The position numbers and the translations under genes were made by a program. Positions 1 through 64,000 of a stretch of 64,000 nucleotides of DNA are shown one piece after another (within the stretch, counting starts at the first letter, position 1; every line of letters starts with the position of its first letter). Under the pieces are notes generated by a model that was given only the letters and a program-made list of their open reading frames with translations, searched no databases and was not told where the DNA came from. Origin of the DNA: Sphingomonas telluris (lineage in GTDB: Bacteria; Pseudomonadota; Alphaproteobacteria; Sphingomonadales; Sphingomonadaceae); assembly GCF_022568775.1 (NCBI RefSeq), contig NZ_JAKZHW010000002.1, positions 323,501 through 387,500 of the forward strand, written 5' to 3'.

Positions 1-864
1 CCGCGCTACATCCCAATCCCGGTCTATTATCCGTCCCCGCGCATGGCGGTCGCTTCCCTCCCGCCACGCCAGTCCGTGCCCGCGGAGCAGCAAGCGCCGC
101 CCGAATTCTACGCGCCCATCCCCAAGCTCGAAGAATGGCAGTCGGCGTCGAACGAGCCGCTGGAGATGCCGAGCTGGCGCGGCCCCGTCAGCAAGCCGGC
201 GCAGGCGCAGGTCCCCGTTCCCTCTTTCATCCCACGCAAGATCCTCGATCGGCTGCAGCTCGACGCCTGGGCCATGTATCGCGGCACACCGGGAACCGGC
301 TCGCTCGCCAGCGGCGGCACGCTCGGTGGGAGCCAGGTCGGCGGGCGGCTGACCTATGCGATCAATCCCGCGCTCGCCGCCTCGCTACGCTGGAGCTCGC
401 CGATCGGCAGCGTTCGCGGCGGCGAGGCCGCGGCCGGCATCCGGTGGAAGCCGATCGCCTCGATCCCAATCGCCATCACTGCGGAGCGGCGCCAGGCGGT
501 GGGCCGGTACAGCACGGGCCGGTCCGACTTCGCTTTGTTCGCGGAAGGCGGCCTTTACGAACGTCCGATCGGCTGGAACCTGATGCTCGACGGCTATGCG
601 CAGGCGGGTGTCGTCGGCCTGCAGACCCGAGATCTCTTCGCAGACGGCGGCTTCGCGGTTTCGCGCCCGGTATGGGGCCGTTTTTCCGCGGGGCTAGGCG
701 CCTGGGGAGGATATCAGCCCGGGCTCTACCGGATCGACGCCGGTCCTCGCGTGTCGATGCGCGTTCGGCAGAACGTCAGCGTGCACCTCGACTGGCGGCA
801 GCGGCTGGCTGGGACCGCAGAGCCCGCATCCGGACCCGCCTTGACCGTGGGAGCCAATTTCTAG
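1..864 (+). CDS. Outer-membrane beta-barrel protein, 5' end outside the window
   Basis: The frame is already open at base 1 and the first ATG is only at 43, so the true start probably lies upstream; 287 residues are visible. The first ~75 residues are rich in Pro, Gln and Ala and look like a linker. From about residue 85 the protein alternates hydrophobic and polar residues with Gly-rich turns, and it ends in Phe (GANF), the usual C-terminal signature of barrels inserted by the BAM machinery. A surface-barrel role is inferred. It could be the C-terminal barrel domain of a larger outer-membrane protein. I do not recognise a specific family. Confidence 0.6.
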   Translation, partial: PRYIPIPVYYPSPRMAVASLPPRQSVPAEQQAPPEFYAPIPKLEEWQSASNEPLEMPSWRGPVSKPAQAQVPVPSFIPRKILDRLQLDAWAMYRGTPGTGSLASGGTLGGSQVGGRLTYAINPALAASLRWSSPIGSVRGGEAAAGIRWKPIASIPIAITAERRQAVGRYSTGRSDFALFAEGGLYERPIGWNLMLDGYAQAGVVGLQTRDLFADGGFAVSRPVWGRFSAGLGAWGGYQPGLYRIDAGPRVSMRVRQNVSVHLDWRQRLAGTAEPASGPALTVGANF

Positions 865-926
865 GCGCATAACGACCGTACGGCTTGGCCAGCGGACGAC
901 TTTGCCGCTAGTCCTTCTGTCCGCCG

Positions 927-1835
927 ATGAACATCTACCTCCCCATCGCCGGCCAGTCCGTGAATGCGCTGCTCATCATCGCGCTCGGCGGCCTCGTCGG
1001 TGTCCTGTCGGGGATGTTCGGCGTCGGCGGCGGCTTCCTTACGACGCCGCTGCTGATCTTCTACGGGATTCCGCCGACGGTGGCCGTTGCTTCGGCGACG
1101 ACGCAGATCACGGGAGCGAGCGTGACCGGCGTGATGGCGCATGCGAAGCGCGGCGGCGTCGACCTGCAGATGGGCGGAGTGATGGTCGTCGGCGGCATGA
1201 TCGGTTCGCTCGTCGGCGCGGCCATCTTCCGCGCCTTGCTGGCCAGCGGTCAGATCGACGTCGTCATCGGCTCTCTATACGTCCTGCTGCTCGGCTACAT
1301 TGGCAGCCTGATGCTCAAGGACGCGGTCACCGCCTTGGGCTACGTGAAGGCCAAGAAGCCTGCAGCGAGGCCGCGGCATAACCGCTGGGTCGCCTCGCTT
1401 CCGCTGCGTTGGCGCTTCTACGCCTCCGGCCTCTACATCTCGCCGCTTGCGCCGCTTGCGCTCGGCTTCGTCGCCGGCATTCTGACGATGCTGCTGGGTA
1501 TCGGCGGCGGCTTCATCCTCGTTCCCGCGATGATCTACATCCTCGGCATGCCCGCTCGCGTCGTTGTCGGGACGTCGCTGGCGATCATCCTCGTCATCAG
1601 CGCTGGTACGACGATGGTCCACGCGCTGACGACCCGGTCGGTCGACATCGTGCTCGCCTTTCTGCTGCTGATCGGAGGCGTGGTCGGCGCCCAGTACGGC
1701 GCTGTGCTCGCCACGCGGCTGAAGCCCGATTACCTCCGTTTCGCGCTGGCCATCGTGATCCTGCTCGTCGGCCTGCGAATGGCGCTGGGCCTCGCCTGGC
1801 GGCCGGACGAAATCTTCACGGTCGAATATCTGTGA
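927..1835 (+). CDS. TauE/SafE (TSUP) family sulfite/sulfonate exporter-like permease
   Basis: A 302-residue inner-membrane protein with two homologous halves of about four helices each, joined by a basic cytoplasmic loop near residues 145-165. Each half carries a glycine-rich TSUP-type signature, GMFGVGGGF near residue 30 and LLGIGGGF near residue 190. The family moves sulfite, sulfoacetate or related organosulfur anions out of the cell; the substrate cannot be told from sequence. Its stop overlaps the next gene's start by four bases (GTGA), so the pair is translationally coupled. That next gene is the TIGR02186 protein that often accompanies TSUP permeases in alphaproteobacteria. Confidence 0.9.
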   Translation: MNIYLPIAGQSVNALLIIALGGLVGVLSGMFGVGGGFLTTPLLIFYGIPPTVAVASATTQITGASVTGVMAHAKRGGVDLQMGGVMVVGGMIGSLVGAAIFRALLASGQIDVVIGSLYVLLLGYIGSLMLKDAVTALGYVKAKKPAARPRHNRWVASLPLRWRFYASGLYISPLAPLALGFVAGILTMLLGIGGGFILVPAMIYILGMPARVVVGTSLAIILVISAGTTMVHALTTRSVDIVLAFLLLIGGVVGAQYGAVLATRLKPDYLRFALAIVILLVGLRMALGLAWRPDEIFTVEYL

Positions 1836-2596
1836 GGCTGCTCCGGGCCTCGGTGTTGGGGCTTCTCTCCCTAGCGTTGATGGCTCAGGCAAAGCCGGTC
1901 CTCGTCCCCGACGTCTCGGCGCGGCGTATCGACATCCAGTACAGCTTCCGAGGCGCGCAGCTGCTGCTCTTCGGCGCGATCCTTTACCCGCGCGGCCGCG
2001 TACCCGCGCACGATCCCGACATCGCCGTCGTCCTGCGCGGCCCCGTCCAGCCGATCCTCGTCCGCGAGAAGCAGAAGATCGCCGGCATCTGGATGAACGC
2101 GGATTCCTCGCGCTTCCGTTCGGCGCCGGCCTTCTACGGCGTGGCCTCGTCGAAGCCGATCAAGGACCTGCTCGATGAGCGCACGGCCGGCATCTACGAG
2201 ATTGGCCTTCACAACCTGCAGCTATCACCAGGCTCCGGCGCACTCCCCGATAAGGCGAGGCGGTTCGAGGCCGGCCTCATCGACCTGCGCAGGCGCCGCG
2301 GCGTCTATTCCGAAGACCCTCATGGGGTGGAGATCACCGAGGGCGTGCTCTACCGCGCTCGCATCGTCATCCCCAGCAAAGTGCCGGTCGGCACTTACAC
2401 GGCGGAAACCTTCCTCGTTCAGGACGGCCGCGTGCTCGCAGTCGCGACGAAGGACATCTACATCGGTAAGAGCGGCTTCGAGCGCTGGGTCTCGCTCGTG
2501 GCGCGCCGTCACGAGGGGCTGTACGGCCTTGCCGCCGTGTTCATGTCCGTTTTCCTGGGCTGGGCCGCCGCGATGATCTTCAGGCGCCGCTTCTAG
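1832..2596 (+). CDS. TIGR02186 family membrane-anchored protein (Alph_Pro_TM)
   Basis: I place the start at a GTG overlapping the stop of the TauE gene. It begins an N-terminal signal peptide (basic RLLR, then a Leu/Ala core ending near AQA) and gives 254 residues. The open frame continues upstream inside the TauE gene, but that part is a shadow. The body looks extracytoplasmic. One helix near the C-terminus (around LAAVFMSVFLGWAAAMIF) is followed by basic FRRRF, a tail anchor with the C-terminus in the cytoplasm. The family has no assigned biochemistry. Its coupling to a TSUP permease suggests an accessory role in sulfur-anion export (inference). Confidence 0.8.
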   Translation: MRLLRASVLGLLSLALMAQAKPVLVPDVSARRIDIQYSFRGAQLLLFGAILYPRGRVPAHDPDIAVVLRGPVQPILVREKQKIAGIWMNADSSRFRSAPAFYGVASSKPIKDLLDERTAGIYEIGLHNLQLSPGSGALPDKARRFEAGLIDLRRRRGVYSEDPHGVEITEGVLYRARIVIPSKVPVGTYTAETFLVQDGRVLAVATKDIYIGKSGFERWVSLVARRHEGLYGLAAVFMSVFLGWAAAMIFRRRF

Positions 2597-2672
2597 TCTC
2601 TTAAGCCAAATCTTAACTGGCATCGCTTAATGGCTTTGCTCGACACCGGGTTAACGTAGTCGAGGCGAAGTG

Positions 2673-4358
2673 ATGGACGAACAGTCGAACCTGCAGAGTT
2701 TCGTAAGGGAAATCAGCAGCTTCAGCGATGAAGCGGGAGCGCCCACGCCGCAGGCGGCGCCTGCGGCCAAGCTGGAGCCCATCGGTTCAGTCGTCGAAAT
2801 CGCTGGCTCCGGCTCGCAAATCCGCATGGATGGCGCCGCTCTCGCAGCGATCCACGACCATTCCGATCCGTCCGTCGCCATGTCCGGCCAGGTCGGCAGC
2901 CAAGTGAAAATGGCCGTCGGCAAGAGCTGGCTCATCGCCAACGTCCGCACCATGAAGAGCGGCGAGAACGGCGAAGTCCTCGCTGCGATCGACTTCCTGG
3001 GCGAAGGCTCGCGGGACGCCAACGGCGGCATGTCCAGCTTCCGTCGCGGTGTGACCCGCTACCCGATCCCGGGCGACAAGGTCATTCCGGTCACCACGCA
3101 GGATCTGCGCTCGGTGTTCGCAGCCAGCGACGAGCCGCACATCGAGATCGGGACCGTCTATCCGACCGACGACATCCGCGGCGCGCTCTACGTCGACCCG
3201 ATGCTGTCCAAGCACTTCGCGGTCCTGGGATCGACCGGTACCGGTAAGTCGACCTCGGTCTCGCTGATCCTTCACCGCATCTCGGAGCTCAGCCCCGAGG
3301 GTCACATCGTGATGATCGACCCGCACGGCGAATATTCCGCCGCGTTTAAGGACTGCGGAGAGCTCTTCAACGTCGACAATCTTCAGCTGCCGTACTGGCT
3401 CATGAACTTCGAGGAGCATTGCGAAGTGCTCCTGACGACCGATGGCGCCGAGCGTCAGCGCGATGCCGACATCCTCGCGAAGTGCCTTCTCGCTGCGCGC
3501 ACCAAGGGAAAGATGGCCGAGCAGTTCGGCAAGGTCACGGTGGATTCGCCGATCCCGTATCTGCTGACCGACCTCAACGGGATCATCGTCCACGAGATGG
3601 GCAAGCTCGACCGCGCCGGCGACACGACGCCTTATGCCCGCCTCAAGAACAAGCTCGACGAGCTCAAGGCCGATCCCCGCTACACCTTCATGTTCTCGGG
3701 AATGATGGTCACGGACTCGATGGGCTCTTTCGTGTCCAAGCTGTTTCGCCTCCCTGCCAACGGCCGTCCGATCTCAATCGTGGACGTGTCGGGTGTTCCG
3801 TCGGACATCACATCGGTCGTCGTCTCGGTGCTTGCACGAATGGTGTTCGACTTTGCGATCTGGTCGCGCACCGAACCGCAGCGCCCGATCCTGCTCGTCT
3901 GCGAAGAGGCGCACCGCTACGTTCCGAAGGACGAGAACGCCGCCGGCCAGGCCGTTCGCCGCATTCTTGAGCGTATCGCCAAGGAAGGCCGTAAGTACGG
4001 CGTCTCGCTGGGTCTGATCACGCAGCGTCCGTCCGACTTGGCCGAAGGCGTGCTTTCGCAATGCGGCACGATCATCTCGATGCGTCTGAACAACGAGCGA
4101 GACCAGGCCTGCGTCCGTGCAGCCATGCCCGAAGGCGCCCGCGGCTTCCTCGACGCGATCCCGGCTCTCCGCAACCGCGAGTGCATCGCCTGCGGTGAAG
4201 GTGTCGCCATTCCGATCCGCGTGCGCTTCGACGACCTCGAGCCCGAAAAGCGGCCGGCCTCGGCCGATCCGAGCTTCGCCGCCTTGTGGCGCGAAACCGG
4301 CGGCGAAGAGGGAATCATCCAGCGCACCATCAAGCGCTGGCGCGGCCACGGCCGCTAA
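2673..4358 (+). CDS. HerA-like DUF87 ATP-binding protein (helicase/translocase)
   Basis: A 561-residue FtsK/HerA-type ATPase. The N-terminal ~150 residues look like a HAS-barrel. The ATPase domain follows with Walker A GSTGTGKST, the DUF87 motif DPHGEY, Walker B LLVCEEAH and a distal ITQRPSDL sensor-like motif. HerA proteins are hexameric DNA translocases that usually work with a NurA nuclease in end resection; no nurA is visible nearby, so the partner is unknown. GTG at 2670 and ATG at 2673 are both possible; ATG is preferred because it sits seven bases from GAGG. The upstream gap of about 75 bases suggests its own transcription start. Confidence 0.85.
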   Translation: MDEQSNLQSFVREISSFSDEAGAPTPQAAPAAKLEPIGSVVEIAGSGSQIRMDGAALAAIHDHSDPSVAMSGQVGSQVKMAVGKSWLIANVRTMKSGENGEVLAAIDFLGEGSRDANGGMSSFRRGVTRYPIPGDKVIPVTTQDLRSVFAASDEPHIEIGTVYPTDDIRGALYVDPMLSKHFAVLGSTGTGKSTSVSLILHRISELSPEGHIVMIDPHGEYSAAFKDCGELFNVDNLQLPYWLMNFEEHCEVLLTTDGAERQRDADILAKCLLAARTKGKMAEQFGKVTVDSPIPYLLTDLNGIIVHEMGKLDRAGDTTPYARLKNKLDELKADPRYTFMFSGMMVTDSMGSFVSKLFRLPANGRPISIVDVSGVPSDITSVVVSVLARMVFDFAIWSRTEPQRPILLVCEEAHRYVPKDENAAGQAVRRILERIAKEGRKYGVSLGLITQRPSDLAEGVLSQCGTIISMRLNNERDQACVRAAMPEGARGFLDAIPALRNRECIACGEGVAIPIRVRFDDLEPEKRPASADPSFAALWRETGGEEGIIQRTIKRWRGHGR

Positions 4359-4467
4359 ACCCGCATCCGCGTCCACTCGCTAAGCTCCTGAAAACAGCAG
4401 TTCCATCGCGCGCTCGACGAGCGCCGCTGGAATCTGCATTGTGCGCCGCACGCGGCAGGAGCGTCGA

Positions 4468-5244
4468 ATGCTTTACGAGACTCCCTCTCTCGTCATCATC
4501 GGGCTCTTGCTCCTTGCGACCATTGCGGTCGTCGAGGCTGGAATCCTGGTTGGCAGGAAGTACGGCCGCAACACCTGGAACAATGCGCAAGACATCCACA
4601 CGGCGCTGACGGCGGCAGTGCTGGCGCTGATGGCCCTGATGCTCGCGTTCACCTTCAGTCTGTCCGTTACGCGCTTCGATCTGCGCAAGAACCTGATCGT
4701 CAGCGAGGCCACGGCGATCCAGTCGGTGCGGAACGGCATGGATTATCTCGCTCCCCAGCCGAAGGCTCAGGCCCTCGCGCTGCTCGGCAGCTACCTGGAG
4801 CAGCGCATTGCGTTTCTCGAGGTCGGCAATGATCCTCCCCGTGAGCGCGAGGCCATCGCCAAGTCGCGTTCGCTGCACACCGAGATGTGGAAAATTGCCA
4901 CGGATAGCGCAAATTACGAAGCGCCCGATGCCGAAGTCCGCTCGGTGCAATTTTCGGAGCTGACCGAAGCGCTCCTCAAGCTCAACGAAGTTTCACGCCA
5001 GCGCGAGGCGGCGCGTGAGCGAAGGGTTCCCCAGGCGGCCCTCTTGATGCTTTTCGCCCTTTCACTCGGTTCGGGAGCGGTACTGGCGTACATTTCCGGT
5101 GCGTCCGCCCACCCTGACCGCCTCCCGACCTACGTGGTTCTCTGTCTGGTGTGCCTGGTCATATACCTGATCATCGATTTCGATCGGCCTCGCCGCGGAT
5201 TGATGCGTCTGGATTCGGGTCCGCTGAGAGAGCTGGTCACCTGA
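4468..5244 (+). CDS. Bestrophin-like (DUF4239) integral membrane protein
   Basis: A 258-residue protein with two hydrophobic helices in the first ~75 residues (one around VIIGLLLLATIAVVEAGIL, one around ALTAAVLALMALMLAFTF), a soluble helical segment of ~110 residues, then two more helices before a short basic tail. This 2+2 layout and the FSLSVTRFDLRKNL region fit the DUF4239 bestrophin-like family, whose members may be ion channels but are mostly untested. ATG at 4468 follows AGGAG at a good distance; an in-frame GTG at 4441 would add nine basic residues without a ribosome site. No clear operon partner. Confidence 0.7.
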   Translation: MLYETPSLVIIGLLLLATIAVVEAGILVGRKYGRNTWNNAQDIHTALTAAVLALMALMLAFTFSLSVTRFDLRKNLIVSEATAIQSVRNGMDYLAPQPKAQALALLGSYLEQRIAFLEVGNDPPREREAIAKSRSLHTEMWKIATDSANYEAPDAEVRSVQFSELTEALLKLNEVSRQREAARERRVPQAALLMLFALSLGSGAVLAYISGASAHPDRLPTYVVLCLVCLVIYLIIDFDRPRRGLMRLDSGPLRELVT

Positions 5245-5317
5245 CCGGACAGCTCGCGTCAATTTCCTGATAGGATGTGACGCAAGTTAACCCTTTCTAA
5301 GAATTGCCGGGCGCAAA

Positions 5318-5347
5318 ACCCTCTCCGGGGAATTCAAGGCAGAGGGT
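5318..5347 (+). promoter_or_regulatory. Hairpin covering the ribosome-binding site of the PAS gene
   Basis: ACCCTCT at 5318-5324 is an exact inverted repeat of AGAGGGT at 5341-5347, with a 16-base loop. The right arm contains the Shine-Dalgarno sequence GAGGG, and the ATG follows at 5351. In the mRNA the ribosome site would be paired, so folding could limit translation. A thermometer-like or protein-released switch is possible, but this is inference from seven base pairs. Confidence 0.4.
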
Positions 5348-5350
5348 CGA

Positions 5351-6793
5351 ATGGGAGCTTCCGTCTCCGGTTTGCAGGCAGCTAGTGATTCATCGGCTGA
5401 GACGTTGCTCAGCGGATTCAACGACATTGCGGCACCCGAGCGGCGCCGGCATGCGACCGTTTTCAATTATTGGCTGTCCATCCGCCGCGACCGGCAGTTC
5501 CCGCCGATCCGCGATCTGGACCCGCTGGAGATTTCAGACGCCGGCCCATGCAGCGTTCTGCTCGAGCTGATTGGCGGCGGCGAAGATGCCGACATCCGCC
5601 ACCAGGGTCAGGCCATCAAGGACGGGCCGAAGGTGGAGCGGATCAGCGAGGCGGCCTGCCCCTCGCTCCTGTCCTGCATCGCCGAGCGGCTCCCCGAAGT
5701 ATCCCGGTCCAAGCAGGCGCTCGCTTTCGCCGACGAATTCGAGGGCTCTGCCGGCCTGACACGCTGCTGGGTCACGCTCCTGCCGTTCAGCTCGACCGGA
5801 ACCTATGTCGATTACGTCTATGGTTTCGTTAGCCTGGGCGCCGGTGCGGCCGAGGGCGAGGCAGAGGCCGAGCCCAAGGTTGCCGCCGAGGCTGAGGCCG
5901 CGCCTGAGGCTGAGGCGGCGCCGGAGGCTGAAGTTCAGCCCGAGGGGCCGGAGGCTTACGAGCTAGAAGACGTCGTCGAGGCCGAGGCGGCGATCGAAAA
6001 CGAATTCGTTGAGACCGATCACGCGGACCTTCCGGAGGTGCCGCTCGGCCGCCTCGACGAGGACGAGCCCGAAGCCGAGCTCGAGGCACCCGTCGAGGAA
6101 GTTGAAGCTAAACTCCCTGAGCAGGCCCCATCGGTCTTCGATGAAGCGGAGGATGAGCCCACTCCGGAAGTGGAGCTCGAAGCCATCCTCGAGGACGAGG
6201 TGGCTGAGGCCGCTCCCGAGCCTGAACATGTTTTCGAAGAAGCGGTTGCGGAAGCGCCCGAAGAGAAGCGTCACGGCTTCTCGGCGAAGCTGCTCGGCAG
6301 CCTCGCCACGGTCGGCGGTTTCTACGGCAAGGTCGTCGAGGTCGGCGCGAACGAGCCGGCCGCGCCGGAACAGCAATTCGAAGAGAATCTGGAAGAACCC
6401 AATCAATCGGTGGAGGGACCCTTGCAGACCAAACTTGCAGACGTCCGTGCGAAGGCCGACGAGGCGCGCATGGCAAAGTTGCGGAGCAATGCCGCACTCT
6501 ATGAAGGCCTGAGCGCTGCTTACGACTTCGCGCTCGACGCGGAGGACAAGCCCGAGGAATATCTGAAGCTGGTCGAAGAGCAGGGGCTGAAGATCCAGCT
6601 CCGCTCGCCGATGCAGCCGGTCGTGAAGCTCGCTTTTGGCGGCCTTTGCGACGATGCGACCATTGCGCAGCTCGAGGCAGTGCTCGCTTGGGCGCTGAAG
6701 CAGGATCTGCCGCGCGGTACGCTCGCCGAGCATATCGAATCGCAGGGCGGCCTCGGCCAGATCCTCAACGGATCGACCCGCGCAGCCGCCTGA
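5351..6793 (+). CDS. PAS-like domain protein with long acidic Glu/Ala-rich linker
   Basis: 480 residues in three parts. Residues ~35-155 (FNYWLSIRRDRQFPPIRDLDP onward) match the layout of small alphaproteobacterial PAS_5-type domains. Residues ~160-320 are strongly acidic and low in complexity, with repeated EAEAAPEAE-like units, and are probably disordered. The C-terminal ~120 residues are helical and look globular. There is no output domain such as a kinase, cyclase or HTH, so it may be a scaffold or adaptor. The ribosome site lies in a hairpin and a strong terminator follows, so it is a single-gene unit. Function unknown. Confidence 0.6.
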   Translation: MGASVSGLQAASDSSAETLLSGFNDIAAPERRRHATVFNYWLSIRRDRQFPPIRDLDPLEISDAGPCSVLLELIGGGEDADIRHQGQAIKDGPKVERISEAACPSLLSCIAERLPEVSRSKQALAFADEFEGSAGLTRCWVTLLPFSSTGTYVDYVYGFVSLGAGAAEGEAEAEPKVAAEAEAAPEAEAAPEAEVQPEGPEAYELEDVVEAEAAIENEFVETDHADLPEVPLGRLDEDEPEAELEAPVEEVEAKLPEQAPSVFDEAEDEPTPEVELEAILEDEVAEAAPEPEHVFEEAVAEAPEEKRHGFSAKLLGSLATVGGFYGKVVEVGANEPAAPEQQFEENLEEPNQSVEGPLQTKLADVRAKADEARMAKLRSNAALYEGLSAAYDFALDAEDKPEEYLKLVEEQGLKIQLRSPMQPVVKLAFGGLCDDATIAQLEAVLAWALKQDLPRGTLAEHIESQGGLGQILNGSTRAAA

Positions 6794-6818
6794 ACGATCG
6801 TATTTCCGGTGGAATGAG

Positions 6819-6849
6819 AAAGGGTCGGCCTCGCGCCGGCCCTTTTCTT
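6819..6849 (+). terminator. Rho-independent terminator after the PAS gene
   Basis: An 11-base-pair stem (AAAGGGTCGGC at 6819-6829 with GCCGGCCCTTT at 6835-6845, one T-G wobble) closes a five-base loop and runs into TTTTCTT. It ends transcription of the PAS gene. It overlaps the stop codon of the convergent PilZ gene and may act weakly in that direction too. Confidence 0.8.
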
Positions 6850-7351
6850 ATTGGGGCTTTTTCGCCTGGGCCGCTTCCGCCTCGCCCAGCCGCAGGCCTT
6901 CGACGACCGCTTCGACGGCGCATTTGCGCGAAAGCTCGGCGAGGGCCTCGGCCTCTTCGTCGCTCTTCTTGCCGGCGAGACGGTGCGTACGGGCCGCAAT
7001 GTCGCGCAGCTCCTTCACCGCCTTTTCCGACAGGACCTTCTGATCCTGAAGCAGCCGCTCCAGCACTGCCTCGGCGAGCGGAGTCGCAAATTCCAGACCC
7101 GCGAACTCCGACGCGCGCCAGACGACGCGGCAATATTGGGTCTCGATGCCGGCGATGCTCAGCCACAGCCAGGTGTCCGCCGAAGCGCCCGAAGTCGCCT
7201 CGATCCGGCAGCCGTGAGTGGAAATATCGATGACGCGGACGCTTGCACGGCTGCGGCCTTGCTCGCGGACGGTCGCGCTCAGACGCAATGCTGCCCGGTT
7301 CGCGCGTCTACGATCGGGCTGGTCCTCAATTTTCAAGACGGATGCGCTCAT
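6848..7351 (-). CDS. PilZ domain protein (probable c-di-GMP binding)
   Basis: 167 residues. The N-terminal half holds the PilZ features: basic DRRRANR near residue 13 in place of the RxxxR motif, then VIDISTHGCRIE matching the D/NxSxxG strand. These residues contact cyclic di-GMP in the family. The C-terminal ~60 residues form a charged helical region without a known fold. It probably links c-di-GMP level to surface behaviour, but the effector is unknown. It lies 57 bases downstream of the M23 peptidase gene on the same strand and may be cotranscribed with it. Confidence 0.8.
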   Translation of the reverse strand: MSASVLKIEDQPDRRRANRAALRLSATVREQGRSRASVRVIDISTHGCRIEATSGASADTWLWLSIAGIETQYCRVVWRASEFAGLEFATPLAEAVLERLLQDQKVLSEKAVKELRDIAARTHRLAGKKSDEEAEALAELSRKCAVEAVVEGLRLGEAEAAQAKKPQ

Positions 7352-7408
7352 TTGCGTCCTCCGCCCTCTTCATTGCGCAAGGGAGTGAACAAATGGTTGT
7401 TTCGAAGC

Positions 7409-8626
7409 CTACAATGCGGCGGACGGAGCGGGGCCGCGCGGCGTCATTGGAATCGACAGCAGGTCCTTCAACCGCGCCTTGAACGCTGCCAGTTGGGGCG
7501 CTTCGACCGTCGGCCTGCTCACGAGACGTGCGGTTAGCGGATTTACCGGCTGGCCGTTGATACGGACCTCGAAGTGCAGGTGCGGGCCCGTGGCGAGCCC
7601 GCTTGAGCCGACATAGCCGATCACCTGGCCCTGGCGGACCTGGAGGCCCGGAGAAGCGGCAATCGAACTCATGTGCGAATAAGTGGTCACGATTCCGGTC
7701 GAATGGACGATGCGAACCTGTCGCCCGTAACCCCCGGCATAGCCGGCCGCGACGACCTGCCCGTCCGCTGCAGCCACGATTGGCGCTCCGGTAGGCGCGC
7801 CAAAGTCGATACCGGCGTGGAGCCGGCCGAAATGCAGGATCGGATGAAAGCGCCAACCGAAGCCGGAGGTGATGCGGCCCGCAACCGGCGCCATCAGCCC
7901 GGCCGAGACTTGCGGCGCAGCGCTGCCGTCGAACCAGCTCGACTGGCCCTTATTGTTCCATTTCAGCAGCTTCACGTCGTCGTACTGCGCGCGATCGATG
8001 CCGGCGTAGATCAGCTGGTCCGGCTTTCCGTCGGCGCCCTTGGCAATGGCGAAGTCGAAGCGGTCGAAGGGCGCGACCTCGCCCACGTCCATGTGCGTCG
8101 CGATGGCCTTGAGATATTCCGTGGCGATCGTCGGCGAAGCGCCGGCCGCGCGAAGCGACCAGTAGAGGCCCTCGGTGACGTCGCCGCTGATACGCTGGAT
8201 CGTCCCGCGCGAGCCCATCTGAACGCCCGCGACTTTCGGCATGGCCGGTGCTTCGGCCTCCTGCGGAAGCTGCCCGGCGGCAAGCTCGCTGAGCGGGACC
8301 GTCTTGATGATCTCCGGTGCCCTGGACTTTGCGGGAACGAGGCTGGCCGGATTAAAGCTGGGCGAAAGAAAGATGGCCGTGCAGCACAGGCCCGCGAGCG
8401 TCGCGGCGCCGCGGAACCAGCGCGGGCCGATGTCTTCGGCGTGCAGATCGACCAGAAGATCGATACGCTTGGGCTCGCGGCGTCCGAATTCGCGGGGCGC
8501 TTCGACCGGGCTGCGCGGAAAGGCGACGACCTCGCCACCCTCGCGGTCTTCCAGCCAGTCCTTGCGCGCCTGAAGCAAATTCCGCCCTTTCAGGGCCGTG
8601 ATGCGCAGAACACGGTTAACGACCAT
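7409..8626 (-). CDS. M23 family metallopeptidase (LytM-type murein hydrolase)
   Basis: 405 residues. An N-terminal basic stretch precedes a single membrane helix near residues 75-95 (AATLAGLCCTAIFLSPSF), so the enzyme is anchored with its bulk in the periplasm. The C-terminal LytM domain has the zinc motifs HAGIDFG (H-x3-D) and HLHFEVR (H-x-H). The fold cuts peptide cross-links in peptidoglycan. A regulatory region of ~150 residues separates the helix from the catalytic domain, as in other cell-division or shape-related M23 proteins. It is divergent from the Suv3-like helicase gene with 58 bases between starts. Confidence 0.88.
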   Translation of the reverse strand: MVVNRVLRITALKGRNLLQARKDWLEDREGGEVVAFPRSPVEAPREFGRREPKRIDLLVDLHAEDIGPRWFRGAATLAGLCCTAIFLSPSFNPASLVPAKSRAPEIIKTVPLSELAAGQLPQEAEAPAMPKVAGVQMGSRGTIQRISGDVTEGLYWSLRAAGASPTIATEYLKAIATHMDVGEVAPFDRFDFAIAKGADGKPDQLIYAGIDRAQYDDVKLLKWNNKGQSSWFDGSAAPQVSAGLMAPVAGRITSGFGWRFHPILHFGRLHAGIDFGAPTGAPIVAAADGQVVAAGYAGGYGRQVRIVHSTGIVTTYSHMSSIAASPGLQVRQGQVIGYVGSSGLATGPHLHFEVRINGQPVNPLTARLVSRPTVEAPQLAAFKARLKDLLSIPMTPRGPAPSAAL

Positions 8627-8684
8627 TTAAAAATCCGCCGTTCGTCGCAGGAACCTTGCGTTCCCTCCGCGCGCTGCCACATTC

Positions 8685-11216
<2,532 letters not shown>

Positions 11217-11218
11217 CC

Positions 11219-11482
11219 TTGCGGATCGATCGCTACCTCTTCTTCATCCGGCTTCTGAAAAGCCGCACGCTCGCCCAGAGCGTCATCGATGAAGGCCATG
11301 TCCGCATCGACGGCAAGCGCGTCGAGAAGACGAGCGACCAGGTCCAGGTTGGAAGCGTCATCGCCATGCCGCTGAGAGGCGAAGTGCGGGTGCTGCGCGT
11401 TCTCGCTCTGCCGGAGCGCCGCGGTCCCGCCAGCGAGGCGCGCCTCTGCTACGAGGAACTGGTCGCTAACTCCGGCGATTGA
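11219..11482 (+). CDS. S4 domain RNA-binding protein (HslR-like)
   Basis: 87 residues beginning [20 protein letters not shown], a typical S4 fold start (two helices and a beta hairpin with conserved Arg and Lys) that binds structured RNA such as rRNA. It resembles heat-shock protein Hsp15/HslR, which recycles stalled large subunits, but is shorter. The start is a TTG two bases after the helicase stop; no ATG is available in the first 40 codons, so TTG is accepted. Tight spacing implies an operon with the helicase, and both partners are RNA-related. Confidence 0.8.
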
Positions 11483-11532
11483 CGAGGCTCGCGCTCGCTC
11501 TTAGCGAACGGGGTCAAAGGGAGCTCTCGCAC

Positions 11533-11871
11533 ATGACCTACGTCGTCACCGACGCCTGCATCCGCTGCAAATATATGGACTGCGTCGAGGTCTGTCCGGT
11601 CGATTGTTTCTACGAAGGCGAGAACATGCTCGTGATCAATCCGAACGAGTGCATCGATTGCGGCGTGTGCGAGCCCGAATGCCCTGCCGAGGCGATCCTT
11701 CCCGATACGGAGAGCGGCCTCGAAAAATGGCTGGAGGTCAATTCGACCTATTCCGCCGAATGGCCGAACATCACGCGCAAGAAGGACAGCCCAGCCGACG
11801 CCGACGAGCACAAGGGCGAAGAGGGCAAGTTCGACAAATATTTCAGCACCGAGCCCGGTCAGGGCGACTAA
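11533..11871 (+). CDS. fdxA: Seven-iron ferredoxin FdxA
   Basis: 112 residues. The first cluster-binding segment carries [17 protein letters not shown] and the second [12 protein letters not shown], the pattern of Azotobacter-type ferredoxins that hold one [3Fe-4S] and one [4Fe-4S] cluster. It transfers electrons in the cytoplasm; the partners are unknown. The frame is open further upstream, but ATG at 11533 matches the family start (MTYVVTDAC). An acidic C-terminal tail ([14 protein letters not shown]) is typical. It lies 50 bases after the S4 gene and may be read through from it. Confidence 0.95.
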
Positions 11872-11969
11872 ACTGCCGCAATAACGATGTTTTTCCCGCT
11901 GTTGGGATGAGGGCGGAACTGGCCTACGATGAGGTCGTTCGGCAACCGAACCAAACAGGGGGTTCGCAG

Positions 11970-12809
11970 ATGCGTGTCAGTCTTATGTTGGCGGCGGCCG
12001 CCGCTCTTCTGTCGTCTCCAGCGCTTGCTCAGTCGGCCGACCAGCCGCTTCCCGATCCGAACGACCGGTCGGACACGTTCACGGTCGGTGGCGGCGCCGG
12101 TATCATCCCTGACTACGAAGGCTCCAACGATTACATGTTCATCCCCGTCGGCTTCGCTCGGGGACGCGTCAGCGGTTTCGATTTCTTCACCCGTGCCACC
12201 TGGCTCTACGTCGACCTGATCAAGCGCGGCGAAGGCCAGACCGACTTCGATCTCGGCCCGATCGCCGGCGTTCGCCTGAACCGGCGCAAGAATGTCGATG
12301 ACGAGTTTGTCGATCGGCTGCCCACACTGGACGCGGCGATCGAAGTGGGCGGATTCGCAGGCGTCAGCTTCCACGGCCTGACCAACCCGTACGATTCTCT
12401 GAGCTTCCGTGTAGACGTTCTCCACGACGTCGGCGGCGCCCACAAGTCGACGCTGATCACGCCCACCGTCGATTTCGGGACTCCGCTGTCGCGCACGACC
12501 TATGTGGGTGCGTCGTTCAGCATGGAATGGGCCGGGGGCGGATACGCCAATTACTACTACAGCATCACGCCGACCGAGGCTCTTGCCAGCGGTCTGCCGG
12601 CCTATGATGCCGATGGCGGACTGAAGCATTGGCGCCTGGGCCTCATCGCCAACCAGTCGTTGACCGGCGACCTGACTGGCGGGCTCTCGCTGTTTGGTGC
12701 GGGCGGTTACACGAAGCTGACCGGCGACTTCAAGGACAGCCCGATCGTCGACCTGCGGGGCAGCTCCAGCCAGTGGTTCGGCGCGCTGGGCCTCGCTTAC
12801 ACCTGGTAG
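11970..12809 (+). CDS. MipA/OmpV family outer-membrane protein
   Basis: 279 residues with a clear signal peptide (MRVSLMLAAAAALLSSPALAQ). The mature protein starts with a strand pattern (TVGGGAGIIPDYEGSNDYMF) that is characteristic of MipA/OmpV, with repeated amphipathic strands and a C-terminal aromatic (AYTW). MipA links lytic transglycosylases to the outer membrane in E. coli, while OmpV-type members act in adhesion or osmotic response. The role here is not determined. The ORF runs far upstream through fdxA in another frame, but that extension is not real. Its stop lies one base from the convergent cysNC stop. Confidence 0.85.
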   Translation: MRVSLMLAAAAALLSSPALAQSADQPLPDPNDRSDTFTVGGGAGIIPDYEGSNDYMFIPVGFARGRVSGFDFFTRATWLYVDLIKRGEGQTDFDLGPIAGVRLNRRKNVDDEFVDRLPTLDAAIEVGGFAGVSFHGLTNPYDSLSFRVDVLHDVGGAHKSTLITPTVDFGTPLSRTTYVGASFSMEWAGGGYANYYYSITPTEALASGLPAYDADGGLKHWRLGLIANQSLTGDLTGGLSLFGAGGYTKLTGDFKDSPIVDLRGSSSQWFGALGLAYTW

Positions 12810-12810
12810 G

Positions 12811-14706
12811 CTAGCGCCGCTTCAGTAGCTCCTCGACGATGCGGTCCGCGGCTTCGTCTGCGGACATCGTCAGCGTGTCGATGACGATTTCGGCGTCGTC
12901 GGGCGCCTCGTACGGGCTGTCGATGCCGGTGAAGTTCTTGATCTCACCCAGCCGCGCCTTGGCGTAGAGGCCCTTGGGGTCGCGCTTCTCCGCCTCGGCA
13001 AGCGGCGTGTCGACGAAGACTTCGATGAATTCGCCTTCCGGCAGCATCTTGCGCACCATTTCGCGCTCGGCGCGGAAGGGCGAAATGAAGGCGGTGAGCA
13101 CGATCAGACCCGCATCGGCCATCAATCTCGCCACCTCGCCGACGCGGCGGATGTTCTCGATGCGGTCGGCCTCGGTGAAGCCAAGATCGCGGTTGAGGCC
13201 GTGCCGGACGTTGTCGCCGTCGAGCAGGAAGGTGTGCCGTCCGCGCGCCGCCAGCCTCTTCTCGACGAGATTGGCGATGGTCGATTTGCCGGAGCCCGAC
13301 AGTCCGGTGAACCACAGCACCGCCGGCTTCTGGCCCTTGAGGCCGGCATGCGTCTCGCGGCTGACTTCCAGCGGCTGGCGATGGATGTTCATCGCCCGCC
13401 GAAGCGCGAAGTGCAGCATGCCTGCAGCAACCGTCGCGTTGGTCAGCTTGTCGATCAGGATGAAGCCGCCGAGCGCGCGATTGGGCGAACCGCGCTCGAC
13501 CGCATAAGGCTCGAAGACGACCTCCCGATCGGTGGCGATCTCGGCAATGCCGATCGAGTTCAGCTCGAGCGTTTTGGCTGCAAGATGCTCGAGCGTGTTG
13601 ACGTTGATCTCATATTTCGGGTGGTGAACGGTCGCCGTCACCATCTGCGTCCCGAGCTTCAGCCAGTAGCCGCGGCCCGGAAGCATCTCGTGCTCGTCCA
13701 TCCAGACGATCGTCGCTTCGAACTGGTCCGCGACCTCTGGCGGTGAGTCAGCGGCGGCAATCACGTCGCCGCGCGAGCAATCGACCTCGTGCGAGAACGT
13801 CAGGGTCACGGACTGCCCAGCAACGGCCGTTTCCAGATCGCCGTCGGCCGTCACGATGCGCTCGATCCGCGTCGTACGGCCCGAAGGCAGAACGCGAATG
13901 TCTTGTGACCGCGTCACCGACCCCGATGCGATCTGACCTGTGAAGCCGCGGAACGACAGGTTTGGCCGGTTGACCCACTGCACCGGCATCCGCAGCGGCT
14001 TCTCCGCATCCGCCGCCGCGTCCAGTGGAACGATGTTCAAATGCTCAAGCAGGCTGGGCCCGTCGTACCAGGGCGTGCGCACGCTGCGCTCGCCGATATT
14101 GTCCCCGCCGAGGCCGGATACGGGGATGCCGACCCAGTCCCTGATGCCGATCTCGTCCGCGAAGGTCCGGTAGTCCGCGACGATCGCGTCGAAGGCCGCT
14201 TGGTCGAAATCGACGAGGTCCATCTTCGTCACGGCCAATACGAAGTGCCGAATGCCGATCAGCTTCGCGAGATAGGAGTGCCGACGCGTTTGGGTGAGCA
14301 CGCCCTTGCGCGAATCCACCAGCAGCACGGCCAGGTCGGCGGTCGACGCGCCGGTGACCATGTTGCGCGTGTATTGCTCGTGCCCCGGCGTGTCGGCGAC
14401 GATGAACTTGCGCTTGTCACTGGCGAAGAAGCGGTAGGCGACGTCGATGGTGATGCCCTGCTCGCGCTCCGCGGAAAGCCCGTCGACGAGCAGCGCGAAA
14501 TCAATGCCTTCGCCTTGCGTCCCGTGCCGCTTGCTGTCCGCCTCGAGCGCGGACAGCTGGTCGTCGAAAATCTGCTTGGTGTCGTAGAGCAGCCGGCCGA
14601 TCAGCGTCGACTTGCCGTCGTCCACGCTCCCGCAGGTGATGAAGCGCAAGAGCTCCTTGCGCTCCTGCTCGGCAAGCCAGGCGTTGATGTCGACAGGAGC
14701 GTTCAA
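12811..14706 (-). CDS. cysN: Bifunctional sulfate adenylyltransferase subunit 1 / APS kinase (CysNC)
   Basis: 631 residues fusing CysN and CysC. The N-terminal ~430 residues are an EF-Tu-like GTPase with G1 [10 protein letters not shown]3 [11 protein letters not shown] and G4 TKMDLVD. It drives APS formation with CysD. The C-terminal ~190 residues are APS kinase with P-loop GLSGSGKST, making PAPS from APS. The start is a TTG that overlaps the cysD stop (TTGA), so the two subunits are coupled; I see no better ATG. This is the cytoplasmic entry step of sulfate assimilation. The fusion arrangement is common in proteobacteria. Confidence 0.95.
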
Positions 14707-15602
14707 AAGTAACCCTCCTGCTTCTTCTTCTCCATGCTCGCTGCGCCGGCGTCGCGGTCAATGGCACGGCCCTGCCGTTCCGACGTGGTCGTGACGAGCA
14801 TCTCGGCGACGATCTCCTCGACCGTGCTGGCGCTGCTCTCGACAGCGCCCGTGAGGGGGTAGCACCCCAATGTCCGGAACCGCACGCGGCGCATCTCCGG
14901 CTGCTCGCCGTTCAGCGGGATGCGCTCGTCGTCGACCATCAGCATCAGGCCGTCGCGTTCGACCACCGGCCGCTCGTCCGCGAAATAGAGCGGCACGATC
15001 TCGATCTTCTCGCGCAGGATGTATTGCCACACGTCGAGCTCGGTCCAGTTCGACAGCGGGAAGACGCGGACGCTTTCGCCCTTGTTCTTCTTGACGTTGT
15101 AGAGCGACCAGAGCTCCGGCCGCTGCCGCTTCGGATCCCAGCGATGGTTGCGGTCGCGGAAGCTGAAGATGCGCTCCTTCGCACGGCTCTTTTCCTCGTC
15201 GCGCCGCGCGCCGCCGAACGCCGCGTCGAAGCCGTATTTGTCGAGCGCCTGCTTCAGCCCTTCGGTCTTCCACATGTCCGTGTGCACGGGGCCGTGATCG
15301 AACGGATTGATGCCCAGCCGCTCCGCCTCCGGGTTCGTGTAGACGATCAGATCTACCGCGGGATCCGCCGCCACCTTGTCGCGCAGTTCGTACATGGCGC
15401 GGAATTTCCACGTGGTGTCCACGTGCAGCAGTGGGAAGGGCAAAGGCGCCGGGAAGAAGGCCTTCTTCGCCAGGTGCAGCATCACCGCCGAATCCTTGCC
15501 GATCGAATAGAGCATCACCGGCCGTTCGGCCTCCGCGACCGTTTCGCGCAGGATGTGGATGCTCTCGGCTTCCAGCCGGTCGAGATGCGTGAGCGCTCGC
15601 AT
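14703..15602 (-). CDS. cysD: Sulfate adenylyltransferase subunit 2
   Basis: 299 residues, an ATP-pyrophosphatase fold with the PP-loop [12 protein letters not shown] near residue 40 and the conserved [16 protein letters not shown] segment. It adenylates sulfate to APS together with the GTPase part of CysNC. An upstream in-frame start at 15671 would add 23 unrelated residues; [17 protein letters not shown] matches the E. coli CysD N-terminus, so the ATG at 15602 is chosen. It heads a cysD-cysNC operon. Sulfite reductase genes are not in the window. Confidence 0.95.
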
Positions 15603-15747
15603 GCGCGCTCTGATGCCGCCCCGCGCTGGATTATGAAAGTGCCCTCGCAAGTTTCCCGGGGGTGACTCCACCGGCCCGCGGGTTCATCATGGAGCAAGGG
15701 CGGATGCAACAGACCGCTTGAGTTCAATGATTTAGCAGGAGGCTGAA

Positions 15748-16230
15748 GTGTTCACGCGCCTAACTTTCGCAACGGTTTTCCTCGCAGCCACCGCGGTTGC
15801 TGCGCAGGCGCAGGCGCCCGCAGCTCCTGAGGCCGCCGTTCGCACCGAATTCGTCAAGAATCTCGAGGCGAGCTTCGACAAGGCCGACGCCAACAACGAC
15901 GGCTTCATCACCGCTCAGGAAATGCAGTCGATGGAAGCGAAGGGCATCGCCGCGGCCCAGGAAAAGGTCGACGCGCAGGTGACGGCGCAATTCCAGAAGC
16001 TCGACACCGACAAGAACGGCTCGCTGAGCCTCGCCGAGTTCAAGGCCGTCGCCAAGGTCAAGGCGAACGCGTCGCCGCAGGACCTCCTAGCCAAGTTCGA
16101 TACCAACAAGGACGGCAAGGTCAGCAAGGCCGAATATCAGGCCCTTCCGCTCGCCGCCTTCGACCGCGCCGACACCAACAAGGACGGCAAGGTCACGCGC
16201 GAGGAGCAGGCGAAGGCCGCCTCGCGCTAA
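15748..16230 (+). CDS. Secreted EF-hand calcium-binding protein
   Basis: 160 residues with a GTG start preceded by AGGAGG. A signal peptide (ending near AQAQA) directs it to the periplasm. Four EF-hand loops are visible: DANNDGFITAQE, DTDKNGSLSLAE, DTNKDGKVSKAE and DTNKDGKVTREE, each with the Asp/Asn ligands and terminal Glu expected. It is a calmodulin-like calcium sensor or buffer of the periplasm. The partner is unknown. It sits alone between the divergent cys operon and the thiC riboswitch. Confidence 0.88.
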   Translation: MFTRLTFATVFLAATAVAAQAQAPAAPEAAVRTEFVKNLEASFDKADANNDGFITAQEMQSMEAKGIAAAQEKVDAQVTAQFQKLDTDKNGSLSLAEFKAVAKVKANASPQDLLAKFDTNKDGKVSKAEYQALPLAAFDRADTNKDGKVTREEQAKAASR

Positions 16231-16274
16231 GGCCAATCGCAGGCTGGCGTGTCCAGCCCCGTGGGCCTAAGGAC

Positions 16275-18216
<1,942 letters not shown>

Positions 18217-18290
18217 TCGCCGAAAAAGATTACGGGATTTGACAAGACTAGCAGTCTCTATACCTTCCTCGTTGCTCGGGGGAGGTCAGG

Positions 18291-19199
18291 TTGACGCGCA
18301 CTGCCCAAGAGTTTGGAGACGAGCACACTAAGAAGAAGCTCGAAACGGTCGAGGCATATCTTCGTGCTTTTACGATCGCCCTGAAAAGGCAAAATTTCAC
18401 GCTTTATTACGTGGATGCCTACGCTGGTTCGGGAGCTTCTGTGTCGAAGCAATCGCGAACGCGAACTGACACCATTTCTAATCAAGTCGCGCTTGGAATT
18501 TCGCCGGAAATTGTCGACACGGACGAAATCGTCCAAGGCTCGGCCACCAGAGCTCTATCGATCAATCCACCGTTTGATCGATACCTATTCAATGATGTTA
18601 AGCGCTCTAACGTCCGATCTCTTGCGGAGATCGTCCGCAATCGATTCCCTCATTTGCAAGATCGCGTGGAGATAACCCAGCAGGACGCGAACGCGAAACT
18701 TCGAGCCCTATGCTCCTCTGTCGATTGGAAATGCTCGCGAGCGGTAGTCTTCCTTGATCCGTTCGGTTTGCAGATCAAGTACGATACGCTTTGTGAGCTA
18801 GCCCGGACGAAGGCCGTTGATCTTTGGTACCTGGTCCCGGTTTTCGCGATGTATCGTCAGATAAGGACCGACGGCCAAGTCATTGCCGACGGCGGACGGA
18901 GCGTGGACGAGGCGCTCGGGACTGATGCTTGGCGCGAAGTTGTTGTCGACAAAGGACCGGTTCAAAATTCTCTTTTCGGCGAGCCCGTCGAACTTACCTC
19001 GAGGGCCGTAGATATTGCTTGGTTCGAGAAGGTTGCGAGAGAGCGTTTGAATGTCGCATTCAATGGGCGCGTAGTAGATCGCGCATTGCCACTGGGTCGC
19101 AACGGACTTCACGAATTCTCATTGATGTTCGCTTCGGCCAATCCTAGCGGCCCGGCTTGGGCCTTGGCCTCAAAACTAGCAAAAGCGGTGCTAAAGTAA
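18291..19199 (+). CDS. tcmP: Three-Cys-motif partner protein TcmP
   Basis: 302 residues with a TTG start six bases after GGAGG. Motifs fitting the TcmP family are YYVDAYAGSG near residue 40, a Rossmann-like glycine segment, and FLDPFGLQIKYDTL near residue 155, which resembles the DPF/DPPY loop of methyltransferases. The family is named for co-occurrence with three-Cys DUF5131 proteins, and such a gene follows with a one-base TAATG overlap. The gene is clearly AT-richer than its flanks (about 52% G+C in two sampled lines against about 67% in thiC), pointing to horizontal transfer. Biochemical function is unknown. Confidence 0.82.
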   Translation: MTRTAQEFGDEHTKKKLETVEAYLRAFTIALKRQNFTLYYVDAYAGSGASVSKQSRTRTDTISNQVALGISPEIVDTDEIVQGSATRALSINPPFDRYLFNDVKRSNVRSLAEIVRNRFPHLQDRVEITQQDANAKLRALCSSVDWKCSRAVVFLDPFGLQIKYDTLCELARTKAVDLWYLVPVFAMYRQIRTDGQVIADGGRSVDEALGTDAWREVVVDKGPVQNSLFGEPVELTSRAVDIAWFEKVARERLNVAFNGRVVDRALPLGRNGLHEFSLMFASANPSGPAWALASKLAKAVLK

Positions 19200-19957
19200 T
19201 GGCTGGCGTCTCGGAAATTGAATGGACGGACGTTACGTGGAACCCAGTCGCCGGGTGCACCTTGGCGTCGGCCGGCTGCACCAATTGTTATGCGATGCGT
19301 ATGGCTGCTCGCCTGCAGGCCATGGGCCACGACAAATACAAAGGTACAACGCGTAAGAGCGGCGGGCGATACGTTTGGACGGGCCGGGTGAATGTCGATT
19401 ATTCGAGCCTGTCAGCACCTTTGGAATGGCGACGCTCGAAGCGCATTTTCGTCAACTCCATGTCCGACTTGTTTCACGAGAACGTGCCGGACGATTTCAT
19501 TGAAAGGGTTTGGGAGGTGATGGCGGCATGCCCCCAACACCACTTCCAGATTTTGACGAAGCGTCCCGACCGTATGGCTCAAATGATCCGCAAAGGTCGG
19601 CTCGCTGTTCTCCAGAATGCCTGGTTGGGAACTTCCGTTGAGAGCTCGGAAGTCGTCAATCGCGTTGAGCACCTAGCTAGGATCCAGCACGCCACCCTTT
19701 TCGTGTCCTTCGAACCCCTAATCGGTCGGATTGACGACCTCGACCTGCGGCGAGTTCATTGGGCAATTGTTGGCGGGGAGTCCGGTCCCAGGGCTCGAGC
19801 CATGAAAGAAGAGTGGGTGGATCGCCTTCATGAAATTTGCCGACGAGACGACGTCGCGTTCTTCTTCAAACAGTGGGGTGGTCAGAACAAAAAGGCTGCA
19901 GGCCGCGAATTGCATGGCCGGACTTACGACGAGTTCCCGCTTGAACTCGAGGCCTAG
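19199..19957 (+). CDS. DUF5131 (phage Gp37/Gp68-like) three-Cys protein
   Basis: 252 residues. The N-terminus (SEIEWTDVTWNPVAGC) leads into a CX6CX2C cluster, Cys20, Cys27 and Cys30, then family motifs SMSDLFHE, ILTKRPDRM, SFEPLIG and VGGESGPRAR. The three cysteines and barrel-like strand order resemble radical-SAM or spore-photoproduct-lyase folds, but radical chemistry is inferred only. ATG at 19199 overlaps the tcmP stop by one base; the longer frame from 19157 is rejected. Family members occur in phages and in mobile regions. Its coupling to TcmP suggests that the two act as one system, perhaps on nucleic acid. Confidence 0.82.
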   Translation: MAGVSEIEWTDVTWNPVAGCTLASAGCTNCYAMRMAARLQAMGHDKYKGTTRKSGGRYVWTGRVNVDYSSLSAPLEWRRSKRIFVNSMSDLFHENVPDDFIERVWEVMAACPQHHFQILTKRPDRMAQMIRKGRLAVLQNAWLGTSVESSEVVNRVEHLARIQHATLFVSFEPLIGRIDDLDLRRVHWAIVGGESGPRARAMKEEWVDRLHEICRRDDVAFFFKQWGGQNKKAAGRELHGRTYDEFPLELEA

Positions 19958-19988
19958 TCCGAACCTCTAAGTGGTCGAACTGAGCAGA

Positions 19989-20447
19989 CTAAGCTCGCTC
20001 CAATCGCACCAAAACCTGATCCAGCGCCTGCAGGAATTGCGACCGGTCCGCTTTCGCGAACGGTGCCGGCCCGCCAACGATGTCGCCGCCCGCGCGCAGG
20101 TCGGCCATGATCGCGCGGGTCGCGAGGGCGCCGCCGATGCTCGCCGTCGTGAACGGCTTGCCGTTGTGCCCGATGACGGTGGCGCCCGCCTTCAGGCAGC
20201 GATCGGCTAGCAAGATGTCGCCGGTGATCACCACCGTCCGGGCATCGGCCTCGCCCGCGATCCAGTCGTCGGCGGCGTCGAAAGCGTCTGAAACGACCAC
20301 CCGCTCGATCAGGGGATGGGCGGGCACGCGCAGGTAGCTGTTGCTGACCACGCGCACCGGCACCTCGCGCCGGAATGCGACACGATAGATCTCCTCCTTC
20401 ACCGGGCAGGCGTCGGCGTCGATCAGGATGCGGATGGGTCCGCTCAT
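19989..20447 (-). CDS. YaiI/YqxD family protein (UPF0178)
   Basis: 152 residues. It starts with RILIDADACPVKEEIYRVA, the hallmark of UPF0178, and includes VVVSDAFDAADDWIA and VITGDILLADRCL. The acidic residues fit a PIN-like nuclease fold, which is a known prediction for this family but untested. It is convergent with the DUF5131 gene with 31 bases between, and a small basic ORF lies directly upstream on the same strand, so those two may share a transcript. Confidence 0.88.
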   Translation of the reverse strand: MSGPIRILIDADACPVKEEIYRVAFRREVPVRVVSNSYLRVPAHPLIERVVVSDAFDAADDWIAGEADARTVVITGDILLADRCLKAGATVIGHNGKPFTTASIGGALATRAIMADLRAGGDIVGGPAPFAKADRSQFLQALDQVLVRLERA

Positions 20448-20454
20448 GCGCGGG

Positions 20455-20592
20455 CTAGTCGTTCTTCAGGTGCTCCATAGTCTCCAGCCCGCGCGCACCG
20501 CCCTTCTGCGACGGGTTCGCCGCGCTGGTCTTCGGCTTTTCCTTCTTCGGCTTGCGCGCTTCCTTGTTCGATCGCACCTGACCCTTGGCCAT
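20455..20592 (-). CDS. Small basic Lys-rich protein (45 residues)
   Basis: Translation gives MAKGQVRSNKEARKPKKEK, a proline/lysine-rich middle, and an end at MEHLKND. ATG at 20592 lies behind GGAGGAG; an ATG at 20598 would add two residues. The MAKGQ-RSNKE start is one I recall in many short proteobacterial hypothetical proteins, so it is probably real. The charge (about a dozen Lys/Arg) suggests nucleic-acid or ribosome association, but no function is known. It ends eight bases before the YaiI gene start. Confidence 0.6.
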   Translation of the reverse strand: MAKGQVRSNKEARKPKKEKPKTSAANPSQKGGARGLETMEHLKND

Positions 20593-20679
20593 CGTCATTC
20601 TCCTCCCAGGCGCCGCAGCGCCGCGTGGCCTACGTGTAGGCGGAGTGAGACTTCGCTGACAGTGCTCTCAGATGGAAAT

Positions 20680-20841
20680 CGGGGTGGGCCGTCACGGGAG
20701 TGAATCCCGTGACGTCGGTCCTGTCGTCCCGGACATCGTCCGAGACGCAGGCCGTCCGGCTTGCACCATCTCTTCGCGCTGCTCCGGCGACCCTGCGGGC
20801 CGGCGTCGCTGCGCTCGGTGGTGCTAGCAAAGCCCACCCCG
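20680..20841. repeat. Structured 162-base intergenic element with 10-base inverted ends
   Basis: CGGGGTGGGC at 20680-20689 is exactly inverted as GCCCACCCCG at 20832-20841. Inside are a perfect nine-base-pair hairpin, GTCACGGGA (20691-20699) with TCCCGTGAC (20705-20713), and CCGGAC (20729-20734) with GTCCGG (20754-20759). No credible gene is present. It could be a miniature mobile element, a REP-like repeat or a structured 3' region. The window holds one copy only, so mobility cannot be judged. Confidence 0.45.
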
Positions 20842-20847
20842 CGCGTT

Positions 20848-21750
20848 TTAGCCGCCCTGCTGCTCCATACCCTCGACGGCCTTGCTGACGAGGATATTGA
20901 CCGCGACGCGGCGGTTCTGGGCCTTGCCTTCGGCGGTCGTGTTGTCCGCCGCCGGGTCCGCCTCGGACATCCCCGTAGGGGTCAGCATGCGATAGGGCGC
21001 CCAGCCGCAATGCTGCTGCAGATAATTGACGACCTTGGCGGCGCGCCGTTCGCTCAGGACCTGGTTATAGTCCTCGCCGCCGACCGCATCGGTATAGCCA
21101 ACGACCAGCAGCAGCGCGTTGTCCATCGCCTTGGCCTGGGCCGCGGCCGCGCAAAGCTGCGACTCCTCGTCACGCGACAGCGCCCACTTCCCAGTGTCGA
21201 AGTAGATGTTCGTCGTGCCCTTGACGTTATACTTGTCGATGTCGCCCACGCGCCCGCGCAGCGCCTCGGTCGCCGCCGCATTCTGGGCAATCGCCGTATC
21301 GTGCTCGCCGAAGCGCTGCGCAGTGCCGTTGCGGATCATCGAAGCGGTCGCGAGGTTCTTGTTGCTGAGCCTCACCTGGCTCGCCACCAGGCCGCCGCTC
21401 CATTGCACCGTCTTGACGGTGACCGGCAGCCCGTTGAGCAGCGAGTCCGCGCCAAGCCTGTTCTTGTCGAGGCCCAGAAAGCCTCCGCTCGACCGGATGT
21501 CGGTCGCCTGGGAGACAAGGATCGCCGTGTTGCTGCCGTCGGCGGTAGTCACCTGCATCTGCCCGCCCTTGCGCGCGGACATGATGCCCTTGACCTCAGG
21601 TCCCTTGGGCAATCCGGCGAGCTCGGTCGGCATCTGGCCAGTCACGGTAATCGCATTCGGGTCCTGCACCTGCGCACAAAGGCCGCTCCAGGCCGGCACC
21701 GCAGCCGCGGCCAACAGCAGGGGAACCGTCGATCGTCCAAGAATTTTCAT
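20848..21750 (-). CDS. OmpA family outer-membrane/peptidoglycan-binding protein
   Basis: 300 residues with a signal peptide ending near AQ. The N-terminal half (residues ~30-140) has a DUF5666-like beta pattern (ITVTGQMP..., LPVTVKTVQWSGG). The C-terminal ~120 residues are an OmpA_C domain: NIYFDTGKWAL, VVGYTDAVGGEDYNQVLSERRAAKV, and NRRVAVNIL contain the Asp and Arg that bind diaminopimelate. It anchors the envelope to peptidoglycan non-covalently. A 507-base region without a clear gene lies upstream and probably holds its promoter. Confidence 0.85.
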   Translation of the reverse strand: MKILGRSTVPLLLAAAAVPAWSGLCAQVQDPNAITVTGQMPTELAGLPKGPEVKGIMSARKGGQMQVTTADGSNTAILVSQATDIRSSGGFLGLDKNRLGADSLLNGLPVTVKTVQWSGGLVASQVRLSNKNLATASMIRNGTAQRFGEHDTAIAQNAAATEALRGRVGDIDKYNVKGTTNIYFDTGKWALSRDEESQLCAAAAQAKAMDNALLLVVGYTDAVGGEDYNQVLSERRAAKVVNYLQQHCGWAPYRMLTPTGMSEADPAADNTTAEGKAQNRRVAVNILVSKAVEGMEQQGG

Positions 21751-22257
21751 TGATTTTGCTCCTTCAAATTGACCGGCTCGGCGCGTTCGCGCCTGTTCGT
21801 CCGGCCGCCTTGGTCATGGCGTGTCGGGCGGTCAGAACTTCATTCAACTCACTGAAAAGATTGCGTCACGCAGCCCGCCCGAACGCCCCCGAGGGCGCCG
21901 ACTGTTCACCCCAACCTTGCTGCCAGATGAACGAATTCGGGCACCGTTTAGGCACGATTAAGTTTACGGGCGATCCGGGCGGGTCGCGCGGCGGGCCGTT
22001 GCAGGCGCTGTCCTCATCAACGAACGCGGATGATCGTTTCCCCCGGCCTTCGCTGCGTCGGATTGAACGCCGCGATGGCATCGTCGAGAGTTGCCACGAT
22101 GCCCTATTCGAATTTCGCTGTGGGCGATGGGCGCGGGCCCGCCGACGGGACCCGCGCCGAAGTTGACCAAGGTGACAGAAGACCGATCGCAAGCGCCGCG
22201 GCGGAGGGGGCGGCGTTCCGCCTCAAGCCCGCGGCACGGTCAACCTTGTGACCGGCC
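21751..22257. other. Intergenic region without a supported gene
   Basis: No frame in this stretch looks coding. The open frames on both strands are Arg/Pro/Ser-rich shadows of GC bias. A 26-residue minus-strand frame (GTG at 22097, TGA at 22017, starting MATLDDAIAAFNP) has protein-like composition but no convincing ribosome site, and may be a gene remnant. AT-richer patches near 21770 and 21840-21960 could hold the ompA-gene promoter. No tRNA or terminator was found. Confidence 0.4.
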
Positions 22258-23004
22258 CTAGCGAAGCCCGCCGCTCGCGGTGAGCTTCTCGCCCGTCAGC
22301 CAACGTGCGTCATCGGACGCCAGGAACACGGCGATGTCGCCGATGTCGTCGGGACGGCCGGTGCGGCCGAGCGGCGTCTGCGCAATGGCGCCGGACTCGA
22401 ACTCGGACCCGATGACCCCAGCCGCAACCGAGCCCTCGGTTTCAACCACGCCCGGGTTGATGGCGTTAACGCGGATCTTGCGCGGGCCGAGCTCATTGGC
22501 GAGCACGCCGGTGATCGCGTCCACCGCGCCCTTCGTGCCCGTGTAGACGGCGGACTCGGGCATGAGCACGCTCGTGACCGCGGAGGAGATGTTGATGACG
22601 CTCGCGCCTTCCTTGAGGTGCGGAACGGCGGCCTTGGTGGTTAGCAAGGTGCCGAGCACGTTGACGTCGAACATCTTGCGATACTGTTCCTCCGTCGTCG
22701 TCTCGATCGGCGCGAACTCATAGACGCCGCTGTTGTTGACGAGGATGTCCAGCCGCCCGAATTCGTTCAGCGCAGTGTCCACGACGGTCTTCGCCTGCGC
22801 TTCGTTGGACACGTCGCCCTGGACCGCGACGGCCTTGCCGCCTGTCTCTGTGATGGCCTCGACCACCGCGTCGGCGCCCGACTTGCTCGATGCGTAATTG
22901 ACCACGACGGCCGCTCCCTCGGCGGCAAGCGCCTTGGCGATTCCCGCGCCGATGCCCTTCGACGCACCCGTGACGACGGCGACCTTGCCTGCAAGTTTCG
23001 ACAT
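22258..23004 (-). CDS. SDR family NAD(P)-dependent oxidoreductase
   Basis: 248 residues, a classical short-chain dehydrogenase. The cofactor motif is TGASKGIGAGIAKA (TGxxxGxG) near residue 12, followed by NNSG (near residue 88), the catalytic Ser in NISSA, the YxxxK motif as YTGTK, and NAINPG. The substrate cannot be predicted. The open frame starts at 23052, but ATG at 23004 gives the family start MSKLAGKVAVVTG. It is divergent from an ArsR-type regulator, with a 23-base dyad in the shared promoter region, so the regulator probably controls it. Confidence 0.9.
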   Translation of the reverse strand: MSKLAGKVAVVTGASKGIGAGIAKALAAEGAAVVVNYASSKSGADAVVEAITETGGKAVAVQGDVSNEAQAKTVVDTALNEFGRLDILVNNSGVYEFAPIETTTEEQYRKMFDVNVLGTLLTTKAAVPHLKEGASVINISSAVTSVLMPESAVYTGTKGAVDAITGVLANELGPRKIRVNAINPGVVETEGSVAAGVIGSEFESGAIAQTPLGRTGRPDDIGDIAVFLASDDARWLTGEKLTASGGLR

Positions 23005-23050
23005 TGTTGATTTCCTTCGATGGGTGGCAGCCGAGGGGCTGTCTTCTCCC

Positions 23051-23073
23051 ATAGTTCAGGAATATGGAACTAT
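23051..23073. promoter_or_regulatory. Dyad operator between SDR and ArsR genes
   Basis: ATAGTTC (23051-23057) and GAACTAT (23067-23073) form a perfect seven-base inverted repeat with a nine-base spacer, 47 bases before the SDR start and 37 before the regulator start. The size and the GTTC/GAAC half sites fit a homodimeric ArsR operator. Binding would cover both divergent promoters, giving joint control and autoregulation (inference). Confidence 0.55.
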
Positions 23074-23109
23074 TGAACCTGCGTTCAAGGCCCCCTATCT
23101 CGAAAATCG

Positions 23110-23445
23110 ATGAGGCCCTTGTTTCACCCCTCTTCGGAAGACCTCCGCCCGGAAGCGATCCTGCATGCGCTCTCGGATCCCGAGCGCGCGGCCATTTTCG
23201 CCGGAATAGCCGGGGCAGAATGCGTCCAGCGCTGTTCGGTGCTTGCGGACACCGGCGCGCGCATCATTCCGAAATCCTCTTTGTCGCAGCACTTCAAGGT
23301 GCTTCGCGAAGCCGGGCTCATCCGGTCCGAGCGGCAAGGCGTGGAGATGCGCAATTATTCGCGCTGCCAGGAGATCAACGACCGCTTCCCGGGACTGCTC
23401 CCCGCCATCATGGGCGCTTACGGACTGGGAACGGCGGCCGCCTGA
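23110..23445 (+). CDS. ArsR-type winged-helix transcriptional regulator
   Basis: 111 residues. The helix-turn-helix spans roughly residues 55-78 (SSLSQHFKVLREAGLIRSERQG), as in ArsR repressors. Cys38 and Cys42 (AECVQRC) precede the DNA-binding helix and a further Cys lies in YSRCQEI. These could form a thiol or metal sensor, but the classical ELCVCDL metal box is absent. It is divergent from the SDR gene, and the dyad at 23051-23073 is its likely operator. No strong ribosome site is visible. Confidence 0.8.
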   Translation: MRPLFHPSSEDLRPEAILHALSDPERAAIFAGIAGAECVQRCSVLADTGARIIPKSSLSQHFKVLREAGLIRSERQGVEMRNYSRCQEINDRFPGLLPAIMGAYGLGTAAA

Positions 23446-23578
23446 CCGGCTGGACTTCAGTGCGAGTGGCGGCGCCGGTATCCACTATTGTTGATTTGGG
23501 TTACGCGAACGGCCTCCGGGCGCGCGTTCGAGTCGCGTAGGGATATCGCGCCGGGCTCCCTCTGTTGCTGGAGTGCCC

Positions 23579-24496
23579 ATGTCTTTGCGTCCTGCGATCT
23601 TAGCGCTTTCCCTCGCTGTCGCCGTACCCGCCAGCGCCGCCGTTCCGCCTTACCCGGCCGCGTTCCACACGCAGGAAATCGAGACCAACGGTGCGACGAT
23701 CCACGTCCGTGTCGGCGGCAAGGGACCGGCGGTCGTGCTCCTCCACGGCTATGGCGAGACCGGCGACATGTGGGCTCCGCTCGCCGCCGAGTTGGTCCGC
23801 GATCACACGGTGATCGTCCCCGACCTGCGGGGGCTCGGCCTTTCCTCAAAGCCCGCCGGCGGGTTCGACAAGAAGACGCAGGGTGAGGACGTCGCCGGAG
23901 TGCTCGACCGGCTGAACGTCAAGCAGGCCGATGTCGTCACGCACGACATCGGCAACATGGTCGGCTTCGCCTTTGCGATGGAGCATCCGGACCGCGTCCG
24001 CCGCTTCGTGCTGATCGACGCTCCGGTTCCTGGCGTCGGACCGTGGGAGGATATCCTAAAGAACCCGCTGCTCTGGCACTTCCGTTTCGGCGGGCCGGAC
24101 ATGGAGCGGCTGGTGAAGGGTCGGGAGCGCATCTACCTCGACCGCTTCTGGAACGACTTCTCGGCCGACCCCAAGCATTTCGACGAGGCGAGCCGCGAGC
24201 ATTACGCGAAGCTCTATGCCTTGCCCGGAGCGATGCATTCCGGGTTCGAGCAATTCCACGCCTTCGACCAGGACGCGATCGACAATCGCGCCTGGCTCGC
24301 GGGCAAGGGCAAGCTCACCATGCCCGTCCTCGCGCTCGGCGGAGAAAAGAGCTTCGGCGACCAGATGGCCGTGGTGATGCGCGCCGGGGCGAGCAACGTC
24401 ACCGGCGGGATCGTGCCCGGTTCCGGCCATTGGATCATGGAAGAGAATCCGGCGGCCACGACCAGGCTCGTCGTCGATTTCCTGGCCAAGCCCTGA
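23579..24496 (+). CDS. Secreted alpha/beta hydrolase, epoxide hydrolase/dehalogenase-like
   Basis: 305 residues with a signal peptide ending near PASAA. The oxyanion motif is LLHGYGETGDMW. The nucleophile elbow is THDIGNMVG, with Asp in place of Ser as in epoxide hydrolases and haloalkane dehalogenases, and the catalytic His is in GSGHWIMEENP. It therefore probably opens an epoxide or displaces halide in the periplasm; the substrate is unknown. GGAG lies six bases before ATG 23579; an in-frame GTG at 23573 is less likely. The GGCT-like gene follows after ten bases. Confidence 0.85.
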   Translation: MSLRPAILALSLAVAVPASAAVPPYPAAFHTQEIETNGATIHVRVGGKGPAVVLLHGYGETGDMWAPLAAELVRDHTVIVPDLRGLGLSSKPAGGFDKKTQGEDVAGVLDRLNVKQADVVTHDIGNMVGFAFAMEHPDRVRRFVLIDAPVPGVGPWEDILKNPLLWHFRFGGPDMERLVKGRERIYLDRFWNDFSADPKHFDEASREHYAKLYALPGAMHSGFEQFHAFDQDAIDNRAWLAGKGKLTMPVLALGGEKSFGDQMAVVMRAGASNVTGGIVPGSGHWIMEENPAATTRLVVDFLAKP

Positions 24497-24506
24497 CGCC
24501 GTCGCC

Positions 24507-24848
24507 ATGCCGCTGCTCTTCTCCTACGGCACGCTCCAGCAGCCTGAGGTGCAGCGGGCCAACTACGGGCGGCTGTTAGACGGCGCGCCGGACGCGCTGG
24601 TCGGCTATCGGCTAGAAGCGCTGGCGATTACCGATCCGGAAATCGTCCGCGTATCGGGCAAGGCGGTCCACACGATTGCGCGTTACACCGGCGACCCGTC
24701 GGACCGGATCGAAGGCATCCGTTTCGAACTGACCGAGGCCGAGCTCGCCGCCACCGACCGATACGAAGTCGATGCCTACGCCCGCGCCGACGTCATCCTC
24801 GAAAGCGGCGCCCACGCCTTCGTCTATGTCGGCCTGGACCGCGCCTAG
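24507..24848 (+). CDS. Gamma-glutamylcyclotransferase (AIG2-like) family protein
   Basis: 113 residues starting MPLLFSYGTLQQPEVQ, the GGCT-like signature (YGTL) that binds the gamma-glutamyl group. The conserved acidic catalytic residue is probably in GIRFELTEAELAATDRYE. The family releases 5-oxoproline from gamma-glutamyl peptides such as glutathione. It may be cotranscribed with the upstream hydrolase (10-base gap). Its stop overlaps the stop of the convergent marC-like gene (CTAG). Confidence 0.82.
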   Translation: MPLLFSYGTLQQPEVQRANYGRLLDGAPDALVGYRLEALAITDPEIVRVSGKAVHTIARYTGDPSDRIEGIRFELTEAELAATDRYEVDAYARADVILESGAHAFVYVGLDRA

Positions 24849-25495
24849 ATGTGGCGCAGGCCGAAGAAATCGCTGATCCCGGTGAGGAGGAATTGCATCC
24901 CGATGCAAATGATGAGGAAGCCGAAGATACGCGTCATCGCATCTATGCCGCTCTGCCCCAGGAAACGGACCATTGAGCTGGCGGCGCGGAGGACCAGCAG
25001 GCAGATTCCGATGGTGATCACCATGCCGACTATGACAGCAACGTAGACGGCGACGAGGTCGTCCGGATGTACGCTCCTGATCTGAGGAGTGGCGGTCAGC
25101 ACGACTGAGATGGATCCGGGTCCCGCGAGACTTGGCATCGCGAGCGGAGTGAAAGCGATTTCCACTCGCTGCTGCTTGGCGTCGGGTGTTGCCGTCATTG
25201 GGGCGGCCGGTGTCGAGAACAGCATGCGAAAGCCGATGACGGACATGATCAGTCCGCCAGCCGTTCGAAGTCCGGGAATCGAAATGCGGAAGAAGTCGAT
25301 GATCGCCGTTCCCAGAAGCAGGAACACCACCAGGATTCCCAGCGCATAGAGACAAGCGAGCAGCGCCTGGCGATTGCGCGCTTTCCGATCCATCCCGGCC
25401 GTCAAAGCGACGAACAAGGGAGCGGTGCTGAACGGATTCATGATCGGCAGAAGGGCGCCGATCGTGAGCGCAATAGCTTCCTGGAATAGCTCGAT
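24845..25495 (-). CDS. MarC family integral membrane protein (probable AUC start)
   Basis: Five to six helices; the conserved MarC pattern PIMNPFSTAPLFVALT and PSLAGPGSI is present. The first usable ATG (25441) lies inside the first helix. Upstream the frame reads IELFQEAIALTIGALLPI, which matches the start of the second MarC gene in this window (MIELFSSALVTFLVI). No ATG, GTG or TTG precedes it, but ATC at 25495 stands six bases after GGAGG (25502-25506). I therefore annotate an unusual AUC start, giving 216 residues. MarC has no proven substrate. Confidence 0.7.
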   Translation of the reverse strand: MELFQEAIALTIGALLPIMNPFSTAPLFVALTAGMDRKARNRQALLACLYALGILVVFLLLGTAIIDFFRISIPGLRTAGGLIMSVIGFRMLFSTPAAPMTATPDAKQQRVEIAFTPLAMPSLAGPGSISVVLTATPQIRSVHPDDLVAVYVAVIVGMVITIGICLLVLRAASSMVRFLGQSGIDAMTRIFGFLIICIGMQFLLTGISDFFGLRHI

Positions 25496-25639
25496 GGGAG
25501 TCCTCCCCCGACTTGCGCCGTCCCGACCAAACTCGCGGAACCCTTTGCTTCCAATCGGGACCGGCCCCCCAAAAGCAGGTCAGAAAACCCGCACGTCAGT
25601 TTGGGCGGAACTCTGGCGAATCTCATCGATTCACTCCGC

Positions 25640-26059
25640 ATGACTCGCATCATCTTCCGCGACTTGCCGCCCGTTGCGACGGTCGAGCGCCAGCTTGCGC
25701 TGCACGCTCGCGAGCGCCTGTTCGACGATGATGTCGAGGAACTGCCCCACCTGATCGACGATGCGTCGGTCGAACTGTTCGGCATCACGCAGAGCGACAC
25801 CTTCTACTGGAAGCTGCCCGATCCGGTCCGCGCCCGTTTCGGCCGCGCCGAGTGGGAGGAGAATTTCGACGTGCTCGGCCACTACACTCGCGATCCGAAC
25901 GCACACTGGGGCACGTTCGACCTCGATCTTCGCTGCCCGGAAGGCGGCCGGCTGCACTGCGTCGAGGTGTTCGAGCGGCAGCTTATCTGCGCGCTCAACG
26001 GGCTTCATCCGCAAGCCGTCTTCGCGTTCGCCGAACGCAAGGCCGCCGAAGCCGCCTGA
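25640..26059 (+). CDS. Hypothetical protein, 139 residues
   Basis: I do not recognise the family. The protein is soluble and acidic, with no signal peptide or helices long enough to cross a membrane. It begins MTRIIFRDLPPV; conserved-looking segments are DTFYWKLPDPVRARFG and HYTRDPNAHWGTFDLD. ATG at 25640 is preferred over an in-frame TTG at 25601, though neither has a strong ribosome site. It lies 38 bases upstream of the glycosidase gene and could share its transcript. Confidence 0.55.
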   Translation: MTRIIFRDLPPVATVERQLALHARERLFDDDVEELPHLIDDASVELFGITQSDTFYWKLPDPVRARFGRAEWEENFDVLGHYTRDPNAHWGTFDLDLRCPEGGRLHCVEVFERQLICALNGLHPQAVFAFAERKAAEAA

Positions 26060-26097
26060 CCCTCGACCTGCGGGCCGCCGGGTGCATAAGTCGCCCG

Positions 26098-28002
26098 ATG
26101 CTCCAAGCGGTTATTCGATGTGCAATCCGGTTCCTCGCGATCGCCGCCTTCGCTGCGTGCAGCCCGGCCGTGGCGTCCCACCTCGTCACCGGCAACGGCT
26201 TCGGCTTCGCGGTCGTCGCACCTGAGCAGGGCGCGCTGACCAAATTCTATCCGCATCCCCACAGCTACGTACGCCCGGATCCTGCGAACCCACTCGGCGA
26301 GGGGATCGAGACGGCCAACTTCATCAAGTCGCTGAGTTGGGGCGGAAGCCGCGGCAAGGTCGCCGCGGACTATGTCAATGACTCACACGTCATACGCATG
26401 CGCGGCGCGACGGGCACCGCGACGGCCTTCATGCCCTTCGCTCTGAACCGTCCCGCGCTGATCATCTCCCGGGAAGACACGCAGGCCTCCGGCTGGCGCG
26501 CGCAGTGGAACCAGCCACTGCGATCCCGAGCAGCGCTGAGGAACGGCGCGCAGCTCTTGCGCTTTGAAGGGATCGACGAGCCCCTTCTGCTGGTGCCGCT
26601 GACAAGGAGCGGAAGTTCACGTTCGCCCGGCCCGCTGGCCGGGAGTTCGGCCTGGGCTCTAGTGCCGCTGGAGCGGGTGAGCGAAGCGCAGGGGGCCATC
26701 ACCGAACTCAACCGTTGGCGGGCCGGACTGTCGCCGCAGCAACTCTTGGAGCGCGAGCTCGCCGAGTTCGAACATTGGCGAGCCAGGCCTTCGGTGCATT
26801 TCAAGAGTGAACAAGAAAGGCACCTCTGGCGGCAAAGCGAAACCATGCTCCGCATTGCCCAGAGTCGCGAGCCGAACCGCTCCGGCCGTTATGGCAACGG
26901 CCTCATCGTCGCTGCTTTGCCGGATGTCTTCTCCACGCCCTGGGTGCGCGACATGGCCTGGGCGACGGTAGCCCTGATCCGCATGGGTCACCAGGCGGAA
27001 GCGCGGGCAGCGCTGCTCGCTTATTTCAATGCCCGGCCTACGGGAAAAATGCGCGCCGAGGTGAACGGCGCCGACTATCAAATATCGGTCGTGCGCTACT
27101 GGGGCGACGGAGCGGAGGAGCCCTTCTTCACGCAGGAAGGGAGCACCAACATCGAATTCGACAATTGGGGCGAAGTATTGTGGATGCTGGGCGAATATCT
27201 GCGCAAGTATGATGACCCGGGCGTGCTGGGGACCGCCACCTATCGCGGTCCGCTCTACGACAGCGCGCGCGATTTCATCGTGCAGCCGCTGATGGCGAAT
27301 ACGGAGAAATATGGCGACGGCCTGATCGTCGGCGCCGACACCAGCATCTGGGAGGAGCGGCAGAAGGACAAGAAGCACTTCGCCTTCTCGACGGCCATGG
27401 CGATAGTAGGTATCCGCGAGTTCGCCGACGTGGCGAAGCGGGCGGGCGACCCGCGGGCGCATGAACAAGCGCTCCAAGACCTGGCCCTTCTCGAAAGGGG
27501 CTTTGCCGGTGCCTTCATCCGAACCGGGAAGCTACGGGGCACGCTCGAGGACGGCGTGAAGAACGACATCGACGGCGCGCTCATGCCCATCATCAATTTC
27601 GGGGTCGTGCGCGATCCCGAAGTCGTTCGCGACGCGGTTGAGCGGATGGAACTGCTGAAGGTGGCCTCGGGGGGATATCGGCGGGTGCGCGGTACCTACA
27701 CGGACCCGAAGATCTTCGAATATTGGTACGAACAGCAGGAGTTCCTGTTCGTCGACTTCACATTGGCCGAACTCTACCGGCGGATCGGACGGTCTCGGGA
27801 GGCTGACGCGATGCTTGCTCGCATCGTCGACAAGGCAGCGGCCGACCACAACATCATTCCCGAAATGTACGTCGCCGTCCCGTGTGAGCTCTTTCCCGGA
27901 AAGATCGGCGATCCGACCGGCGCCATGCCGATGGTCGGGTACGGTGCCGGAGCGTTCGTCCTGCACGTGCTGGAACGCGAGGGCATGACATCAAAACCGT
28001 GA
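26098..28002 (+). CDS. Secreted GH15-like (alpha/alpha)6-barrel glycosidase
   Basis: 634 residues. The signal peptide ends near AVAS; an AAC before it is a weak lipobox. The N-terminal ~230 residues look like a beta-rich super-sandwich domain. The catalytic barrel has GH15-like motifs: STPWVRDMAWATVALIRMGH, SIWEERQKDKKHFAFSTAMA (the proposed acid Glu) and IIPEMYV (the proposed base Glu). The family hydrolyses alpha-glucosides such as starch-derived oligosaccharides, trehalose or dextran; the substrate is not predictable here. The frame is open from 25852, but ATG 26098 restores the signal peptide. No transporter or sugar regulator is adjacent. Confidence 0.72.
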   Translation: MLQAVIRCAIRFLAIAAFAACSPAVASHLVTGNGFGFAVVAPEQGALTKFYPHPHSYVRPDPANPLGEGIETANFIKSLSWGGSRGKVAADYVNDSHVIRMRGATGTATAFMPFALNRPALIISREDTQASGWRAQWNQPLRSRAALRNGAQLLRFEGIDEPLLLVPLTRSGSSRSPGPLAGSSAWALVPLERVSEAQGAITELNRWRAGLSPQQLLERELAEFEHWRARPSVHFKSEQERHLWRQSETMLRIAQSREPNRSGRYGNGLIVAALPDVFSTPWVRDMAWATVALIRMGHQAEARAALLAYFNARPTGKMRAEVNGADYQISVVRYWGDGAEEPFFTQEGSTNIEFDNWGEVLWMLGEYLRKYDDPGVLGTATYRGPLYDSARDFIVQPLMANTEKYGDGLIVGADTSIWEERQKDKKHFAFSTAMAIVGIREFADVAKRAGDPRAHEQALQDLALLERGFAGAFIRTGKLRGTLEDGVKNDIDGALMPIINFGVVRDPEVVRDAVERMELLKVASGGYRRVRGTYTDPKIFEYWYEQQEFLFVDFTLAELYRRIGRSREADAMLARIVDKAAADHNIIPEMYVAVPCELFPGKIGDPTGAMPMVGYGAGAFVLHVLEREGMTSKP

Positions 28003-28096
28003 CGGCCGGTCGAAGGCTTCGCCCGTCCGTCGACTGCCGCATGGAATAGGGTCCGCCCTCGAATAGGCGTATGATGCACCGCCTGGAGGAGGACGG

Positions 28097-29170
28097 ATGT
28101 CCGCTCGTCGCCTCGTTGCCATTGCCGCGTTCGGGCTCTCGGTCGCATGCCTGACGCGCGATGCGGGCGCCACCGCCGAGCCGCCCCGCATCAGCAAGCC
28201 GCGGCCCGCGCCCGACGTTCCGGCCGACGTCCCGCCGCTTCCGCCGGCGTACTTCGATCCGAGCCTCGCCATCGGCGGGCAGGACCTCAAGGCGCGGAAG
28301 ATAGAGACTCGCCTCAGCGTCGAGGTGATGGTCAACGGGACCGGGCCCTATCGTTTCATAGTCGATAGCGGCGCGGATACCTCCGTGGTCGGCCTCCGCA
28401 TCGCCCAGGGACTGCAGCTACCGGTCGGCCGGCCCGCGACGCTTCACGGGATGACCTCTCGCGACATCGTCGATCGCGTGAAGGTCGACCAGCTCACCTT
28501 GGGGACCGCCACCATCCGCAACCTCCTTCTCCCCGCGCTGAGGGAGGGCGACCTGGGCGGCGAGGGCATGATCGGCATCGACGCGCTCAGCCAGCAGCGG
28601 CTGATGATGGATTTCGAGAAGCGCACGGTGAAGGTGGAGGACGCCGCTTTGCCTGAGCGGAGCCTTCCCGGGGACATCGTCGTCATCGCACGGCGGCAGC
28701 GTGGGCAGCTGATCCTGACCCACGTCCGCGCTGCCGGCTTCCCGCTCGACGCGGTGATCGATACTGGATCCGAGATCACGATCGGCAATCTCGCTCTCCG
28801 CGACAAATTGATCCGCAAGAACCGCGACAAGTTCATCACCGTGCCGGTGACGGGCGTGACCGGCGAGGTCGCCAAGCTCGAGCTGGCGAAGATCGCGGAG
28901 CTTCAGCTCGGTCCGGTGACGCTCCACGATGTGCCGATGGCCTTCGCCGACGTGCCGCCGTTCAAGCTGTTCGGTCTGTCCGACCAGCCGGCGCTACTCC
29001 TGGGGACCGACCTCCTGGAATCGTTCCGGCGCATCTCGCTCGACTTCAAGGCCCGCAAGGTCCGCTTCCAGCTGCGCAGCTGCAAGACGCAGGGCGTCCT
29101 GATCAGCACGTCCCCGACCGCCTTCACGCGGCTCTCCTCGACCGGCACCCCGGACGTGTGCGGGCGTTAA
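28097..29170 (+). CDS. Secreted retropepsin-like aspartyl protease with two catalytic lobes
   Basis: 357 residues, ATG behind GGAGGAGGA. A signal peptide and Pro-rich linker (residues ~30-55) are followed by two similar lobes. Lobe 1 has FIVDSGADTSVV near residue 95, and lobe 2 has AVIDTGSEITIG near residue 225. Each has the D-S/T-G active-site motif, so one chain may form a pepsin-like bilobed site where most bacterial relatives need a homodimer. It acts in the periplasm or outside. The target is unknown. Confidence 0.78.
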   Translation: MSARRLVAIAAFGLSVACLTRDAGATAEPPRISKPRPAPDVPADVPPLPPAYFDPSLAIGGQDLKARKIETRLSVEVMVNGTGPYRFIVDSGADTSVVGLRIAQGLQLPVGRPATLHGMTSRDIVDRVKVDQLTLGTATIRNLLLPALREGDLGGEGMIGIDALSQQRLMMDFEKRTVKVEDAALPERSLPGDIVVIARRQRGQLILTHVRAAGFPLDAVIDTGSEITIGNLALRDKLIRKNRDKFITVPVTGVTGEVAKLELAKIAELQLGPVTLHDVPMAFADVPPFKLFGLSDQPALLLGTDLLESFRRISLDFKARKVRFQLRSCKTQGVLISTSPTAFTRLSSTGTPDVCGR

Positions 29171-29174
29171 GCCC

Positions 29175-29202
29175 AAACAGCTGTTTAACATAGGTCAAAC
29201 AG
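29175..29202 (+). promoter_or_regulatory. Palindrome and direct repeat upstream of the lipase-like gene
   Basis: AAACAGCTGTTT (29175-29186) is a perfect 12-base palindrome, and CAAACAG occurs at 29174-29180 and again at 29196-29202, 22 bases (two helical turns) apart. The region is AT-rich between two genes and ends 41 bases before the hydrolase start. It is a plausible operator, but the regulator is unknown. Confidence 0.3.
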
Positions 29203-29243
29203 GGTAATTCACTCGCACCCATAATCGAGTCGAGGAGTTCCCA

Positions 29244-30134
29244 ATGAGCGACGCAGCGACGAACCCGGCCACTGAGCAATGGCTCGACGGGACCGGAGGT
29301 CGGATCTTCACGCGTCACTGGGAACCCGCGGGAACCCCGAAGGCCAATCTCGTCATCTGTCACGGCGTGAACTCACACGGCGGGCAGTATGCGCGGGCGG
29401 GCGAGATATTCGCGGACCGCGGCTTTGCCGTCACCGCGCTCGACCTGCGCGGGCGCGGCCGTTCGGATGGAGAGCGCTTCTACACCGAAAGCGTCGACGA
29501 CTATGTCTCCGACCTCTCACTTGCGGTGGAGCTGGGCCGGTCGAAGCACCCGGACTTGCCGCTCTACCTGCTGGGTCATAGCGCCGGCGGGGTAACTTCC
29601 GTCGCGTATACGCTGGACTATCAGGACCGGATCGACGGGCTCATCTGTGAGAGCTTCGCCTTCCGCGTCTACGCTCCCGACTTCGCGCTGAAGGTGCTGG
29701 AGGGCGCCAGCCACATCGCGCCGCACGTCCACGTGCTCAAGCTCAAGATGGCGGACTTCTCTCGCGATCCGGACTGGGTTGCGCAGCTCGAGGCGGACCC
29801 GCTAACGCTCGACGAAGTGCAGCCGGTCCAGACCGTCGCTGCGCTCGCCCGGGCCGGCGAGCGGTTCGAGCGCGAGTTCGGGCGGATCACCCTTCCGGTG
29901 CTCATCCTGCACGGTACTGCGGACAAAGCGACGCGGCCCGACGGCAGCAAGCAGTTCTTCGATGAGGCGAACTCGGCCGACAAGACGCTGAAGCTCTACG
30001 AAGGCTATTATCACGACCTGCTGAATGACCTCGGCCGCGAGCAGGTCTTCGACGACATCACTGCATGGATCGACGCCAGGCTTCCGGCAAAGGCCGATGT
30101 TGCCATGCGGATGCCGGAGGTGCCTGCGGCTTAG
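29244..30134 (+). CDS. Alpha/beta hydrolase, monoacylglycerol lipase-like
   Basis: 296 residues without a signal peptide, so cytoplasmic. The serine hydrolase elbow is LGHSAGGVTS, the lid and oxyanion region is VICHGVNSHGGQY, the acid Asp is in LILHGTADKATRP and the catalytic His in EGYYHDLLND. This pattern matches serine aminopeptidase S33 / monoacylglycerol lipases, which cleave acyl esters of glycerol. GAGGAG precedes the ATG. The NTF2-like gene follows after 11 bases and probably shares the transcript. Confidence 0.88.
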   Translation: MSDAATNPATEQWLDGTGGRIFTRHWEPAGTPKANLVICHGVNSHGGQYARAGEIFADRGFAVTALDLRGRGRSDGERFYTESVDDYVSDLSLAVELGRSKHPDLPLYLLGHSAGGVTSVAYTLDYQDRIDGLICESFAFRVYAPDFALKVLEGASHIAPHVHVLKLKMADFSRDPDWVAQLEADPLTLDEVQPVQTVAALARAGERFEREFGRITLPVLILHGTADKATRPDGSKQFFDEANSADKTLKLYEGYYHDLLNDLGREQVFDDITAWIDARLPAKADVAMRMPEVPAA

Positions 30135-30145
30135 GAGGACGGCAG

Positions 30146-30571
30146 ATGCCCAACGACGACGTGCCTTTGGCCAAGCTCGAGCTGGCCTACCGCAACTGGC
30201 GCGAGAGCAAGGGCGGCAACTTCGAAGAGGTGCTCGACCTGTTCGACGACCAGATCGAAATGCATTCGGTGCTCGAGGAGCCGAAGCTCAATCATGAGCT
30301 GGCGAGGGTGCAGCGCTCCCGCGACGACACTCGCAACTATTTCCGCGAGCTCCTCGACAATTGGGAGATGATCGATTTCCCACAGGAGAAGATCGTCGCG
30401 GACGGGGACACGGTCGTGTGGATCGGCCGCTGCCACTGGAAGAACAAGCACGACCAGAGCGAGCTGAACACGCCGAAGATCGACGTCTGGACCTTCCGCA
30501 ACGGCAAGGCCGTCCGCTTCTTCGAGATGTTCGACAGCCTGGGCTTCGCGCGAGCCGCGAGCCTGCTCTAA
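30146..30571 (+). CDS. NTF2-like/SnoaL family protein
   Basis: 141 residues of a cone-shaped NTF2 fold: helix YRNWRESKGGNFEEVLDLFDDQIEM, then strands ending IDVWTFRNGKAVRFFEMFDSLG, typical for SnoaL-like small-molecule binding or isomerase domains. The ligand is unknown. AGGAGG before the ATG sets the start at 30146 rather than the longer frame at 30065. It follows the lipase-like gene by 11 bases. Its TAA overlaps the stop of the convergent oxygenase gene. Confidence 0.78.
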   Translation: MPNDDVPLAKLELAYRNWRESKGGNFEEVLDLFDDQIEMHSVLEEPKLNHELARVQRSRDDTRNYFRELLDNWEMIDFPQEKIVADGDTVVWIGRCHWKNKHDQSELNTPKIDVWTFRNGKAVRFFEMFDSLGFARAASLL

Positions 30572-31263
30572 GCGCCGAACAGGAAGCTGTTGATCGTCAG
30601 CCGCCCGTCGCGGGGGCTCGCCGGCAGTGGCAGGCCAGCCGGGATTTCCGCGCAGTGCAGTGATCGGCTGCGATAGATGAGCCCGCGGTTCGGGCGCCCC
30701 TCATAGCTGGCGATCTTCTCGTAGAGCGGCGTGTCGCCGGAGATGTAGGCCGGCGAGGGCAGGCCATGCTCGGCAATGCCCGCGCGCAAGGCGGCCTCGA
30801 ATTGCAGGTAGCGGTCACGGTCGAGCGTTTCGAAACCGGTCGCGCGCTGGCGATAGAAGGCGGTGCCGCCCATCTCCGCGCCGGACAGATAAATGAGAAT
30901 GGCGATGCGGCCCGGCTCCAGCCCGTCCACGTGCGGCAGGCGCTGTATCGGCGCGAGCGCTTCGGGCGGGGTGGTGACGATTGAGAAATAGCATTCGAGG
31001 ACCGGCGGCACGGGATCGAGCGCGAACGTCTCGCGGACTAATTTCTCAAGTTCGTCCCGCATGGCGTTCGACTGTGCAGGCGGCACGGGCGCGCGCAGTC
31101 CGGGATAGTGCGGTCCGATGCGGCTGTAGCTGAGCTGCTCCGCCGTTGCTCGCCACCAATCCAAATCGCAAAGCATGTCGTCGATGACGATGACCGGCTG
31201 CTGCTCGCGGCCCTGCCGGACGACGTTCGTCTGTGCTGTCGGGTTAAGTACCGGGGCCGCCAT
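30568..31263 (-). CDS. DUF6445 family probable Fe(II)/2-oxoglutarate oxygenase
   Basis: 231 residues. The H-x-D iron motif is LPHVDGLEP near residue 110 and the distal His lies in RSRSLHCAEIP near residue 210, as in prolyl-4-hydroxylase-like folds. DUF6445 proteins occur in sphingomonads and caulobacters, often near TonB-dependent receptors and tryptophan halogenases; none is seen here. ATG at 31263 gives MAAPVLNP; the longer frame from 31407 runs antisense across the DUF1801 gene start and is rejected. The substrate is unknown. Confidence 0.75.
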   Translation of the reverse strand: MAAPVLNPTAQTNVVRQGREQQPVIVIDDMLCDLDWWRATAEQLSYSRIGPHYPGLRAPVPPAQSNAMRDELEKLVRETFALDPVPPVLECYFSIVTTPPEALAPIQRLPHVDGLEPGRIAILIYLSGAEMGGTAFYRQRATGFETLDRDRYLQFEAALRAGIAEHGLPSPAYISGDTPLYEKIASYEGRPNRGLIYRSRSLHCAEIPAGLPLPASPRDGRLTINSFLFGA

Positions 31264-31319
31264 GACTCCATCTTCCACTGCTGCTAGGTCGCGGCAAGTG
31301 CGCCAGCAGGAGTGAAGCG

Positions 31320-31721
31320 ATGGATGGGACGGAAGCCGAATCTGCCTCCAGCCTGATCGACGCGAAGCTTGCTTCCATGACCGACTGGCGCGGAGCGACG
31401 CTCGCAAAGCTGCGCAGGCTCATTCGCGAGGCCGACCCCGAGGTCGTTGAGGCGGTGAAGTGGCGCAAGCCCTCCAATCCGTCCGGCGTCCCTACGTGGG
31501 AGCATGCCGGCATCCTCTGCACGGGCGAGACCTACAAGGATAAGGTGAAGCTGACCTTCGCCCGTGGTGCGTCGCTTGACGATCCGAAGGGCTTGTTCAA
31601 CTCCAGCCTCGACGGCGGGACGCGCCGAGCGATCGACTTCCAGGAGGGCGACGAGGTGGACGAAGCGGCGTTCAAGGCGCTGGTCCGCGAAGCCGTCGCG
31701 GCCAACGTCGCGAATGCCTAG
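31320..31721 (+). CDS. DUF1801 domain protein
   Basis: 133 residues with the YdhG-like pattern LRRLIREADPEVVEAVKWRKPSN followed by LCTGETYKDKVKLTFARGA. DUF1801 is a small soluble fold related to frataxin-like and iron- or nucleic-acid-associated proteins, but no activity is established. It is divergent from the DUF6445 gene with 56 bases between starts, and its stop overlaps the stop of the convergent JmjC-like gene (CTAG). Confidence 0.82.
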   Translation: MDGTEAESASSLIDAKLASMTDWRGATLAKLRRLIREADPEVVEAVKWRKPSNPSGVPTWEHAGILCTGETYKDKVKLTFARGASLDDPKGLFNSSLDGGTRRAIDFQEGDEVDEAAFKALVREAVAANVANA

Positions 31722-32491
31722 GCAGAGGCGTCCCACCAGTAATTTACGAGGATGTTGAAGCGCTCGAGTGCCTCGACATGATGGTACCAGTCGCGCGGGA
31801 TGAAGATGGCGTCGCCCGGTGACAGCTCCGCGGATTCTGCGACCTTGAGTGCCTCCTCGAAGCGAGGATAGCGGTCGAAATCAGGCGCGGTGACATGGAC
31901 CATGCTGACCGGCGTACCGGCGGGCGTGGGGTGCTCCGGACCCATGTACAGGTCGGGCTCGGCACTCGGCGGGAAAAGGGTGAAGCGGCGCCTTCCGGCA
32001 GCGACGACTGCGATGTTGTCGACCGGGTCGTTGTGCGTCGCGACCTTAGCGGCATTGCCGATCCACAGCCGAGGCTCCGCTGAGGCGGGCACAAGCGGCA
32101 GCGGATGCGATGTGGGGAAGCCGGGCACATGCCGTTCTGCGACGAGGCCCTGCACCACGAGTGCGTGCGGCTCCTCGGATCGAGACTCTGCATCCAGCGC
32201 GCCGAGAAACGCCGAAAGGTTCCCGCGCCCGCGGATGAAGTTTAGCGAGCGGCCGTCGGCGGAATAATGAAAGCGGCCTTGCTCGCCAGGATCGGCGCGG
32301 AGCACTTCCACCGGCGCGTCGCTTGCGTGCGCGGACAGCATCGCCATGCACTCGCGAGGGTCGTGACGGGCCGCCTGGACCAAGGGCCAGCTTCGCACCA
32401 CTTGGCGAAGCACCGCCGGTCGTGCTGTTGGCAGAATTTCGGCGCGGAAGACCTCGACCGACGGGGCGGTCCATTCCGGAATCGAACGCAT
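31718..32491 (-). CDS. Cupin-like (JmjC-type) oxygenase domain protein
   Basis: 257 residues. The metal motif is THNDPVDN (H-x-D) near residue 152 and the second His lies in FIPRDWYHHVE near residue 238, the layout of cupin_8/JmjC hydroxylases, which use Fe(II) and 2-oxoglutarate. Strand motifs GRRRFTLFPP and LSPGDAIFIP support this. Relatives in sphingomonads often accompany DUF6445 proteins, and one lies just beyond DUF1801 here. The substrate is unknown; protein or peptide hydroxylation is the family precedent. Confidence 0.85.
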   Translation of the reverse strand: MRSIPEWTAPSVEVFRAEILPTARPAVLRQVVRSWPLVQAARHDPRECMAMLSAHASDAPVEVLRADPGEQGRFHYSADGRSLNFIRGRGNLSAFLGALDAESRSEEPHALVVQGLVAERHVPGFPTSHPLPLVPASAEPRLWIGNAAKVATHNDPVDNIAVVAAGRRRFTLFPPSAEPDLYMGPEHPTPAGTPVSMVHVTAPDFDRYPRFEEALKVAESAELSPGDAIFIPRDWYHHVEALERFNILVNYWWDASA

Positions 32492-32547
32492 GCTGGCATG
32501 GTGCCCGCGATCAACTCGCGTTGAAAGCCCAGCCAGAGGACGTTCGA

Positions 32548-32847
32548 ATGAAGCACTTCCTCCTCTTCTACGAAACGAGCCCGGACTATCTCGAGCGCAG
32601 GCCCGAGTTTCGCGGGGCGCATCTGAAACTGGCCTGGGAAGCTGCGGAGCGAGGCGAGATCATCGTTGCGGGAGCACTCGCCGATCCCCCAGATGGCGCC
32701 GTGCTGATGTTCCAGGGCGAGGGCCGCTCTGTTGCCGAGACATTCGCGCAGGCCGACCCCTATGTTCAGAACGGCCTGATTACCCGCTGGCACGTGCGGG
32801 AATGGACGACCGTGATCGGAGATATTGCGGCCACGCCGGTGCGTTAG
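32548..32847 (+). CDS. YciI family protein
   Basis: 99 residues. It starts MKHFLLFYETSPDYLERRPEFRGAHL, with the conserved His and later GAVLMFQGE and the DPYVQNGLI segment typical of YciI/YCII-like ferredoxin-fold proteins. The fold is related to enzymes such as muconolactone isomerase, but activity is unproven. The frame is open from 32323, but ATG at 32548 with AGAGGA upstream is the family start. A terminator follows at 32878. Confidence 0.85.
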   Translation: MKHFLLFYETSPDYLERRPEFRGAHLKLAWEAAERGEIIVAGALADPPDGAVLMFQGEGRSVAETFAQADPYVQNGLITRWHVREWTTVIGDIAATPVR

Positions 32848-32877
32848 CGTCAGGGTTCAGGTCGCTTGAAGGAGTTT

Positions 32878-32913
32878 GGGGCCGCGTCCGTAAGGAAGCG
32901 GCCCCTTACTTTT
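32878..32913 (+). terminator. Terminator after the YciI gene
   Basis: GGGGCCGC (32878-32885) pairs perfectly with GCGGCCCC (32898-32905), loop 12 bases, followed by TTACTTTT. It insulates the + strand YciI transcript. It reaches the stop codon of the convergent metallothionein-like gene. Confidence 0.75.
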
Positions 32914-33010
32914 AGCAGCTGCAGTTCTTGCAGGTGCACGGCTTGCAGGTGCAGCCGCGATGGGCGGCGATCTTCGCGGCCTGAACCTGCTGTTCGGTCA
33001 ACTGAGTCAT
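32912..33010 (-). CDS. Metallothionein-like micropeptide, 32 residues, six Cys
   Basis: Reads MTQLTEQQVQAAKIAAHRG followed by the C-terminal block CTCKPCTCKNCSC (CXCX2CXCX2CXC). Six cysteines in thirteen residues with no aromatic residue is a metallothionein-like metal-binding design; the N-terminal half is a short predicted helix. GAGGAG stands seven bases before the ATG. The gene is divergent from a MerR-family regulator, with a mer-type operator and promoter between them, so metal induction is likely. It is far shorter than SmtA-type metallothioneins (~55 residues). The metal is not known; Cu(I), Ag(I), Zn(II), Cd(II) or Hg(II) are possible. Confidence 0.75.
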   Translation of the reverse strand: MTQLTEQQVQAAKIAAHRGCTCKPCTCKNCSC

Positions 33011-33045
33011 GTCCAATCTCCTCTTGCCCGGGAGTGGGCTCGACC

Positions 33046-33077
33046 CATATGGCGTCCGTACCATGGTACGGAATCAA
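33046..33077 (-). promoter_or_regulatory. mer-type promoter/operator driving the metallothionein-like gene
   Basis: TCCGTACCATGGTACGGA (33055-33072) is a perfect 18-base palindrome with 7-4-7 layout. Its half sites equal those I recall for the Tn501/Tn21 mer operator (TCCGTAC-N4-GTACGGA). On the minus strand it lies in a 20-base spacer between -35 TTGATT (33077-33072) and -10 CATATG (33051-33046). This is the over-long spacer that MerR activators untwist. The leader to the ATG at 33010 would be ~30 bases. Confidence 0.7.
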
Positions 33078-33473
33078 GTGAAAAAAGCAGACACGATCGG
33101 AGCGCTTGCGAAAGCCGCCGGTGTCGGCGTCGAAACCGTCCGCTATTATCAGCGTCGAGGGTTGCTGCCGGAACCGCCCCGACCACACGGGGAAGTCCGG
33201 CGCTACAGCGACGACGACGTGCGGCGTCTGAAATTTATCCGCTCGGCGCAAGCGGCCGGGTTCACGCTGACGGAAATCGCCGAACTGCTGGACCTCAGCG
33301 CGTCGGATGACCGCGACCGAGCACGCGCTCTCGCGCAGGCGCGGGTGGCTGCGCTCGAGGACAAGATCCGCGAGCTTCAGGAAGCCAAGGAAGCGCTGTC
33401 CGGGCTCGCTACGGCCTGCGCGAATGAGCACGGCGGACCCTGCCCGATCCTTTCGGCCTTCGACCGCGGATAG
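33063..33473 (+). CDS. MerR family metal-responsive regulator
   Basis: 136 residues from ATG 33063, which lies inside the operator; a GTG at 33078 giving MKKADTIGALAKAAGV is an attractive alternative. The wing-helix IGALAKAAGVGVETVRYYQRRGLL and RYSDDDVRRLKFI closely resemble Hg-type MerR, followed by a dimer coiled coil near residues 80-110. The C-terminal loop has CANEHGGPC (CX7C), the spacing of CueR. The upstream Cys that Hg-MerR needs (Cys82 in Tn501) is absent; the aligned residue is Arg. A soft-metal sensor is likely, the ion uncertain. Confidence 0.88.
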   Translation: MVRNQVKKADTIGALAKAAGVGVETVRYYQRRGLLPEPPRPHGEVRRYSDDDVRRLKFIRSAQAAGFTLTEIAELLDLSASDDRDRARALAQARVAALEDKIRELQEAKEALSGLATACANEHGGPCPILSAFDRG

Positions 33474-33504
33474 AAAAGGGGCGCCCGCCAAACGGCAGGC
33501 GCCC
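33471..33504 (-). terminator. Terminator of the DMN-repeat lipoprotein gene
   Basis: On the minus strand GGGCGCCTGCC (33504-33494) pairs with GGCGGGCGCCC (33489-33479, one wobble) around a four-base loop and continues into CCTTTTCTA. The strong stem overlaps the end of the convergent MerR gene. Confidence 0.8.
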
Positions 33505-33531
33505 GACATCCGGCGAATTTACGCGGCGGGA

Positions 33532-33801
33532 TTAAAGGCTGTTGGTGGTGTTCGTGGTGGACGTATTGTCCATCGGATTGGCGGTCCCGTTCATGTCGGT
33601 CGTGCCGTTCATGTCCGTCGTGCCAGCATTCATGTCCGTGGTCCCGGCATTCATGTCGGTGCCCATGTTCATGTCGGTCGTGGTTGTATTCATGTCGAGG
33701 CTGGTGTCGGCATTGACCGCATTGTCCTCGGCACTGTTACCGCCGCAGGCCGCGAGTGCGGCGCAGCCAACCATCGTCGCGATCGCGATCTTGAACTTCA
33801 T
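33532..33801 (-). CDS. Small lipoprotein with DMN repeats
   Basis: 89 residues. A signal peptide ends in lipobox LAAC, so the mature protein is lipid-anchored. The rest is almost only Asp, Met, Asn, Thr, Gly and Ala, with six DMN units (TTDMN, GTDMN and TTDMN variants) spaced every six to eight residues. At the DNA level the repeat is TTCATGTC on the + strand. It is probably disordered. Met- and Asp-rich repeats could bind metal, but this is speculation. GGGGA precedes the ATG; a terminator follows the stop. Confidence 0.65.
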   Translation of the reverse strand: MKFKIAIATMVGCAALAACGGNSAEDNAVNADTSLDMNTTTTDMNMGTDMNAGTTDMNAGTTDMNGTTDMNGTANPMDNTSTTNTTNSL

Positions 33802-33951
33802 CTTGTCTTCCCCTGAAAAGTGAAAGGGCGGCCCTTCAGCGTTCCTCGCGTCGTTCGGCTCCTACGGCTGATCGTGCGCTCAGCCCGATGAGCCGTTGCT
33901 AGTGGCCCCTCTTCATGCTCTCTTTTCCCCATCATCGAGTTGGGGAGAGCC

Positions 33952-34500
33952 ATGATGAAGTTGAGGAGTTTGGCGGCAGCGATGCTGCTTGCCGCCGCTG
34001 CCGTGCCGCTTCGGGCGCAGGCCAATGACGACCTGGCGAGCAAGATCGTCAACGATCCCGGCAACCCTCAGGTCAACGGAGCCAAAGCGTCTCTGCGCGA
34101 CGATGCGAAGGTGCAGGGCGGAAAGGCGCTTCGCATCCAGGTCCCCAAGAAGGGCGCGAACCCGTGGGACTCCACGGCCGAGAGCACGCTTACCAAGCCG
34201 GTCAAGGCCGGAGACAAGCTGGAGTTGATCTTCTGGGCGCGGCTGGAGAAGGGCGATGGAGGTGCGACCTCGTCAAGCCTCGCCTTCGCGGGAATCCAGG
34301 TCAATGCGGCCCCTTACACGTCCGTCGTGCAGCAACAGCCCGTAGAGGTGGGCCCCGAGTGGAAGATGGTCGAGATCAAGGGCAAGGCCGACCGGAACTA
34401 TCCGGCAGGGGGCCTGAAGGTGTCTATCCACCTGGCCAATGCGAAGCAGACGATCGACCTCGGGCCGATCGTCGTCCTCGACCTCGGGCCGGGCGCCTAG
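33952..34500 (+). CDS. Secreted carbohydrate-binding-module-like protein
   Basis: 182 residues with a signal peptide (core AAAMLLAAAAVPLRAQA). The mature ~155 residues form one jelly-roll-like domain: LRIQVPKKGANPWDSTAEST, KAGDKLELIFWARL, SSLAFAGIQVNAAPY and VEIKGKADRNYPAG fit the pattern of family 4/9-type carbohydrate-binding modules that usually accompany glycosidases. It stands alone here with no catalytic domain, so sugar binding is a family inference. GGGGAG precedes the ATG, partly paired with CCCCA at 33927. Confidence 0.6.
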   Translation: MMKLRSLAAAMLLAAAAVPLRAQANDDLASKIVNDPGNPQVNGAKASLRDDAKVQGGKALRIQVPKKGANPWDSTAESTLTKPVKAGDKLELIFWARLEKGDGGATSSSLAFAGIQVNAAPYTSVVQQQPVEVGPEWKMVEIKGKADRNYPAGGLKVSIHLANAKQTIDLGPIVVLDLGPGA

Positions 34501-34506
34501 CCGGGG

Positions 34507-34758
34507 TTACTGGCTGTTCGAGCTATCGTCGGCCGCGTTGGCCGATTCCGCGTCGCTCTCGTTGAGCTGATCGAGCTGGTTGCCGAGCGTGTCGGTGCCA
34601 GCCTGATTGTCGGTGCCCGGCAGCACGCTTTCGTTCGCGGTCATCGTCGGAGCGGATTCCATGTTCTCCGCGGCCGCGGAATTGTCTTCGCTCTTCACGG
34701 TGCAGGCGCCGACCATGGCAAAGCCTGCCGCTGCGACGAAGATGGGGGTCGTCTTCAT
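34507..34758 (-). CDS. Small acidic lipoprotein
   Basis: 83 residues. A signal peptide ends in lipobox VGAC. The mature part is Asp/Glu/Asn/Ser/Ala-rich with no fold recognisable, likely a disordered outer-membrane-anchored tail. It is convergent with the CBM-like gene (six bases between stops). Composition resembles the DMN-repeat lipoprotein nearby without repeats. Function unknown. Confidence 0.6.
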   Translation of the reverse strand: MKTTPIFVAAAGFAMVGACTVKSEDNSAAAENMESAPTMTANESVLPGTDNQAGTDTLGNQLDQLNESDAESANAADDSSNSQ

Positions 34759-34819
34759 TAATACGGTTCCGTAGCAATTTGGTTTGAGGGTCCAGCGCGT
34801 GAATGCGCGGGCGGTTCCC

Positions 34820-35452
34820 CTAGGTGAGAACCGCCGGGAAGCTCTGCTTGAGCCCGTCCACGATGAACTGAGCCGCCAGAGCGGCGAGAATCACGCCGAG
34901 GATGCGCGTGATCATTGCTTCCAGCTTCTCGCCGACCAGGCGCATGATCGGTCCGGCGGCAAGGAGCGCGAGGAGCGTCAGGACGATCACGACGCTGATG
35001 GCTGCGAGGATGGTCGCGATCTGGGCCGGGTTCTCGGCGCGAGACACCCACAGCATGGCGCTGGCAATCGAGCCCGGGCCCGCGATCATCGGAATGGCCA
35101 TGGGAAAGACCGAAATGTCCTCAGCTTCAGGCGTGCCTTCGATCTCGTGCGCCCGGTTCTCGCGCCGCTGGGTCCGGCGCTCAAAGACCATGTCCAGCGC
35201 GATCATGAACAGCATGACGCCGCCCGCGATGCGGAAGCTCGCCAGGCTGATGCCGAGCGCATGAAGCATCGGCCGTCCGAGGAGGCCGAAGAACATCAGA
35301 ATGGCCCAGGCGATCAGCGCGGCGCGGAAGGCCATCACGCGGCGGTGGTCCGGCGATGCCTCGCGGGTCAGTCCCGCGAAGATCGGGGCACATCCCGGCG
35401 GGTCGATGATGACGAGGAATGTGACCAGCGCTGAGCTGAAAAGCTCGATCAT
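34820..35452 (-). CDS. MarC family integral membrane protein
   Basis: 210 residues with six predicted helices and the MarC-family signature VIIDPPGCAPIFAGLT plus PMIAGPGSI. A charged cytoplasmic loop lies near residues 92-108 (ERRTQRRENRAHE). The substrate is unproven; older multidrug-resistance claims for MarC are not supported. ATG overlaps the stop of the upstream gene by ATGA. The first MarC gene (24845-25495) is a distant paralogue. Confidence 0.88.
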   Translation of the reverse strand: MIELFSSALVTFLVIIDPPGCAPIFAGLTREASPDHRRVMAFRAALIAWAILMFFGLLGRPMLHALGISLASFRIAGGVMLFMIALDMVFERRTQRRENRAHEIEGTPEAEDISVFPMAIPMIAGPGSIASAMLWVSRAENPAQIATILAAISVVIVLTLLALLAAGPIMRLVGEKLEAMITRILGVILAALAAQFIVDGLKQSFPAVLT

Positions 35453-36084
35453 TCCTTCGGCGCGGCGATATGCTGATCGAGGATGGTGCGATAGTCGCGT
35501 CCGTTCCAGAGCTTGGCCTCGAACCGGCGCTCGCCCGATGCGGCGACCCTCCACTCGTAGATGAGCGTTCCGTCGGCGGACCGGCCCTGCCCGGCATCGG
35601 CGGGGGGCTTCCCGGCGATCTTGGCCGTGGGCTTCACTTCCTCGCGATACTCCTTCGGGATCTTGTCGAAACCCGAGCAGATGGCGCGCTGCACGCGGGG
35701 CTTTTTCTGAGCGGCCATCGGCGCCGCCAAAGCGTCGCCGCCGTCGTAGCTCCACTTCCAAGACTTGCCCTCGCGCATCCAGACGGTCGTGAAATAACCG
35801 TGTGACTTGCCGGAGGCCGAGGTCCACCAGCCGCGGTTGATCGCGGTTCGGCCATCGCACGAGACCCAGCTGTCCGACGGGCCCCAGCTGATCGCCTTGG
35901 GCGGATCCTTTTTCGCAGCGAGGAACTCCTGCGCCCAGACGGCTTGCGGCGTGAACATGACCGCCGTTTCGTCGGCATACTTGCGGAACGCGGTCCATTG
36001 GCCGAGCCGCTTGGCATCGGCGGCGAAGGCGCGCTCGGCATCGACGGCGGTCATCGATGCGGCGGCGATGAGCAGAGCAAGCAT
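35449..36084 (-). CDS. Secreted hypothetical protein, NTF2-like
   Basis: 211 residues with a short signal peptide (MLALLIAAASMTAVDA). Residues ~20-125 show the NTF2/DUF4440-type order: helix, then FTPQAVWAQEFL, SWGPSDSWVSCDGRTAINRGWW, and GYFTTVWMREGKSWKWSYDGG. The C-terminal ~80 residues carry a second, less clear domain with TLIYEWRVAASGERRFEAKLWNG. No catalytic motif is seen. It is coupled by ATGA to the MarC gene and lies directly after folD with no gap. Confidence 0.55.
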   Translation of the reverse strand: MLALLIAAASMTAVDAERAFAADAKRLGQWTAFRKYADETAVMFTPQAVWAQEFLAAKKDPPKAISWGPSDSWVSCDGRTAINRGWWTSASGKSHGYFTTVWMREGKSWKWSYDGGDALAAPMAAQKKPRVQRAICSGFDKIPKEYREEVKPTAKIAGKPPADAGQGRSADGTLIYEWRVAASGERRFEAKLWNGRDYRTILDQHIAAPKE

Positions 36085-36972
36085 CTACAGTCCCTCCGGA
36101 TCGGGCAGGCCCTCGCGGCGATGCGCGGCGACCGCGGTGTTCCTGAGCAGGCAGGCGATCGTCATCGGACCGACGCCGCCGGGAACCGGCGTGATCGAAC
36201 CTGCAACTTCGGCGGCCTCGGCGTACGCGACGTCGCCCAGAAGCTTGCGAGTACCGTCGGGCTGCTCGACACGTTCCTGTCCGACGTCGATGACCGATGC
36301 TCCGGCCTTGATCCAGCTTCCGCGGACGAGCTCGGGACGGCCGACCGCCGCGACGACGATATCCGCGCGGCGCACGACCTCCGGCAGGTCGCGGGTGCGC
36401 GAGTGAGCGATGGTAACCGTGCAATTGGCTTCAAGCAGCAGTTGCGCCATCGGCTTTCCGACGATGTTGGACCTGCCGATAACAACGGCTTCCAGTCCGC
36501 TAAGGTCCCCGACGTATTTCTGGAGGAGCTTGAGGCAGCCGAGCGGCGTGCACGGCACCAGCGCTTCGAGCCCGATCGACAGCCGCCCCACGTTGACCGG
36601 GTGGAAGCCGTCGACGTCCTTGTCAGGGTCGACGCGGGTGAGCACCGCTTGCTCATCGACATGCTTCGGCAGCGGCAGCTGGACGAGGATTCCATCCACG
36701 GCCGGATCGGCGTTCAGGCGATCGACGAGTGCGAGGAGCTCTTCCGTCGTCGTCTCCGCCGGAATCTTGTGCTCGAAGCTTTGGAGGCCTGCTTCGAGCG
36801 TCGCCTTCACTTTGGAGCGGACGTAAGCGGCGCTCGGCGGATGCTCGCCGACGAGAACCACGGCTAGCCCAGGCGCACGGCCGGTCTTCTGCCGGAACTC
36901 TGCGCCGACGTCGGCGACCTTCTGGCGAAGCTCGGCGGCCGTCGCCTTTCCGTCGATGATCTCGGCGGTCAT
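36085..36972 (-). CDS. folD: Methylenetetrahydrofolate dehydrogenase/cyclohydrolase FolD
   Basis: 295 residues. FolD oxidises methylene-THF with NADP and opens the methenyl ring, feeding purine and formyl-Met synthesis. The catalytic motif is [11 protein letters not shown] with the conserved Lys, then [12 protein letters not shown], the NADP-binding [11 protein letters not shown] and the C-terminal [13 protein letters not shown] 36972 is the family start and overlaps the YggT stop (ATGA); the frame runs upstream to 37491 but is a shadow there. It is followed directly by the NTF2-like gene. Confidence 0.96.
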
Positions 36973-37286
36973 GCGACCGGGTAGGCGCTGGTGTAAATCT
37001 GCGCCGCGACGCCCGTCAGAAGTCGGTCGATCACCCAGATGGCAAGCAGGACGACCAGAGGCGAAAAGTCGATCCCGCCGAAGTCCGGCATGATCCGCCG
37101 AACCGGCCGGTAGAGCGGCTCCGTCAGCCGTTCGAGTGCCGTCCACACCGCGCGCACGAAGTTGCTGCTCGTGTTCACGACGTTGAAGGCGACCAGCCAG
37201 CTGAAGATCGCCTGCACGATGATGATCAGGCTGGCGACCCACAGGAGCATCTGAATGATGGCGATGAGGGCGAGTACGATTTGCAT
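36969..37286 (-). CDS. YggT family membrane protein
   Basis: 105 residues with two YggT-type hydrophobic segments: residues ~1-30 ([20 protein letters not shown]) and ~75-95 ([16 protein letters not shown]), separated by [21 protein letters not shown], the most conserved family motif. Relatives act in potassium/osmotic tolerance, cell division or photosystem assembly. It forms a translationally coupled unit with folD. Confidence 0.88.
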
Positions 37287-37321
37287 GAGGGCGGCTTAGC
37301 CGTGCGCCCTTTCGGTAGCAA

Positions 37322-38281
37322 TCAGGGCGCGAAACGGTTGGGGAGCGCCTCCGAGAGAATGACGGCGAAGTCGCCCGCCGAGTCGTTCCACTCGGCGATC
37401 GGCGTCCACCCGCCCGCGAGAAGCAGGACTCGCGACCCTCGTGGTCCGTACTTGTGGCTGTTCTCGGTGTGGATCGACGATCCTGAGGCAAAGGAGAACC
37501 GCCGATCCGCGATGGTGAAGCTTACGTCGCGGGTGGCGACGAGATGCATTTCAATCCGCGAGAGGATATCGTTCCACCGCGCCTCGTGACGGAAGGCATC
37601 GAGCGGGATGTCTCCGTCAAGCTCGCGGTTGATCCGTTCTAGGAGGTTGAGGTTGAAGGCGGCCGTCACGCCCTCCGGCTCGTCATAGGCCGCGAGCAGG
37701 CGGTTGATCGGCTTCACCCGGTCCATGCCGATCAGTAGTTGCGACCCCACGCCGAGGAGGTCGCGGAAGCTGCGGAGCAGGTCGGTCGCCGTCCGCGGCA
37801 CGAAATTGCCGATGGTGGAGCCTGGGAAGAAGCCCAGCTTGGGGAAAGCGGAGATGCTCTCCGGAAGCTCGAAAGGACGGGCGAAGTCGGCAACGACCGG
37901 CTCGACGCGGATCGAAGGGAAGAGACCGGCGATCTCGGCTGCGCTTTCGCGTAGATAATCGCCGGAAATGTCGACAGGCACATAGACTGCCGGGCGAACG
38001 GCTTCGAGCAGCAGCGGCGTCTTCGTCGCGGACCCCGCGCCGAACTCGACGACCGCGGTTCCCGACGGGACGCGAGACGCGACACCGGGCAGGATCTGCT
38101 TCAGCAGTGCCGTTTCGGTCTGCGTCGGATAGTAGGACGGCAGCCGAGTGATCTCGTCGAACAGCTCCGACCCACGACGGTCGTAGAGCCAGCGCGCCGG
38201 GACGGCGGGGATCGGTGCGGAAAGGCCCGCGAGAACGTCCTCACGGAATGCGGGGTCGACCCGCTCAGCTGTCTCGAGCAA
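37322..38281 (-). CDS. egtD: L-histidine N-alpha-methyltransferase EgtD
   Basis: 319 residues. EgtD makes hercynine from histidine with three SAM, the first step of ergothioneine. Family motifs are [22 protein letters not shown] at the N-terminus, [15 protein letters not shown] (SAM binding), [10 protein letters not shown] and the C-terminal [11 protein letters not shown] that holds histidine. The start is TTG behind CAGGA, inside the end of egtB (17-base overlap). It is the second gene of an egtB-egtD operon; no egtA, egtC or egtE is visible. Confidence 0.95.
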
Positions 38282-39512
38282 GACGAAGTCCTGTGAATTG
38301 CCAGCGTGCGGCCGGCGGGAAGAAGTTGCGGTACGACGCCCGGCTGTGACCGCGGGGCGTCGCGCAGCTCGCGCCCTTCAGCACGTGCTGGCCGCTCATG
38401 AACTTGCCGTTGTACTCGCCGACCGCCCCTTCGGCGGGAGCGAAGCCGGGGTAAGCAAGATAGGCGCTCCCGGTCCATTCCCACGTGTCGCCGAAGATGC
38501 CACCGCCCGGCTTCGGCAAGACCGCCGTCGCCTGGTCGAGCTGGTTGCCGATGGAGGGGTCGGCACTCTCGGCAAAGCTCTCCCATTCGGCCTCGGTCGG
38601 CAGGCGGGCCCCGGCCCAGCGCGCGAACGCGTCGGCCTCGTAATAGCTGACGTGTGCGACCGGTGCGGCGTGGTCGATCTCGCGCCGGCCGGCGAGCGTA
38701 AATTCGGTGCCCTCGGCGCGCCAGTAAAGCGGTGCGGAGATGCTTTCGCGCTGGACCCAGTCCCACCCTTCGCTGAGCCAGAGTGCGGAGTTCGTGTAAC
38801 CGCCGTCCGCAATGAACTCGGCCCATTCGCCGTTCGTCACGCGGCGGCTGCCGATCGCGTGGGGGTGCAGGAAGACGCGGTGCCGCGGCCGCTCGCAGTC
38901 GAATGCGAAGCCGTCGTCGCGGGCCCCGATCTCGACGATGCCCGTTCGGCCCGGGTGGAAGGTCAGCGGCTCTGTGGCGAAGCAGGCGGGGGTCGGCAGC
39001 TCAAAGTAGGCGGGCTCCAGCGGGTTCTCGGCCAAGGTCGCGAGGATGTCGGTGAGGAACAGCTCCTGGTGCTGCTGCTCATGGTTGATGCCGAGCTCGA
39101 TCAACTCGACCGCCTCAGGCGAAAGCGCAGGAAAGGCCCGGTCCAGCGCTTCGTCGACGTGAGCCCGCCACGCCCGAACCTCGTCGAGCGAGGGCCTGCT
39201 GAGCATGCCGCGCTTGGGGCGGGCATGGCGCTCGCCCTCGGCCTCGTAATAGCTGTTGAAGAGAAAGGCGAAGCGGTCGTCGAAAGCGCTGTAGCCGGGC
39301 AGATGATCGCGAAGGACGAAGGTTTCGAAGAACCAGGTGGTGTGCGCGAGGTGCCACTTGGCCGGCGAGGCGTCGGGAAAGGGCTGGATCGTCGCGTCGG
39401 CATCCGACAACGGCGCGGCCAGATCGAGCGTCACCTTGCGGGTCTTGAACAGCCGGTCCGCGAGATCGGCCGGCGAGTGCGTTTCGCTGCGGAAGGCGGG
39501 TAGGCCGTTCAT
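38265..39512 (-). CDS. egtB: Ergothioneine biosynthesis sulfoxide synthase EgtB
   Basis: 415 residues. A DinB-like N-terminal domain supplies iron ligands: KWHLAHTTWFFET and ELGINHEQQHQELFL (HX3HXE). The C-terminal half is an FGE-sulfatase domain (RRVTNGEWAEFIADGGY, RLPTEAEWE, GASCATPRGHSRASYRN). EgtB joins hercynine to cysteine or gamma-glutamylcysteine with oxygen. ATG 39512 lies nine bases after GAGG; 39521 is also possible. Absence of egtA/egtC may mean that cysteine is the direct donor (inference). Confidence 0.94.
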   Translation of the reverse strand: MNGLPAFRSETHSPADLADRLFKTRKVTLDLAAPLSDADATIQPFPDASPAKWHLAHTTWFFETFVLRDHLPGYSAFDDRFAFLFNSYYEAEGERHARPKRGMLSRPSLDEVRAWRAHVDEALDRAFPALSPEAVELIELGINHEQQHQELFLTDILATLAENPLEPAYFELPTPACFATEPLTFHPGRTGIVEIGARDDGFAFDCERPRHRVFLHPHAIGSRRVTNGEWAEFIADGGYTNSALWLSEGWDWVQRESISAPLYWRAEGTEFTLAGRREIDHAAPVAHVSYYEADAFARWAGARLPTEAEWESFAESADPSIGNQLDQATAVLPKPGGGIFGDTWEWTGSAYLAYPGFAPAEGAVGEYNGKFMSGQHVLKGASCATPRGHSRASYRNFFPPAARWQFTGLRLARDS

Positions 39513-39630
39513 GTCCCCCATCCTCGAATTCGCCGCTCGAAGCAGCAACACTGGCTATGTTGCGCTTGCGGAACGTCCTTTCAACGCCGCGAAACAACAA
39601 TTGTGCCGAATGGCCTTTATGGACTTTGGG

Positions 39631-40191
39631 TCAGGTCCGGGTCGCACCGGGCTGCCAAAGGACGTCTCCGCCTTCCTCCGAGGCGACCTTGCGGGCCGCG
39701 ACGAAGAGGTGATCGGAGAGCCGATTGAGGTAGGCGAGCAGCTGTGGATTGAGCGGCTCGGCTTCGTGCAGCGCGACGGCAGCGCGCTCGGCACGCCGGG
39801 TGACGGCGCGCGCGAGGTGGAGCGCCGAGACTGCCGGCGATCCGCTCGGCAGGATGAAGCTGGTGAGCGGCGCGAGATCGGCGTTCATCGCGTCGATCTC
39901 CTGCTCCAGCCGCTCCACCTGCGAAGCAAGGATGCGCAGCGCGCCTTCAACCTCGCCCGGCGTCGCGACGTCCGCGCCGAGGTCGAACATATCGTTCTGG
40001 ATGCGCAGGAGATGCGACCGGACTTCGCCGTCGCTGAGCTCGGCAAGCGCGACACCGATCGCGGCGTTTGCCTCGTCGACCTCGCCGATCGCGGTCATCC
40101 GCAGGCTCGACTTGCTGACCCGCGACCCGTCGACCAGACCGGCCGTGCCGCCGTCTCCGGTCCGCGTGTAGATCTTGTTGAGGCGAACCAT
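39631..40191 (-). CDS. Cob(I)yrinic acid a,c-diamide adenosyltransferase (PduO type)
   Basis: 186 residues. The N-terminal ATP site is KIYTRTGDGGTAGLVDG and the central helices contain RIQNDMFDLGADVATP and LARAVTRRAERAAVAL, as in trimeric PduO-type ATP:cob(I)alamin adenosyltransferases. It attaches the adenosyl group to make coenzyme B12. No B12 synthesis genes are near, so it may serve salvage. It is 13 bases downstream of the HIG1-like gene. Confidence 0.93.
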   Translation of the reverse strand: MVRLNKIYTRTGDGGTAGLVDGSRVSKSSLRMTAIGEVDEANAAIGVALAELSDGEVRSHLLRIQNDMFDLGADVATPGEVEGALRILASQVERLEQEIDAMNADLAPLTSFILPSGSPAVSALHLARAVTRRAERAAVALHEAEPLNPQLLAYLNRLSDHLFVAARKVASEEGGDVLWQPGATRT

Positions 40192-40204
40192 CCTCAGCCG
40201 GCCA

Positions 40205-40411
40205 TTAGTGGCGGGACGCTCCGGCCAGGACCAGGATCAGGATCACGATGATGATGGCGACCGCCTGGAACAGCACGCGCTTGCGCATGTAGCCCTGCTG
40301 CTGTTCGCCGCTGATGTCCTTGCCGGACGCCATCGCCATCACGCCGCGGACAAGAACGTAGGCCGTCGCGCCCATGGCGACGAGGAGGAGGATCATCAGT
40401 ATGATGTTCAT
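40205..40411 (-). CDS. Twin-transmembrane HIG1-like small protein
   Basis: 68 residues with two helices (NIILMILLLVAMGATAYVLV and VLFQAVAIIIVILILVLAG) joined by a loop MASGKDISGEQQQGYMRKR. This matches the HIG_1_N / twin-transmembrane family. Mitochondrial HIG1 proteins assist cytochrome oxidase assembly; a bacterial respiratory role is inferred only. It lies between gluQ and the adenosyltransferase gene with gaps of 9 and 13 bases, so it is likely cotranscribed. Confidence 0.85.
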   Translation of the reverse strand: MNIILMILLLVAMGATAYVLVRGVMAMASGKDISGEQQQGYMRKRVLFQAVAIIIVILILVLAGASRH

Positions 40412-40420
40412 GTCGCGGCT

Positions 40421-41269
40421 CTACTCGTCGGCAAATGCGAAACCAAGCGGAAGCTTGCCCGCGAGCAGGTCAGCGGCAAGTTCGCGACCATCGACGCCGG
40501 CCTCGCGCATCGCGGCAAGGGTTGGGGCGAGATCGCGCTTGGCGAGGCGGCGGCCGTCCTCGTGAGTGATCAGCGGGTGGTGGAGGTAGATCGGCTCCGG
40601 CAATTCGAGGAGGCGCTGCAGGAGCCGCTGGATCGGAGTCGACGGGCGCAGGTCGGCCCCGCGCACGACCATCGTCACGCCGCTCTCGAAATCGTCGACC
40701 ACGCATGCGAGGTGATAGGCGGCCGGCGCATCCTTCCGCGCAAGGATCGCATCGCCGATTTGCGATGGCTCGGCATCGAAGCACCTGCCGTCCACCTCGG
40801 TCCACGAGGGTAAGCCCGCAAGCTCGAGCGCCTTCGCGGAATCCAGCCGCCAGCTGTGCGGTGTGGTTGCTCGGCGTTCGGGATCGTCCCGCAAGGCGCG
40901 GCACGTGCCGGGGTAAGAGGTCGCGGAGTCGCCGTGAGGGGCTGTGAGCGACTGCGCGATGTCGGCGCGCGTGCAGAAGCAGGCGTAGACCTGCCCTTTC
41001 TCACGGAGGTGGTCAAGGGCCTCCGCATAGGCCTGCGTCCGCTCAGACTGCACCAGCACCGGCTCTGCCCACTCGATACCGAGCCAGCGCGAGTCCTCGA
41101 AAACGCCTTCGACGAACTCCGGTCGGCTGCGGCCCTGGTCGAGGTCTTCGATGCGAAGCAGAAACTTTCCGCCGCTTTCTCGTGCCCGGCTGTGGCCGAG
41201 GACGGCGCTGAAAGCGTGGCCCAAATGCAACCTTCCGGTCGGGGAAGGCGCGAAACGCGTCACAATCAT
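40421..41269 (-). CDS. gluQ: Glutamyl-Q tRNA(Asp) synthetase
   Basis: 282 residues, a class I synthetase core without an anticodon-binding domain. The HIGH motif is HLGHAFSAVLGH with RFAPSPTGRLHLGH, the zinc ligands are in CFCTRAD and YPGTC, and the KMSKS-like loop is RLAKRD. The enzyme attaches glutamate to queuosine-34 of tRNA-Asp. Full GlxRS proteins have over 450 residues, so the short length decides the call. It heads a run with the HIG1-like and adenosyltransferase genes. Confidence 0.94.
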   Translation of the reverse strand: MIVTRFAPSPTGRLHLGHAFSAVLGHSRARESGGKFLLRIEDLDQGRSRPEFVEGVFEDSRWLGIEWAEPVLVQSERTQAYAEALDHLREKGQVYACFCTRADIAQSLTAPHGDSATSYPGTCRALRDDPERRATTPHSWRLDSAKALELAGLPSWTEVDGRCFDAEPSQIGDAILARKDAPAAYHLACVVDDFESGVTMVVRGADLRPSTPIQRLLQRLLELPEPIYLHHPLITHEDGRRLAKRDLAPTLAAMREAGVDGRELAADLLAGKLPLGFAFADE

Positions 41270-41455
41270 GTGGATTCCGGCCGAAACGACTCTTGACGGG
41301 GAATCCGCAATCTTCGATTCTTGCTCCTGTCACATCGGGTTGGCATCCGATGCAACAAGGGAAGACGGGCCCGACGCGACCCTTCTCCTCCTTGAGTGCG
41401 ACAGGGCCGGAGACTTGTTCGTTGCGGGCGGACAGGAAAGGCCATTGCCCGCGTC

Positions 41456-42022
41456 ATGTATCACCCCGACCTCATTCGCCATCCTGAAAGCTGTCCGGCG
41501 CTCGTCCTGAACGCCGATTACACCCCGCTGAGCTATTATCCCTTGAGCCTCTGGCCCTGGCAGACGGCGATCAAGGCCATGTTCCTCGAGCGCGTCGACG
41601 TCGTCGCGCACTACGATCGCGAGGTGCACAGCCCGAGTACGGCGCTGAAGCTGCCGTCGGTCATTGCGCTTCGGCAGTTCGTGAGGCCCAGCGAGTATCC
41701 GGCCTTCACCCGATTCAACCTGTTCCTCCGCGACCGCTTCAGCTGCGTCTATTGCGGATCGCGCAAGGAACTGACGTTCGACCATGTCGTCCCGCGCGCC
41801 CAGGGCGGGCGTACGACCTGGGAGAATGTCGCGACGGCCTGCGCGCCGTGCAACCTGCGCAAGGGCGGCCGTACTCCGCGGCAGGCGGGCATGCACATCG
41901 AGCGCGAGCCGATCCGGCCGACCAGCTGGCAGCTGCAGGACCATGGGCGGAGCTTCCCGCCGAACTACCTGCACCAGAGCTGGCGCGACTATCTCTACTG
42001 GGACGTCGAACTCGTGGCCTGA
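41456..42022 (+). CDS. HNH endonuclease family protein
   Basis: 188 residues. The HNH segment is YCGSRKELTFDHVVPRAQGGRTTWENVATACAPC split over residues ~105-140, with the two CXXC pairs (CVYC, CAPC) that hold zinc and the DH and N residues of the nuclease site. The N-terminal half is ALVLNADYTPLSYYPLSLWPW, typical of the housekeeping-type HNH proteins of alphaproteobacteria. The target is unknown. ATG 41456 gives the family start MYHPDLIRHPESCPALVLNAD; the upstream frame is not used. Confidence 0.9.
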   Translation: MYHPDLIRHPESCPALVLNADYTPLSYYPLSLWPWQTAIKAMFLERVDVVAHYDREVHSPSTALKLPSVIALRQFVRPSEYPAFTRFNLFLRDRFSCVYCGSRKELTFDHVVPRAQGGRTTWENVATACAPCNLRKGGRTPRQAGMHIEREPIRPTSWQLQDHGRSFPPNYLHQSWRDYLYWDVELVA

Positions 42023-42065
42023 CCTCTTAGTGGCGCGTTAACCATAAGCGCATAGCAACGGTCCC

Positions 42066-42632
42066 ATGGATGGGGGAATTTCGGAGGCCGGCAACGGCGT
42101 CTCAGCGCAAGACGTGCCGCGCGTGCTGATCGTTCAGCCGAACCGGACGTACCTGGGCGTGATCGCGCGCCGCATCGTCGAAGGCGGGTACAAGGTCGCC
42201 ACTGCGGAAACGGTGCAGGGGGCGATAGCAGAGCTTCACCGGGTCAGCATTCAACTTGTCCTGTCGGAGCTCAGGATCCCCCAGGTGGGCGGCGTGGAGC
42301 TGTCCCGGATGCTTCGTGACGACCCGGTTCACCGCGAGGTGCCGATCTTCCTGATCACGGGCAAATCGGACGCCGAGGGCGCAATCGAGGGCTACAAGGC
42401 CGGCGCGGATGCGGTGATCGCCAAGCCTTTTCACTTCGAAGTCCTGATCGCGCGCATCGGACGCGAGATCGAGCGCTCGCAGTCGCTCGAAAAATTGCGG
42501 ACCGACAATGCCGTGTTAGACGCACGGGTCGTCGGCCGGGCGATCGAGCTCGGGGAGATGCGCGAACGTTGGCTCGCCAGCGAGGCCGAGCGACGCCGTC
42601 TCGAACAGATGGTTGGGTCAATCGCCCTCTAG
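42066..42632 (+). CDS. Atypical (pseudo-) receiver domain protein
   Basis: 188 residues. A CheY-like receiver occupies residues ~18-135 (VLIVQPNRTYLG, VPIFLITGKSDAEGA, ADAVIAKPF). The phospho-acceptor Asp is replaced: SELRIPQVGG has Glu at the site, and the N-terminal acidic pair is Gln-Pro. The Thr and Lys switch residues remain. It therefore probably cannot be phosphorylated and may be locked in one state. The C-terminal ~50 residues form a coiled coil (LEKLRTDNAVLDARV). The output is unknown. The stop overlaps the galU stop. Confidence 0.82.
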   Translation: MDGGISEAGNGVSAQDVPRVLIVQPNRTYLGVIARRIVEGGYKVATAETVQGAIAELHRVSIQLVLSELRIPQVGGVELSRMLRDDPVHREVPIFLITGKSDAEGAIEGYKAGADAVIAKPFHFEVLIARIGREIERSQSLEKLRTDNAVLDARVVGRAIELGEMRERWLASEAERRRLEQMVGSIAL

Positions 42633-43492
42633 AGGCGATCCACGAACTCGCGGATCTTGGGTGCGATGTCCTCGCGTTCCAGCGCGAGCGCCAGATTCGC
42701 GATCACGTAGCCCGCCTTGTCGCCGCAGTCGTGGCGGACGGCATCGACCTTCACCGCGTGAAACGGCTGCTTGCCGATGAGCTGGGCCATCGCGTCGGTC
42801 AGCTGGATTTCGCCACCCGCACCGGTCTCGCCCTTGTCGAGGATACGCATCACGTCCGGCTGCAGGATGTAGCGGCCGATGACCGCAAGGTTCGACGGCG
42901 CGTTTTCGGGTTTCGGCTTTTCGACGAGGCCGAGCACTTCGGTGACCGCTCCGTCCTGCTTGCCCGGGGTAATCACGCCGTAGCTTGCGGTGCGGTCGTG
43001 CGGCACCTCCTCCGTGCACAGCATGTTGCCCCCGCCGACACGCTCCCACGCGTCGACCATCTGCTTCAGGGCGCCCGGCCGGCCCGACATGAGATCGTCG
43101 GGAAGGAGGACTGCGAAGGGCTCGTCGCCGACGACGTGGCGGGCGCACCAGACGGCATGGCCAAGGCCCAGCGGCTGCTGCTGCCGGACCGAAACCAGCT
43201 CGCCGAACCTCGCGCGCGACGGTTGCAGCGGCTCCAGGCTCTTGCCCTTCTCGCGCATGGTGGTTTCGAGCTCGAAGGCCGCGTCGAAATAATCGACCAG
43301 CGCGGATTTGCCGCGGCCGGTCACGAAGATCAGCTGCTCGATGCCGGCCTCGCGGGCCTCGTCGACGGCATACTGGATCAGTGGCCGGTCGACGACCGTC
43401 AGCAGCTCCTTCGGAATCGACTTGGTCGCGGGCAGCAGGCGGGTGCCGAGGCCCGCCACAGGGAAGACGGCCTTGCGAAGCTTCTGGGTCAT
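42629..43492 (-). CDS. galU: UTP-glucose-1-phosphate uridylyltransferase GalU
   Basis: 287 residues. GalU makes UDP-glucose from UTP and glucose-1-phosphate for exopolysaccharide, LPS and sugar-nucleotide pools. The nucleotide-binding motif is AGLGTRLLPATKSIPKE near residue 14, with LGHAVWCARHVVGDEPFAVLLPDD, GLVEKP and the C-terminal VDAVRHDCGDKAGY. It overlaps the downstream end of a small lipoprotein gene by ATGA. Confidence 0.96.
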   Translation of the reverse strand: MTQKLRKAVFPVAGLGTRLLPATKSIPKELLTVVDRPLIQYAVDEAREAGIEQLIFVTGRGKSALVDYFDAAFELETTMREKGKSLEPLQPSRARFGELVSVRQQQPLGLGHAVWCARHVVGDEPFAVLLPDDLMSGRPGALKQMVDAWERVGGGNMLCTEEVPHDRTASYGVITPGKQDGAVTEVLGLVEKPKPENAPSNLAVIGRYILQPDVMRILDKGETGAGGEIQLTDAMAQLIGKQPFHAVKVDAVRHDCGDKAGYVIANLALALEREDIAPKIREFVDRL

Positions 43493-43800
43493 TCGGGGTT
43501 CGAAGGTCCTGTTGTATTGGTTTCGTCACCGACGCGCACCGTCGAGGGCGCGGGGCCGCCATCGGCGGGCGGGAGGTCGAAGCGGTCGGAGGGCCGGGGC
43601 TGGTTCTTCTTGATCAGCTCGTCGACCCGGTCGGGATTGGCGTAGGTTGGCGGCGTTAGCAGATCGTTCGCCGTCGGCGTCGTGCGCGCCATCAACGGCT
43701 TGACCGGTAAATGCTGGCCCTCCGCGGGCCGCAGATCGGCCGAGCGGCCGCAGCCGCAGAGCAGCGTAATGCCGATCAGGACCGAAAGACGCCGAACCAT
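43489..43800 (-). CDS. Small Pro-rich lipoprotein
   Basis: 103 residues. ATG 43800 starts a signal peptide whose C-terminal LLCGC reads as a lipobox with an unusual Cys at -2. The mature part is Pro/Arg/Asp-rich with no fold (PADGGPAPSTVRVGDETN). It overlaps galU by ATGA and is divergent from the TlpA gene. It resembles the LptM-like short lipoproteins that precede lysA in other alphaproteobacteria, but lysA is not here. Function unknown. Confidence 0.6.
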   Translation of the reverse strand: MVRRLSVLIGITLLCGCGRSADLRPAEGQHLPVKPLMARTTPTANDLLTPPTYANPDRVDELIKKNQPRPSDRFDLPPADGGPAPSTVRVGDETNTTGPSNPE

Positions 43801-43883
43801 GGATATCGCGTAGCCCCTCACGTGCCATCGCGCCAGCCGGGTCCCGGCTTGCCGTCGTGGCAGCGCTTACCTAACGCGCAGGA

Positions 43884-44465
43884 ATGCGAAAGATGCACCG
43901 ATCGTTCCTCGTCGCCTTCGCGCTGCTCGTGTCCGCTTGCGGGCAGGAGATGGACCAGCCCGCGGCGAACAATGAAGCGCAAGCCGAAGCCGAAGGGCCA
44001 GTGAAGGGCGTCGACCGCAGCCACAAGGGCGAGGCCGCACCCGACGCCAAGTTCACCAATCCGGACGGCGAAGAGACCAGCCTTGCCGAGTTCCGCGGCG
44101 TTCCCGTCGCGGTGAACCTGTGGGCGACCTGGTGCGCACCGTGCGTGAAGGAGCTGCCGACGCTCAATGCCTTGGCCCGCACGCATGATAAGGACGGTGC
44201 TCTCGGTGTCATCGCAGTCAGCCAGGATTCGGGTCCGCAAGGTTCGGTCGAGGCCTTCCTAAGCAAGCTCAAGGTGGACGACCTCGGCGCCTACCACGAT
44301 CCGAAGATGGCGCTTTCCGGGGCATTGAACGCGCAGGTGCTGCCGACGACGATCCTCTACGACGCGCAAGGTCGCGAGGTGTGGCGCTACGTCGGCGATC
44401 TCGACTGGACGAGCGCCGAAGCGGCTAAGCTGCTGGCCGAGGCTGGGGCGCCGCAAAAAGGTTGA
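43884..44465 (+). CDS. TlpA-type lipoprotein thiol-disulfide oxidoreductase
   Basis: 193 residues. Lipobox VSAC anchors it to the periplasmic membrane face. An acidic Ala/Glu linker (residues ~22-45) precedes a thioredoxin-fold domain with the redox motif WATWCAPCVKE (CXXC) near residue 86 and cis-Pro in VLPTTI. It reduces or oxidises envelope disulfides, often for cytochrome c or copper proteins. Starts MRKMH (43884) or M4 (43893) are possible. Its last 41 bases overlap the end of the convergent EamA gene. Confidence 0.88.
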   Translation: MRKMHRSFLVAFALLVSACGQEMDQPAANNEAQAEAEGPVKGVDRSHKGEAAPDAKFTNPDGEETSLAEFRGVPVAVNLWATWCAPCVKELPTLNALARTHDKDGALGVIAVSQDSGPQGSVEAFLSKLKVDDLGAYHDPKMALSGALNAQVLPTTILYDAQGREVWRYVGDLDWTSAEAAKLLAEAGAPQKG

Positions 44466-45354
44466 GCAGCCGCCCGTCGATCGCCGCCAGACCGAGCGCG
44501 ATCAGGCCGAGCCCGAAGAAGTCCTGAACCGCCAGCTGCTCTGACAGGAAAAGCGCGCCAAGCAGGATCGCCACCGGCGGAACGAGCAGGGTCACCAGCA
44601 GGGCATTGGTCGCGCCGGCCCGATCGATCAGGCGGAAATAGAGGACATAGCCGAACGCCGTGCACAGCAGCGCGAGCGCGGTGATCGCCCCTATGGCGCT
44701 CAACGGCGGGAACGTCTGCATCCACGGCTTGTCGAAGATGAAGGCGACCGGAAGCATCATCAGCGCGCCCGCGCTCAGCTGACCCGTCGTGACCGACATC
44801 GGCGACAGGCCCATGCGGCGGAAGCGACGCGCCCAGACGGCGGCCAGCGCATAGCTTAGCGAGGCGGTGATGCAGGCGAGCTGCGCCAGAGCGTCCGTCC
44901 CGACGTTCGCAAGCAGCGTCGGTCCAATCATGGTCGCGACACCGCCGAAGCCGAGAAGCACACCGGCGATCTTGCGCGGAGTCATGCGCTCGTCGTGAGT
45001 GAAGATGTGCGCGACCACGACGCCCCAGATCGGGGTCGTGGCGTTGAGGATGGAGGCAAGGCCGCTCGCGATGTGCGTCTGGCCCCAGCCGAAAAGGGTG
45101 AAGGGCAGCGCATTGTTGAGCAGCGCGAGCAGGAGCATCGACCCCCAGACTTCGCGCGTCAATCCCAGCGGCTGCCGCTTGAACCTGAGGAAGACGAGCA
45201 TTGCCACCGCCGCAATGCTCAGCCGCAGCCAGACATAGGTCAGCGGATGCACGTGCCGCACCGCGACGCCGATGAAGATAAAGGCGCCGCCCCAGATGGC
45301 TGCGAGCACCAGCAGGATAGCCCAGTCGGAGCGGTTCATGACGCTGCGGATCAT
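44425..45354 (-). CDS. EamA/DMT family drug-metabolite transporter
   Basis: About 309 residues with ten predicted helices in two EamA repeats (first around WAILLVLAAIWGGAFIFIGV, second around ASLSYALAAVWARRF). Family members export amino acids, nucleosides or drugs; the substrate is not predictable. The start is uncertain: the frame runs to 45471, ATG is available at 45432, 45354 and 45339, and none has a good ribosome site. A start at 45354 keeps the first helix intact. The 3' end overlaps the TlpA gene. Confidence 0.82.
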   Translation of the reverse strand: MIRSVMNRSDWAILLVLAAIWGGAFIFIGVAVRHVHPLTYVWLRLSIAAVAMLVFLRFKRQPLGLTREVWGSMLLLALLNNALPFTLFGWGQTHIASGLASILNATTPIWGVVVAHIFTHDERMTPRKIAGVLLGFGGVATMIGPTLLANVGTDALAQLACITASLSYALAAVWARRFRRMGLSPMSVTTGQLSAGALMMLPVAFIFDKPWMQTFPPLSAIGAITALALLCTAFGYVLYFRLIDRAGATNALLVTLLVPPVAILLGALFLSEQLAVQDFFGLGLIALGLAAIDGRLLNLFAAPQPRPAA

Positions 45355-45502
45355 GGGCGCGGTGTAAGCCTCCGCCGATTCAGCCGCTTCCCGCAGCTTG
45401 CTCTCAAAGCAATCCTGGCTGAGCTTGGTCATTGACGGGTTTTGACGGACAGGGCGGCGCGCCGCCAACAAAAGGGCGGTCCGAGGCTATAAGCCGACCT
45501 TA

Positions 45503-46327
45503 TCAGTCGCGAAGGAGCTCGTTGATGCTGGTCTTCGACCGCGTGCGCTCATCCACCCGCTTCACGATGACCGCGCAGGCAAGCGAGGGGCCGCCGTCCT
45601 TGCCCGGCAGCGCGCCCGGAACGACGACTGAATAGGCCGGGACGCGGCCGTAGTGCACTTCGCCGGTCACGCGGTTGACGATCTTGGTCGAGGCGCCCAG
45701 GAACACGCCCATCGACAGGACTGCGCCCTGCTCGACGATGACGCCCTCCGCCACTTCCGAGCGGGCGCCGATGAAGCAATCGTCCTCGATGATGACGGGC
45801 CCGGCCTGGAGCGGTTCGAGGACGCCGCCGATGCCGGCACCGCCGGAGATGTGAACGTTGCGCCCGATCTGCGCGCAGCTGCCGACGGTCGCCCAAGTGT
45901 CGACCATCGTGCCTTCGCCGACGCGGGCCCCGATGTTGACGAAGCTCGGCATCAGCACCGCACCCGGCGCCACGAACGCCCCGCGGCGGACGATCGCTCC
46001 GGGAACCGCGCGGAAGGCGGCCGCCTGGAAGTCCTTGTCGCTCCAACCTGCGAACTTGGACGGAACCTTGTCCCACCAGTGCGCACCGCCGGGCCCGCCG
46101 GCGATCAGCTCCATCGGGTTGAGGCGGAAGGAGAGGAGCACGGCCTTCTTGAGCCACTGGTGCACGACCCACTCGTCGCCGCTCTTCTCGGCGATGCGCG
46201 CCTCGCCGCTATCGAGCGCGGCAATCGCTTTGTCGACCGCGAGCCGGACGTCTCCGCGCGTGTCCGCACCGATCGAGTCGCGCTCCTCCCACGCGGCGTC
46301 GATGGTCGCTTCAAGGCTGCCGGTCAT
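45503..46327 (-). CDS. dapD: Tetrahydrodipicolinate N-succinyltransferase DapD
   Basis: 274 residues. DapD adds succinyl-CoA to tetrahydrodipicolinate in lysine/diaminopimelate synthesis, so it is needed for peptidoglycan. After a helical N-terminal domain, hexapeptide repeats form a left-handed beta helix ([38 protein letters not shown]). It begins with ATGA overlap to the HAD nucleotidase gene upstream. Confidence 0.96.
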
Positions 46328-47007
46328 GATTGCTCCTCAAAAATGGAATCGAGCCATTCGCCCACGTCGGTGATGCGATGGTCGATGAAGCTGTCGTCGG
46401 CCGCGTGATTGCCGCGCTCCGAACCGTTGTCCACCCACACGGTGGTCATTCCGAGCGCCTTCGCCGGCTTCAGGTTCTGGGCCATGTCATCGACCAGTAG
46501 TGCGTGCGTCGGATCGATGCCGAAGCGCTCGCACAGCAGCTCGTAGCCGTGCGGGTCGGGCTTGGGGCGGTAGCTGCTCGCATGAATGTCATGCAGGTCG
46601 TGGAAGCGGTCGTGGACGCCAATCGCCTCCAGCACCCGGCGCGCATAGGGCGCGTCGCCGTTGGTGAAGACGAAACGGCGCCCCGGAAGCCTTTCCAGCG
46701 CGGTGGCGAGGCGCTCGTCCGGCTGCACGCGATCGAGCGGAATGTCGTGCACGTCTTCCAGAAAATGGTGCGGGTCGACCTCATGCGTCCGCATGAGCCC
46801 CGCCAACGTCGTGCCGTGTGTGTGGAAATGATCCTTCTGCACGCGGCGGGCCTCAGCCGGATCGCAGTCGAGCAGTCGCTGGATGTAGGCGCCCATGCGC
46901 TCGTCGATCAGCGCGAACAGGCCTGTCGAGGCCGGATACAGGCAATTGTCGAGGTCGAAGACCCAGTCCCGGATGTGGCGATATTCGGGGGCAAGCTGCG
47001 CGGCCAT
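46324..47007 (-). CDS. HAD-type pyrimidine 5'-nucleotidase
   Basis: 227 residues. The HAD motif I is [10 protein letters not shown], motif II is VFTNGD, and motif IV is [10 protein letters not shown]. The FDLDNCLYP segment and length fit the SDT1-like pyrimidine nucleotidase group that dephosphorylates UMP/CMP. ATG 47007 ([15 protein letters not shown]) is preferred over the long frame at 47139. It is translationally coupled to dapD; the functional link is not obvious. Confidence 0.88.
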
Positions 47008-47117
47008 GGCGAACAGGCGCGTAGACCGAATCGGCCTGTCAGCAAATTGAAAGCTTCGGAAGTTTAGGAGGCATCCGGGGAAGCCGTGGAATATCAGCGG
47101 CTTATGCGGAGTGGGTG

Positions 47118-49430
47118 ATGCAAAATCGGTTTCTTGCAACCAGCGGTTGCGCGGTCGTGCTCGCGCTTGCGGTGAGCGCTTGTGGCGGTGGTGGTGGAGG
47201 CGGCGTCAGTCCAATGCCGGCGCCTCCGGCTGCGCCCGTGCCGACGCCGAGTCCGACGCCCACGCCGTCGCCCACGCCGACACCGGCTCCTACGCCGACC
47301 CCGACGCCTCCGCCGCCGGGGACGAACTACGACACGACCGAGTATCAGCGGTCGAACGGAGCGGTCACCGCGAACGCCATCTCGGCATACAATGCGGGGG
47401 CGACCGGCGCCGGCATCAAGATCGGAATCATCGATACGGGCATCAATTCGAGCCTTGCCGAGTTCTCCGGCCGCATCGACTCCGCGAGCCGTGATGTGAC
47501 AGGTAGCGGGCGAGCGCTGTCGGACCAGGACGGCCACGGCACGGCCGTCGCCGGCGTCGCTGCTGCCGCCAAGAACGACATCAACACGCAGGGTCTGGCG
47601 TTCAACTCGACCATCGTTTCGCTCAAAGCAGACGATCCGGGAAGCTGCGCAGACACCGCCGGAGATGGGTGCCAGTTCTTCGACAATGCGATCGCCACCG
47701 GCGTGGATGCCGCGCGTCTGGCCGGCGCAAAGGTCATCAACATGTCGCTAGGCGGTTCGACGCCCAGCAACATGCTGATGCAGGCGATTCAGCGCGCGGT
47801 GAACGCGGGCATCGTCATCGTCATTTCGGCGGGTAACGACGGCGACAAGCCGGAAGGCATCAACCCTGACCCCTTTGCGTTGCTGCCCGCACAGACCTTC
47901 CCTGGTCAGGTCATCATCGCCGGCGCCCTGAGCTCGGGTGCGACCAGCATGGCCAGTTTCTCCAACAAGGCCGGATCGGGCGCAGCCTGGTACCTGGCGG
48001 CGCTCGGGTCGAGCGTGCGGACGATCGACAACAACGGAACGGCGACCTTGTGGTCCGGGACCAGCTTCTCTGCGCCTGTCATTTCCGGCGCGGTCGCCTT
48101 GATGGCGCAGGCCTTTCCGAATCTATCCGCGCGGCAGATCATCGACATCCTGTTCACGACGGCCGACGACCTCGGCGCTGCCGGGACGGACGCGACCTAC
48201 GGCCACGGTCGGCTCAATCTCACGAAGGCATTCCAGCCGGTCGGCACGGCTTCGCTGGCGGGCACGGAAACGGCGGTCGCGGCTTCCGACCTGCCTGGCG
48301 CAGCTGGCGACGGCGGGCCGCAGAAGCCTAGCGGATTCGGTGCCGTCATCCTCGACGGTTACAGCCGGGCCTTCGCCATCGATTTCGCCAAGACCTTCCA
48401 CGCGGCGGCTCAAGAAAAGGTCCTCACGCGCGCTCTGCAGGGCGGCGTGAAGTTTGCAGGCGCATCGGCTGGACCCGTCAGCGTCGCGATGACGGTGGCG
48501 GAGCGGCCGGACCGCAAGTTCGGCTATTCCGTCGAGCGAATGGGCATCGGCCCCGAAGATGCGCGCGTATCGCGCCTCGTAGCGGGTTCGGCGGTCGCCC
48601 AGCTCGACCGCAAGACCGCAGCCGCGTTCGGTTTCCATGAAAGCGCAAAGACGCTCGAGCGGAAGCTGAACGGCGCGGAAGCGGGCGCATTCCTCATCGC
48701 GAAGGACGTTTCCGGCAATCCCGGCTTCAGCGCCGATCGCGGCACCAGCATGTCTGTGCGCCACAGTATCGGGAAGTTCGGCTTCACGTTGTCCGGCGAA
48801 AGCGGCGACGTCTGGACGGAGGTCCGCAGCACCGCGAGCGGATCCCCGTACCGCTGGACGAGCGTGGCGGTCGACCGCCGCTTCGGACACAATTGGACAT
48901 CCGTCAGCATGAACCGGCTCGAAGAGAAGGACAGCGTGCTTGGCGGGCGCATGAGCGCGGCACTCGGCGGTGGCGGATCCAGCAGCATGTTCCTCGACCT
49001 TGAAGCGCGGCGCGATCTGGGCAGCGGCGTCAGCGCCGGCCTGACCGCTCGCCGCGGCTGGACCGAATTCGCAGGAGGCAAGTTCGCGACGTCCGCTTAC
49101 GGATTCGATCTCACCAAGCTCGGCGTGCTGAACGGCAGGGACCAGATCGGCTTCCGAGTGTCGCAGCCGCTGCGCGTGGAAAGCGGCGGGTTCAACCTGC
49201 TGCTGCCGACATCCTACGACTATTTCACGCAGACGGCGTCGAACAGCTGGACGCGCTACTCCCTGGCGCCGAGCGGGCGCGAGGTGGACACGGAGCTGAG
49301 CTATTCGACCGCGCTGTTGGGCGACAATGCGTGGATCGATGGCAACCTGTTCATGCGCAAGGACCCCGGGCACATCGCCGGTGCGGACGCCGACATCGGG
49401 GCCGCGCTGCGGTTCACGCTGGGCTTTTAG
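47118..49430 (+). CDS. S8 subtilisin-like autotransporter serine protease
   Basis: 770 residues. Signal peptide with lipobox VSAC followed by seven glycines and a Pro/Thr-rich linker to residue ~65. The subtilase domain has Asp in IGIIDTGIN, His in DQDGHGTAVAG and Ser in WSGTSFSAPVISG. After a ~60-residue linker an autotransporter-like barrel spans residues ~410-770 and ends in Phe (FTLGF). Cell-surface protease activity is likely. ATG 47118 lies six bases after GGAG; a GTG at 47115 is rejected. Its stop abuts the convergent gene. Confidence 0.88.
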   Translation: MQNRFLATSGCAVVLALAVSACGGGGGGGVSPMPAPPAAPVPTPSPTPTPSPTPTPAPTPTPTPPPPGTNYDTTEYQRSNGAVTANAISAYNAGATGAGIKIGIIDTGINSSLAEFSGRIDSASRDVTGSGRALSDQDGHGTAVAGVAAAAKNDINTQGLAFNSTIVSLKADDPGSCADTAGDGCQFFDNAIATGVDAARLAGAKVINMSLGGSTPSNMLMQAIQRAVNAGIVIVISAGNDGDKPEGINPDPFALLPAQTFPGQVIIAGALSSGATSMASFSNKAGSGAAWYLAALGSSVRTIDNNGTATLWSGTSFSAPVISGAVALMAQAFPNLSARQIIDILFTTADDLGAAGTDATYGHGRLNLTKAFQPVGTASLAGTETAVAASDLPGAAGDGGPQKPSGFGAVILDGYSRAFAIDFAKTFHAAAQEKVLTRALQGGVKFAGASAGPVSVAMTVAERPDRKFGYSVERMGIGPEDARVSRLVAGSAVAQLDRKTAAAFGFHESAKTLERKLNGAEAGAFLIAKDVSGNPGFSADRGTSMSVRHSIGKFGFTLSGESGDVWTEVRSTASGSPYRWTSVAVDRRFGHNWTSVSMNRLEEKDSVLGGRMSAALGGGGSSSMFLDLEARRDLGSGVSAGLTARRGWTEFAGGKFATSAYGFDLTKLGVLNGRDQIGFRVSQPLRVESGGFNLLLPTSYDYFTQTASNSWTRYSLAPSGREVDTELSYSTALLGDNAWIDGNLFMRKDPGHIAGADADIGAALRFTLGF

Positions 49431-49727
49431 CTAGCGCTGCTGGCGGCCGTAGCCGTAGCCGACCAGGATCGGCGCATTGCAGCCGTCGACCTTGCGCAGC
49501 ACGGCCTTGTAGCCGTCCGCCATCGCAAGCTCGCCCAGCTTGTGCGCGCCGACCTTGCCTCCTTTGGCCACTTCGTAGCGGCTGGTCGGCGGGCAAGCCT
49601 TCGAATCCTGCGCGATCGGGTTGATCACGGGCGTATTCTGGACGGGGAAGGAAGGCGCGGGCGGCTGGGCCATCGAAGCCGTTGGAATAAGCAGCGGCGC
49701 GAGCAATACAGGGAAGAGTAAGCGCAT
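49431..49727 (-). CDS. Secreted small hypothetical protein
   Basis: 98 residues with a signal peptide ending near SMA. The mature part contains two Cys (DSKACPPT, VDGCNAP) that could form a disulfide, and YEVAKGGKVGAHKLGEL. I do not recognise the family. ATG 49727 is preferred over the frame start at 49781. It lies 67 bases downstream of sufA and may or may not belong to the suf transcript. Confidence 0.55.
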   Translation of the reverse strand: MRLLFPVLLAPLLIPTASMAQPPAPSFPVQNTPVINPIAQDSKACPPTSRYEVAKGGKVGAHKLGELAMADGYKAVLRKVDGCNAPILVGYGYGRQQR

Positions 49728-49794
49728 GACGTCTCTCCTCGGCTCGCGAAAATACTCCTCGCTGGAGCCGGGCTCAACCATTCATGTGGCCGTA

Positions 49795-50154
49795 TTAGAC
49801 GGTGAAGCTCTCGCCGCAGCCGCAGGCGCCCTTCGCATTCGGATTTTCGAACACGAAGCCGGCAGCAAAGTCGTCCTCCCGCCAGTCCATGACCGATCCG
49901 ATCAGATAGAGCACCGACCCGCCGTCGACGTAGAACGTGCCGCCCGGAGTGTCGATCTTCTCGTCGAGCGGGTTCGCCTCGGTGACGTAGTCGACCGAGT
50001 AAGCGAGGCCGGAGCAGCCGCGGCGCGGTGTCGACAGCTTAACGCCGATCGCGCCTTCCGGCGCGCGGCTCATCAGCTCGGCGATGCGGTCGTGCGCAGC
50101 CGAGGTCAGGGTGATCGCGGCCGGACGCGCGCGGACTTTCACTTCCTTATTCAT
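49795..50154 (-). CDS. sufA: A-type Fe-S carrier protein SufA
   Basis: 119 residues. The A-type carrier cysteines are GCSGLAY and ACGCGES (C-x(n)-C-x-C), which hold a cluster and deliver it to target proteins. ATG 50154 is the family-like start; the frame upstream is not used. It overlaps the stop of sufT by ATGA and is the last assembly gene of the suf operon. Confidence 0.93.
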   Translation of the reverse strand: MNKEVKVRARPAAITLTSAAHDRIAELMSRAPEGAIGVKLSTPRRGCSGLAYSVDYVTEANPLDEKIDTPGGTFYVDGGSVLYLIGSVMDWREDDFAAGFVFENPNAKGACGCGESFTV

Positions 50155-50606
50155 AGCATTCCCAACTCCAGCCGGGCCTCGTCGCTCATCTTCGACGGGT
50201 CCCACGGCGGATCCCAAACCAGCTTCACCTCGGCATCGCGGATGCCGGGCACCGAAAGGACGCGGAGCTCGACTTCGTTCGGAAGCGATTCCGCGACCGG
50301 GCAGTGCGGCGTCGTCAGCGTCATGGTGACAACGGCGTCTCCATCTTCGCTGATGTCGATGTCGTAGATGAGGCCGAGCTCATAGATGTCGACCGGGATT
50401 TCGGGGTCGTAGACAGACTTCAGTGCCTCGACGACGGACTCCTTCAGGTCTTCGTTCGATGCGGGCTCGTCGACCGGCTTGGTCGCGCCGGACAGAAAGC
50501 CGGTGAGATAGTCGCGCTTGCGCTCGAACGTCTCGGTGACGCGGGCGCGCGGCGGCGGGCTCACCGCCTCGACCTCTTCCGTCTCGATCTTCCGTTCCTC
50601 GTTCAT
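50151..50606 (-). CDS. sufT: SUF system DUF59/MIP18-like protein SufT
   Basis: 151 residues. After a ~50-residue N-terminal extension (acidic, then ARVTETFERKRDYLTGFLSG), the MIP18/DUF59 domain has DPEIPVDIYELGLIYDI and TMTLTTPHCPVAESLP with its conserved Cys. SufT helps mature Fe-S proteins. It sits between sufS and sufA, with four-base overlaps on both sides, so it is a full part of the suf operon. Confidence 0.92.
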   Translation of the reverse strand: MNEERKIETEEVEAVSPPPRARVTETFERKRDYLTGFLSGATKPVDEPASNEDLKESVVEALKSVYDPEIPVDIYELGLIYDIDISEDGDAVVTMTLTTPHCPVAESLPNEVELRVLSVPGIRDAEVKLVWDPPWDPSKMSDEARLELGML

Positions 50607-51799
50607 CCGAAGATCCGCTTCACCTGTTCGATCCCGCGCACGAGTGCCTCGATGTCGGAGCTGTCGCTGTGCGCCGCGAAGCTCGCGCGGGCCGTCGCCG
50701 GAACGCCGAGAACGCCCATCAGCGGCTGAGCGCAGTGATGGCCGGCGCGGACGGCGACGCCCACGTCGTCCAATATGGTGGCCGTGTCGTGCGGATGCAC
50801 CCCGTCGACGTTGAAGCTGACGATACCGGCGCTGTCTTCGGGGCCGTAGATGGTCACGCCGTCGATGCTCGACAAAGCTGCACGAGTCTCGGCCACGAGC
50901 GCGCATTCGTGCGCGTGGATGGCGTCGATGGTCAGGCCCTGGGCCCAGTCGATTGCGGCGTGGAGGCCTACCGTGCCGACGATGTGCGGCGTGCCCGCCT
51001 CGAAGCGCATCGGCGCATCGAGATAGGTCGTCTCCGCGAAGGTGACCCGGTCGATCATCGACCCGCCGCCCTGCCACGGCGGAAGCGAGTTCAGCAGATC
51101 GTAGCGGCCCCACAGGCAGCCGATGCCGGTCGGGCCGTACAGCTTGTGGCCGGAGAAGGCGTAGAAGTCGGCACCGATGGCCGCGACGTCGACGGGCAGG
51201 CGCGGGACCGCCTGGCAGCCGTCGAGCAGCAGCAGGGCGCCTTTGGAATGCGCAATCTCTGCCGCACGCTTCGCGTCGAGAATCGAACCGAGGACGTTCG
51301 AGACATGGGCGAAGGCGACGATGCGATGCTCTTCGGTCAGCATCTGCTCTGCGGCATCGAGGTCGATGCGGCCGTCGCTGGTCAGAGGAACGGCGTCGAC
51401 CTGATATCCGGCGAGCTGCCACGGAACGATGTTGCTGTGATGCTCGAGCTGCGACAGCAGAACGCGGTTGCGGCCTTCCTTCGGCAGCGAGCGGGCAACC
51501 AGGTTGATCGCCTCGGTCGCGCCGCGCGTAAAGACGACCTCGTTTGACTGGCCGTCGATGAGGCCCGCAGCCGCCGCACGCGCCGCTTCGTAGCGGCCGG
51601 TCATCTCACTGGAGCGCTGATACACGCCGCGGTGCACGGTCGCGTAATCGCGCGCATAAGCGTTGGTGATCGCGTCGATCACCGCCTGCGGCTTCTGCGC
51701 GGTCGCCGCGCTGTCGAGATAATGCCAGTTCTCGATCGCCGGGAACTGCGCACGGACGTCCAGCGCGCTGTTGGGCGAGAGGCGAACGGGGGCGGTCAC
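50603..51799 (-). CDS. sufS: Cysteine desulfurase SufS
   Basis: 398 residues. A group II PLP enzyme that frees sulfur from cysteine as persulfide. The PLP lysine is in SGHKLYGP, the active-site Cys in RAGHHCAQPLMG, and HSNIVPW contains the substrate-stacking His. It is coupled by ATGA to sufD and to sufT. SufE, the usual partner, is not in the window. Confidence 0.96.
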   Translation of the reverse strand: MTAPVRLSPNSALDVRAQFPAIENWHYLDSAATAQKPQAVIDAITNAYARDYATVHRGVYQRSSEMTGRYEAARAAAAGLIDGQSNEVVFTRGATEAINLVARSLPKEGRNRVLLSQLEHHSNIVPWQLAGYQVDAVPLTSDGRIDLDAAEQMLTEEHRIVAFAHVSNVLGSILDAKRAAEIAHSKGALLLLDGCQAVPRLPVDVAAIGADFYAFSGHKLYGPTGIGCLWGRYDLLNSLPPWQGGGSMIDRVTFAETTYLDAPMRFEAGTPHIVGTVGLHAAIDWAQGLTIDAIHAHECALVAETRAALSSIDGVTIYGPEDSAGIVSFNVDGVHPHDTATILDDVGVAVRAGHHCAQPLMGVLGVPATARASFAAHSDSSDIEALVRGIEQVKRIFG

Positions 51800-52545
51800 T
51801 TGGAAACCCTCCGAAGCGATTCACGGGCCGCGGTGCAGATGGCCTCGCGCTGGGCATCGTCGGTGACGTGATCCCACAGGCCCATGACAAAGCCTTCGAG
51901 CAGGAGCGCACGGGCACTCGCCGGGTCGAGCCCGCGGCTCATGGCGTAGAAAAGCTGGGTCTCGTCCAGTTCGCCGACGCTGGCGCCGTGCGCGCACTTC
52001 ACGTCGTCGGCGTAGATTTCGAGCTCCGGCTTGCAGTTCGCCGTCGCGCCGCGATCTAGCAGCATGGCCTTCACCGACTGCTCGCCGTCCGTCTGCTGGG
52101 CGCCGCGCGCGACCTCGACCTTGCCGAGGTAGGAGCCGACTGCCTTGTCGCCGAGGACCGAACGAACGATCTGTCGCGAACGACCCCGTTCACCGATGTG
52201 GTTAACTTTTGTAACCAGCTCGTTAGTAGAACTACCTGAGCCGATGTTGGCAACGTAAAGCTCGAAGTCGGAATCGACCTCCAGGCTGACTTCCAGCTCC
52301 GTGCGGCCGTAGATGCCCGAATTGTTCAGGACGAAGAGACGTGCCTTCGCGCCATCGCCGAGCGCAATTGTCGCGCGCCGAACCTGCACGTCATCACGGC
52401 TCGGCAGCCACACCTCTTCCAGGCTCTCGCCAGCGCCGACCGTGAAGGTCAGCGGCTCGGCGAGCTGGTCCCAGACGGGCCTCAGCGCATCGAGGTCGGC
52501 GTAGCGCCAATCCTCCTGCTTGCGGCTGGGGAAGGGGGCGGTCAT
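51796..52545 (-). CDS. sufD: Fe-S scaffold subunit SufD
   Basis: 249 residues, shorter than E. coli SufD (~420), as in other alphaproteobacteria. The C-terminal SufBD signature is [23 protein letters not shown] with the conserved His. SufD completes the SufBC2D scaffold. ATG 52545 is supported by the N-terminal KQEDWRYADL motif; the upstream frame is not coding. It overlaps both the TM-protein gene and sufS by ATGA. Confidence 0.93.
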   Translation of the reverse strand: MTAPFPSRKQEDWRYADLDALRPVWDQLAEPLTFTVGAGESLEEVWLPSRDDVQVRRATIALGDGAKARLFVLNNSGIYGRTELEVSLEVDSDFELYVANIGSGSSTNELVTKVNHIGERGRSRQIVRSVLGDKAVGSYLGKVEVARGAQQTDGEQSVKAMLLDRGATANCKPELEIYADDVKCAHGASVGELDETQLFYAMSRGLDPASARALLLEGFVMGLWDHVTDDAQREAICTAARESLRRVSK

Positions 52546-52838
52546 GCGCGCCTCTTCATCAGGCGGCGAAGCTGCTTGTCGCGCCGCTTCTGCCGCTCGG
52601 GAGCCATCAGGCCGTAGAGCGCATCGAGCGCGAACCCGGCCGCGAAGGCTACCACGACCCACTTTCCGATCTCACCCGTGTCCGTGAACCGGCTGACGAC
52701 GATGTCGGCGACCGTGACGATGCCGACCAGCATGATCAGCAGTGCGGTGTCGGCGACCGCGCGGCCGGGAATGCCGCGGACCGACTCCACGACGAACATG
52801 AAGACGATGCAGGCAAGGATGATGACGAAAGCCGTCAC
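52542..52838 (-). CDS. Uncharacterised two- to three-helix membrane protein inside the suf operon
   Basis: 98 residues. Hydrophobic segments at ~3-20 (FVIILACIVFMFVVESV), ~30-48 (ALLIMLVGIVTVADIVV) and ~60-78 (VVVAFAAGFALDALYGLM), then a strongly basic tail (RQKRRDKQLRRLMKRRA). I do not recognise a family. It is wedged between sufC and sufD with ATGA overlaps on both sides, so it is transcribed and translated with them. A membrane link for the SUF complex is a possible role, only by position. Confidence 0.7.
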   Translation of the reverse strand: MTAFVIILACIVFMFVVESVRGIPGRAVADTALLIMLVGIVTVADIVVSRFTDTGEIGKWVVVAFAAGFALDALYGLMAPERQKRRDKQLRRLMKRRA

Positions 52839-53578
52839 GCGACCGCCTCCGCATAGCCTTCGCGCTCCAGCTCCAGCGCGAGCTCGGGCCCGCCGCTCCG
52901 CACGATGTCGCCGCGATAGAGGACGTGCACCCTGTCCGGCGTCACATAGTCGAGCAGCCGCTGATAGTGCGTGATCAAGAGCACACCCTTGTCCGGCGAG
53001 CGCATGATGCGGTTGATGCCGGCGCCGACCGCACGAAGGGCGTCGATGTCGAGCCCGCTGTCGGTCTCGTCCAACACCGCGAACTTGGGATTCATGATGC
53101 CCATCTGGACCATCTCGGCGCGCTTCTTCTCGCCGCCCGAGAAGCCGACGTTCACCGGCCGCTTCAGCATCTCGACGTCCATGCCGAGAAGTGAAGCCTG
53201 CTCGCGTGCGAGCTTGATGAATTCTCCGCCGGACAGCTCCGGCTCGCCACGCGAGCGGCGCTGCGAATTCAGGCTTTCGCGGAGGAACTGCAGCGACGAA
53301 ACGCCGGGGATTTCTACCGGATACTGGAAGCCCAGAAACAGGCCCGCAGCAGCGCGCTCGAACGGCTCAAGCGCAAGCAGGTCCTGCCCGTCAAACGTCA
53401 CGCTTCCGTCGGTGACCTCGTAGCCGGGACGGCCCGCGAGGACGTAGCCGAGCGTCGACTTGCCCGACCCGTTGGGCCCCATGATCGCATGCACTTCACC
53501 CGCCGGAACGCTGAGCGAAATGCCGTTCAGGATCGGTTTGTCGGCGACGTTCGCGCGAAGGTTCGAAATCTCGAGCAT
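52835..53578 (-). CDS. sufC: SUF ATPase SufC
   Basis: 247 residues, an ABC-type ATPase. Walker A is GPNGSGKSTL, the signature is FSGGEKKRAEM and Walker B is FAVLDETDSGLD. ATP hydrolysis by SufC drives conformational change in SufBC2D during cluster assembly. It starts one base after the preceding small gene and is coupled by ATGA to the membrane-protein gene. Confidence 0.96.
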   Translation of the reverse strand: MLEISNLRANVADKPILNGISLSVPAGEVHAIMGPNGSGKSTLGYVLAGRPGYEVTDGSVTFDGQDLLALEPFERAAAGLFLGFQYPVEIPGVSSLQFLRESLNSQRRSRGEPELSGGEFIKLAREQASLLGMDVEMLKRPVNVGFSGGEKKRAEMVQMGIMNPKFAVLDETDSGLDIDALRAVGAGINRIMRSPDKGVLLITHYQRLLDYVTPDRVHVLYRGDIVRSGGPELALELEREGYAEAVA

Positions 53579-53579
53579 C

Positions 53580-53965
53580 TTACTTGTCGGTCTTCCCGGC
53601 AGGGCAGTTCAAAAGGAAATAGCGGCGCATCGAGTCCATCGCGTCCTGCCGGATGCCTTCGAGCATGCGCTGGTCGTTCAGCGCGCGCTGGCGGTCTTCG
53701 AGGGCGGCGTCCTCGAGGCCGAGCTTGGCTTCTTCGGCCGCATTCTTCTTGGCACCCGCTTCGCGCAGGTCCCGGCGGCGCTGCGAAATGTCGAGCCGAG
53801 CCATTACGATCGACTCCTGCTCCCGATAGGCGTCGAGCAGGAACTGGCTGCGACGTCCCGCTTCTGACGAGAAGGCCGGGTTCGCAAAGCCGCGATCGCA
53901 ACGCGACACCGCATTGTCGAGCGCATCCAGATCGGCCGACACTGCAACTAGAAACACCAGAGGGA

Positions 53966-53969
<4 letters not shown>
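53580..53969 (-). CDS. Uncharacterised coiled-coil protein between sufB and sufC
   Basis: 129 residues. The N-terminus ([14 protein letters not shown]) is a weak signal peptide, so it may be periplasmic. The rest is a charged helix-rich region ([31 protein letters not shown]) with two Cys, CDRGFANP and LLNCPAG. A lysozyme-inhibitor-like layout is possible, but I do not recognise it. Its start overlaps sufB by ATGA and its stop is one base from sufC. A periplasmic protein within a cytoplasmic Fe-S operon is odd. Confidence 0.6.
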
Positions 53970-55443
<1,474 letters not shown>

Positions 55444-55447
<4 letters not shown>

Positions 55448-55875
55448 CGCGCGAGTTCCTCGCCGGCGGATGCTGGCGCGCAAAGAGCTTGCAGGCTGAC
55501 CGCCCCGAGCGCGCCCCGGATCGCATTACCGACGACACCCATGTGCGGCTTGACGTGGCATATCGCGTCGAGTGCGCAGTCGTGGTTCTCCCCCGTGGCG
55601 CACATCGTCAACGAGATCGGTCCTTCTACTGCTTCGACGATATCGGCCAAGGTGATCGCCTCTGCGGGACGCGCGAGCGCGAAGCCGCCCGTGGCGCCGC
55701 GGACGCTGGTCAGCAGGCCCTCCGCGGCCAAGCGGCCCATAAGCTTTTGGGTGGTCGGCAAGCGTACTCCGGTCTCCTGCGCCAGCTCGCTCGCACTGAG
55801 GCGCGCACCGGCCTCGCGGCGGGCGGCGGCGGTCATGATCACGACCGCATAATCGGCGAGATGGGTCAGGCGCAT
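55444..55875 (-). CDS. Rrf2 family SUF operon regulator
   Basis: 143 residues. A winged-helix Rrf2 protein: [12 protein letters not shown] at the N-terminus, and recognition region [25 protein letters not shown]. Three Cys (92, 100, 106; CX7CX5C) fit an Fe-S cluster site as in IscR. It should sense cluster or iron status and repress or activate suf. ATG 55875; a TTG at 55884 is also in frame. It begins the operon, overlapping sufB by ATGA, so it is autoregulated. Confidence 0.92.
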
Positions 55876-55885
55876 TTTGCTCAAT

Positions 55886-55904
55886 TCGGATTGTTTGTGT
55901 CCGA
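55886..55904 (-). promoter_or_regulatory. Candidate Rrf2 operator upstream of the suf operon
   Basis: TCGGA (55886-55890) and TCCGA (55900-55904) form a dyad with a nine-base AT-rich spacer, embedded in an AATTCGGATT...TCCGATTTAG context 11-29 bases before the regulator start. Position and AT-rich centre suit an autoregulatory site for the Rrf2 protein. A five-base dyad can arise by chance. Confidence 0.4.
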
Positions 55905-55985
55905 TTTAGTGCGTTGCGTCGAAAAACTCAACCGGATTGCAGCGGCTGGATTGCTTCGCTGCCGTCACGATGACAGAGCGGCGGC

Positions 55986-57017
55986 GTGTCCCTCTACTCC
56001 CTCGTTCGTCCTCTGGCCTTCGCTCTCGACGCGGAGAGAGCGCACCGCCTGACGATCGCGGCGCTCAGGAGCGCCCCTAAGCAGAAGGCGCCGCGGTTTC
56101 TCCCGTCGCTGCGCTCGACCGTGGCAGGGATCGAATTTCCCTCACCAGTCGGCCTCGCTGCAGGCTTCGACAAGGACGCCGAGGTGCCGGAGCAGATGCT
56201 CGGGCTGGGCTTCGGCTTTGTCGAAGTCGGAACGCTGACGCCCAAGCCGCAGGCGGGCAATCCCAAGCCGCGTCTATTCCGTCTTGTGGAGGATCGCGCG
56301 GTCATCAACCGCATGGGCTTCAACAATGGCGGTCAAGCCGACGCGTTCAAGCGGCTAGAGAAGTGCACCCATGTCCACGGCGTCATCGGCGTGAACGTCG
56401 GCGCGAACAAGGATAGTCCGGACCGTATCGCCGACTATGCCGTCGGCGTGCGACGCATGTCGGCCGTGGCACGCTACGTCACGATCAACATCAGTTCGCC
56501 AAATACGCCTGGCCTTCGCGGGCTCCAGGATGAAGGCGCGTTGCGGGAACTCCTCGCGGCCGTCGAAGAGGTCCGAGCGGACAAGCCGATCTTCCTCAAG
56601 GTCGCGCCCGATCTCGAGGACGGGGATCCGCAGCGGATCGTGAAAGCCGCTCTCGATCATCACATCGATGCGCTCATTGTGGCCAACACGACCGTCTCTC
56701 GGCCGCAACTTCGGTCCCGCCACGCCGGCGAACAAGGCGGACTGTCCGGAGCGCCGCTGAAGTCCCTGGGCCTCGACGCTTTGCGCGCATTCCGCGCTGC
56801 GAGCGGTGGAGAAATCCCGCTGATTGGGGTGGGCGGCATTGAGACGGTCGACGATGCGTGGGAGCGGATTCGCGCGGGCGCCAGCCTCATCCAGCTGTAC
56901 AGCGCGATGGTCTACGAAGGGCCCGGCCTCGCACTTCGCATCGCTGACGGCCTTGCGGAGCGGCTCGAGCGCGAGGGCATGAGCCACATTTCGGAGGCCG
57001 TGGGCTCGGCCGCTTAA
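55986..57017 (+). CDS. pyrD: Quinone-dependent dihydroorotate dehydrogenase PyrD
   Basis: 343 residues, class 2 enzyme at the membrane that oxidises dihydroorotate to orotate with FMN and passes electrons to quinone. An N-terminal amphipathic helix (YSLVRPLAFALDAERAHRL) is the quinone-side anchor. FMN contacts are in LAAGFDKDAEVPEQM, and the catalytic Ser in NISSPNTPGLR. GTG start. Its stop overlaps the ggt stop (TTAA). Confidence 0.95.
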   Translation: MSLYSLVRPLAFALDAERAHRLTIAALRSAPKQKAPRFLPSLRSTVAGIEFPSPVGLAAGFDKDAEVPEQMLGLGFGFVEVGTLTPKPQAGNPKPRLFRLVEDRAVINRMGFNNGGQADAFKRLEKCTHVHGVIGVNVGANKDSPDRIADYAVGVRRMSAVARYVTINISSPNTPGLRGLQDEGALRELLAAVEEVRADKPIFLKVAPDLEDGDPQRIVKAALDHHIDALIVANTTVSRPQLRSRHAGEQGGLSGAPLKSLGLDALRAFRAASGGEIPLIGVGGIETVDDAWERIRAGASLIQLYSAMVYEGPGLALRIADGLAERLEREGMSHISEAVGSAA

Positions 57018-58735
57018 GGCAGCGTCAGGACGACACCTTCGCGGCGTGGGTCGAATCCGCCGTCGACACGTCCGTTACGGATCAGCACGCTATGCACGCC
57101 GGAATCCTCGCCTTGCCCCGGCTTCAGGTCGATGCCGCGCTGGCGCAGGCCTTCGAGGACCTCCGGCGAGAACTTGGTCACCTCGCCCTGGAAGGCGCTT
57201 CCGCGAGCGACGAGGTTCGGCGCCGCGATGGCGTTCTGCATCGGCATGTTCCAGTCGACCGCGGCGACCAGCGACTTGGCGACATAGGCGAGAATGGCGT
57301 TTCCGCCCGCCGATCCGATCGCACCGGCGAACTTGCCATCCCGCGTCAGAAGAATCGCCGGAGTCATTGACGACCGCGGCCGCTTGCCGGGAGCCACGGC
57401 GTTCGCCGCCGGACGGCCCTGAGCATCCACCGGGCTGAAGGCGAAGTCGGTCATCTGGTTGTTGAGGAAGAAGCCGTCGACCATGCGGCCCGAGCCGAAG
57501 ATGGACTCGACGGTCGTGGTCATCGAAACGACGTCGCCATCGGCATCTCGGACGATGAAGTGCGACGTGCCCGTCGGCTCGTAGGTGCTGTCATTAGCGG
57601 CGACCTTCGCGCCGGGCGGAACACCCGGAGTGGGCGGCGCTCCGGCGGTCGGGCCGATGAGCTTCGCGCGCTCGTCGATGTAGGCCGGATCGAGCAGGCC
57701 CTGAACCGGGACCGAGACGAAGCCGGGATCGCCGACATAGCGATCGCGGTCCGCGTACATGATCCGGCTCGCCTCGGCGAACAGGAACCAGGCTTGCGGG
57801 TCGTTCGGGCCGCGGGACGCAATGTCGGTGTGCTGCAGCAGTCCCATCAATTCGACCAAGCCCACGCCGCTCGCAGGCGGCGGCGGCGCGCACAGGAGGT
57901 AGACGCGGTATGGCCCGCAGACAGGTTCGCGCTTCACCGGCTTGTAGCTGGCCAGGTCCGCGAGCGTCATCGATCCGCCGAGGGGCCCGGACCGCGTCCG
58001 CTGAACAATGCGGGCGGCTGTGGATCCGGAATAGAGCGCTGTGGGCCCCTGCCTCGCCAAGCGGCCGAGGAATTCGGCGTAGGCCGGGTTCTTCAGCAGG
58101 TCGCCGACGTCGACGAAATTGCCGTCGGTCTTCCTGAAGTATGCAAGCACATCCGGCGCGCTGTTCTCGGCATAGTTTGCGCGAACCAGCTTCGCGAGAC
58201 GGGGGCTGACGCGGAAGCCGTCGCGTGCCGTCCGCTCCGCGTCCGCGAAGAGCGTGCTCCACGCGAGTCGCCCATGCTCGTCATGCGCCAGAGCGAGCAT
58301 CTTCACCGCGCCTGGAACGCCCGTCGCGCGGCCGGACAGCACGGCTTCGTCGAAGCTGAGCGGAGTGCCGTCGGCACGCAGGAACATGGTGGAGACCGCC
58401 TGCGCCGGAGCCACTTCGCGCCCGTCATAGACCGTCAGCTTTCCGGTGCGCGCGTCAAAGTAGTGCAGGAACGCCCCGCCGCCGATGCCGGAGCTTTGCG
58501 GTTCCACAAGCGACAGCATCGCCTGCACCGCAATCGCGGCGTCGACCGCGCTTCCGCCGCGCTTCAACACGTTGAGTCCAGCCTGCGCCGCGAGCGGGTT
58601 TGCGGCGATGACGAACAGCTCCGCGGCCGGAGTAACGACGGGCGGATTCGCCGCGGCCTGCGGCGTGCTCTGAACGGTGACCGCACAGGCCGACAGACTG
58701 GCGGTGGCCAGCACGGCGAAAAGCTTCTGGATCAT
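57014..58735 (-). CDS. ggt: Gamma-glutamyltransferase (lipoprotein)
   Basis: 573 residues. A signal peptide ends in lipobox LSAC, so the enzyme is lipid-anchored in the periplasm. The autocatalytic cleavage site and nucleophile Thr lie in PTGTSHFIV, and the substrate loop is IFGSGRMVDGFFLNNQMTDF. It hydrolyses or transfers the gamma-glutamyl group of glutathione. ATG 58735 is chosen eight bases after GAGG; 58741 is too close. Divergent from the acyl-CoA ligase gene. Confidence 0.92.
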   Translation of the reverse strand: MIQKLFAVLATASLSACAVTVQSTPQAAANPPVVTPAAELFVIAANPLAAQAGLNVLKRGGSAVDAAIAVQAMLSLVEPQSSGIGGGAFLHYFDARTGKLTVYDGREVAPAQAVSTMFLRADGTPLSFDEAVLSGRATGVPGAVKMLALAHDEHGRLAWSTLFADAERTARDGFRVSPRLAKLVRANYAENSAPDVLAYFRKTDGNFVDVGDLLKNPAYAEFLGRLARQGPTALYSGSTAARIVQRTRSGPLGGSMTLADLASYKPVKREPVCGPYRVYLLCAPPPPASGVGLVELMGLLQHTDIASRGPNDPQAWFLFAEASRIMYADRDRYVGDPGFVSVPVQGLLDPAYIDERAKLIGPTAGAPPTPGVPPGAKVAANDSTYEPTGTSHFIVRDADGDVVSMTTTVESIFGSGRMVDGFFLNNQMTDFAFSPVDAQGRPAANAVAPGKRPRSSMTPAILLTRDGKFAGAIGSAGGNAILAYVAKSLVAAVDWNMPMQNAIAAPNLVARGSAFQGEVTKFSPEVLEGLRQRGIDLKPGQGEDSGVHSVLIRNGRVDGGFDPRREGVVLTLP

Positions 58736-58833
58736 GCGCATGGCCTCGGGACGTAGCGGGCGCGTGCGCGACCGTCCACGGAGAGTGGCGCTATCGGCCG
58801 TTTCGGCTAAACAGCAGCCGCTAGGGAGGGACC

Positions 58834-60579
58834 ATGGCTCGGCAGCTCGAACATTTTCCGAACCTTGTGACGATGTTCCTGCAGCGCGCCCGCGAGAAGG
58901 GCGAGGCACCGTTCCTCTGGGCCAAACGCAGTGGCCAATGGCAAAGCATCAGCTGGCGCGAAGCCACGCGGCAGGTCGTCGCCTTCGCGGAGAGCCTCCG
59001 CCGGATCGGACTGCAGCCGGGCGACCGCGTCATGCTGGTCAGCGAGAACCGCCCCGAATGGCTGATCGCAGACCTGGGCATCATGGCGGCCGGCTGCGTG
59101 ACCGTTCCGGCCTACATCACGAACACCATTCGCGACCACACGCACATCCTCGGCAATTCGGGCGCACGGGCGGTGATCGTCTCGAACCAGAAGTTGGCCA
59201 AGAACCTGATCCCGGCCGTCCTTTTCAGTTCGGAATGCCATCACGTCATCGACATCGAGGACATCCGCACCGGTCAGGCGATGGACGCTGCTCAATTCCA
59301 CCGCTGGATCGATATGGTCGCCGGCGAGCCCGACATCGCCGCCGTCGAAAACCGCGTGCGCTCGGTCGGCCGCAACGATCTCGCCTGCATCATCTACACC
59401 AGCGGCACTGGCGGCGCCCCGCGCGGGGTCCGGCAGCATCACGGCTCTATCCTCGCCAATGTCGAGGGCGCGGCCGACGTCATTTCGACCGATTTCGGCT
59501 GGGACGATGAAATCTTCCTGTCCTTCCTGCCGGCCAGTCACGCCTACGAGCATACCGGCGGGCAGCACTTCCCGATCGGGCTCGGTGCGCAGATCTACTA
59601 TGCCGAGAGCCTCGAGAAGCTGGCAGCCAACATCGAGGAAGTCCGGCCGACCATCATGGTCGTCGTCCCCCGTCTGTTCGAGATGCTGCGGGCTCGCATC
59701 CTCAAGACGATCGAGAGCAGCGGGAGCCTCTCGAACTATTTGCTCAGGCGCGCGCTTTCGATCGGTTCGAAGAGGTATGAGGGCCGTAGCAACCCGCTCG
59801 ACCTGCCGATGGATGGCATCCTGTCCCTCACGCTGCGCAAGAAAGTGCGCGCTCGGTTTGGGGGACGGATGAAGGCGATGGTTTCGGGAGGCGCTCCGCT
59901 CAACCCGGAAGTTGGGCTGTTCTTCCAGTCGCTCGGCCTGACCTTCCTGCAGGGCTACGGCCAGACCGAGGCCGGTCCGGTGATCAGCTGCAACCGTCCC
60001 GCCGCGGGCATCCGCATGGACAGTGTCGGACCGCCGGTGAAGGGCTGCGAGGTCCGTATCGCGGATGACGGCGAGATCATGGTGCGCGGCGAGCTGGTCA
60101 TGCACGGTTACTGGCACAACCCTGAAGAGACGGCGCGCGTCCTTCAGGACGGGTGGCTCGCGACCGGGGACGTCGGCCATCTCGACGAGAACGGCCGGAT
60201 CATCATCACCGACCGCAAGAAGGACCTGATCGTCAACGACAAGGGCGACAACGTCTCGCCGCAACGCGTCGAAGGCATGCTGACGCTTCAGCCGGAGATC
60301 GCGCAGGCGATGGTTTACGGCGACCGCCGCCCCTACCTCGTCGCGCTGCTCGTCCCGGAAGCGGAATATGCGAACAAGCCGGACCTGCAGCAGATTCTGT
60401 CAAAAGCGGTCGATCGCGTGAACGCGGACCTGTCGGTGATCGAGCGCGTCCGGCGTTTCATCACCGCCGACGAACCGTTCACCACCGACAATGAGCAGCT
60501 GACGCCGTCGCTCAAGATCCGGCGGCACGTGATCCGCAAAATCTACGGCGACCGGCTCGACGCCCTGTACGGGCGCTGA
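58834..60579 (+). CDS. Long-chain acyl-CoA synthetase (AMP-forming)
   Basis: 581 residues. The AMP-binding P-loop is IIYTSGTGGAPRGV near residue 187, motif II is YGQTEAGPV, then DGWLATGDVGHLDENGRI and ITDRKKDLIV. It activates fatty acids to acyl-CoA through an acyl adenylate. Length and the VSGGAPLNPEVGLFF motif match the long-chain group. Chain preference is unknown. Its stop abuts the convergent small lipoprotein gene. Confidence 0.92.
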   Translation: MARQLEHFPNLVTMFLQRAREKGEAPFLWAKRSGQWQSISWREATRQVVAFAESLRRIGLQPGDRVMLVSENRPEWLIADLGIMAAGCVTVPAYITNTIRDHTHILGNSGARAVIVSNQKLAKNLIPAVLFSSECHHVIDIEDIRTGQAMDAAQFHRWIDMVAGEPDIAAVENRVRSVGRNDLACIIYTSGTGGAPRGVRQHHGSILANVEGAADVISTDFGWDDEIFLSFLPASHAYEHTGGQHFPIGLGAQIYYAESLEKLAANIEEVRPTIMVVVPRLFEMLRARILKTIESSGSLSNYLLRRALSIGSKRYEGRSNPLDLPMDGILSLTLRKKVRARFGGRMKAMVSGGAPLNPEVGLFFQSLGLTFLQGYGQTEAGPVISCNRPAAGIRMDSVGPPVKGCEVRIADDGEIMVRGELVMHGYWHNPEETARVLQDGWLATGDVGHLDENGRIIITDRKKDLIVNDKGDNVSPQRVEGMLTLQPEIAQAMVYGDRRPYLVALLVPEAEYANKPDLQQILSKAVDRVNADLSVIERVRRFITADEPFTTDNEQLTPSLKIRRHVIRKIYGDRLDALYGR

Positions 60580-60978
60580 TCAGCTCCGCTTGTAAGGGAC
60601 GAAGTCGCCCATCGCGCAGGCGCCGATGATCATGCCCGTCCGGACGTCGCGAACGTCGGCGATGTCGCCATGGCAAAGGCCGGAGCCCGTGCTGCGCGTC
60701 ACCAGCGTGTAGAAGCCGCTGGTCAGACCCTGACATTCGCCGATCAGATGGTTCACGTAGACCGTCGCTCCGCTCTTGAAGGCGACCGTGCTGTTGTCGA
60801 TCGTGACCATGTCGTCGGACTGATAATGCGGCAGGCAGCTTACCGGCGACCCGGCGGCGCGTCCCGCAAGCAATTGCTGGTACTTGGCTTCGGCCTGGGC
60901 GCTGCGGGTTGCCGGGGGCTGCTCCGCGCAACCGGCGAGCATAGTGGCAGCGATGAGCAAGATTGGTGCTGCGCGCAT
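60580..60978 (-). CDS. Small lipoprotein, function unknown
   Basis: 132 residues, lipobox LAGC after ~16 residues. The mature part has conserved-looking SCLPHYQSDDMVTIDNSTVAFKSG, VYVNHLIGECQGL and GLCHGDIADV with four further Cys, so two disulfides are likely in the periplasm. ATG 60978 follows GGAG; an alternative at 61002 is less likely. Directly after gloB on the same strand (49 bases), but no functional link is evident. Confidence 0.65.
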   Translation of the reverse strand: MRAAPILLIAATMLAGCAEQPPATRSAQAEAKYQQLLAGRAAGSPVSCLPHYQSDDMVTIDNSTVAFKSGATVYVNHLIGECQGLTSGFYTLVTRSTGSGLCHGDIADVRDVRTGMIIGACAMGDFVPYKRS

Positions 60979-61027
60979 CGCGATACTCCTTTCGAAGTTC
61001 ATGAACTCGGTAGAGCGCTTCTGCAGC

Positions 61028-61750
61028 TTAACGGAAGCTGTCTTTCTCCGCGCGGAGGCGAGCGAAATCCTGAGCATCGGAAGCGCGAACGAAGGGGTTG
61101 GTCGCCCGTTCCTCTGCAACCGTGGTGGGGAGCGTGATTTCTCCCGCATTGCGAAGAGCTTCTACATGCCGGAGGCGCTCTCGGACGGCTTCGTTTACCG
61201 GCTCGGCGTGGAGCGCGAACCGCGCGTTCGCCAGCGTATATTCGTGCCCGCAATAGATGCGCACGTCGTCGGGCAGCGAGGCGATCCGGAGCATGTTGGC
61301 GTACATCTGCTCGGCCGTCCCCTCGAACAGTCGCCCGCAACCCATGGCAAACATGGTGTCGCCGACGAAGATCATCCGCTCCTTCTCGAAATAATAGGCG
61401 ACGTGGCCGGCAGTGTGCGCCGGGATGTCCCAGACCACCGCTTCGGCTCCGCAGACGCTGACGCGATCGCCCTCGGCGACGATGCGGTCGACCTTGCTGA
61501 CGCGCTCGGCCTCGGCCGGAGCGATGATCGGACTGCCGGTCGCTGCCCGAATGGCTTCGTTCCCGCCCGTGTGGTCAGGGTGCCAGTGCGTGTTCAGCAC
61601 TTGCGTCAGCCGCAAGCCATTCGCCGCCGCCGCGTCCAGGACCGGAGCCGCGACCGACGGATCAACCGCAGCCGTCTCCCCGCTTTCAGGATCGTGGGTC
61701 AGCCAGACGTAATTGTCCGTTAGGACCGGGACGGCGAGGACTTCCAGCAT
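61028..61750 (-). CDS. gloB: Hydroxyacylglutathione hydrolase (glyoxalase II) GloB
   Basis: 240 residues. The metallo-beta-lactamase metal motif THWHPDHTGG, the distal metal ligands in IPAHTAGHVAYYF and VGDTMFAMGCGRLFEG, and the glutathione-binding YCGHEYTLANARFAL identify glyoxalase II, which frees glutathione from lactoylglutathione. It overlaps the upstream gene by one base (TGATG). Together with gloA two genes upstream it completes methylglyoxal removal. Confidence 0.94.
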   Translation of the reverse strand: MLEVLAVPVLTDNYVWLTHDPESGETAAVDPSVAAPVLDAAAANGLRLTQVLNTHWHPDHTGGNEAIRAATGSPIIAPAEAERVSKVDRIVAEGDRVSVCGAEAVVWDIPAHTAGHVAYYFEKERMIFVGDTMFAMGCGRLFEGTAEQMYANMLRIASLPDDVRIYCGHEYTLANARFALHAEPVNEAVRERLRHVEALRNAGEITLPTTVAEERATNPFVRASDAQDFARLRAEKDSFR

Positions 61751-62811
61751 CAGGCCGCACTCCTTTGCACTGTCTCTAGCGCTTCCTGCGCGAGCAGTCG
61801 CACAAGCTCTTCGGCCGGCAATGCGCGGCCAAGCGGCGCGGCTTGGCCGGCCCACATCGGTCCGAAGCCGAACTCTCCGCGCTCCTCCGCAGCGGCGCGG
61901 ATCGGCGCGAGGGCCGCGCTGGCCAGCGGGAACGGCGGAGCCTCGGCTCGCACGGCCCTCAGCTCATCCGTCAGCCTGCCGTGCAGGCCGCGCGCCAACC
62001 CGCCGGTCATCAGGTTCGTGAAGAAGGTGCGGCCGTTCTTCAGCCGCGCGTGATGCGCCTCGGAGACTGCCGCTTCAGGTGTGTGCATGAAGGCGGTGCC
62101 GAGCTGAACCGCGCTGGCCCCGAGCATCATCGCGGCGGCGATGCCCCTTCCATCCCCGATCCCGCCCGCTGCGATCACGGGGACGCGAACGGCATCCACG
62201 ACCTGCGGCAGGAGTGCGAACAGTCCCAGCGCTTCGCCTGGATCACTGCCCAGGAACCTGCCGGTATGACCCCCGGCTTCGAATCCCTGCGCGATGACGG
62301 CGTCCGCGCCCCCCGATTCGAGCCAGCGGGCCTCCTCGACCGTCGTGGCATTGCCTACGACGGTCGTTCCGGCGACTTTTACTCGACCGAACAGGCGTTC
62401 GTCCGGCAGTCCAAAGTGGAAGCTGACGACCTCCGGCCGAGTCTCCTCAACCGCCGCACACATCGCCTCGTCGAACGGCTTGCGCAGCACGCCGCCGCTC
62501 GACGGCTCCACGCCGAACTCAGCATAGTAAGGCGCAAGAAGGGTGCGCCACGGACCGTCGTCCACTGCGTCGGGCATGCGATGGCAGAAGAAGTTCAGAT
62601 TGATGGGGCCGGGCGACGCCGCACGAACTTGCGCGACCTGCACCACGACCTGTTCGGGCGATAGCATCGCGCAGGGGAGCGAGCCGAGTGCTCCACCTCG
62701 GATCGAGGCCGCTGCGAGTTCCACTCCTCCCGCTCCGGCCATCGGCGCTTGGACGATCGGATGCTCGATCCCGACGAGATCGAGGAAGCGCCTGTCGCGC
62801 CAGCCTACCAT
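61750..62811 (-). CDS. Nitronate monooxygenase/2-nitropropane dioxygenase family flavoprotein
   Basis: 353 residues, FMN TIM-barrel. Motifs are PIVQAPMAGAGG, GFEAGGHTGRF, VPVIAAGGIGDGRG and LGTAFMHTPEA. The family oxidises nitronates such as propionate-3-nitronate, but many members are unassigned. ATG 62811 lies inside the end of gloA (seven-base overlap); longer frames start within gloA. It is sandwiched between gloA and gloB, with coupling at both ends. Confidence 0.88.
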   Translation of the reverse strand: MVGWRDRRFLDLVGIEHPIVQAPMAGAGGVELAAASIRGGALGSLPCAMLSPEQVVVQVAQVRAASPGPINLNFFCHRMPDAVDDGPWRTLLAPYYAEFGVEPSSGGVLRKPFDEAMCAAVEETRPEVVSFHFGLPDERLFGRVKVAGTTVVGNATTVEEARWLESGGADAVIAQGFEAGGHTGRFLGSDPGEALGLFALLPQVVDAVRVPVIAAGGIGDGRGIAAAMMLGASAVQLGTAFMHTPEAAVSEAHHARLKNGRTFFTNLMTGGLARGLHGRLTDELRAVRAEAPPFPLASAALAPIRAAAEERGEFGFGPMWAGQAAPLGRALPAEELVRLLAQEALETVQRSAA

Positions 62812-63221
62812 TCGCCCGTGTTCGGCATCGAGGTCCATGGCTCGGCCGGCGCCAGCCTGCCGCCCTCCTGCAGCAGCTCGACGGAGATGTTGTCGGGGCT
62901 GCGGACGAAGGCCATGTGGCCGTCGCGCGGGGGACGATTGATCGTCACGCCCGCGTCCATCAGCCGCTGGCAAGTCTCGTAGATATTGTCGACGCGGTAG
63001 GCGAGGTGGCCGAAGTTGCGGCCGCCGCCGTAGCCCTTCTCGTCCCAGTTGTAGGTGAGCTCGACCTCGCCGCCCTCGTCTCCGGGCACTCCGAGGAAGA
63101 TGAGGGTGAAGCGCCCGGCTTCATTCTCCATCCGGCGGCGCTCCTCGAGGCCGAGCAGTTGGAAAAATGCAACAGTGGCGTCGGGATCCGACACGCGGAT
63201 CATGGTGTGCAGGAATTTCAT
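62805..63221 (-). CDS. gloA: Lactoylglutathione lyase (glyoxalase I) GloA
   Basis: 138 residues, VOC fold. The metal ligands are His in FLHTMIRV, Glu in VELTYNW, His in NFGHLAYRV and Glu in SVELLQE, as in E. coli GloA (Ni-dependent class). It converts the methylglyoxal-glutathione hemithioacetal to lactoylglutathione. First gene of gloA-nmo-gloB. Length and NDPDATVAFF-like start (SDPDATVAFFQLLG) fit the family. Confidence 0.93.
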   Translation of the reverse strand: MKFLHTMIRVSDPDATVAFFQLLGLEERRRMENEAGRFTLIFLGVPGDEGGEVELTYNWDEKGYGGGRNFGHLAYRVDNIYETCQRLMDAGVTINRPPRDGHMAFVRSPDNISVELLQEGGRLAPAEPWTSMPNTGEW

Positions 63222-63327
63222 TTCGCCTCACTCAATTCAACGCTATAAATGCACGGTTCGTCGACGATACTGACCGGCGATGGTGACCGGTGATCGTCAG
63301 CAATACGACGAACGCAGGGTATCATTC

Positions 63328-64000
63328 CATGATCCAGAAGCTGCAGGACAGCCGCGCCGTTCTTTTGGGCGCGGTAGCGATCTTTGCCGTGGGTTTGACG
63401 ACAAGTGGCTATGTGCTGGGCGACGGCTTGCGTCGGGCGAAGATGGCGGAGCGATCCGTCACCGTCCGGGGCGTTTCCGAACGCGACGTGACGGCCGACC
63501 TCGCAACCTGGACCGTGTCCTTCTCCGACGAAGGAACGACGCTAGCGCCGGTGCAGGCGTCCGTGGATCAGAAGAGCGGCGCCGTGCGAGCCTTCTTCCA
63601 GAAGGCCGGCTTCAAGCCAGACGAGATCAGCGACACGGCGATCAACGCCAGCTCCAGCTTCGACCGAGACCGCAAAGAGGAGCGCGTGACGGTCAGCCGT
63701 TCGATCCAGCTGCGGAGCCGCGACGTGATGAAGGTCCGCAACGCCTATGCGCGCCAGTCCGAGCTGATCCGCGACGGCGTTCCGATCAACGGATCGAACG
63801 TCAATTACGTCTTCACCGGCCTCAACAAGCTGAAGCCGGAGATGATCGCCGAGGCGAACAAGAACGCGCGCACGAGCGCTGAGGAGTTCGCCCGCGACAG
63901 CGGAGCCGAGGTCGGTCGCATCAAGACAGCGAGCCAGGGCTATTTCTCGGTCGGGGCTCGCGATGGCGAGGCGTGCGACGAGTGCGGATCGAGCGGCGGA
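63328..64000 (+). CDS. SIMPL domain protein, 3' end outside the window
   Basis: The first 224 residues are visible; the frame is open to the window edge. An N-terminal membrane helix (residues ~10-30, VLLGAVAIFAVGLTTSGYVLG) is followed by the SIMPL signature, SVTVRGVSERDVTADLATWTVSF. Related BP26/OMP28 proteins form periplasmic channel-like oligomers and some respond to stress. The visible end (QGYFSVGARDG) is the typical SIMPL C-terminal part. ATG 63328; weak AGGG before it. Confidence 0.82.

Follow-up and report, generated by a model that had tools for sequence, protein, structure and literature searches.

The window (the whole stretch of DNA that was analysed, 64 kb) carried a putative mini-metallothionein gene on its minus strand and a divergent MerR-family regulator gene on its plus strand, with a MerR-type operator between them (Table 1). 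The open reading frame of the peptide ran from ATG 33010-33008 through 32 codons to the stop TAA 32914-32912, and its last 13 residues, CTCKPCTCKNCSC, formed a six-Cys core with the stop codon directly after it. The original prediction had proposed a 32-residue peptide in this place, six Cys within its last 13 residues as a CXCX2CXCX2CXC array, and a GAGGAG seven bases before the start; all three were found in the sequence, the last at 33023-33018, and the strand, absent from that prediction, was minus. Taken as a codon pattern, the core with its stop occurred once in the 64-kb window and in 0/100 dinucleotide shuffles.

Table 1. Features of the peptide locus in window coordinates, with the basis or details of each.
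Feature	Position	Strand	Details
Putative mini-metallothionein gene	32912..33010	-	32 aa MTQLTEQQVQAAKIAAHRGCTCKPCTCKNCSC + stop; homologs; pattern unique in window
Six-Cys C-terminal core	32915..32953	-	CTCKPCTCKNCSC = CxCxPCxCKxCxC; 11-row alignment, 28-locus codon table
Ribosome-binding site GAGGAG	33018..33023	-	7 bases 5' of peptide ATG; read from sequence
Predicted -10 element	33047..33052	-	CCATAT at 19-bp spacing; CATATG at 20
MerR-type operator	33056..33071	.	Perfect dyad CCGTACCATGGTACGG; between divergent peptide and MerR genes
Predicted -35 element TTGATT	33072..33077	-	TTGA in 25/26 peptide loci; TTGC in L081
Divergent MerR-family regulator gene	33078..33473	+	131 aa; Pfam PF13411/PF09278; loop CANEHGGPC
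GC-rich hairpin	32873..32910	-	Directly 3' of peptide stop; fold -25.2 kcal/mol, z -4.44

A longer in-frame start for the peptide (ATG 33064, 50 aa) was rejected because the added stretch overlapped the promoter and varied upstream among relatives. The peptide had no significant match in Pfam (best, HTH_10, E 0.18) or in NCBIfam, and its profile had no relative among PDB sequences at E ≤ 10. The hairpin was a possible transcript end for the peptide gene as judged from its predicted fold; on the plus strand it was followed by TTACTTTT and may be the end of a convergent YciI-family gene. The terminator scan did not call this hairpin at the peptide locus. Adjoining the MerR gene on the minus strand (33532-33801) was an 89-aa lipoprotein-like ORF, Met-rich and with repeated TTDMN blocks, which could also have a metal role. 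No copper gene was recognised beside the peptide in the window, the neighbours being judged mostly by eye.

A protein search of 100 genomes (this genome and its relatives) gave matches in 12 at E ≤ 0.1, every one in the same genus; two weak matches among these (L011 in G051 and L013 in G014) lacked the motif and were rejected. In the alignment of the window peptide with 10 relatives, the C, P and K columns of the core were invariant and the N-terminus drifted, despite which the ending CxCxPCxC[KR]xCxC-stop was kept among relatives. In rows picked by pattern, the C and P columns (and the K/R column) were required by the pattern itself, and rows from the protein search or found through the regulator or operator were independent of it. 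The peptide was present in 17/71 genomes of the genus, 14 by profile and three (G034, G053 and G057) opposite the regulator or operator, all three with the same core; the G034 locus was already known from the pattern scan (L042), and those of G053 and G057 were new. The CxCxPCxC block occurred twice in the G053 peptide, which had ten Cys in all. Of 396 genomes searched across the order, at least 17 matched the profile, nine in the genus and eight outside it; one of the latter (L023, another genus) had the motif, and the seven others (L024-L030) were rejected for its absence. The profile counts for genus and order are lower bounds, because the profile missed three genomes and at most 20 candidates were scored per genome in the order search. 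A tblastn search of 72,556 plasmid records gave no peptide match, a weak negative with a short query and the low-complexity filter on.

Scanning genome_contigs (84,980 species) for the codon pattern yielded 47 stretches. A divergent MerR relative lay within 1 kb in 19/19 stretches labelled Sphingomonas, Sphingomonadaceae, Sphingomonadales or Alphaproteobacteria, and also in one labelled Proteobacteria (L061). No divergent MerR was found nearby in 27/47 stretches, among which L065 had a weak MerR 3 kb away on the same strand and L040 and L050 were labelled Proteobacteria only. From their sequences, most of these 27 were read as chance, and four (L046, L048, L058 and L068) as looking like Cys-rich peptides from other phyla. 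Ten of the 20 MerR-linked contigs overlapped with the genus genomes, and pooling gave 28 distinct peptide loci; the locus counts are not independent, because nearly all relatives came from one family and the sets overlapped. With an ATG preceded by a Shine-Dalgarno-like site preferred as start, peptide length was 25 to 36 aa across the 28 loci, except for L089 (23 or 34 aa by the start chosen). All 28 peptides had three or more CXC and 6-10 Cys within at most 36 aa, and a few had one Tyr. The original prediction had expected its peptide to recur beside orthologous MerR genes with an intact frame, and this was borne out: homologous peptides adjoined the orthologous MerR in the 19 stretches above and in 15/32 MerR loci of the genus, and the reading frame and six-Cys core were kept among relatives.

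The mer-type operator form CCGTAC-N4-GTACGG was present 5' of the peptide in 26/26 loci checked, 25 of them with no more than one mismatch in the half-sites and L036 with two, and an A/T-rich element similar to the predicted -10 stood at the matching place in relatives. A generic sigma-70 scan, which permits 16-18 bp spacers only, found no promoter at the peptide. At ≤1 mismatch, the operator was present once in this genome, and in 33/71 genomes of the genus vs. 1/71 for the reversed control. MerR was present in 33/33 operator genomes (Fisher p 4e-17, ignoring relatedness) and in 17/17 peptide genomes (Fisher p 1e-6, ignoring relatedness); the operator too was present in 17/17 peptide genomes. 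Two loci (L081 and L082, in genomes G023 and G007) kept the operator with no MerR within 1.5 kb of the peptide, and both genomes had a MerR relative elsewhere. In L083, MerR was about 0.9 kb from the peptide and had its own operator copy. In G014, peptide and MerR each had an operator copy, about 0.8 kb apart and separated by a muramidase-like ORF (by eye), and a third copy fronted a glutaredoxin-MauE gene on another contig. A further operator copy (L171, G102:C2:746458) fronted a membrane-like ORF of 164 aa whose start is rich in His, a possible extra regulon member.

The start of the regulator (GTG 33078) was chosen by the analyst. The best NCBIfam match of the regulator was TIGR02051 (120 bits, below the cut-off of 150.85), its score against the CueR model TIGR02044 was 96.6 bits (below the cut-off of 147.4), and its nearest PDB sequence was 5crl, a mercury MerR. 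At E ≤ 1e-30 the MerR was found in 36/71 genomes of the genus, with 38 matches. Mercury MerR binds Hg by Cys82, Cys117 and Cys126, as set out in a section of PMC7911910. Of these three ligands, the two loop Cys were kept in the regulator and Cys82 was replaced by Arg, as it was in 33/33 aligned copies; the metal loop was C-x7-C in 33/33 copies, which makes it shorter by one residue than the loop of mercury MerR. The same section describes the Cu(I)/Au(I) sensors CueR and GolS as having two loop Cys but no Cys77/82 ligand, and Ser at position 77 (PMC7911910). The regulator resembled the CueR type in the C-x7-C spacing of its two loop Cys and in having no Cys at position 77, but had Arg, not Ser77, where MerR Cys82 aligns. 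As read from the Cys82 to Arg replacement and the CueR-like loop, the regulator is not a standard Hg sensor; its copper selectivity is an extrapolation, because CueR has Ser where these copies have Arg.

Peptide-linked copies clustered in the regulator tree (7 changes vs. 17.2 shuffled) and included a 13-row peptide clade with support of 99/96; the tree was used for this clade only, with 20/48 forks open and an implausibly long L079 branch, perhaps from a misread stretch. Two MerR relatives facing glutaredoxin-MauE (L126 and L132, in G025 and G042) had one in-frame stop each in the search alignment, perhaps through decay or sequencing error.

On the divergent side within 1.5 kb, the 32 MerR loci of the genus (drawn from the 38 matches, six left out) carried the peptide in 15, glutaredoxin-MauE in 14 (in L131 by a short match only), neither in three and both in none. 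By this 15/14 split at the same switch, two different thiol proteins appear to be interchangeable outputs. Outside the genus, two loci had both: in L074 glutaredoxin-MauE came first and the peptide next, each with its own operator copy, and in L031/L091 the peptide came first. The L074 protein had Pfam glutaredoxin and MauE domains. In this genome no full glutaredoxin-MauE was found, with one 47% match covering residues 4-81 only.

Seven plasmid relatives of the regulator were studied, from 30 listed among 4747 records. By annotation, copper genes surrounded the regulator in five: RND efflux and a copper-binding protein in L079; copB, copC and copD in L080; RND and a copper-binding protein in L177; copper resistance protein B and DUF411 in L178; and a multicopper oxidase, a metal P-type ATPase and a cupredoxin in L180. 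The contexts of L078 (a DUF305 protein only) and L179 (none) were not clearly copper. The regulator faced an annotated glutaredoxin gene in 6/7 plasmid relatives, the exception being L180, and the proteins so annotated in L078-L080 had 74-76% identity to the L074 protein.

This genome (99.99% complete) had no TIGR01511 Cu-exporting ATPase match at E ≤ 1e-20; in the control, 14/14 genomes matched, 13 of them above the cut-off. TIGR01511 had no match in 27/71 genomes of the genus, and was above the cut-off in 7/17 peptide genomes vs. 32/54 others (p 0.26), because of which the peptide as a stand-in for a missing Cu-exporting ATPase was rejected as a general explanation in the genus. No PF02069 metallothionein was found in this genome at E ≤ 1, and controls matched in 4/14. 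With neither a PF02069 nor a Cu-ATPase match in this genome, the peptide may matter more there, with no rule for the genus.

Among bacterial metallothioneins, SmtA/BmtA (PF02069) resembles the peptide as a small Cys-rich protein with a C-x-C-x-P-C-x-C stretch (1jjd, compared by eye), but has 55 aa in 1jjd vs. about 25-36 aa in the peptide, which has no second half. Membership of the peptide in PF02069 was rejected, its Pfam search having given nothing beyond the HTH_10 match. The original prediction of a type distinct from SmtA/BmtA accordingly holds by sequence, on the missing PF02069 match and second half. A passage of a copper-homeostasis review lists no bacterial metallothioneins beyond MymT and SmtA with its homologues, and describes mycobacterial MymT as a small Cys-rich Cu(I) metallothionein that was at first unannotated (PMC7558416). 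The likeness of MymT (4.9 kDa) to the peptide is one of description. The regulator of MymT is RicR, not MerR. Zrd of Pseudomonas aeruginosa is described, in part of PMC12301328, as metallothionein-like and driven by the MerR-family CadR; it shares MerR-family control with the peptide, but is there a zinc-ribbon protein with predicted mononuclear sites and a Zn/Cd response.

Fungal Cu-thioneins are short and CXC-rich, with 26 residues and seven Cys in the pattern [CXC]-X5-[CXC]-X3-[CXC]-X2-C, according to an excerpt of PMC4755600. Those of Neurospora crassa and Agaricus bisporus resemble the peptide in tiny size, CXC pairs and a presumed single Cu(I)-thiolate cluster. The seven-Cys fungal pattern was absent from the peptide, whose core reads [CXC]-X2-[CXC]-X2-[CXC]-stop: the spacings between CXC pairs are X5 and X3 in the fungal proteins and X2 and X2 in the peptide, which has six core Cys and a CXC-stop end. 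Unlike them, the peptide is bacterial and lies under a MerR-type operator.

The operator of the Tn501-type plasmid mer operon reads GCTTGACTCCGTACATGAGTACGGAAGTAAGG, with half-sites and a 4-bp centre length equal to those of the window operator. The Tn501-type system also shares the divergent layout and TTGA..CCGTAC-N4-GTACGG with a 19-bp spacer, and has the closest MerR by sequence. It differs from the window system in the Cys82 to Arg replacement and C-x7-C loop of the window regulator and in the target, which is the peptide or glutaredoxin-MauE and not merTPA. In full-text literature (subscription papers outside its scope), no paper among the matches listed described this peptide family, and none among those listed treated the pairing of the regulator with glutaredoxin-MauE.

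Similar peptides were also seen outside sphingomonads. IMG/VR contigs (L181/L187, L185, L186/L188, L182/L183 and L192) carried five distinct peptides of 16-22 aa that end in the same core, such as MCNNPNCKCNPCNCKDCKC, which are, from their sequences, possible phage-borne mini-metallothioneins; in L181 and L185 the peptides were 1-3 kb from NrdB-like and small glutaredoxin-like ORFs (by eye). No exact CCGTAC-N4-GTACGG was found in the 250 bases upstream of the viral peptides, and in four of 12 viral contigs (L184, L189, L190 and L191) the pattern looked like chance and was set aside. Cys-rich peptides with the same end were present in Flavobacteriales, Saprospiraceae and Chloroflexi contigs (L046:4399-4440, L068:2479-2520 and L048:1949-1990), the one in Saprospiraceae directly 5' of an ORF resembling an ECF sigma factor. 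In Prevotella (L058:324-365), a 329-codon open frame ended in repeated CKCDPCxC-type blocks, as perhaps in a long multi-cluster metallothionein.

The gene probably encodes a stand-alone mini-metallothionein, induced through MerR, that would bind Cu(I) in the cytosol and is similar to the Cu-thioneins of fungi. When the cytosolic level of a thiophilic ion (most probably Cu(I)) rises, the two loop cysteines of the regulator would bind the ion. The metal-loaded regulator would untwist the over-long 19-bp-spacer promoter between the divergent genes, as MerR does, and a short transcript with the peptide as its sole product would result. The six to ten thiolates of the expressed peptide, mainly in CXC pairs, would enclose a Cu(I)-thiolate cluster of small size. 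A usual cluster has four Cu(I) per six Cys, and about this ratio would be expected here; the cell would thereby buffer the ion cheaply. Related strains would use this switch to drive the glutaredoxin-MauE membrane protein instead, and two loci have both near. New relative to the original prediction are the operator of mer type, the changed metal site in the regulator, glutaredoxin-MauE as the alternative output and the copper genes near plasmid relatives; these point to copper over soft metals generally.

Copper is the best guess for the metal on these grounds, and mercury is its main rival. A mercury-responsive mini-metallothionein, in which the regulator would still sense Hg(II) and the peptide sequester it, is suggested by the mercury MerR proteins being the best HMM and PDB sequence matches of the regulator (TIGR02051, 5crl) and by operator half-sites and spacer that match the mer promoter; it is unlikely given the loss of the Hg ligand Cys82 to Arg in 33/33 copies, the loop shorter by one residue, and the copper genes around 5/7 plasmid relatives. 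A Zn or Cd buffer of the SmtA/BmtA kind, reduced to its N-terminal CxCxPCxC part, would fit the start of SmtA, KCACEPCLC (1jjd), whose C-x-C-x-P-C-x-C spacing equals the first half of the core. That reading is quite improbable: the peptide lacks a PF02069 match and a second half, its CXC pairs resemble those of Cu-thioneins, and the regulator has two loop Cys only, without the further ligands given for ZntR in a section of PMC7911910.

The peptide might instead be a copper chaperone or carrier that hands its ion to an exporter or to glutaredoxin-MauE rather than storing it, as its place beside glutaredoxin-MauE in L074 and L031/L091 would allow. Both genes beside the regulator were found in 0/32 genus loci (15 and 14 with one or the other), and this genome has neither a full glutaredoxin-MauE nor a Cu-ATPase match, which leaves a chaperone role with a similarly low probability. 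That the ORF arose by chance, or is a regulatory leader from which no functional peptide is made, would fit its very short length and a peptide known here from sequence alone. This is very improbable, as the core and stop were kept over many species while the N-terminus drifted, and G034, G053 and G057, found through the regulator or operator, carried the same core; a chance ORF was rejected on the shuffles and on the conserved core beside the same regulator type in other species. The next gene in the locus is convergent, so that a leader would have no obvious target.

The Cu(I)-buffering peptide is rated here as a putative metal binder of a separate short bacterial metallothionein type, working like a small Cu-thionein. 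In a broader and more tentative reading, which is possible and falls short of being probable, C-x-C-x-P-C-x-C-x2-C-x-C-stop would be a minimal stand-alone Cu(I)-thiolate module used as a whole gene, as a MerR-switched peptide of about 25-36 aa in sphingomonads and as free peptides of 16-22 aa in phage contigs and one Chloroflexi contig. As part of the same tentative reading, the sphingomonad switch would combine a mer operator with a copper-type metal site and exchange the peptide for glutaredoxin-MauE. If this is true, few gene-encoded metallothioneins would be smaller, and bacteria and viruses would have their own counterpart of the fungal Cu-thioneins, missed because of its size.

The bacterial metallothionein class would gain a separate type of fungal size, controlled by a MerR switch of its own, and the system would give a clear test of the re-use of a mer-type promoter for another metal. 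The locus would offer a compact cassette for metal sensing and binding. The locus also shows that genes of 25-36 codons can go unrecognised next to familiar regulators, and that the operator, in place of the gene's own sequence, can lead to them.
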